The notes under the pieces were generated by a model that saw nothing but the letters and a program-made list of their open reading frames with translations, searched no databases and was not told the DNA's origin. Made by a program: the position numbers and the translations under genes. 25,150 nt of DNA from the IMG/VR virus record IMGVR_UViG_3300027754_000405, positions 1 through 25,150 of that record; one strand, 5' to 3'. This DNA is from a virus. This document shows, in pieces, positions 1 through 25,150 of the stretch. Position 1 is the stretch's first letter, and each line of letters starts with the position of its first letter.

Positions 1-1
1 T

Positions 2-652
2 GGCTGGACACCGTGGGGAGTTTTTACAGGTTACGAAAAAGAAACCAGGCCGTTGACGATACCAGAAATTAGCCGACTGAGGGCCGATCGTAACGCGGCG
101 ATCGCCGAAGCCTTTAAGCAAACAAAATCAATTTACCTCACCCGCAAGCTGCTAGGCTTTGCTTACTCGCGGGATATTGTGCGTAAAGCCATCACCAAGG
201 CCGGCCTCTATAACAAATGCAAGCGCGAGACGTCCCTCGTAAAGAATGCAAATCGGAGACAAAATCGAAAAGGCTACCTTAGCCGATGCCTTTCAGTTAC
301 GCACCCGGTCGAGGTTAAACTTCAGCTGGAACTAGCAAAGGCTTTGGCCGAAAACTCGATTTGGTTTGAGCGCGAGAAGTTGGTGCCTGGGTGCCAGATG
401 CGGGCCGACCTGATTGGAAAACTATGGGCCGTAGAAACTAAAGTGAATTGCTGTTCTCAGTCATTAATTACTGCGATGGCTCAAGCGTTTATTTATCGCC
501 GCCACCTTCAAAAAGATCGCGTTTGCGTTGTCATCCCCGACGACATTGAACCGGCGGAGTTTTATCGGGCCGAACTTCTGGCGCACGATGTGCCCATCTT
601 TAAAGCCTCTGAGTTTATCAGTTGGGTTAAAACCGTTGAATTAAATGCCTAG
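2..652 (+). CDS. HTH plus PD-(D/E)XK nuclease-like protein, 5' partial
   Basis: The frame is open from the left edge, so the true start is probably outside the window; the first usable internal start is a weak TTG at 53. Counting from that TTG, residues about 15-55 look like a helix-turn-helix. A restriction-enzyme-like core follows: Asp119 in RADL, then Glu128-x-Lys130 in AVETKV, then a QAFIY helix (Gln144, Tyr148) and a hydrophobic strand VCVVIP. This order matches PD-(D/E)XK nucleases. Hand counts for positions 121-180 and 241-300 give 45% and 42% GC, well below the packaging genes, so it looks acquired. The stop overlaps the next start. Next to a small terminase, a mobile or packaging-associated endonuclease is plausible. 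The nuclease fold is inferred from motifs only; the substrate is unknown. Confidence 0.6.
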   Translation, partial: GWTPWGVFTGYEKETRPLTIPEISRLRADRNAAIAEAFKQTKSIYLTRKLLGFAYSRDIVRKAITKAGLYNKCKRETSLVKNANRRQNRKGYLSRCLSVTHPVEVKLQLELAKALAENSIWFEREKLVPGCQMRADLIGKLWAVETKVNCCSQSLITAMAQAFIYRRHLQKDRVCVVIPDDIEPAEFYRAELLAHDVPIFKASEFISWVKTVELNA

Positions 653-1193
653 TCAAACCGAACTTGCGGACGCGCTCGGCCTGACGCGTCAACGGGTGTC
701 ATTCCTGGTCAAGCAAGGTATGCCCATTGACTCGCTCGAGTCCGCGATGGCTTGGCGGCAAGCTAGGGAGGACGAACGTCGCCGGCCCGCCCCGGTGGTA
801 GGCCTTGAGGCGCTGACCGACCTGACGCTCGAGCAAAGCATCGGGACGCATAAAGCCCGCGTCGAACACGCCGGCGAAATCTGGGACGCGGCGATGAGGG
901 GCGGCGACCCGAACCAGGGCAAATACCAGACAGCCTATAATCAGGCGTTCAAAACCCTGATTGACCTCGAGGCCGAGCTCGAGCGGCGCCGCACGGCGAA
1001 CGGCGAGTTCATCAGCGCGAAGGAAGCGGGCGAGGCGATGCGCGAACTGATGGCCGAGGTCGTGAACCGACTAGACAAGTTGGCGCTCGATTGCGCCGAG
1101 GGCTGCAACCCCGAGACCCCGGCCAAGGCGGTCAAAACGTTGGAGGCTTGGGCACGGAAAACCAGAGAGGACTTAAGCCGTGCGGCGGGCTGA
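645..1193 (+). CDS. terS: Terminase small subunit (Nu1-like) candidate
   Basis: The 182-residue protein has an N-terminal helix-turn-helix (about residues 4-24, ELADALGLTRQRVSFLVKQG), like the winged-helix DNA-binding end of lambda Nu1. The rest is mostly charged helix: a glutamate/arginine-rich stretch around residues 95-115 could be an oligomerisation coiled coil, and the C-terminal helices could contact the large subunit. Small terminases recognise the packaging site and load the large subunit. The gene lies directly before a GpA-type large terminase and overlaps it by 14 bases, which is the main support. ATG at 645 overlaps the stop of the previous gene. A general DNA-binding regulator is the alternative. 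Confidence 0.75.
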   Translation: MPSQTELADALGLTRQRVSFLVKQGMPIDSLESAMAWRQAREDERRRPAPVVGLEALTDLTLEQSIGTHKARVEHAGEIWDAAMRGGDPNQGKYQTAYNQAFKTLIDLEAELERRRTANGEFISAKEAGEAMRELMAEVVNRLDKLALDCAEGCNPETPAKAVKTLEAWARKTREDLSRAAG

Positions 1194-2991
1194 TCTGCTG
1201 GCAATCGGTCGGGACGTTCTGAGGCCGTCGAGCGAGGGTGATATCGTGACCTGGCTAGAGGCCAACGTGAAGGCCATCCCCGACTCTCCGATGCCCGGGC
1301 CTTTCCGAGCTGACCGAACGCCTTGGGTTCGAGATGCGCTGCGGATTGCTGCCGACCCTGAGGTTCAACTGATGACTGTCCTCGCGAGTATCCAATCGGG
1401 GAAGTCGCTGTTCGCCCGGTTGCTGACCTGCTGGATTGCGGAACACGCTCCCGGCCCGACGCTTTTGCTCCAGGCTACGGACCCGGAAGCAAAGGACTTT
1501 GCCCTTCGTTATCTCCGCCCGGTGTTTAAGAACACGCCGCCGGTGTTGGCCCGGATGAAGGCCGACGATATGGAGCGCTCGACGACTATCGACTTCGACC
1601 GCTTCCCGCTTTACTGCCGAGGGGCTTGGAACGAAGGCAACCTTCAGCGCCTATCTATTCGGTATGTCATCGGCGACGAGTGTTGGCTATGGCCGCCCGG
1701 GCACTTGCAGGAAGCGAGCGCTCGCGTGACGGCGTTCGGCTGGATGGGGAAGCGGGTGTTTATGACTCAGGGCGGGACGCTTGGCGGTAAGGGCGGCGAG
1801 TTTCACGCGCTGCACGAAACGACCGACCAACGGGATTGGAACTTCCGTTGCCCGAAAGAAGGGTGCGGATTTCTCCAGCCCTGGCTATGGGAGATGATCC
1901 GCTTCCCGGAGTCCGCTAAGGTCAGCGGGTCGTGGGATTTAAACGCGGTGGCGGACGGCACGAAATACGAGTGTGCCGGCTGTCATACATTGTTGGACGA
2001 TAACGCCGGGACGCGGTCGGAGGCTAACGCTCGCGGGGAGTTCGTGGCGACAAACCCGCTAGCCTATCACGGCAAGGTCGGGCTCCATTGGAACGCCTTA
2101 GCGACGATGGCCTGGGGCGAGTTGGGCGTGATGATGCTCAAGGCCAAGGAGTCGGCTGATACCTACGGGGACAATGAGCCCCGCCGCATCTTCAAACAGA
2201 AACGGCTGGCGATGCCTTGGCAGGAGGAGGGCGGCGAGATCGTGGCTGACGCTACGGCCAGCGACTACAACTTAGGCGACGCGTGGGAGGCCGAGGCGAT
2301 GATTACGGGCAAGGGCCGGGTGGTCGACGGGAAGGACGCGCCGGCGGGAAGCATCCCATTTCGCACGATGGGGGTCGACGTTCAGCGCGGACACTTCTGG
2401 GTTGTGGTCCGCAGCTGGGCCAAGTCCGGGCATAGTCGCCTCTACGGGTTTGCAAAGGTCGAGACGTGGGCCGGGGTGGAGGACTTTGCCAAAAAAGCAT
2501 CAGTCCACAAGGCCCTGGTGCTTGTCGACTCCGGGGACCAGACGACCGACGTATACCGCGAGACGGCCCGACGTGGCTGGAAGTGTGCTCGTGGTTCGGG
2601 TAACGAGGACTTCGCGGTAACGGATCGGGACGGCAAGACGACGCGCCGCTTCTATTCCGAGCGTCAGCGCATCCAGGTTCCCGGTATGCCCGGTCAGCCG
2701 GCGCACCTTATCTCCTGGTCTAACTTGGCTGGAAAGGACTTGCTTCACGGGATGCGGGTCAAGCGGCTGCACTCGTTCCCCCGCAACGCTGACCCGTTTT
2801 ATATCGAGATGATGGCGAGCGAGGTCCGGGTAAAGGACAAGCGGACCGGCAAACCGATGTGGATCATGCCGCAAGGCAAGAAAGATAATCACGCTTGGGA
2901 CTGCGAGTGCCTATGCCTCTTAGCTGCGGTCCGCTGGGGTATTGGTAGCCGCGGCGAGGTCTCAGTAACGGAGGCGCCGGATGCCGCTTGA
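1180..2991 (+). CDS. terL: Terminase large subunit, lambda GpA family
   Basis: This is the packaging motor: an ATPase that threads DNA into the prohead and a nuclease that cuts concatemers. The 603 residues are close to the usual GpA length (about 640). The ATPase part has a Walker A-like SIQSGKS (residues 70-76) and a Walker B RYVIGDE (161-167, acidic pair Asp166-Glu167). Cys224/Cys229 and Cys265/Cys268 form a putative zinc knuckle, seen in this family. The nuclease part begins at TMGVDVQ (Asp400), the GpA catalytic aspartate motif, and continues with VDSGDQT (about 449-455) and a C-terminal NHAWDCE. GTG at 1180 is chosen because it follows a purine-rich GAGAGGA and gives the full N-terminus. 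It overlaps the small subunit upstream and the connector gene downstream. Confidence 0.95.
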   Translation: MRRADLLAIGRDVLRPSSEGDIVTWLEANVKAIPDSPMPGPFRADRTPWVRDALRIAADPEVQLMTVLASIQSGKSLFARLLTCWIAEHAPGPTLLLQATDPEAKDFALRYLRPVFKNTPPVLARMKADDMERSTTIDFDRFPLYCRGAWNEGNLQRLSIRYVIGDECWLWPPGHLQEASARVTAFGWMGKRVFMTQGGTLGGKGGEFHALHETTDQRDWNFRCPKEGCGFLQPWLWEMIRFPESAKVSGSWDLNAVADGTKYECAGCHTLLDDNAGTRSEANARGEFVATNPLAYHGKVGLHWNALATMAWGELGVMMLKAKESADTYGDNEPRRIFKQKRLAMPWQEEGGEIVADATASDYNLGDAWEAEAMITGKGRVVDGKDAPAGSIPFRTMGVDVQRGHFWVVVRSWAKSGHSRLYGFAKVETWAGVEDFAKKASVHKALVLVDSGDQTTDVYRETARRGWKCARGSGNEDFAVTDRDGKTTRRFYSERQRIQVPGMPGQPAHLISWSNLAGKDLLHGMRVKRLHSFPRNADPFYIEMMASEVRVKDKRTGKPMWIMPQGKKDNHAWDCECLCLLAAVRWGIGSRGEVSVTEAPDAA

Positions 2992-3364
2992 CGCAGGAAT
3001 GTCGGGTGCTTGTGTGTTCATAGGCTGCTGGCTCGGGACTTGCGCGTGGGGCGCGGGTTGGAACAACCGGGCCAGCGGCTCCCTGTTGCCTTACGATGCA
3101 AGGCAAATGGCATCTGGCATCTTCATCGGTCTGACGGAGGACGAACTTTTGGCTATCAAGTCGAAGGCCGTGACGGCGATCACGTTGGGCCTGAACGTCG
3201 TCAGTTATTCGGACTCCGGCTCGAGCGCCTCGAAAGCCTGGGCGATGCAGCCCAAGGAAATGTTGACCGAGGCCCTGTTCGCCCTGTCTACCCTCGACCC
3301 TCTCGTTTATGGTTACCGTCGCACGATTGTTTCGACGAATTGGAATAACCGCATCGACCAATAA
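2981..3364 (+). CDS. gpW-like head-tail connector candidate
   Basis: Lambda encodes the 68-residue gpW, which closes the filled head for tail joining, between its terminase and portal genes. This gene sits in the same slot. From Met43 (ATG at 3107) the product would be 85 residues with a helical start (TEDELLAIKSKAV), a beta-like segment and a second helix (PKEMLTEALFALSTL), resembling the gpW pattern. The longer start at 2981 follows GGAGG by six bases and adds 42 residues that are odd for a connector: hydrophobic and rich in Cys, Trp and Gly (ACVFIGCWLGTCAWGAG). Either the short form is the real connector or both are made. I kept the long start because of its ribosome binding site. Function rests mainly on position and size. 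Confidence 0.65.
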   Translation: MPLDAGMSGACVFIGCWLGTCAWGAGWNNRASGSLLPYDARQMASGIFIGLTEDELLAIKSKAVTAITLGLNVVSYSDSGSSASKAWAMQPKEMLTEALFALSTLDPLVYGYRRTIVSTNWNNRIDQ

Positions 3365-3367
3365 CTT

Positions 3368-4858
3368 ATGCCACCCCGGAAGACGACTAAGGCCACCCCT
3401 AAGAAGAAAGCCGTTAAGGCTGACCCGCTGAAGCCGCAGGCTACCTTTGGCGGCTGGCAGAGTGTTGGGCAGACTCGCCTCCGCCGCGGGTTTTATAACG
3501 GCCCAGCTCAGGACTTGCGTCGCGATCTGAAGCCGAGCGACCGTCTCTCGATGGTTCGCCGGTGCCGATGGGCGGAAAGGAATAGCGGCCTGTTTAAGCA
3601 AATCCTGAATGACCTGGTCTTGTATACGTCGGGCGACGGTATCAAGCCGCAGTCACACGCTAGCACCCCGGGGCTCGCTGATACTTACGAAGCCTACTTC
3701 GCTGAGAAGTCTAAGCGCATTGATATCACGAACCGCTTTTCGTTCGAGCAAGCGCAGTCTATCCTTATGCGGGCGATGGCCCGAGATGGGGATGCGTTCG
3801 CCGCCAAGGTCCGCAACGCTAGGGGCGAGGCCAAGTTGCAACTGATTGAGGCCCACCGCGTCGGCGACCCTATGGATGCCGTGGCCCCGGAGGGGATGCA
3901 CGACGGATGTATTTTCGGACCTTACGGAGAACTGATTGCGTTCAACGTCTATCGCTCCGACGGCTCGAACCGGCAGATCCTGGCGGAGTCTATGATGCAC
4001 GTCGTCGACCACGAATACGCATCCGGCGCCCGAGGGGTTCCGATGCTGCAACATAGCATCAACTCTATTCAGGACGAAATGGACATTCTCCAATTGGAAC
4101 TTTTGGCCGTTAAGGACAACGCCGACGTCACGCGTGTTATCAAGAAATCGGGCGGCTATGTCGAAGGCGACCTCGCTGCCGAACTCGGGGCCGGCGCGTC
4201 TTATGAGAACATCGCGGCCCGGATGGGCGGCAAGTTGCTAGCGCTCGAGCCCGGGGAGTCGTTCGAGTCCTTCAGCTCGAACCGCCCGAGCCCGACCTTC
4301 ACCGGCTTCCTCGCGGCGCTGGAGCGAGACATTAGCCAGGGTGTGCTGCCTTACGAGTTCGTTAACGACCCGTCGAAGATTGGCGGGGCCTCGGTTCGCC
4401 TGATCACGGCTAAGGCCGGACGGGTGTTCGGCAAGTTCCAGCAAATCCTGATTGACCAACTTTGCCAACCGACTTGGGGCTACATCATCGGGCAAGGTAT
4501 CGCCGACGGCGACCTGCCTGACGACCCGGATTGGGCGAGCGTCTCCTGGACGACTCCTAAGAGCGTGACGGTCGACGGTGGCCGGGACGCGGCGAACGAC
4601 CGTAACGACGTTGAAATGGGTCTCCTCTCTATGTCGGAACTCTACGCGCAGCGCGGGCTCGACTTCCGAACCGAGATGAAAAAGCGGGCGAGCGATATGA
4701 CCTTCATCATTGAGCAAGCGAAGGCTGCTGGCATCCCCGTTTGGATGCTGTATAAGCCCGGGTTCAATTGGCTCCAGCAGGGACAGGCTAACAGCCAAAT
4801 CCCCGACACGGTTTCCGAGAACCTCGACCTACCTCCTCCTCCTGAGCCCCTTCCCTAA
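3368..4858 (+). CDS. Portal protein, lambda gpB type
   Basis: The portal is the dodecameric ring at the packaging vertex through which DNA enters and leaves. At 496 residues the length fits the lambda-type portal family (Phage_portal_2). The N-terminus is a lysine-rich tail (about 1-22). Conserved-looking stretches include RRCRWAERNSG (about 60), the VVDHEYASGARGVPMLQHSI region (about 215-235), and SFESFSSNRPSPTFTGF followed by QGVLPYEF and GGASVRLI (about 300-345), which are hallmark segments of this family. The C-terminus is proline-rich. Terminase upstream and prohead protease downstream make the call secure. ATG at 3368 lies three bases after the previous stop and has no clear Shine-Dalgarno. 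Confidence 0.92.
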   Translation: MPPRKTTKATPKKKAVKADPLKPQATFGGWQSVGQTRLRRGFYNGPAQDLRRDLKPSDRLSMVRRCRWAERNSGLFKQILNDLVLYTSGDGIKPQSHASTPGLADTYEAYFAEKSKRIDITNRFSFEQAQSILMRAMARDGDAFAAKVRNARGEAKLQLIEAHRVGDPMDAVAPEGMHDGCIFGPYGELIAFNVYRSDGSNRQILAESMMHVVDHEYASGARGVPMLQHSINSIQDEMDILQLELLAVKDNADVTRVIKKSGGYVEGDLAAELGAGASYENIAARMGGKLLALEPGESFESFSSNRPSPTFTGFLAALERDISQGVLPYEFVNDPSKIGGASVRLITAKAGRVFGKFQQILIDQLCQPTWGYIIGQGIADGDLPDDPDWASVSWTTPKSVTVDGGRDAANDRNDVEMGLLSMSELYAQRGLDFRTEMKKRASDMTFIIEQAKAAGIPVWMLYKPGFNWLQQGQANSQIPDTVSENLDLPPPPEPLP

Positions 4859-4862
4859 TTCT

Positions 4863-5651
4863 ATGCGTTTCCTTACCAATGGCCTCAAGGGCCGCGAGCC
4901 CTTGCTAATCGACCCGACCCGGGCCAGCGATCACGCCGCGCTTGGCGAGAAGTTCGGTTTTACCGATATGCTGGCGCAGTTGTTCGGCGCGGCGCCTGTC
5001 CCCTATATTCTTGAGAACGGCACGGGGGTTATCCCGGTGGCCGGAGTGATCGGCAAAGGTCTCTCGCCTCTCGAGAAGATGATGGGGTCTTGCGATATGG
5101 AAGACGTCTGCGACGCGATTGACCAGATGACCGCGAACCCCAGCGTTCAGCGGATTGCTTTCCACATCTCCAGCCCTGGCGGCACGGTCACCGGCGTCGA
5201 GGAGTTGGCGAACAAGGTCCGCGGCCTGAAGGTTCCGACGATGGCCTACACCGACTCCGAGATGTGCTCGGCAGCCTATTGGGTTGCGAGCGCTGCCGAC
5301 CGGGTTGTGTCGGCGCCATCGGCGACCGTCGGCTCGATTGGCGTTTATATGGCAATCCCGGATTGCTCTAAGGCCGCGGAGATGGAAGGTATCAAGATGG
5401 TCGTCATCAAGTCGGGCAAGTATAAGGGCGCCGGGATTGAGGGCACTAGCCTTACGGCCGACCAGGTCGAGAACTTGCAAGCCTCGGTCGACTCTATCCA
5501 CGCCGACTTTAAAGCCGCGGTGCAAATCAAGCGCAAGATGGTCAAGGCCGAGACGATGGAAGGGCAGACCTTTAGCGGTAAGCAAGCCGCCCAGGTTGGG
5601 CTCGTGACCGGGCTGGCCGATAACTTCAACGCGGCCCTCTCGTCCTTCTAG
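4863..5651 (+). CDS. Prohead protease, S49 (SppA/gpC-like) serine peptidase
   Basis: The 262-residue protein is an S49-family peptidase of the kind that matures phage proheads by digesting scaffold. Landmarks are a hydrophobic strand NGTGVIPVAGVI (about 52-63), ISSPGG (102-107, oxyanion region), CSAAYW with candidate nucleophile Ser136, and SGKYK (184-188) with the candidate general-base lysine, matching the Ser/Lys dyad of single-domain SppA proteins. Lambda gpC carries a C-terminal scaffold extension; this protein ends soon after the protease domain, and the next gene is a separate coiled-coil protein. An upstream in-frame ATG at 4710 lies deep in the portal gene and its translation is unlike a phage protein. 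ATG at 4863, four bases after the portal stop, is the better start. Confidence 0.92.
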   Translation: MRFLTNGLKGREPLLIDPTRASDHAALGEKFGFTDMLAQLFGAAPVPYILENGTGVIPVAGVIGKGLSPLEKMMGSCDMEDVCDAIDQMTANPSVQRIAFHISSPGGTVTGVEELANKVRGLKVPTMAYTDSEMCSAAYWVASAADRVVSAPSATVGSIGVYMAIPDCSKAAEMEGIKMVVIKSGKYKGAGIEGTSLTADQVENLQASVDSIHADFKAAVQIKRKMVKAETMEGQTFSGKQAAQVGLVTGLADNFNAALSSF

Positions 5652-5685
5652 TGGCTATCTCGGTTGCCCCCCTCTGCAAAACCAA

Positions 5686-6129
5686 ATGACCATCGAAGAA
5701 CAGTTGAACGATGCCCTCGCCGCCTCCGTCACCCTCGCTGTCGAGCGTGACGATCTGCGAGCTACGGTCGAGAAGTTGACCGTCGGCGCCGCTGACGAGT
5801 TGACCGCCATCAAGGCCGAAGTCTCCGCTAAGGATGCCCGCAACGCCGAACTGACCGCCGCGGTCGACGGCCTCGCCGCTGACAACGTTACCCTGAAGGC
5901 CCTGGTCGCCGAACTCCAAGCCGGCAAAGTCAGCGCCTCGAAAGAAGCCGCGAAGATCGCGGCCTCGGTTGGCGTCTCCCCTGTTCAGATTTCCCCCGCT
6001 GATGCCGAGAAGGCCAGCCCTGAAGCCGTCGACCACGTCGCCGCTTTCCTCGCCCTGCCCGTCGGCTCGGTTGAGCGCTCCGCCTATTTCAAGGCGCACA
6101 AGACGGTGATCGTTCAAGGCATTTTCTAA
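5686..6129 (+). CDS. Head scaffolding protein candidate
   Basis: This 147-residue protein lies between the protease and major capsid genes, where scaffolds and decoration proteins are encoded. Residues 1-95 are almost all predicted helix, with heptad-like hydrophobics and alternating charge (ERDDLRATVEKL, DELTAIKAEVSAKDARNAEL), which suggests a coiled coil. The C-terminal 50 residues are more mixed and end in a hydrophobic HKTVIVQGIF that could contact capsid. A coiled coil of this size fits a scaffold removed by the preceding protease, with the lambda C/Nu3 job split into two separate genes. A decoration protein is less likely because those are beta-rich. No family was recognised; the call comes from position and predicted structure. 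Confidence 0.6.
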   Translation: MTIEEQLNDALAASVTLAVERDDLRATVEKLTVGAADELTAIKAEVSAKDARNAELTAAVDGLAADNVTLKALVAELQAGKVSASKEAAKIAASVGVSPVQISPADAEKASPEAVDHVAAFLALPVGSVERSAYFKAHKTVIVQGIF

Positions 6130-6160
6130 TTTCCCCCTAATCTCCTAATAACCTAAATCT
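6121..6160 (+). promoter_or_regulatory. G-free leader of the major capsid gene
   Basis: Positions 6121-6160, just before the capsid ATG, contain no G at all, so no Shine-Dalgarno is possible. CTAAT occurs at 6126, 6137 and 6145, and CTAAA at 6153; the last three are spaced eight bases apart. A G-free RNA cannot form GC or GU pairs within itself and should be single-stranded, which would favour S1-dependent or leader-independent ribosome loading. It fits the most highly expressed gene of the phage. The function is inferred. Confidence 0.5.
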
Positions 6161-7030
6161 ATGGCTAACTCCATCACCGCAGCCCCGGCAGTCCTCGCCG
6201 AAGGCGTCCTCTCCACCCTGAAGAACAAGCTGCCCGTCCTCTCCGGCATCTCGACCGTCTTCTCCACCCGCCCGGGCACCGCTGGGATGAGCATCCAGGT
6301 CCCCCTGATCGGCGTCTCCACGGCCTCGTCCTTCGGCGCCTCCGGTTACCTCACCGGCGACGACGCCACCGTGACCTCCTCGACGATCAGCCTCGGCCAC
6401 TACAAGGTCTCGAGCCGCTTCACCCCGTCGAACCTCCGCGAATACGGTTCCCAGTTCTTCGTTAACAACTTCGTTAACACGGCCTCCATCGCCCTCGCTC
6501 AGAAGGTTATGGACCTGATCAACGCCCAGGTCACCGCGGCTAACTACTCGGTCTCCTCGACCACCGGCACGAACCTGACTTACGCCGAACTCGTGACCGT
6601 CCAGAACACGCTCGACGACGCCAAGGCCCCGTCCCCCCGCTATTCTGTCCTGAAGTCCTCCTACATCGCTGACCTCCGCCAAGACACCCAGATCGTTGGC
6701 AACAACGTCCTCGGTGCGCAGATCATCCGCGACGGTGACCTCGGCATCATCGCTGGCGCCCGCGTCTATCAGTTCGCGAACCTCGCTACCAACTCCGAGA
6801 ACCTCGCTGGTTGGGTCGCCGGCCCGGACGCTATCGCGTTTGCCACCGCCCTCCCCGAAACCGATATCCCGGGTTGGGAAGTCGCCAACGCTATCGACGC
6901 CGACACCGGCCTCGGCGTTCAGGTGATCATGGGCCAGGAACAGTCTGGTTACCTGAATGTGACGTGCACCCTCCTCGCGGGTTGCTCGGTTGGCCGGGCC
7001 TCCAGCCTGGTCCGTCTGAAGACCGCCTGA
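6161..7030 (+). CDS. Major capsid protein (HK97-fold type)
   Basis: The 289-residue protein builds the icosahedral shell. It follows portal, protease and scaffold genes and precedes a strong terminator, the classic place for this gene. The sequence looks like a compact HK97-type capsid protein: an N-terminal helical arm, beta stretches such as SIQVPLIGVST, a long spine-like helix around NTASIALAQKVMDLINAQV, and an A-domain with RYSVLKSSYIADLR and IAGARVYQFANL. Codon choice is markedly more C-ending (CTC, ACC, GTC, TCC, GCC) than in neighbours, as expected for very high expression. There is no obvious N-terminal domain for protease removal beyond the short arm. The start is set by the G-free leader and the only sensible ATG. 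Confidence 0.88.
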   Translation: MANSITAAPAVLAEGVLSTLKNKLPVLSGISTVFSTRPGTAGMSIQVPLIGVSTASSFGASGYLTGDDATVTSSTISLGHYKVSSRFTPSNLREYGSQFFVNNFVNTASIALAQKVMDLINAQVTAANYSVSSTTGTNLTYAELVTVQNTLDDAKAPSPRYSVLKSSYIADLRQDTQIVGNNVLGAQIIRDGDLGIIAGARVYQFANLATNSENLAGWVAGPDAIAFATALPETDIPGWEVANAIDADTGLGVQVIMGQEQSGYLNVTCTLLAGCSVGRASSLVRLKTA

Positions 7031-7031
7031 T

Positions 7032-7082
7032 GATTGCGGCCTAAGCCGCTTCAATCGGGGCCCCTACGGGGGCCCCTTTTTT
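7032..7082 (+). terminator. Tandem-hairpin rho-independent terminator after capsid
   Basis: The second hairpin pairs GGGGCCCC at 7057-7064 with GGGGCCCC at 7069-7076 across a TACG loop, a stable UNCG-type tetraloop closed by C-G, and is followed directly by six Ts (7077-7082). A first hairpin, 7032-7056, pairs GATTGCGGC with GCCG and CAATC across CTAA, with a three-base bulge. Together they should end or strongly reduce head-operon transcription and protect the capsid mRNA 3' end. Confidence 0.9.
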
Positions 7083-7110
7083 GTGCCCGTTTGCCAAGGC
7101 CCGCAAGGTT

Positions 7111-7488
7111 GTGAGTCTATACGCTGACTTCCTGCCGGACGCTAAGGTTATCCTCGCCGACTTTGGCGTGGCTGGATCGTGCAACTCGGGGGCCATTACT
7201 TTTGTCTGTATGCTATCCGACCCCTCCGTGACGCAGGTCTTCGAGGCTGGGGGCTTTTGTGAGCGAACCCAGCACACGGTCCGCCTCGCGGCTGCAACGG
7301 CCTCCTGGACCCTCCCAGACGGGTCTAATGGGGCATCGGCGGCGGTCATCAGCGGGGGCTTGCCCATCGCCAGCCTAGCCATCGGCAAGAAGATTGTCGC
7401 CGGGGGGAAGAACCTCCGCATCACCGGGCAGACCTATAAGCCCGCGTCGGCTTGGATCACCCTGGTCGTCATCGACGATAATCAATAA
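7111..7488 (+). CDS. Head-tail joining protein candidate (gpFII-like)
   Basis: The protein (about 125 residues from GTG 7111) follows the capsid gene where lambda encodes FII, which forms the tail-docking surface of the head. A short N-terminal helix with ADF, then alternating beta segments (GAITFVCMLSDP, HTVRLAAATA, KNLRITGQTY, AWITLVVIDD), agree with the FII/stopper beta-barrel pattern, including a late 'NLRITGQTYKPASAWITL' strand pair. The frame is open back to a TTG at 7081, but that codon lies in the terminator T-run, so a transcript starting downstream would lack it; GTG 7111, 11 bases after AAGG, is preferred. Similarity is by pattern, not by a search. Confidence 0.6.
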   Translation: MSLYADFLPDAKVILADFGVAGSCNSGAITFVCMLSDPSVTQVFEAGGFCERTQHTVRLAAATASWTLPDGSNGASAAVISGGLPIASLAIGKKIVAGGKNLRITGQTYKPASAWITLVVIDDNQ

Positions 7489-7492
7489 AGCC

Positions 7493-8431
7493 GTGGGCCT
7501 GATCCCACAATCAGCCGAGAAGTTCCGAAAGGCGCTTGAAGACTACGCCCGCGAGATGGGGCTAGGGATGGACGAGGCCGGGGTCGTCGGGGCTGGGGAA
7601 TTGTGCAAGGCCGCGCTAAACCTAACCCCTCCGATGGTCGAGGCTGGGGGCCAAGGCTTGAGCAAGGGCGCAAAGGACGCAGGCTTTAAAGCCGTCGACC
7701 GAGACATTCGCGGACTGTTCGTAGCCAGGGACGACCGAAAGGCTGGAGCCGTAGGGGTGGCGCTGAATAAACTCAAAGGCGCATTAAAGACCAACGACCG
7801 CGGCAAGTTCGAGCGCATCCGCCAGCAAGCGACCCTCCAGAAATCGAACCTTATCAACAGCGTGACACTAAAGATTGTGCACGACTCTGATCCCGCCCGG
7901 GCTTATGCCAAGGCCCGCAACTTGTTTAACCTTTCAAATCCCATTATGACAGTCGACCAACAGGAAGTTGTTACCGACATTCGCAAGGTTCACTTGGCTC
8001 ATCGCCACATCAACGGGCAAGGCCGTATGCGGACCACGAAGGGAACAGGGAGTTACTTGGGAAAGTATGTAGTCGAAAGCAAAACCGCGCTTGATGCTTA
8101 CATTAAGGAAACTCAAATGCACGTTGGCTTTATCAAATCTGGTTGGTGGCAGGTGCTTTCAATGCTTCCCAAGGTTGGCGGGAAGAATGTCTATAAGGGC
8201 GGCGACGTCCCCGTTTGGATTAAGCGCCACGCTGGCACCGGCTACTCTACCCTGATGCGTAACCAGAACGGCATTTATATTCGCATCGGGAACAGCGTCG
8301 GCGATAACGATAACCAAGCGTCAAAGAACAACGTTCACGGCGTTGCAATGGCCGAAGCGATGGCCCACCTATTTGCTCGCATTGAACAAAAGCAAAACCG
8401 CGAAGGTAATAACTTTAACTCCAACTCTTAA
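7493..8431 (+). CDS. Tail completion protein candidate (gpZ-like), mosaic
   Basis: The 312-residue protein stands between the FII-like and U-like genes, the slot of lambda Z, which connects tail to head. The N-terminal part is helical (SAEKFRKALEDYAREMG) and has KAALNLTPP, a motif common in tail-completion proteins. GTG at 7493, five bases after the upstream stop and in a CCGTG context shared with other GTG starts here, is preferred; the frame is open further upstream but there it overlaps the FII-like gene. Base composition changes inside the gene: 7561-7620 is 67% GC while 8041-8100 is 47% and 8101-8160 is 43% (hand counts). The 3' half therefore looks like a replaced domain. The function call is inference from order. 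Confidence 0.5.
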   Translation: MGLIPQSAEKFRKALEDYAREMGLGMDEAGVVGAGELCKAALNLTPPMVEAGGQGLSKGAKDAGFKAVDRDIRGLFVARDDRKAGAVGVALNKLKGALKTNDRGKFERIRQQATLQKSNLINSVTLKIVHDSDPARAYAKARNLFNLSNPIMTVDQQEVVTDIRKVHLAHRHINGQGRMRTTKGTGSYLGKYVVESKTALDAYIKETQMHVGFIKSGWWQVLSMLPKVGGKNVYKGGDVPVWIKRHAGTGYSTLMRNQNGIYIRIGNSVGDNDNQASKNNVHGVAMAEAMAHLFARIEQKQNREGNNFNSNS

Positions 8432-8436
8432 ACTTT

Positions 8437-8868
8437 ATGGGCACAAAATCTATCCGACATATCGTCGAGGCCAACGTGGCCTCGTTCCTCACAGCTGAGA
8501 CCGGGCTGACCGGGGTCGCTATCTATACCGGGGACTCGGTCGACCTGAACGTTCTGCCGAAGGCTATCGTCCTTTGCGACTCGGCGAAGACTCCGGGCGA
8601 CCTGCCCGAAGGCGCCGGCAATTACTCGTGCTCGGTCCGGGTCACCTTGTTCTCGAACGCCGACGACACGACCTTGGCGGATCACCGCGCCCGGTGTGCT
8701 GCCCTGGCTGGGGCGATGCAAGACCTCGCCGGCCTGAAGGCGGTATTCGTGACCTCAGCCGACGCGACCCTATACGACGTCACCCCCCTATCGGAAGACG
8801 AGGGGACGGACGAGCGCTCGTTCGCGACCCTGTTCGCTTTCGACCTATTGACCGTCCTGCCCGCGTAA
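8437..8868 (+). CDS. Tail terminator candidate (gpU-like)
   Basis: The 143-residue protein has the alpha/beta look of tail terminator proteins: a first helix with IRHIVEANVASFL, a strand with VAIYTG, a PKAIVLCDS strand, YSCSVRVTLFSNA, a helix HRARCAALAGAMQDL, and a last strand ATLFAFDLLTVL. Such proteins cap the tail tube and set its end for head joining. It follows the Z-like gene and precedes the tail tube candidate, as in lambda. The leader before ATG 8437 (8411-8436) contains no G. No database family was recalled with certainty. Confidence 0.6.
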   Translation: MGTKSIRHIVEANVASFLTAETGLTGVAIYTGDSVDLNVLPKAIVLCDSAKTPGDLPEGAGNYSCSVRVTLFSNADDTTLADHRARCAALAGAMQDLAGLKAVFVTSADATLYDVTPLSEDEGTDERSFATLFAFDLLTVLPA

Positions 8869-8892
8869 GGTTGCCCCCGCCCGCAAAGACAA

Positions 8893-9279
8893 ATGGCTGC
8901 CGTCGCTCAAGGAACCTCCTGTGTTTATGGTGTCGCTGGTTCAGCGACCGACCTATTCGTTCAGTCCTATTCGGTTTCCGCGTCTTTCAATAGCGAGGCG
9001 ATGGTGCAAACCGAGGCCGGCCTTACGACGACTATGCGCTTCGACGATCGCAAGACCGAGTTGACCGTCGAGGGTGTGGTGAAGACGACCTCGGCAACGC
9101 CCCCGGCCCTTGGTTCGACCCTAACCTTTACGGTAGCAGCGAAGGGTGCCTATCCCAGCGGCAGCGCGAGCAATACTTTTGTCGGCACGATTACCAAGGT
9201 CGAGGAAAAGGGCTCGAATAAAGAGTTCGTTAAATACTCGATTACGGCGATCGACTTCGAGTCTATCACCCCGTCCTAA
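8893..9279 (+). CDS. Major tail tube protein candidate
   Basis: A 128-residue, beta-rich protein with few charged clusters: VQSYSVSASFNSEAMVQ, TTTMRFDDRKTELTVEG, STLTFTVAAKG and KYSITAIDFES suggest a barrel made of alternating strands, with a 'FDDRKTELTVEGVV' element resembling the strand pattern of small tail tube proteins. It lies just before the assembly-chaperone and tape-measure candidates, where the tube gene normally is. Tube subunits polymerise into the DNA-conducting tail. It is shorter than lambda gpV (246 residues, with an Ig domain), so it would be a bare tube protein. The alternative is a minor tail or decoration protein. Confidence 0.5.
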   Translation: MAAVAQGTSCVYGVAGSATDLFVQSYSVSASFNSEAMVQTEAGLTTTMRFDDRKTELTVEGVVKTTSATPPALGSTLTFTVAAKGAYPSGSASNTFVGTITKVEEKGSNKEFVKYSITAIDFESITPS

Positions 9280-9285
9280 TTGACG

Positions 9286-9304
9286 GGAGCCCTGCAAGGG
9301 CTTT
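9286..9304 (+). terminator. Weak hairpin after tail tube candidate
   Basis: AGCCCT (9288-9293) pairs with AGGGCT (9297-9302) across GCA, with possible G-U extension to 9286/9304. Only three Ts follow, so it is at best a weak terminator or an mRNA 3'-end stabiliser between the tail tube candidate and the next gene. Confidence 0.35.
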
Positions 9305-9315
9305 GACTCGGGCTT

Positions 9316-9876
9316 GTGGATAAGAGATTTCTACGGGCCTTCAGCGACCCGGCTAGCCTGAGCATCCTCGGCAAGCGGGTCTTTCCCTTTTGTCTCAAGC
9401 ATCGGGTGCGCCTGATGGCGCTCGAGTCTCCCCTGGTCACGGGCGGGACGACCATCCTGCCCGCTGATCTGATGATGGCGGTCAAGGTATGCGCCGAGGA
9501 GGGCCGGCTAGATTTCTCCTGGCTTGAGCAGGTCCGTATCCGCGAGCTGGAGTTTCGCCCTGAGAAGTTCGCCGGCGAGGTCAGTCGGTTTGTGGCCCAT
9601 TGTCACGTCGACCTCTGGCCTAAGTATTGGGATGGGCCTAAGACTACCGGGACGGCGGACGGGGCCGGGATGCCTTGGCCTCTTATGATCCTGACGAACC
9701 TCATCGCCGAAGGGGTCGACGAGCAACGGGCTTGGGAAATGCCGGAGGCGCAAGCCATCTGGCTATCGACGGCCTTCTCGACGCGGAACGGGGCGAAAGT
9801 CAACGTCCTCACGACCGAGGAGGAGGAAATGATGGAGGCTATCCGGCTGGGGGAGTTGCCTCCCCAGCAAAGTTAA
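9316..9876 (+). CDS. Tail assembly chaperone candidate
   Basis: The 186-residue protein precedes the tape-measure candidate by three bases, the slot of tail assembly chaperones (lambda G). It is helical and carries WPLMILTNLIAEGVDEQRAWEMPEAQAIWLS, which resembles the C-terminal part of such chaperones, followed by an acidic TTEEEEMMEAI tail. Chaperones coat the tape measure during tail assembly and are not in the finished virion. In lambda and many siphophages a -1 frameshift makes a longer form; here the -1 frame stays open to 9914, but I found no XXXYYYZ slippery heptamer near the end. GTG at 9316 is the first start after the weak hairpin. The function is inferred from position. Confidence 0.5.
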   Translation: MDKRFLRAFSDPASLSILGKRVFPFCLKHRVRLMALESPLVTGGTTILPADLMMAVKVCAEEGRLDFSWLEQVRIRELEFRPEKFAGEVSRFVAHCHVDLWPKYWDGPKTTGTADGAGMPWPLMILTNLIAEGVDEQRAWEMPEAQAIWLSTAFSTRNGAKVNVLTTEEEEMMEAIRLGELPPQQS

Positions 9877-9879
9877 ACA

Positions 9880-10725
9880 ATGGGACGCAAACTAGAATGG
9901 GAGTTATCGGGTAAGTCCGACGTGCCGGAGAAGATGGCTAAGGCTAAGGCTTCTATGGAGGGGCTTGAAGGCGCCGGCAACGCCCTGTCTAAGAAGTTCC
10001 GCGAGGCGTTTAAGGATATCGCGGTAGGTTTCCTGGCCCCGATGGTTCTGATCCAGAAAATCATCGGTTTTATCAGCGACAAGATTGCCCAGGCTAAGGC
10101 CGATGCGGACGCGGCTAGGGAATTCGCTAAAGACCCGGAGTCTAAGAAATACGCACCGGCTGGCGGTCGTGAAGCAATCCTTCAATATATGGAGCGAAAG
10201 ACTGAGGAGGACAAGCGCAACAAGGGCCTCTCGTTAGCGTCCCAAGGCTACGAAGATTTCCTTAAGACTACTGAAAAAGGCAAGGCGATGCTGGCGGACC
10301 GCCCAGGCTTTATGAAGGCGGCTGAAGCGTTTATCCCTCAAGACATTTTGGGGAAAAATCCTAACGCTACGCGCGAGAGTTTCGCCGCGAGTCAAATGGC
10401 TAAGAGCCCTGAAGTGCGGGCTGCGATTGATGCTTTCCTCGCTGGCGACATTTCAAAGCGAAGCGCTGCCGAGGCCGCGGCCTTGGCTGGGGCTAACGGT
10501 CCGACCGCACAAAAGATTAACGAGATTTCCGGCAACGTCATTGGCGTCGGGATGAGCCCGCAACTCGCCGCGATGAAGGAGCAGACCGACCTGCAATCCG
10601 ATATGGCTAACAGCCTCCGGGCCCTCGTCGAACGCGATCAGGTCGCCCAGGGCTTCCGAACCAAGAAAGGCGAATACGACCTCGGCAGTCCGGCCTCCGG
10701 CGGTCGAACCGTATTCCCTCGCTAA
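9880..10725 (+). CDS. Short tape-measure protein candidate
   Basis: This protein of 281 residues is mostly helical and charged, with one hydrophobic stretch at about residues 47-65 (DIAVGFLAPMVLIQKIIGF), as tape measures have for membrane interaction on DNA ejection. Residues 70-135 are Ala/Lys/Glu-rich helix. It follows the chaperone candidate, where the tape measure is encoded. Tape measures are usually 600-1,500 residues; at the usual 0.15 nm per residue this one would give a tail of only about 40 nm. If it is not the tape measure, no other gene in the window is a better candidate. GC is lower around 10130-10450. Confidence 0.5.
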   Translation: MGRKLEWELSGKSDVPEKMAKAKASMEGLEGAGNALSKKFREAFKDIAVGFLAPMVLIQKIIGFISDKIAQAKADADAAREFAKDPESKKYAPAGGREAILQYMERKTEEDKRNKGLSLASQGYEDFLKTTEKGKAMLADRPGFMKAAEAFIPQDILGKNPNATRESFAASQMAKSPEVRAAIDAFLAGDISKRSAAEAAALAGANGPTAQKINEISGNVIGVGMSPQLAAMKEQTDLQSDMANSLRALVERDQVAQGFRTKKGEYDLGSPASGGRTVFPR

Positions 10726-10728
10726 TTT

Positions 10729-11574
10729 ATGGCTAAAGTAAAACAGGGGAACACCCTCTCCAGCCCGGTTCTACAAGCGGGCTACACTATCGAGAATGAC
10801 GGCTACGGACTCCTGACTTGTAAGGCCACCTACAAGGTCGACAAGGCCAGCGCCGCCAACGCCATCAAGCGCGGCGACGTCTTCTCGGCTGATGCCCGGT
10901 TGCGCTGCCATAAGGCAAGCGTCTCCTATGGATCGCTCGAGGTCGCCACGATCACGGCAGACTATTGCGGTATCGCCGCAGGGGATTGGACTGATCCTAA
11001 CGTGACCGGGACGGACAGCCTTTCGACTGAGCCGATTACCTCGCACCCCAATTTCTTCTCGAGCAAGGATGGGCGGTTTAAGATTTGCGGCGATCCTCCG
11101 TTCGCGGTGGCTACGTCTATTCAGGCGCTGAAACCTTACAGCGACCAAGGCGGGATTTATGAGGGCGAGAATGGGGCCATCTTCGAGAACGCTGGCAGTT
11201 CAAGCGTTTCCCCTGGCAAGTTCCTTGGCTTCTACTCTAAGGCCAGCGACACCGCGAAGAAACTCTATCAGCGGACTTCTTACCTTGCGCCGACCTCAGC
11301 GTTCACCGGCATTATCTACACGACCAAGGCCGACAACGTTCAGAAGTTGCGCGGCTACATCGGCAAGACGATGAGCGCTCGAGCGCCTCAGGGTTTCCGT
11401 TACCTACTCCCTGCCTACTTTGGCGACACCTTCTCGGCGAAGGACGAGACCGATCAACTGATGATTGCGAACGTCCACTTCGAGGATTACGGCGTTCTCT
11501 ATAAACTGTCCTACGAAATCCGCTTCAACGCCGAGGGCTACGTGCGCCAGGTATACCAGGGCACGAACGTTTGA
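10729..11574 (+). CDS. Tail/baseplate protein of unknown family
   Basis: I do not recognise this 281-residue protein. It is beta-rich with few long helices (KATYKVDKASAANAIKRGD, YRQ-poor, many Thr/Ser/Tyr), has about five cysteines (for example LTCKAT, LRCHKA, ADYCGI, KICGDP), and ends in strands ANVHFEDYGVLYKLSYEIRFNAEG that resemble tail structural proteins. It lies after the tape-measure candidate in the position of lambda M/L or of a distal tail protein, so it probably forms the tail tip. ATG 10729 is three bases after the upstream stop with no Shine-Dalgarno (TAATTTATG). The stop overlaps the next start (TGATG). Confidence 0.65.
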   Translation: MAKVKQGNTLSSPVLQAGYTIENDGYGLLTCKATYKVDKASAANAIKRGDVFSADARLRCHKASVSYGSLEVATITADYCGIAAGDWTDPNVTGTDSLSTEPITSHPNFFSSKDGRFKICGDPPFAVATSIQALKPYSDQGGIYEGENGAIFENAGSSSVSPGKFLGFYSKASDTAKKLYQRTSYLAPTSAFTGIIYTTKADNVQKLRGYIGKTMSARAPQGFRYLLPAYFGDTFSAKDETDQLMIANVHFEDYGVLYKLSYEIRFNAEGYVRQVYQGTNV

Positions 11575-12068
11575 TGAACTTCCAGCCCGGAGTCGGTTAC
11601 ACGGTAAACCAAACGGGCGGGGCCGTCTCGCTGACAATCGAACAGCCGTGGGGATTTTGGACAAAGCCGCACCCCTTCACGGTTATTTGTTTTAAGGACG
11701 GGTCTGACTTTAAGGTTCGGGTCATCCCTGGCACGATTAACAATATCGAGCCCCAAATGTCGGGGGACCAACTGTCAGCGGTGCCGGCCCCGACGATGAA
11801 CATCGGTTACTCGGCGAGCCCTGCGACTGAATACATCTATCTTTTAATGCCAGCTGACACCTCGACATCCCCGGCGACTTGGCCGGACGGGCCGACCGTC
11901 ATTCACGACTCGGCGCCCCAGACCTCGACCGATGCCCAGGCTTACCTGCTCCTCGCGACGGTTGACATTTCAACGGGGGTGGTCAGCCAATCCGTCAGCG
12001 GTAGCCAATGGGGCGAGCGCTATAAATGCGGGGCGAATGACGCGGTCTATTTCTTTGGGATGGTCTGA
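11574..12068 (+). CDS. Tail-tip protein of unknown family
   Basis: The 164-residue protein is beta-rich with a glycine/serine/threonine bias (VGYTVNQTGGAVSLTIEQP, FKVRVIPGTINNIEP, QAYLLLATVDISTGVVSQ). No family was recognised. It is translationally coupled on both sides (TGATG junctions at 11572-11576 and 12066-12070), so it is made in step with its neighbours and probably belongs to the same tail-tip or baseplate complex. The 'LLATVDISTGVVSQSVSG' end resembles phrases seen in tail-associated proteins that carry the attachment of fibres, but that is weak. Confidence 0.6.
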   Translation: MNFQPGVGYTVNQTGGAVSLTIEQPWGFWTKPHPFTVICFKDGSDFKVRVIPGTINNIEPQMSGDQLSAVPAPTMNIGYSASPATEYIYLLMPADTSTSPATWPDGPTVIHDSAPQTSTDAQAYLLLATVDISTGVVSQSVSGSQWGERYKCGANDAVYFFGMV

Positions 12069-12934
12069 TGAGCGTGATCCTCGCGAGGCACGTCGGCGGG
12101 GCTTACTGCCAACTCGGCGAGCCGGCATCGACTTATCCAGATTACCCGGGCCAATATCCCCGAGACCCCGGGGAGGGTTTCTCCGTGTCAAGCAGCGCCT
12201 ACTTCACGACCTACCCAAGCACGACCCCAGACGAACTTGTTAACCTGATCCGTTTCAAGGGCGGCTCCGTTAACGGTCTCAGCGGGCAGGTCTACGTCGG
12301 CTCAACGGGAGGGCAGTATAACGGGACGGTCGAGACGGGCTCCCCGCCTTCGCCGATTGGCGGCAGTCCCTTCTACCAGGACGACCGCACCGGGACGGCC
12401 TCGGCCTATACGGGAATAGTCCGCCCGCGTTGGTATACCGAGACGGCTTACGACCTACAGGCCCAAGCCGCGACAACGGGCTTCACCCCGCAAGGCATCC
12501 CGCCCGGGTGTCAGTTCAACTATGCGGCGCCAGGGGTAGCCGGGGCTTCGACTAACTACTCGGTCTCCTACGACGCCGGCTATTGCGCGCACGACCCCTC
12601 GGTGGGCGGTGGCTCGACCTACACTTACGACGCCGAGTTCAGTTTGATTGTGAACCTAGACGAAGTGTGCTGCTGGAACGATGGCGCCGAAATCGACCTA
12701 GAAGTTGACGTCGGTCAAACCGACTTCACGACGACCTATGTTCCTAGCGTCTACGGCCAGCACGTGATCACCCTCGGCTCCCCGTCGCTCCATTCGACTT
12801 TGTCCCACACCCTGACAATCGACCCGAGTATGGAAGGCGCCTTCACCGTGCCCTACATCTTCGCTATCCCTAAGGCATCCGGCTACTTCACCTACGTGAA
12901 TGACGTGCGGATTGTGGCGGTCCGGGCTCCCTAA
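12068..12934 (+). CDS. Virion protein of unknown family
   Basis: The 288-residue protein has no recognised domain. It is very rich in Gly, Ser, Thr and Tyr, with proline-containing loops in the first 60 residues (ASTYPDYPGQYPRDPGEG) and long beta stretches later (YDAEFSLIVNLDEVCCWND, EIDLEVDVGQTDFTTTYVP). This composition is typical of extracellular phage tail proteins. The last third could be a jelly-roll-like domain. Start ATG 12068 overlaps the upstream stop. A five-base-pair hairpin (TTGCC at 12936-12940 with GGCAA at 12946-12950) lies in the 26-base gap after it, without a T-run. Confidence 0.6.
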   Translation: MSVILARHVGGAYCQLGEPASTYPDYPGQYPRDPGEGFSVSSSAYFTTYPSTTPDELVNLIRFKGGSVNGLSGQVYVGSTGGQYNGTVETGSPPSPIGGSPFYQDDRTGTASAYTGIVRPRWYTETAYDLQAQAATTGFTPQGIPPGCQFNYAAPGVAGASTNYSVSYDAGYCAHDPSVGGGSTYTYDAEFSLIVNLDEVCCWNDGAEIDLEVDVGQTDFTTTYVPSVYGQHVITLGSPSLHSTLSHTLTIDPSMEGAFTVPYIFAIPKASGYFTYVNDVRIVAVRAP

Positions 12935-12960
12935 GTTGCCCTTTCGGCAAGGTTAAAGCC

Positions 12961-13701
12961 GTGGCCCTTTATACTAATTACAGCCTATTCGTGGACGTGG
13001 TGAACGGTGTCGCCTCGACCTCCTTTCAAGACGTCAAGCCGACGAACGGGCTGGCGTTTTATAACGACGACAATTCCCAACTGAATGTCTACTTCGTCAG
13101 GCCGAACAATAACTCGCCCTTCCCTTACGAGGAAGTCGACGCGAGTTCGGTAGATACCTTGTTGCTTACGCTGGGCAACACGACCCTGACGGCCACCGCC
13201 TACTCTGGCCTGACCGCTTTGCCCCCTGCGGCCTCGACCGTCACGACCGTCGTCGCTTATTCGGCGGGGGTTAACGAGGTCGTTCGGATCAGCATCGGCC
13301 CGGAACCCAAAAGCGGGTCTTTCTCGGTTTATTGGAACGGTATCTTGATGACCCCGACCAGCGTCTTCGCCTCGGCGACCGACCTTTATAACCAATTCGT
13401 CGACGAATACTCGATTTCTCCCGAAAACATCAGCGTCGAGAAGACCGGCAACTTTACTTGGGACATTACCTTCGGGCAGGTCTTTAATCCGCCCGGTGCG
13501 TTGACCGTTAACGACGGCGGGATTGTTTCCTTCTCTGGGTTCCAAGCCGTCCTCGACCTGACGGTGGCGGGGGTTGCTACCTACCTTTCGACTGCGGCCT
13601 CGGCTGATGCGACCCTTGAGATTGCGACGCTGACCTCTAGCGGCACCATCAAACAGACCGCTTGTCAGATCGCGGCCACCGTCTACCAGGACATTCTCTA
13701 A
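12961..13701 (+). CDS. Tail structural protein of unknown family
   Basis: 246 residues, beta-rich, high in Thr, Ser, Ala and Val. Early segments (NYSLFVDVVNGVASTSFQDVKP; VDTLLLTLGNTTLTATAYSG) suggest an N-terminal beta domain like those that mount baseplate or fibre proteins. A middle NQFVDEYSISPENISVEKTG looks like a linker to a second beta domain. The end is ATVYQDIL. GTG at 12961 in a CCGTG context is the start. The stop overlaps the ATG of the next gene, so the two are coupled and probably form one structure. No family was recognised. Confidence 0.6.
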   Translation: MALYTNYSLFVDVVNGVASTSFQDVKPTNGLAFYNDDNSQLNVYFVRPNNNSPFPYEEVDASSVDTLLLTLGNTTLTATAYSGLTALPPAASTVTTVVAYSAGVNEVVRISIGPEPKSGSFSVYWNGILMTPTSVFASATDLYNQFVDEYSISPENISVEKTGNFTWDITFGQVFNPPGALTVNDGGIVSFSGFQAVLDLTVAGVATYLSTAASADATLEIATLTSSGTIKQTACQIAATVYQDIL

Positions 13702-14012
13702 TGAGTAACAGCGTTACATTCAAGCGCGGCACGACCTACTCGGCGACCGTCACCTACACCCCCGCCGCTGGGGGCCCGGTCAATTTACTGTCGACCACGG
13801 TGACCTCGACGATTGTTGACTTCGTGAATAACGCTTACCCCTGCACGATTGTTATCGCTGGGGACGGCCTATCCTTTGTCGCCAGCCTCCCGGCCACGAC
13901 GACCGCGGGCTTCGCCCTGGGCCTTGCCCGGTCCGATATCAAGTTCGTTTACAGCGGGACTACCTTCTTCTCCGATACCTTCCGCCTGAACATCATCGAA
14001 CAGGTTACCTAA
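13701..14012 (+). CDS. Small BppU-N-like tail protein candidate
   Basis: A 103-residue protein. The start SVTFKRGTTYSATVTYT followed by GGPVNLLSTTVTSTI resembles the small beta domain at the N-terminus of upper baseplate proteins and fibre-mounting proteins (pattern: 'f.rGdt....t...g.pvdLtg.tv'). The remainder is three more strand-like stretches ending DTFRLNIIEQV. It is placed directly before the tail fibre (two-base gap) and after another beta protein, so it probably attaches the fibre. A longer open frame begins at 13662, but ATG 13701 overlaps the previous stop and gives the natural N-terminus. Confidence 0.6.
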   Translation: MSNSVTFKRGTTYSATVTYTPAAGGPVNLLSTTVTSTIVDFVNNAYPCTIVIAGDGLSFVASLPATTTAGFALGLARSDIKFVYSGTTFFSDTFRLNIIEQVT

Positions 14013-14014
14013 CG

Positions 14015-15796
14015 ATGAGCAGCATCACCGTTTCCTCGCTGGTTTTAGGCTCCCTGACCGTGACGGTTGACGGGACGGATAGCAGCCTATCCCTGTCGGT
14101 CTTAGCCACGGCGCCGGCTAGCCTGTCCATCGAGCTTGGGACGCCCGGGGCCACGGGTCCGGCAGGTGCCGCGGCGACGATCGCGGCGGGCTCGACGACG
14201 ACCCTTTCCCCTGGCTCCCCGGCTACGGTCACGAACTCGGGCACGTCATCCGCGGCGACGTTCAATTTCGGTATCCCTCAAGGCACGACGGGGGCCACGG
14301 GTAGCACGGGCACGGCGGCGACCGCTACGGCTGGCACGACCACAACGGGGGCTCCCGGATCGTCGGCCTCGGTTGCTAACTCAGGCACGACCTCGGCGGC
14401 AGTCTTCGACTTTACCATCCCCCGCGGAGACGTTGGGGCTACGGGTGCAACGGGCGCAACCGGGGCGACGGGCGCAACGGGGGCCGGCGTTGTGGTAGGC
14501 GGCACGACCGGGCAGGTGCTCACTAAATTAAGCGCTACGAATTACGACACGACTTGGTCGACCCCCGCGGCTGACGCGGTCAGTTCTGTTGCGGGCCGGA
14601 CGGGTGCTATCGTTTTAGCCGTGGCTGACGTCTCGGGCGCCGCCCCGTTGGCAAGCCCGGGTCTGACCGGGACGCCGACGACCACGACGGCCTCGGCTGA
14701 TACAAACACGACGCAGATCGCGAGCACGGCCTTTGTCGTCGGTCAGGCTTCGGCCACGACTCCGGCGAACGATGCATCGGCAGCCGCCATCGGCACCTCA
14801 CTCAAATACGCCCGGGCTGACCACGTTCACCTGAACCCCCTGCCAACGGGCGGGACTGCGGCCCAGGTATTAAGCAAGATCGACGGCACGAATTACAATG
14901 TCCAATGGGCGACGGCTGGAGGTTCTAATGACGTCCAGGCATATAAGACCGCTGGCACCTTTACTTGGACAAAGCCAACAAACGCAAAGGCCGTGTTTGT
15001 CTTTCTTGTGGGTGGTGGTGGCGGCGGTGGTAGCGGTGCTGTTTCAAATACTAACTCGAATAGAGGCGGTGGCGGGGGCGCCGGCGGTGGCGGGATTACG
15101 CAAATCTGGATGAACGCTGCCGACCTTTCTTCTACCGTTACCGTTACCGTCGGGGCAGGTGGTCCGGGCGGCGCCTCGAAGCCTTCGGGAACCGTTTCGA
15201 GTGGCGCTAATGGAACCGTAGGTGGGGTAACATCCTTTGGCACTTACCTTGCGGCCGGCTATGGCGGCGCAGGTTTTGCCGGAAGCGCTACGGGCGGTGG
15301 TAGCGCTGGCACCGGCGGAACCAATTCACTATTTGGCTTGTATGGTCTGACCGGCCTCGGTGGGGTAGCAGGAACAACGACAACCGGGACCTCACAGTCT
15401 AACGCAAGCGCCTTTCAGGGTCTCTATGCAAATGGCGGCGGAGGTGGGGCCGGGGCCGCGGCGAGCAGCACGACTGCCGCAGATGGCGGATCAGGCGGTG
15501 GCAAGGCGGCAGCCGTAACACAGAGCAGCGGCACCGGGTCTCTTGTTGCTGGAGGCACCGGCGGGGTAGCGTCTAGCCTAACGGCGGCGACGGCTGGAAC
15601 GGCTGCCTATGCCTTTGGATACGGCGGCACGGGCGGCGGTGGAGGCTACTATAAAACGGCTACGAATGGTGGGGCTGGTGGAACAGGCGGTGCCCCTGGC
15701 GGCGGCGGCGGCGGTGGCGGTGGTTCTGACACTTCAAACGCAAGCGGCGCCGGTGGAACAGGCGGGGCTGGCTACGCTCTTATCATTACTGTCTAA
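14015..15796 (+). CDS. Tail fibre / receptor-binding protein, collagen-like and glycine-rich
   Basis: This 593-residue fibre should bind the host surface. Residues 1-40 are a beta N-terminus for attachment. Two tandem 48-residue units (52-99 and 100-147, 31 of 48 identical) carry the common fibre phrase 'PGS.A.V.NSGT..AA.F.F.IP.G', each ending in Gly-x-Thr collagen-like triplets; residues 141-157 are pure GAT repeats. NTTQIASTAFV (231-241) and KYARADHVHL (264-273) are further motifs of phage fibres. From GTFTWTKPTNAKAVFVFLVGGGGGG (about 314) to the end the protein is a glycine-rich domain with polyglycine loops, like the adhesin domain of T-even gp38-type tips and of 'Gly-rich' fibre ends. 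The last ten residues (GAGYALIITV) form a hydrophobic end. Polyglycine DNA may vary by slippage. Confidence 0.9.
   Translation: MSSITVSSLVLGSLTVTVDGTDSSLSLSVLATAPASLSIELGTPGATGPAGAAATIAAGSTTTLSPGSPATVTNSGTSSAATFNFGIPQGTTGATGSTGTAATATAGTTTTGAPGSSASVANSGTTSAAVFDFTIPRGDVGATGATGATGATGATGAGVVVGGTTGQVLTKLSATNYDTTWSTPAADAVSSVAGRTGAIVLAVADVSGAAPLASPGLTGTPTTTTASADTNTTQIASTAFVVGQASATTPANDASAAAIGTSLKYARADHVHLNPLPTGGTAAQVLSKIDGTNYNVQWATAGGSNDVQAYKTAGTFTWTKPTNAKAVFVFLVGGGGGGGSGAVSNTNSNRGGGGGAGGGGITQIWMNAADLSSTVTVTVGAGGPGGASKPSGTVSSGANGTVGGVTSFGTYLAAGYGGAGFAGSATGGGSAGTGGTNSLFGLYGLTGLGGVAGTTTTGTSQSNASAFQGLYANGGGGGAGAAASSTTAADGGSGGGKAAAVTQSSGTGSLVAGGTGGVASSLTAATAGTAAYAFGYGGTGGGGGYYKTATNGGAGGTGGAPGGGGGGGGGSDTSNASGAGGTGGAGYALIITV
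14168..14455 (+). repeat. Two tandem 144-bp units in the tail fibre gene
   Basis: Two adjacent units of 144 bases (14168-14311 and 14312-14455) encode 48-residue repeats that share 31 residues. They encode the 'PGS...NSGT...F.F.IP.G' unit and end in collagen-like triplets. Such repeats lengthen the shaft and are frequent sites of recombination. Confidence 0.75.
14435..14485 (+). repeat. Gly-Ala-Thr triplet run in the tail fibre gene
   Basis: Five in-frame Gly-Ala-Thr triplets plus a final Gly-Ala, encoded by near-identical nonamers (GGG/C-GCA/G-ACG/C), make a short collagen-like stalk. The DNA repeat is imperfect at third positions, so slippage should be limited. Confidence 0.8.
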
Positions 15797-15799
15797 CCT

Positions 15800-16021
15800 A
15801 TGGACTACATCGACGAACAAGGGAACGCTTGGGTCCGCATCGAAGCCGACCCGATCTGCTGGAAACGGGCCGATGGCTGGACTGTATACACGGCCCCAGA
15901 TACAACCTTTGCAACGGTCTGCCAGCTGACCTATAACCCGATCCCGATTGCCAAGTCTGACGCCGAGCGCATCGCTGAACTTGAGGCCCAACTCGCCGCC
16001 CTCCTGGCCCGCCTCTCCTAA
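15800..16021 (+). CDS. Small protein after the fibre, C-terminal coiled coil
   Basis: 73 residues. The N-terminal half (EQGNAWVRIEADPICWKRADGW) is aromatic-rich and beta-like; the C-terminal half (DAERIAELEAQLAALLARLS) is a short coiled coil. It follows the fibre gene by three bases (TAACCTATG). Its position is that of fibre chaperones or tip accessory proteins, and the coiled coil could trimerise, but no family is recognised. Coding is supported by the tight packing between neighbours and typical codon use. Confidence 0.55.
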   Translation: MDYIDEQGNAWVRIEADPICWKRADGWTVYTAPDTTFATVCQLTYNPIPIAKSDAERIAELEAQLAALLARLS

Positions 16022-16024
16022 CTT

Positions 16025-16165
16025 ATGTTCCTGATCGTCTCCCATACCGTTTGCCTGTTGGCCGGCTTTATCGCTGGCCTTCTGATGTATCGTAACAACG
16101 TCACCAAACTGCAAAGCAAGGAGTCCGAAGGAAAGAAACTTCTCGACGCGTTGAAAGGCAAGTGA
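16025..16165 (+). CDS. 46-residue single-helix membrane peptide
   Basis: A short gene of 47 codons three bases after the previous stop (TAACTTATG). The first half is one hydrophobic helix (LIVSHTVCLLAGFIAGLLMY), the second is lysine-rich and soluble (KESEGKKLLDALKGK). This layout, with the helix first and a basic tail inside, fits small phage inner-membrane peptides, including pinholin-, antiholin- or spanin-like partners. It opens the membrane-protein cluster 16025-17885. The ATG context matches that of other genes here. The function is not known. Confidence 0.55.
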   Translation: MFLIVSHTVCLLAGFIAGLLMYRNNVTKLQSKESEGKKLLDALKGK

Positions 16166-16184
16166 CCGTTAAACGGTCTAGACC
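16164..16184 (+). promoter_or_regulatory. Overlapping palindromes before lipoprotein gene
   Basis: GACCGTT (16164-16170) and AACGGTC (16172-16178) are perfect inverted arms around one A. GGTCTAGACC (16175-16184) is a second, perfect palindrome sharing four bases with the first, so GACC/GGTC occurs three times in 21 bases. It lies between a stop at 16165 and the ATG at 16193. It may be an operator or an RNA with two alternative hairpins; no function is shown. Confidence 0.45.
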
Positions 16185-16192
16185 AAAATACG

Positions 16193-16897
16193 ATGCGCCT
16201 GATTTTGGTATCCATCCTGTTCTCGGCTTGCGCTACATCGCCGGACACCGATGGCACCGGGACGGCCACGCCGCCAGCGGATAACTTCGCCAAGGTTGGC
16301 GCTCAGATTGATAAGGCCGACGCCCGGGTGGCTGCGGCCGTGACCGTGGCGCTCGAGAACGCCGACAAGCCCGCCGTCGTTAAGGCCGAGACTGGCGTGG
16401 CCCTCTCTTATCTCCCGCCCCCTACCCCTGACGCATTGGCCTATGCCCGCAACCGGGTAACCAGGGCCAACGCCGAGGAATACAAGTTAGCCGAGGACGC
16501 TGGGCGGAAGTTGCTCGCGGTGATTGATGCCAATTGGAACAAGGCCGAACAGGACGCCGCCAAGAACAAGGCCGCGCTCGACGCCGCGAACCGCCAGATC
16601 ACGGCGCTGAAGGCCGAGGTCGAGTCCGTCCGCACGGAAGGGGTTCGCAACGCCTTCGCCGTGGCCGCTGGGGTTTGCTTTCTCGCTGCCCTGGCTATGG
16701 CGCTCCTCGGGCAATACATCCGGGCTGGCGTGGCCTTCGCGGTCGGGGCCGGCGTTGGCGGTCTGCCCTTCCTATTCTCATCCCCTTACTTCCTGCCGTC
16801 TGTCGGCGGGCTCGTGCTCATGATCGTGCTGCTGGTGTGGCTACACTTCCGCAAACCCGCTTGCCCCGATGCCCCGCAAGAAATCAAAAAAGGTTAA
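16193..16897 (+). CDS. Predicted lipoprotein with coiled coil and membrane helices
   Basis: The 234-residue protein starts with a lipoprotein signal: basic Arg2, hydrophobic LILVSILFSAC, with Cys13 in a lipobox-like FSAC. A threonine/proline linker follows, then a long charged helix (about 90-150, with AEQDAAKNKAALDAANRQITALKAEVESVRTEG read in pieces as alanine-rich heptads). The C-terminal 85 residues hold three hydrophobic segments (about 152-170, 173-195, 203-219) ending in a basic and charged tail. A protein anchored through lipid and membrane with a coiled coil between is spanin-like in plan, although the helices at the C-terminus are unusual. It is followed by an overlapping gene (29 bases). 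No family is recognised. Confidence 0.7.
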   Translation: MRLILVSILFSACATSPDTDGTGTATPPADNFAKVGAQIDKADARVAAAVTVALENADKPAVVKAETGVALSYLPPPTPDALAYARNRVTRANAEEYKLAEDAGRKLLAVIDANWNKAEQDAAKNKAALDAANRQITALKAEVESVRTEGVRNAFAVAAGVCFLAALAMALLGQYIRAGVAFAVGAGVGGLPFLFSSPYFLPSVGGLVLMIVLLVWLHFRKPACPDAPQEIKKG

Positions 16898-17198
16898 GGT
16901 TATCTGGCGGGCTTTAGGAAAAGAGCAGGCTTGGGGTCAGGCCCATACTGATCCTGACAACCCCGTCATCGAGATTGACCCCAGGCTATCTCCACGCCGC
17001 GAGCTCGAGACTCTGGCACATGAGGCCCTGCACATCGCCCTGCCCCATCTAACTGCCCACCCGCTTAAGAGCAAAGAGTACCGCAAAGGTGAGGCTGAGA
17101 TAGACCGCATCGGCAAGGTCGTGAGCAAGGTGCTTTGGCAGGAAAATTACCGCCGCGTTTTGCAAGGTAAGCACACTACCCCGGTCCGCATCTCATGA
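16869..17198 (+). CDS. Small HExxH metallopeptidase-like protein
   Basis: A 109-residue protein with a zinc-binding HEALH (residues 51-55) in ETLAHEALHIALP and a following helix with GEAEIDRIG (75-83), whose Glu could be the third ligand as in gluzincins. The N-terminus is a basic tail (KKSKKVKV) and a beta-like IWRALGKEQ. The length is that of a minimal zincin such as SprT- or ImmA-like domains. It has no signal peptide, so it acts inside the cell unless released. It overlaps the preceding lipoprotein gene by 29 bases and the holin candidate by four, so it belongs to the same unit. Its substrate is unknown. A non-catalytic role cannot be excluded. Confidence 0.7.
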   Translation: MPRKKSKKVKVIWRALGKEQAWGQAHTDPDNPVIEIDPRLSPRRELETLAHEALHIALPHLTAHPLKSKEYRKGEAEIDRIGKVVSKVLWQENYRRVLQGKHTTPVRIS

Positions 17199-17581
17199 GC
17201 TCCGCACCATTAAGCCCCGAGGACATCAGCCCCGAGGTCAAGCAGGGCGCCCTGGCTGGCCTTCTCGGAATGATGGGCATGGCCGTGAAGATTATCCTGA
17301 CTGATGAGAAGTTGACCGTCGGCAAGGTGCTGACCCGGCTATTCGTGGCGATGGTCGTCGCCGTCCTCTCCGGCTTTGCCCTCGACGAGTATATTGAAAA
17401 TAAGAAAATGCTGTGGGCGCTCAACGGTTTATCCGGCTATATGGCCCTCGAGGTCACAGCCTGGGCCGAGAGCGTCGTGAAGGCCCGCCTTTCCGGCGAG
17501 CTAAACAAAGCCAAGAAGTCCGCCGGCCTCAAGCCCGCTAAATCTAAACCACGTGGAGCCAAGCCCAAAACCCGTCATTGA
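17195..17581 (+). CDS. Holin candidate
   Basis: The 128-residue protein has three predicted membrane helices: about 19-36 (ALAGLLGMMGMAVKIIL), 45-63 (VLTRLFVAMVVAVLSGFAL) and 72-88 (MLWALNGLSGYMALEVT), and a soluble, lysine-rich C-terminus (KSKPRGAKPKTRH). This is the class I holin plan: three helices, N-terminus outside, basic tail inside. A 'GLSGYMALEV' element is similar to the last helix of several phage holins. It overlaps the zincin gene by ATGA. Holins form membrane lesions that time lysis. The identification is by topology and location. Confidence 0.65.
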   Translation: MSSAPLSPEDISPEVKQGALAGLLGMMGMAVKIILTDEKLTVGKVLTRLFVAMVVAVLSGFALDEYIENKKMLWALNGLSGYMALEVTAWAESVVKARLSGELNKAKKSAGLKPAKSKPRGAKPKTRH

Positions 17582-17885
17582 TACCAACTTGCTTTGGGCC
17601 GTCGCGATCCTGACCATCGCCTCGGGCCTGACGGCTTTGGCGACCGCTTGGATCTGCGAACAAGTCCTCGCGGCCTTCCGGGATAGCCACGCCTTCGCCG
17701 CCCTCCTGACGAACGACGCGGTCATTCTCGACGATAAGAATACCGAGAGTCAGTTGCGAATGTCGACGGCGGCCCTAAAGGTGGTCCGGGACTTGGCGAC
17801 CTGCCTAGCCATCGGCTGCGCCGGGGTAGGGGTAGCCCTAGGGGTGCGGGTCTTCGGTCGGTCTGACGGTCAAGACGCCTCCTAG
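17553..17885 (+). CDS. Two-helix membrane protein of unknown function
   Basis: 110 residues with two hydrophobic segments: about 12-33 (LLWAVAILTIASGLTALATAWI) and 83-103 (ATCLAIGCAGVGVALGVRVFG), separated by a mixed charged loop (AFAALLTNDAVILDDKNTESQL). GTG at 17553 lies 29 bases inside the holin candidate, as with other overlaps in this unit. An antiholin or a second lysis protein is possible, since the two-helix form resembles several lysis accessory proteins, but no family is recognised. It ends the late gene cluster. Confidence 0.6.
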   Translation: MEPSPKPVIDTNLLWAVAILTIASGLTALATAWICEQVLAAFRDSHAFAALLTNDAVILDDKNTESQLRMSTAALKVVRDLATCLAIGCAGVGVALGVRVFGRSDGQDAS

Positions 17886-18086
17886 GGCAAGCCAGAGGGG
17901 TCAATCGACCTATCCCCGGGCATATGTCGGAGGGGTCAGAGGGTGGTCGGTTTCCATAACATTACCGCTCGGGCACTTATGGAAACAAACTTGGCCTTTT
18001 TGTGTCAAAAGACCCCGCTCGGTAATTCCGTCAAATGGCTTGACTGAATAAAACGGGAAGCCTAGGGTCGGGACGTTCCAACCCAT
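17886..18086 (+). promoter_or_regulatory. Repeat-rich intergenic region between late and early genes
   Basis: This is the longest gap in the window (201 bases). GAGGGGTCA occurs at 17895-17903 and 17930-17938, 35 bases apart; GACCCC, its partial complement, is at 18011-18016. A perfect 10-base inverted repeat pairs GTTTCCATAA (17950-17959) with TTATGGAAAC (17977-17986) across 17 bases. CCGCTCGG is directly repeated at 17965-17972 and 18015-18022, and the ATTACCG (17961-17967) and CGGTAAT (18020-18026) arms could form an alternative hairpin. CTTTT and AAAAG near 17997-18010 add a small hairpin. It probably combines an operator, a late-operon terminator and an early promoter; an origin of replication is another possibility. 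Confidence 0.55.
18040..18068 (+). promoter_or_regulatory. Sigma-70-like promoter candidate
   Basis: TTGACT (18040-18045) is five of six to the -35 consensus. After 17 bases, TAGGGT (18063-18068) would be a poor -10 (three of six). It lies 18 bases before the ATG at 18087, so a transcript would have a very short leader. The early gene block needs a promoter and this is the best match in the gap, but the -10 is weak. Confidence 0.35.
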
Positions 18087-18377
18087 ATGACCGACCCCTA
18101 CACCCCCACCGTCGCCCGTTCCCTGGAGTCCGCCGAGATGATCGCCCGGGCCCTGAAGCAAATCAAGAAGTCCAAGGCCACGTGGCGCAAATACCTCAAG
18201 GTCTACAAGGACGGTCGCGTGACCGACGTTCAACTCGACGCCGCCAAGGTTGTCCTTCGAGAGTCCGTTACCGCCAGCCTCGAGGTAATGTTCGGCGCTG
18301 CGATGCACCTCGGGCAAGGCGACGAATGTGACATTCTTGACCGTGCTGAGGCCGCCGCCGCCGACCTCATCGCCTAA
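18087..18377 (+). CDS. Small early protein of unknown function
   Basis: The 96-residue protein is mostly helix with a basic central part (ALKQIKKSKATWRKYLKVYKDGRV) and an acidic end (GDECDILDRAEAAAADLIA). It is the first gene after the regulatory gap, where early host-takeover or regulatory proteins are often encoded. It has typical phage codon use and no membrane segment. No family is recognised. Confidence 0.6.
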   Translation: MTDPYTPTVARSLESAEMIARALKQIKKSKATWRKYLKVYKDGRVTDVQLDAAKVVLRESVTASLEVMFGAAMHLGQGDECDILDRAEAAAADLIA

Positions 18378-18390
18378 CCCCTTCCCCCAA

Positions 18391-18492
18391 ATGAAACTCC
18401 TCCCCACCCTCGCGCTCGGCATCCTGCTGGCGGTCCTCATCTACTTCCTCGCCGACGGCCCCGGGCTGTTTGACATTCTTAATAATTACTAA
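18391..18492 (+). CDS. 33-residue single-helix membrane peptide
   Basis: A 34-codon gene with a hydrophobic helix (LLPTLALGILLAVLIYFLA) and a short polar end (DGPGLFDILNNY). It follows the previous stop by 13 bases of pyrimidine-rich, G-free sequence (CCCCTTCCCCCAA) typical of starts in this genome. It is one of three such peptides here. Function unknown; a small membrane protein with an early role is a guess. Confidence 0.45.
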   Translation: MKLLPTLALGILLAVLIYFLADGPGLFDILNNY

Positions 18493-18506
18493 GTCTCATT
18501 AAGCAA

Positions 18507-18776
18507 ATGACCACCCCACGCAAACCAACCAAAACCGAGGCGACCATTACCGTTGCCTCTCGCCCGATCACCCTCCGCCGCCCGGTGCGGGCTGACTTCG
18601 CCAAGCGCCTAGCCGAGAACCACGCCCGCCTGACGGCCCTAAATACTGCCGGCAAGTCTCAGAAGGACGCAGCCGAAGCGATGGGGATCAGCGTCCCCCT
18701 CCTCCGCACCTGGCTAGATGTGCTCAACTTGAAGTGGTCGAACATTCAGCCCCGGGCCCCTTACTCCCTACGCTAA
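18507..18776 (+). CDS. Small helix-turn-helix DNA-binding protein
   Basis: 89 residues. Residues about 52-75 (QKDAAEAMGISVPLLRTWLDVL) match a helix-turn-helix with the turn at MGIS, like phage repressors and transposase or resolvase heads. The N-terminal 30 residues are basic and Thr-rich. A regulator of the nearby regulatory region is plausible because it is the first HTH gene after it. The stop overlaps the next ATG (TAATG). The target is unknown. Confidence 0.65.
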   Translation: MTTPRKPTKTEATITVASRPITLRRPVRADFAKRLAENHARLTALNTAGKSQKDAAEAMGISVPLLRTWLDVLNLKWSNIQPRAPYSLR

Positions 18777-19045
18777 TGCCCGACGCTAACGCCCACGCCG
18801 CCGGCCTGTTCGTCGTTCGCGGCACGACCCTCCCTCGCTTCTGGTGGCTTAAGCCCTGGTCAACTGCCCGGGCGCTTGCGGTAACGGTCAACGCCCTACG
18901 CGATCACGCGGACCGGGCTGACCTTGCGCTGAAGAACGCCGAGGCTAGTCGGCTCCATTGGATGCACCGGGCCGAGCGCGCCCACGCTGTTGCGATGCAT
19001 AACGAGCGCGTTATCCGCGAAATGGAGAACCGCCACCGTGGCTAA
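18776..19045 (+). CDS. Small helical protein of unknown function
   Basis: 89 residues from ATG 18776. The first 25 residues are mixed; residues about 28-50 (WWLKPWSTARALAVTVNALRD) are aromatic and basic and might lie on a membrane; the remainder is a long basic helix (DRADLALKNAEASRLHWMH) that may form a coiled coil. An earlier in-frame start at 18734 is inside the previous gene. The end overlaps the next GTG start. Not recognised. Confidence 0.55.
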   Translation: MPDANAHAAGLFVVRGTTLPRFWWLKPWSTARALAVTVNALRDHADRADLALKNAEASRLHWMHRAERAHAVAMHNERVIREMENRHRG

Positions 19046-19319
19046 GTTCATCCCGGTCGAGCCGGAGAAATGGGGCGAGATGGTCAAGGCTTGGGCCGAG
19101 AACCCCCGCCTCAAGGCTTTGACTGCCGAAATGGATAAGACCATAAACGCATCCCAAGCGGAGTGCCGCCGCCTCAAGGCCGAGGTCGAGCGTCTGACCA
19201 AGGCGGGCGATGCGATGGCTGACAGTTGGCTTGATGGTATCAGAGCCATTAATTGGGAAGCGGAAGATGTAAAAGAGTTACGTGATTGGAACGCCGCCAA
19301 GGAGGGCAAGCAGCCGTGA
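19038..19319 (+). CDS. Small coiled-coil protein of unknown function
   Basis: 93 residues from GTG 19038 (ACCGTGG context), overlapping the previous gene by eight bases. The N-terminus (FIPVEPEKWGEMVKAWAENPR) is a short amphipathic part. Residues 28-60 (ALTAEMDKTINASQAECRRLKAEVERL) form a heptad-like coiled coil, and the end is charged (EDVKELRDWNAAKEGKQ). An upstream ATG at 18990 lies in the previous gene. Such coiled-coil early proteins often bind host factors; no family is recognised. Confidence 0.55.
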   Translation: MAKFIPVEPEKWGEMVKAWAENPRLKALTAEMDKTINASQAECRRLKAEVERLTKAGDAMADSWLDGIRAINWEAEDVKELRDWNAAKEGKQP

Positions 19320-19603
19320 GCGACGTCGGACGCTTTGCTCACTTGCCAGACTTTAACTCGCTGGCCTCGGAGGTTTACTTCATTAACGAACGGATCATCA
19401 CCGGCGACTACTCCCGGGCCTCCTTCGCGGTGCCTCACGTTGAGCGCCTGATAAGCGACTACTCGGAGATAATGCTAAAGGACGGGGCCGACGAGGTTAG
19501 CATCAAGCCCTACATCGGCGCCGGCGACTGCATCGGCCTGACCTTTTCCTATCGCATCGGCGAGGTAACGCTCGAGGGCTCCTTTATCCCCCGCCGCCCG
19601 TGA
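19316..19603 (+). CDS. Small conserved-looking protein of unknown function
   Basis: 95 residues from GTG 19316, whose GTGA overlaps the previous stop. The protein is alpha/beta: a helix (NSLASEVYFINERI), a helix (AVPHVERLISDYSEIMLKDG) and then strands (EVSIKPYIGAGD, GLTFSYRIGEVTLEGSF). This small fold could be an inhibitor or nucleic-acid binder, but nothing specific is visible. It ends four bases inside the muralytic gene, so the two are co-translated. Confidence 0.55.
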   Translation: MSDVGRFAHLPDFNSLASEVYFINERIITGDYSRASFAVPHVERLISDYSEIMLKDGADEVSIKPYIGAGDCIGLTFSYRIGEVTLEGSFIPRRP

Positions 19604-20046
19604 GCCCGGTTCCCCTGGTCGCCCTGCTCCTTCTCGGCTGCACGGTCTACGCCCAGACCGACGCCCGTATTCTTTACGCGATCGGGCAGGTCGAGGGCGG
19701 CGAGCGCTTGCAGGTCGGCGACAGCGGGGAAGCCCTTGGCCTGTATCAAATGCACCCCGCCGCGTGGGCCGACGGCAACGCCCAACTCGCTAAGGAGGGG
19801 AAGCCCGCCTATCCCCGGTCAACTTGGCGGTCCCCGCTTGCTCAAGACCTTGTCGCCTTTGCCTATCTACGTGCCCTCAGAGGCCGCTTGACCGCCCGGG
19901 GTATACCTTCCCCCTCGCCCGAGTGTCTAGCCCTCTGCTGGAACCTAGGGTTCGCCGGCGCCGAGGCCATCGGCTTCCGCCTTTCAGCTGCGCCACCTGC
20001 CCGGGCATCCTATGCTCGTCGCGTTGGTAACCTGGTCAGACAATAG
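19600..20046 (+). CDS. Secreted lysozyme-like muralytic enzyme (transglycosylase type)
   Basis: The 148-residue protein begins with a hydrophobic signal (VPLVALLLLGC) with a lipobox-like LLGC at Cys14; signal peptidase I cleavage after VYA is an alternative. The body looks like a small lysozyme/SLT domain: ILYAIGQVEGGE with candidate catalytic Glu32, then EALGLYQMHPAAW (44-56) matching the 'GxYQ...W' core, then WNLGFAG (114-120) and YARRV (138-142). It would cut peptidoglycan glycan strands, either as the endolysin exported by the host Sec route or as a lipoprotein acting in the periplasm. GTG 19600 overlaps the previous stop. It lies among early genes, about 2 kb from the holin candidate, which is unusual. 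Not located in the virion cluster, so an ejection lysozyme is less likely. Confidence 0.75.
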   Translation: MSPVPLVALLLLGCTVYAQTDARILYAIGQVEGGERLQVGDSGEALGLYQMHPAAWADGNAQLAKEGKPAYPRSTWRSPLAQDLVAFAYLRALRGRLTARGIPSPSPECLALCWNLGFAGAEAIGFRLSAAPPARASYARRVGNLVRQ

Positions 20047-20091
20047 TTTTATTTCTGGCAAGGGATTTGAGGCCAAGCAAAGTTCTTGGTC

Positions 20092-20553
20092 GTGGCCCTC
20101 CTCGTAGCAATCGACCCAGGCGTGAATGGCGGGCTCGCCCTAATGGATCAGGAAGGTCTCGTCACGGTGCAGAAGATGCCGGGGACTGAACACGAGGTTA
20201 TTTCCTTCCTCGTCGAAGTCTCCAACACCGCGAAGGAAATCGATTGCTACTTGGAGGAGCCGCCCCTGTTCGTCGGGAAGGCCATCCCCGGCAGCGCTGT
20301 CGGCAAGATGATGTGGAATTGCGGCATCCTCTACGGTTGCGCGGTCACGCTCGGTTGGAAGATGCACCGCGTCCGTCCGGCAATCTGGATGAAGACACAC
20401 CCGGTCGGCACGAAGGGCGAACGCTCGACGACCCAATGGAAGAACGTCCTGAAGTCCCGGGCCGCGGAACTGTTCCCCACCGTCGACGTCACCCTGTGGA
20501 ACGCCGACGCCCTGCTGATCCTCGACGCCGCCCGCCGCGGCGCCATTAACTAA
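20092..20553 (+). CDS. RuvC-like Holliday junction resolvase
   Basis: This 153-residue protein has the RNase H-like RuvC layout: strand with ALLVAIDPGVNGG (Asp8), a second strand ending CYLEEPP (Glu55/56), and a C-terminal NADALLILDAARRG (Asp139, Asp145). The middle GKMMWNCGILYGCAVTLGW helix and a KTHPVG basic loop match phage RuvC proteins, which resolve branched DNA made by replication and recombination before packaging. GTG at 20092 is in the CGTG context seen at other GTG starts; TTG at 20086 would add two residues. The 45 bases before it carry no other gene. It belongs with the Erf and exonuclease genes that follow. Confidence 0.85.
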   Translation: MALLVAIDPGVNGGLALMDQEGLVTVQKMPGTEHEVISFLVEVSNTAKEIDCYLEEPPLFVGKAIPGSAVGKMMWNCGILYGCAVTLGWKMHRVRPAIWMKTHPVGTKGERSTTQWKNVLKSRAAELFPTVDVTLWNADALLILDAARRGAIN

Positions 20554-20563
20554 ACCTTTCCCT

Positions 20564-20782
20564 ATGATTAAGAAGCAACCCAACACTACCCCCGAGGTCG
20601 TCGCCATCCGCGAAGTCCCCGGCACCTCTTATGTTATCCTGCCCGGTAAGCGCCTCGCTCGCTTGCTCAAGGTCTCGACCTATAACGGTAAGCAGTATTA
20701 CAACCCGATTGTCGGCGGCACCCTCAGCCGTGTCTCGGTCGCCGAGCTCGATACCCTCCTCGATAAGCCGAAGGCCGACTAA
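20564..20782 (+). CDS. Small protein of unknown function
   Basis: 72 residues, no recognised domain. It is beta-rich in the middle (TSYVILPGKRLARLLKVS; KQYYNPIVGGTLSRVS) with basic residues, and ends DKPKAD. A small DNA- or protein-binding role alongside recombination proteins is possible from context. The ATG follows a G-free leader (AACTAAACCTTTCCCT) without a Shine-Dalgarno. Confidence 0.55.
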   Translation: MIKKQPNTTPEVVAIREVPGTSYVILPGKRLARLLKVSTYNGKQYYNPIVGGTLSRVSVAELDTLLDKPKAD

Positions 20783-20785
20783 CTT

Positions 20786-21229
20786 ATGAGCCCAACCGCC
20801 CCCAATCCTAACGCTGACCTGGTCGGCTTCCTGAATGACGTCGGCAACGTTCACGCCGATCGCGTCAACCCAGCGTTTAAGTCGCGCTACGCCAGCCTCG
20901 CCGAAGTTCTCGAGACCGTTAAAGGGGTCGCCGCTAAGCACAGTATCGCTATTGCCCAGGTGCTCGACTCCGAGGATGGCAAGGTGACGGTGCTCACGAC
21001 CTTTCGCCATATCGACGGAACGGTGTTCCAGGCTGGCCGTCTCTCCGTTAAGGCCGAGGGCCTGACGCCCCAGCAAATCGGCAGCGCTATTACCTACCTC
21101 CGCCGGCAGTCTATTCAAACGGCTTGCGGGATTGCTACCGACCTCGACGACGACGGCGCCGCGTCCTCTAAGCCCGTCCCCTTCACGGCTTCAACCCCTG
21201 CCCCGGGCATCCGCCCGTTAACCAAGTGA
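20786..21229 (+). CDS. erf: Erf-type single-strand DNA annealing protein
   Basis: 147 residues. Erf-family features are visible in order: NPAFKSRYASLAEV (28-41), KHSIAIAQVL (51-60), VTVLTTFRHIDG with a beta-hairpin pattern (68-78), QIGSAITYLRRQSI (97-110), then GIATDLDDDGA (115-125). These match the conserved core, including the 'GsaiTYarRy' segment and the acidic DDDG. Erf proteins form rings that anneal complementary single strands. The protein is shorter than P22 Erf (204 residues) because it lacks most of the C-terminal domain. It sits just upstream of a RecE-like exonuclease, a usual partner. ATG 20786 follows TAACTT. Confidence 0.88.
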   Translation: MSPTAPNPNADLVGFLNDVGNVHADRVNPAFKSRYASLAEVLETVKGVAAKHSIAIAQVLDSEDGKVTVLTTFRHIDGTVFQAGRLSVKAEGLTPQQIGSAITYLRRQSIQTACGIATDLDDDGAASSKPVPFTASTPAPGIRPLTK

Positions 21230-21333
21230 ACGTTGATCGCTTTTGGCTTGGGTTCCTCGCCGGCTTAATAACCGTCGTCCTCCTGTCCAAGTTCTTTCTC
21301 TGGCTCGATATGCACCTGATCTTCGTGCGCTGA
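21226..21333 (+). CDS. 35-residue single-helix membrane peptide
   Basis: A 36-codon gene coupled to the Erf stop by GTGA and to the next ATG by TGATG. It has a polar start (NVDRFW) and one hydrophobic helix (LGFLAGLITVVLLSKFFLWL), then DMHLIFVR. With the peptides at 16025 and 18391 it makes three single-helix mini-proteins in the window. Because both junctions are coupled, it is probably translated. Function unknown. Confidence 0.5.
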   Translation: MNVDRFWLGFLAGLITVVLLSKFFLWLDMHLIFVR

Positions 21334-21581
21334 TGAAGCCTGTCCGTAAGCCTCTCCTCATCCCCTCCGGGGTCGTCAAGGCCGCGGCCTCCTCTGGCTA
21401 TCCCTTTATCCTCCTGATCCTGCTGGACGGTATCCCCTTCGCCGAGGTCTTCGCAAAGTCCCGAAAGGTATTCGACTCGAACCTTGCCGATTGGAAGCGC
21501 AACACCTTGCCCAGCCTTGCCCGGTCTGAAATCCGCTTCTTCTTTACCGACGGCAAGACGATGACGGAAATCACTTTCTAA
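21333..21581 (+). CDS. Small protein of unknown function
   Basis: 82 residues. Basic start (MKPVRKP), then a hydrophobic-strand segment (YPFILLILLDGIPFAEVFAKS), a helix (NLADWKRNTLPSLARSE) and a last strand (EIRFFFTDGKTMTEITF). The hydrophobic segment contains Asp and Gly and could be buried rather than transmembrane. The frame is open upstream to 21243, but ATG 21333 overlaps the previous stop. Not recognised. Confidence 0.5.
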   Translation: MKPVRKPLLIPSGVVKAAASSGYPFILLILLDGIPFAEVFAKSRKVFDSNLADWKRNTLPSLARSEIRFFFTDGKTMTEITF

Positions 21582-21584
21582 CCG

Positions 21585-21926
21585 ATGACAAACCACGACC
21601 ACATCCGCCGCTTGCTCCTTCAGATTGGCGACCGTTTAAACTCCCTTCGGGGCCGGTGTCAGGACGCTGATAACGAGGGCTCCTTCGCGGATGCTAACAA
21701 GGCCGTCGCCTTCGCCACCCGTGAACTCGAGGCCATCAACCCCGAGGCCCTGGCTGAAGCCTATGACCTGAAAGCCCTTTACGACCGGGTTCACCTGATC
21801 GTCGTTCACCTCCGCTGCCTCCGTGTCCAGCTCGAGAAATGCGAGGAGGCCGCCGAGGCCGCGCTCGAGGATGCCAAGCGCATCACACACGCCCTCGAGG
21901 ACAGTAACGACGACGACACCCTTTAA
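21585..21926 (+). CDS. Helical protein of unknown function
   Basis: 113 residues, almost entirely helical with strong negative charge at the end (DSNDDDTL). The pattern (IRRLLLQIGDRLNSLRG; LKALYDRVHLIVVHLRCLRVQLEKC) suggests a helical bundle or coiled coil. Not recognised. Its place between Erf and the exonuclease suggests a recombination or replication accessory role, but nothing in the sequence proves it. ATG 21585 follows a three-base gap. Confidence 0.5.
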   Translation: MTNHDHIRRLLLQIGDRLNSLRGRCQDADNEGSFADANKAVAFATRELEAINPEALAEAYDLKALYDRVHLIVVHLRCLRVQLEKCEEAAEAALEDAKRITHALEDSNDDDTL

Positions 21927-21938
21927 CCCTTCCCACCT

Positions 21939-22760
21939 ATGCAACACATCGAACCCCACATCATCGAGCACCGCGTTATCTATGACGGCATCGAGGCCCT
22001 CAACTACTCCGGCTCCAAGGAACTCCTGAAGTCCCCGGCACACTTCCGCCTCTACGCGACCGCCGAACGCGAGGCCACCAAGGCCCTCCGCCTTGGCTCC
22101 TACGTTCACGGCCTCGTCCTCGAGCCGACCAAGGCCCGCGAGAAGTTCGCGATCATGCCGGTCTGCGATCGCCGCACGAAGGACGGGAAGGCCACTTACG
22201 AGGCTTTCATTTCTGCCATCGAACCAGGGGTGACGGTCCTCAGCGCCGACGAGGCCGACGAAGGGCAGAAGATTGCCGCCGCCGCCCTCGGCTGTATCGA
22301 CCGCCACGGGTTCACGTTCAAGCATACCGAAATGATGTTCACGACGACCTATTGCGACGCCCAGATCAAGGTCGCGATCGATGCCGTCGGCGCTGAGGAC
22401 GGGTATCTATACGACCTCAAGACCTGCGAGGATGCCAGCCCGTCCGGGTTCCTCAAGGCCGTGCGCTCTTATCGCTATAACCTGCAAGCGAACTTCTATA
22501 AGGCCGCGTTCGAGTCAGGCTTTAAGCAGCGCGTGAACGGCTTCCGCTTTATCTGCGTCGAGAAGGAAACGCTCCAGGTCGCGGTCTACGAACTCGGCGC
22601 CGACCTGATGGCCTTCGGTTATTCTGACTTCATCAAGGCCGTCGACCTCTATAAAGCCTGTCTCGCCGCCGGTGATTGGCCCGGTTACTCTCAGGAGATC
22701 CAAACTATCGACCTCAACGCAACGCCGACCGCTTCGGCTGCGCCCATTAATTTCGCCTAA
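21939..22760 (+). CDS. PD-(D/E)XK exonuclease, RecE/DUF3799 type
   Basis: The 273-residue protein matches PD-(D/E)XK exonucleases of the RecE-C/DUF3799 kind. Motifs in order: NYSGSKELLKSPAHFRLY (22-39), GSYVHGLVLEP with Gly53 and His57 (the GxxxH element), IDAVG with Asp148, YLYDLKT with Asp159 and Lys161 (catalytic core), and QANFYKAAF with Gln183 and Tyr187. It should degrade one strand of duplex DNA from ends and expose single strands for Erf annealing, as RecE/RecT or lambda Exo/Beta do. The leader before ATG 21939 is G-free (CACCCTTTAACCCTTCCCACCT). Placement beside Erf and the SSB-like gene fits a recombination operon. Confidence 0.85.
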   Translation: MQHIEPHIIEHRVIYDGIEALNYSGSKELLKSPAHFRLYATAEREATKALRLGSYVHGLVLEPTKAREKFAIMPVCDRRTKDGKATYEAFISAIEPGVTVLSADEADEGQKIAAAALGCIDRHGFTFKHTEMMFTTTYCDAQIKVAIDAVGAEDGYLYDLKTCEDASPSGFLKAVRSYRYNLQANFYKAAFESGFKQRVNGFRFICVEKETLQVAVYELGADLMAFGYSDFIKAVDLYKACLAAGDWPGYSQEIQTIDLNATPTASAAPINFA

Positions 22761-22764
22761 TACT

Positions 22765-23232
22765 ATGACCCAACCCGCTAACGCATACCCGCCCCGCACC
22801 CCCATCACCAAGTCCGGCAACTACCGACTCAAGGTCATCCCGCCCCGCCTCGATTGGATTAAGCACGACCCGCAGACCGGCGTCCTCGAAACCAGCCTTC
22901 TCCTGGTTGACGCCGAGGGTAACGAAATGAAACGCCGCGTTACCAACAAGTGGGGCGACTGGAAGTCCCTTGCCTTCCTCGTCGGCAAGTTCTCCGGCAA
23001 GTTTACTGCCGAGCTGCGCCTCGACGCTACGCCGATGGAGTTCCTTGAATACATCAAGCCCGCTTGCGGTCATACGGTAGAGGTCGCCGTTAACGTCGAG
23101 CCCGATATGCGCGACGGCGTCCATTATCACTATAAGGAAAAGCCTCAGTTTAAATATAAACTCGAGTTCGCCCGTGGCACCATCAAGCCGACTGCCGCCC
23201 CTGATCTGAACACGGAGGCCCCGCCCTTCTGA
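22765..23232 (+). CDS. Possible single-strand DNA-binding protein
   Basis: 155 residues from ATG 22765. The body is beta-rich (GNYRLKVIPPRLDWI, SLLLVDAEGNEMKRRV, FKYKLEFARGT) with basic residues, compatible with an OB-like fold. The C-terminus is Asp-Leu-Asn-Thr-Glu-Ala-Pro-Pro-Phe, an acidic end with a final PPF like the tip that SSB proteins use to recruit partners (usually DDxPF). It follows the exonuclease by four bases. No family is recognised, and the tail match is imperfect (APPF, fewer acids). A longer in-frame start at 22672 lies inside the exonuclease gene and was not used. Confidence 0.5.
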   Translation: MTQPANAYPPRTPITKSGNYRLKVIPPRLDWIKHDPQTGVLETSLLLVDAEGNEMKRRVTNKWGDWKSLAFLVGKFSGKFTAELRLDATPMEFLEYIKPACGHTVEVAVNVEPDMRDGVHYHYKEKPQFKYKLEFARGTIKPTAAPDLNTEAPPF

Positions 23233-23429
23233 TGGACCGGGACTTTATCGCTGAGGCCCGCAAGGCCGACAAGCCGACGCGCTCCCTCGCGGCGCTCGAA
23301 GTCCTCCGCCTAGACCCGACCGTGAAGGGTCGCCATCTCCGCAAGGCGCTTAACATCACCGGGCGGCAGTTCCGCAAGGCCGACCGACTTGCCCGGATGC
23401 TCAAGGATTACGACCGCACGACCAAATGA
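23232..23429 (+). CDS. Small basic helix-turn-helix protein
   Basis: 65 residues, very basic, mostly helix. VKGRHLRKALNITGRQFRKADRLARML (about 31-58) has the shape of a helix-turn-helix, with a turn at LNITG. It is coupled to the previous gene (TGATG) and to the kinase (ATGA). It could be a small DNA-binding regulator or excision-like factor. No family is recognised. Confidence 0.55.
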   Translation: MDRDFIAEARKADKPTRSLAALEVLRLDPTVKGRHLRKALNITGRQFRKADRLARMLKDYDRTTK

Positions 23430-24013
23430 GCGCCGCAACTGAGGACGGTCGCCCGACCCTCGTGATGATCGCGGGCTTCTCGCGGGCCGGGAAGGATACC
23501 CTGGCTAACGGCCTCCTCGAATGGTCCGTGAAGCGAGCTGAGAAGGTCAACTTCGCCGACCCCCTCAAGGAGTGTGCTAACGCGATGCTGTCCTATCTGC
23601 ACCTCGAAGGGGATTTCTTTAACGAGGAGTTCAAAGTTAAGAACCGCGAGTTCCTAGTGTCGACGGGACGGTTCGCCCGGTCGCTGAACCCCGACGTCTT
23701 CGCCGAGCACCTGGCTCGATACTTGCCTTTCGTTAGTTCCGACGGCGAGCCCCATCAAACGGTGATCTGCGCCGATTGGCGCTACCTGAACGAGTATAAG
23801 GTCGTCAGCCGTATCCTCGACGAATACGATTGGAACTTGAAGACGGTTCACATTTCGACCGCTGGCGTCCTGCCGGCTAACGATGAGGAGGCCTGGTCAA
23901 TCCTAGACCTTCGAGCTGAGGTCGAGTTCGACGTTGAACTTTGCTTCAAACAGAATTGTCGAAATGAGATTATGGCCGAGGGCCGGCGAATGGCTCGAGC
24001 GTGGAAACTCTAA
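23426..24013 (+). CDS. Deoxynucleoside monophosphate kinase-like protein
   Basis: 195 residues with a P-loop at GFSRAGKDT (17-25) that matches the T4 gp1-type deoxynucleotide kinase loop (G-x-x-R-S-GKDT). The following KVNFADPLKECANAML fits the family's 'faDPlK' lid and substrate region, and WRYLNEYKVVSRI (about 113-125) fits the conserved 'DvRf..E...i' region, here with CADWRYLNE. It should phosphorylate dNMPs to dNDPs for phage DNA synthesis in the cytoplasm. The ATG overlaps the previous stop. The end overlaps the next gene by 13 bases. Confidence 0.82.
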   Translation: MSAATEDGRPTLVMIAGFSRAGKDTLANGLLEWSVKRAEKVNFADPLKECANAMLSYLHLEGDFFNEEFKVKNREFLVSTGRFARSLNPDVFAEHLARYLPFVSSDGEPHQTVICADWRYLNEYKVVSRILDEYDWNLKTVHISTAGVLPANDEEAWSILDLRAEVEFDVELCFKQNCRNEIMAEGRRMARAWKL

Positions 24014-24294
24014 GCCGCGAGCAAGCCGCCTGGGCGGTCGCTGTCGGCCTGTCTATACCGCGGGCCGCTTGGCTGCTCAGGTGCCCCAAACATACCAGGG
24101 GAGCGCTGGCTAAGGCCAAGCCCTTCAAGCGGGCTAAGGGCGCGAACTGCTACCTCGCCCACATTAACGGCTCCCTCTATTTCCGAGTGAACCGCCGCGA
24201 TCATAACATCATCGAGCGCTGCCCGGACGGTGACTTGTCCCTTGCCCGGGCTTACAGAGATAAGCGACTCGCCGAGTTAGGGCTGGTCGAATAA
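24001..24294 (+). CDS. Small DNA-binding protein candidate (HTH, AP2-like end)
   Basis: 97 residues from GTG 24001 (AGCGTGG). Residues 5-27 (SREQAAWAVAVGLSIPRAAWLL) could be a helix-turn-helix. The C-terminal half (YLAHINGSLYFRVNRRDHNIIERC, then LSLARAYRDKRLAELG) resembles the small beta-sheet plus helix of AP2-type DNA-binding domains found in phage homing proteins and regulators ('..yrVri......A...Rd...ae'). It may regulate or be a relic of a homing element. The call is tentative. Confidence 0.5.
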   Translation: METLSREQAAWAVAVGLSIPRAAWLLRCPKHTRGALAKAKPFKRAKGANCYLAHINGSLYFRVNRRDHNIIERCPDGDLSLARAYRDKRLAELGLVE

Positions 24295-24297
24295 CCA

Positions 24298-25062
24298 ATG
24301 AGCAAGCCCACCCGGTTCGTTTACGCTGCCGACTCTCACGGGGATATGGCAGACCCTGAAGCGCTCGAAGCCCTCTGGGCTTTCTGCAAAGACTATAAGC
24401 CCGACGTGCGCGTGGCCGGCGGCGATCACTTCGACCTCCGGGCCTTGCGCCGCGGCGTCGGTCAAGGGGACGCTGAGTCGGGCGAGTCCCTCAAGGCCGA
24501 CCTCGAGGCCGGGAAGGACTTCCTCCGACGCTTTCGCCCGACGGTTTACCTTTGGGGTAATCACGAGCACCGTCTAGATAACCTGATCGGCTCCTCGGGG
24601 TCGGCCCTGGTCCGGGATTACTGTCAGGATATTAAAGACGATATCAACGCGACGGCCCGCGCAGCTGGAGCTAAGACAATCCTGCCCTATCACGCCGACC
24701 TTGGGGTTTATCGGCTCGGCCCGGTGGCGATGGTCCACGGCTACGCGCACGGCATTAACGCGACGACCCTTCAGGGCCTCCACTACGCCGAGCACGGCGG
24801 CGCCCTGATCCACGGGCATACCCATAACCTAGCCAGCATCGCCCTGACCCAGCACGGCAGCGGGAACGCATTTAGCGCCGGGTGCCTTTGCCAAAAGGAA
24901 GCGATGGGCTACGCGTCGCATCGTCTAGCGACCGCCCGATGGGGCTCGGGCTTTGTCGCCGGCTGGGTCGACGGTCGCGATTACAAGGCGTGGCTAGTGC
25001 ACAAGGTCGGGAAGCGCTGGGTGTGGCAGACCGGGCTTAACTTCTTTACCCCGTCGCGCTGA
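24298..25062 (+). CDS. Calcineurin-like metallophosphoesterase
   Basis: 254 residues with the full metallophosphoesterase motif series: AADSHGD (Asp12, His14), AGGDHFD (Asp43), WGNHEHR (Asn88, His89), MVHGYAHG (His147) and IHGHTHN (His173/175-type, GHTH). These coordinate two metal ions for phosphodiester or phosphomonoester hydrolysis. Phage proteins of this type include lambda phosphatase and DNA-processing or nucleotide-clearing enzymes (SbcD-like relatives). The substrate here is unknown; next to a nucleotide kinase and recombination genes, a nucleic-acid or nucleotide substrate is likely. ATG 24298 follows a three-base gap. The stop overlaps the next ATG (TGATG). Confidence 0.9.
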   Translation: MSKPTRFVYAADSHGDMADPEALEALWAFCKDYKPDVRVAGGDHFDLRALRRGVGQGDAESGESLKADLEAGKDFLRRFRPTVYLWGNHEHRLDNLIGSSGSALVRDYCQDIKDDINATARAAGAKTILPYHADLGVYRLGPVAMVHGYAHGINATTLQGLHYAEHGGALIHGHTHNLASIALTQHGSGNAFSAGCLCQKEAMGYASHRLATARWGSGFVAGWVDGRDYKAWLVHKVGKRWVWQTGLNFFTPSR

Positions 25063-25150
25063 TGGCTAGCCAAGGCAAACGGCCACCCCTGACCGACGCC
25101 ACCCTTCGGGCCATCGTCGCGGAACTCCAGAACCAAGCCGAGCAGCCACC
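25062..25150 (+). CDS. Gene truncated by window edge
   Basis: The frame opens with ATG at 25062, overlapping the metallophosphoesterase stop (TGATG), and runs to the right edge without a stop. The 29 visible residues (ASQGKRPPLTDATL, then RAIVAELQNQAEQP) are a polar start leading into a helix. Nothing can be said about function; an early, replication-linked gene is expected from context. Confidence 0.5.
   Translation, partial: MASQGKRPPLTDATLRAIVAELQNQAEQP

Follow-up and report, generated by a model that had tools for sequence, protein, structure and literature searches.

A strictly guanine-free, predicted open leader before a phage major capsid gene resembles the EF-Tu and L11 leaders of its likely Opitutae hosts

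Bacterial translation can start without a Shine–Dalgarno (SD) sequence, and for such SD-independent starts open RNA is sufficient (PMC3121790). The leader described here shares with those starts an open region at the start codon and the lack of an SD; however, the openness reported there is a statistical tendency, whereas here one base is excluded absolutely over 30 nt in every relative. In Flavobacterium johnsoniae (Bacteroidetes), which has Kozak-like starts, an A at −3 promotes initiation, as it does in E. coli, and the positive signal consists of single A positions at −3, −6, −12 and −13 (PMC6847099). Few SD sequences, a favoured A at −3 and open RNA are common to that organism and to the present case, which differs from it by the complete absence of G, by a GC-rich genome belonging to another phylum and by C being the commonest leader base. 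Guanine-free viral mRNAs can form initiation complexes thanks to ribosomal protein S1, and guanine-free plant-virus leaders bind the bacterial 30S subunit via S1 (Tzareva, Makhno and Boni 1994; both as cited in PMC9458429). As far as the citing paper describes them, the plant-virus leaders are like the capsid leader in having neither G nor SD and in being unstructured, and they can start on bacterial ribosomes via S1; they were, however, foreign RNAs tested in vitro, whereas the capsid leader is native, strictly conserved, shared with host genes and accompanied by a frame-locked TAA, and its use of S1 is something that we infer. These plant-virus leaders are said to be of the TMV omega type. 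The capsid gene of T7, gene 10, has a dedicated strong leader with a strong SD; it and the leader studied here are both dedicated phage capsid leaders, but here no SD is possible. In the Verrucomicrobiota, to which the likely host belongs, a survey describes SD-poor members in which the anti-SD core is kept, with CCUCC intact in the 16S rRNA (PMC10783764); its passages on this phylum name no replacement signal, and a candidate for such a signal is the G-free leader seen before highly expressed genes.

The window analysed here, a stretch of 25,150 nt, is a 25 kb virus record (IMGVR_UViG_3300027754_000405) that carries a lambda-type head module in the order terminase GpA, lambda-family portal, S49 protease, a 147-aa ORF and the capsid gene. 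The 147-aa ORF (5686–6129, + strand, stop TAA at 6127–6129) occupies a scaffold-like position between protease and capsid; it has no match in Pfam or PHROG, and orthologues are present at the same place in related phages. In these relatives its synonymous diversity is lower at codons −18 to −13 (0.25) and −36 to −31 (0.22) from the stop, with about 0.4 nearby and 0.18 further up for comparison; an overlapping signal or just sampling are possible reasons for these stretches. The following gene (6161–7030, + strand) encodes the major capsid protein of 289 aa, which matches PHROGs 283 and 267, both 'major head protein', with E values of 3e-9 and 4e-8. There was no DNA or capsid-protein match to any named phage among 50,697 phage records, so that no annotation could be transferred.

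Third-position C in the capsid gene (0.63) is the highest among the 17 window genes compared for codon bias. A strong intrinsic terminator lies directly 3′ of the gene (7057–7082, + strand), composed of GGGGCCCC-TACG-GGGGCCCC and then T6, and all 208 relatives tested have a terminator-like hairpin with a T-run at this place. The identity of the gene, its codon bias and the terminator downstream all suggest that the capsid gene is strongly expressed. Elsewhere in the window, the leader of the ORF at 9316 and those of its orthologues have an SD-like word in 80% of cases, yet a strong structure is predicted there (MFE −13.9), probably a terminator-type hairpin right before the start codon. One related contig, L220 (IMGVR_UViG_3300020044_006631), contains two consecutive head modules (84–10230), both of which include a separate scaffold-position ORF, a divergent capsid gene and the genes that follow it; its capsids are 59% and 77% identical to the window capsid and a G-free leader precedes both. 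The double module could belong to a two-capsid phage or be an assembly artefact.

The stretch before the capsid gene is devoid of G over 43 nt (6120–6162, + strand), the next G being that of the capsid ATG at 6163. It comprises the last two codons and the stop of the upstream ORF, the spacer and the AT of the capsid ATG, and represents the longest G-free run found by scanning both strands of the window; the runner-up measures 32 nt (8407–8438). The original prediction had described a leader without G at 6121–6160 in which no SD would be possible, and both statements hold, the run being even slightly longer than proposed and containing no G that an SD could use. Because the TAA of the upstream ORF is located at 6127–6129, the true intergenic spacer, which is the SD-less leader proper, extends from 6130 to 6160 on the + strand (31 nt). 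Its 5′ part is pyrimidine-rich and its 3′ part A-richer, and the base at −3 is T, not A. Two other long G-free stretches of the window, at 8407–8438 and 21916–21940, end at predicted starts, those of ORFs 8437 and 21939; among orthologues of ORF 8437 the G-free leader is not strictly kept, with 14% G.

Capsid homologues were collected by searching IMG/VR four times and bacterial genomes once at the protein level, yielding several hundred sequences with the best 80 per scan kept. The relatives are mostly metagenome fragments, and 217 loci differing in sequence were compared. Between −1 and −30 before the capsid ATG these related phage loci contain zero G in 6,510 cells, while G is frequent again from −41, i.e. 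inside the upstream ORF. Since no G occurs in this interval in any of the 217 relatives, its absence from the capsid leader exceeds what chance would give at the level of sequence, and the opposite outcome, G-containing leaders in related phages, is strongly contradicted (0/217). The exclusion holds in all three capsid clusters (70% identity) and down to a capsid identity of about 36%, and both leader length and leader sequence vary, with 122 distinct 30-mers and spacers of 22–42 nt. Within the leader, 158 substitutions were counted on 79 close spanning-tree edges and none of them involves G, as against 51% of the third-codon-position differences in the capsid genes of the same close pairs; the probability of about 10^-49 attached to this test indicates scale only, the changes having been treated as independent. 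Leaders of eight other genes from the same phages, with at least 20 distinct orthologue leaders each, contain on average 14–33% G between −1 and −30. An A at −3 is present in 80% of the capsid leaders of relatives, and the capsid start ATGGCTAA has the form seen at host tuf and L11 (ATGGCNAA).

The suggestion of an unstructured RNA platform is likewise supported as a prediction, the unpaired probability from −30 to −1 amounting to 0.94 for the capsid leaders of relatives compared to 0.34–0.63 for other phage genes. Folding of positions 6101–6190 of the window by themselves gave an energy no different from that of shuffled sequences (z 0.27), and the structure argument therefore rests on the comparison with other genes. 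Openness alone predicts depletion of G, not its total absence, and it is the complete exclusion that it explains least well.

The original prediction had also pointed to CTAAT-like words in the leader. Three of them are exact (6126, 6137 and 6145) whereas the one at 6153 reads CTAAA; what had been missed is that many of them are TAA stops in the capsid frame. Codon usage served to choose where the upstream ORF likely ends in relatives, which provided 118 distinct spacers. All but one of these (117) carry a TAA in the capsid frame 6–27 nt ahead of the ATG, compared to 23% of shuffled spacers, and TAA in the other two frames occurs in 36% and 39%. The in-frame TAA is found mainly at −12, −9, −15, −21 and −6, and few are located at −10, −11, −13, −14, −16 or −17. 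Its position thus moves in steps of three, and it is the reading frame that is kept, not the distance; CTAAT as a fixed-distance motif was discarded on the same grounds. In the window two TAA codons in the capsid frame, at −15 and −12 (6146–6151, + strand), form the proposed insulator stop. TAA is the sole stop codon that does not contain a G. The frame-locked TAA probably serves as an insulator by blocking the production of an N-terminally extended capsid protein. It constitutes a second rule, absent from the original prediction, and we met no report of it in the open-licence literature searched; other literature may hold one. CTAA words occur 1.63 times per leader compared to 0.33 times in composition-preserving shuffles, a 5-fold excess, and CTAA and CCTAA are 2.1- and 3.4-fold over the first-order expectation; the in-frame stop alone does not fully explain the latter over-representation.

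An independent case is provided by P8625, a lytic phage in culture whose host is an Opitutae strain (PMC4642752). Its portal is ~26% identical to that of the window, and its coat protein was not detected by the capsid searches of the phage collection. The leader of its coat gene has an A at −3 and 30 nt without G; none of the other starts examined in that phage (12 in all) has so long a G-free run.

The host of the phages studied here is likely a family of freshwater Opitutae (Verrucomicrobiota). Matches in bacterial genomes were MAG contigs assigned to uncultured Opitutae (L082, L083), Verrucomicrobiota (L084, L086) and an 'actinobacterium' bin (L085); most of them point to Verrucomicrobiota, but a phage contig binned in a MAG is not proof of a host. 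Host-side searches covered the order and the family around an Opitutae MAG (G001) taken as centre. In one host relative (G021) an SD-like word precedes only 8% of 279 ORFs, as judged by a simple word match upstream of the leftmost ATG. Among 374 ORFs in 400 kb of G021 the longest G-free leaders are those of EF-Tu (53 nt), L11 (42 nt) and an apparent catalase-peroxidase (41 nt), and the next-longest include P-II, L10, S17, SecE, L14, IlvC, glutamine synthetase and S4; we take these gene names from our own reading of the N-termini, not from a family search. EF-Tu, L11 and others with the longest G-free leaders are typically abundant proteins.

In the host family, where 41 genomes were compared with start codons set from conserved N-termini, leaders with zero G between −1 and −30 account for 77% at tuf, 57% at L11, 41% at groEL and 0% at recA. 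The mean G content of these leaders is 0.8%, 2.9%, 3.7% and 10.9%, and an A at −3 occurs in 88%, 90%, 63% and 17%, respectively. Across the whole host order the L11 leaders are no different from those of recA, so the rule applies at the level of the family. Judged by sequence, the phage capsid leader and the leaders of what are presumably the most expressed genes of the host belong to one type, in agreement with the original idea of a leader tuned to its host, given that the EF-Tu, L11 and GroEL leaders of the host family are mostly G-free with A at −3. A host-wide scarcity of SD sequences was rejected as the whole explanation, given that G does occur in the leaders of other genes of these phages and amounts to 11% in host recA leaders. 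As to the translation machinery, full-length S1 is encoded in the host order, with rpsA (TIGR00717) scoring over the cut-off in four of five genomes and split at contig ends in G001, and the 3′ end of 16S rRNA was not found in the host MAGs searched. In one subgroup many of the host tuf leaders (L322, L329, L440–L445) contain ACCTCCTCA, a sequence similar to the 16S rRNA 3′ tail, in other words to the anti-SD and not to an SD; in leaders made up of C, T and A only, this likeness may be due to chance.

We consider it likely that the stretch acts as a host-type, SD-less and unstructured ribosome-landing leader of the capsid gene, probably via ribosomal protein S1. The lack of G would remove SD-like pairing with 16S rRNA, and a leader that cannot give a G to any pair should remain largely single-stranded over about 30–40 nt 5′ of the AUG. 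With its pyrimidine-rich part at about −20 to −30, an A-richer part near the start and usually an A at −3, it would offer an open platform on which the 30S subunit, probably through S1, could land and start at the first accessible AUG, presumably with high output. The in-frame TAA or TAAs within the spacer would stop upstream in-frame translation resulting from a frameshift, read-through or a non-AUG start, and all capsid protein made would then have the correct N terminus. A more far-reaching version, which we put forward tentatively and regard as less probable than not, is that in freshwater Opitutae a dedicated initiation signal has taken the place of the SD at the most expressed genes, namely no G over about 30–40 nt plus an A at −3, which a specialised ribosome or S1 route would read; the phages would copy this signal for the capsid gene and add the in-frame stop as an insulator. 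It is proposed because the complete exclusion of G is what simple openness accounts for least. If it were true, absolute exclusion would mean active recognition or a penalty on G and not mere openness.

Several other readings of the stretch have to be weighed against a ribosome-landing leader. The T/A-rich part could be a −10-like element with a transcript start at or just before the ATG, in which case the stretch would not be an RNA leader but part of a promoter, possibly of a leaderless mRNA. Such an element would fit the relatives, 81% of which have T at −12 and 82% A at −10, and also the TATAATAAA that some of them carry right before the ATG, but a scan for promoters of the sigma-70 type found no site with −10 and −35 hexamers at proper spacing in 5500–7500, and synonymous diversity is not lowered over the final 12 codons of the upstream ORF, the place expected for the −35. 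A promoter is unlikely also since the TAA follows the reading frame in threes instead of keeping a fixed distance, and since it gives no reason for 30–40 nt without G. Stop-start coupling, which had been among the routes originally suggested, would let ribosomes coming off the upstream ORF, or off some short frame before the capsid gene, slide along the open leader to the capsid AUG. The upstream ORF is indeed always close and a capsid-frame TAA lies 6–27 nt before the AUG; nevertheless, among the 118 distinct relatives the upstream stop is 22–42 nt away, unlike in overlapping stop-start pairs, and the upstream ORF is in another frame in 101. A 1:1 ratio of scaffold to capsid would be ill-suited to the far higher need for capsid, and this leader type also occurs at host tuf, next to which no coding gene lies directly upstream (tRNA-like 3′ ends at several loci); all this makes coupling quite unlikely.

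Rho utilisation (rut) sites are C-rich, G-poor and unstructured stretches, and a C-rich, G-free and predicted open sequence could in this sense load Rho, ending transcription from upstream, or exert some other RNA-level control over the capsid gene. Such a site would, however, immediately precede the gene that is expected to have the highest expression in the phage, a length of about 40 nt is on the short side for a rut, the same leader type precedes host tuf, L11 and groEL, and the frame-locked TAA together with the A at −3 points to translation, so that we judge this role to be very unlikely. It is hardly credible that the G-free leader simply arose once without having had time to change, or that a mutation bias removes G. 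All capsid homologues do belong to one lineage with three clusters at 70% identity, but leader lengths and sequences differ among them, G takes part in 0 of 158 leader substitutions and in 51% of the differences at third codon positions of the same pairs, and the host genes and P8625, with their separate history, show the same G-free leader.

How strong starts are marked in SD-poor bacteria has been studied mainly in AT-rich Bacteroidetes. The capsid leader adds a clear rule from a GC-rich and unrelated phylum, about 30 nt without G in hundreds of phages, and in the host family G is largely, though not wholly, excluded before EF-Tu, L11 and GroEL. For Opitutae genetics the G-free leader is a simple candidate for a strong start signal, and it is a possible sequence clue for linking phages to their hosts. 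The capsid leader itself represents a natural system for asking whether S1 or mere openness recruits the ribosomes.
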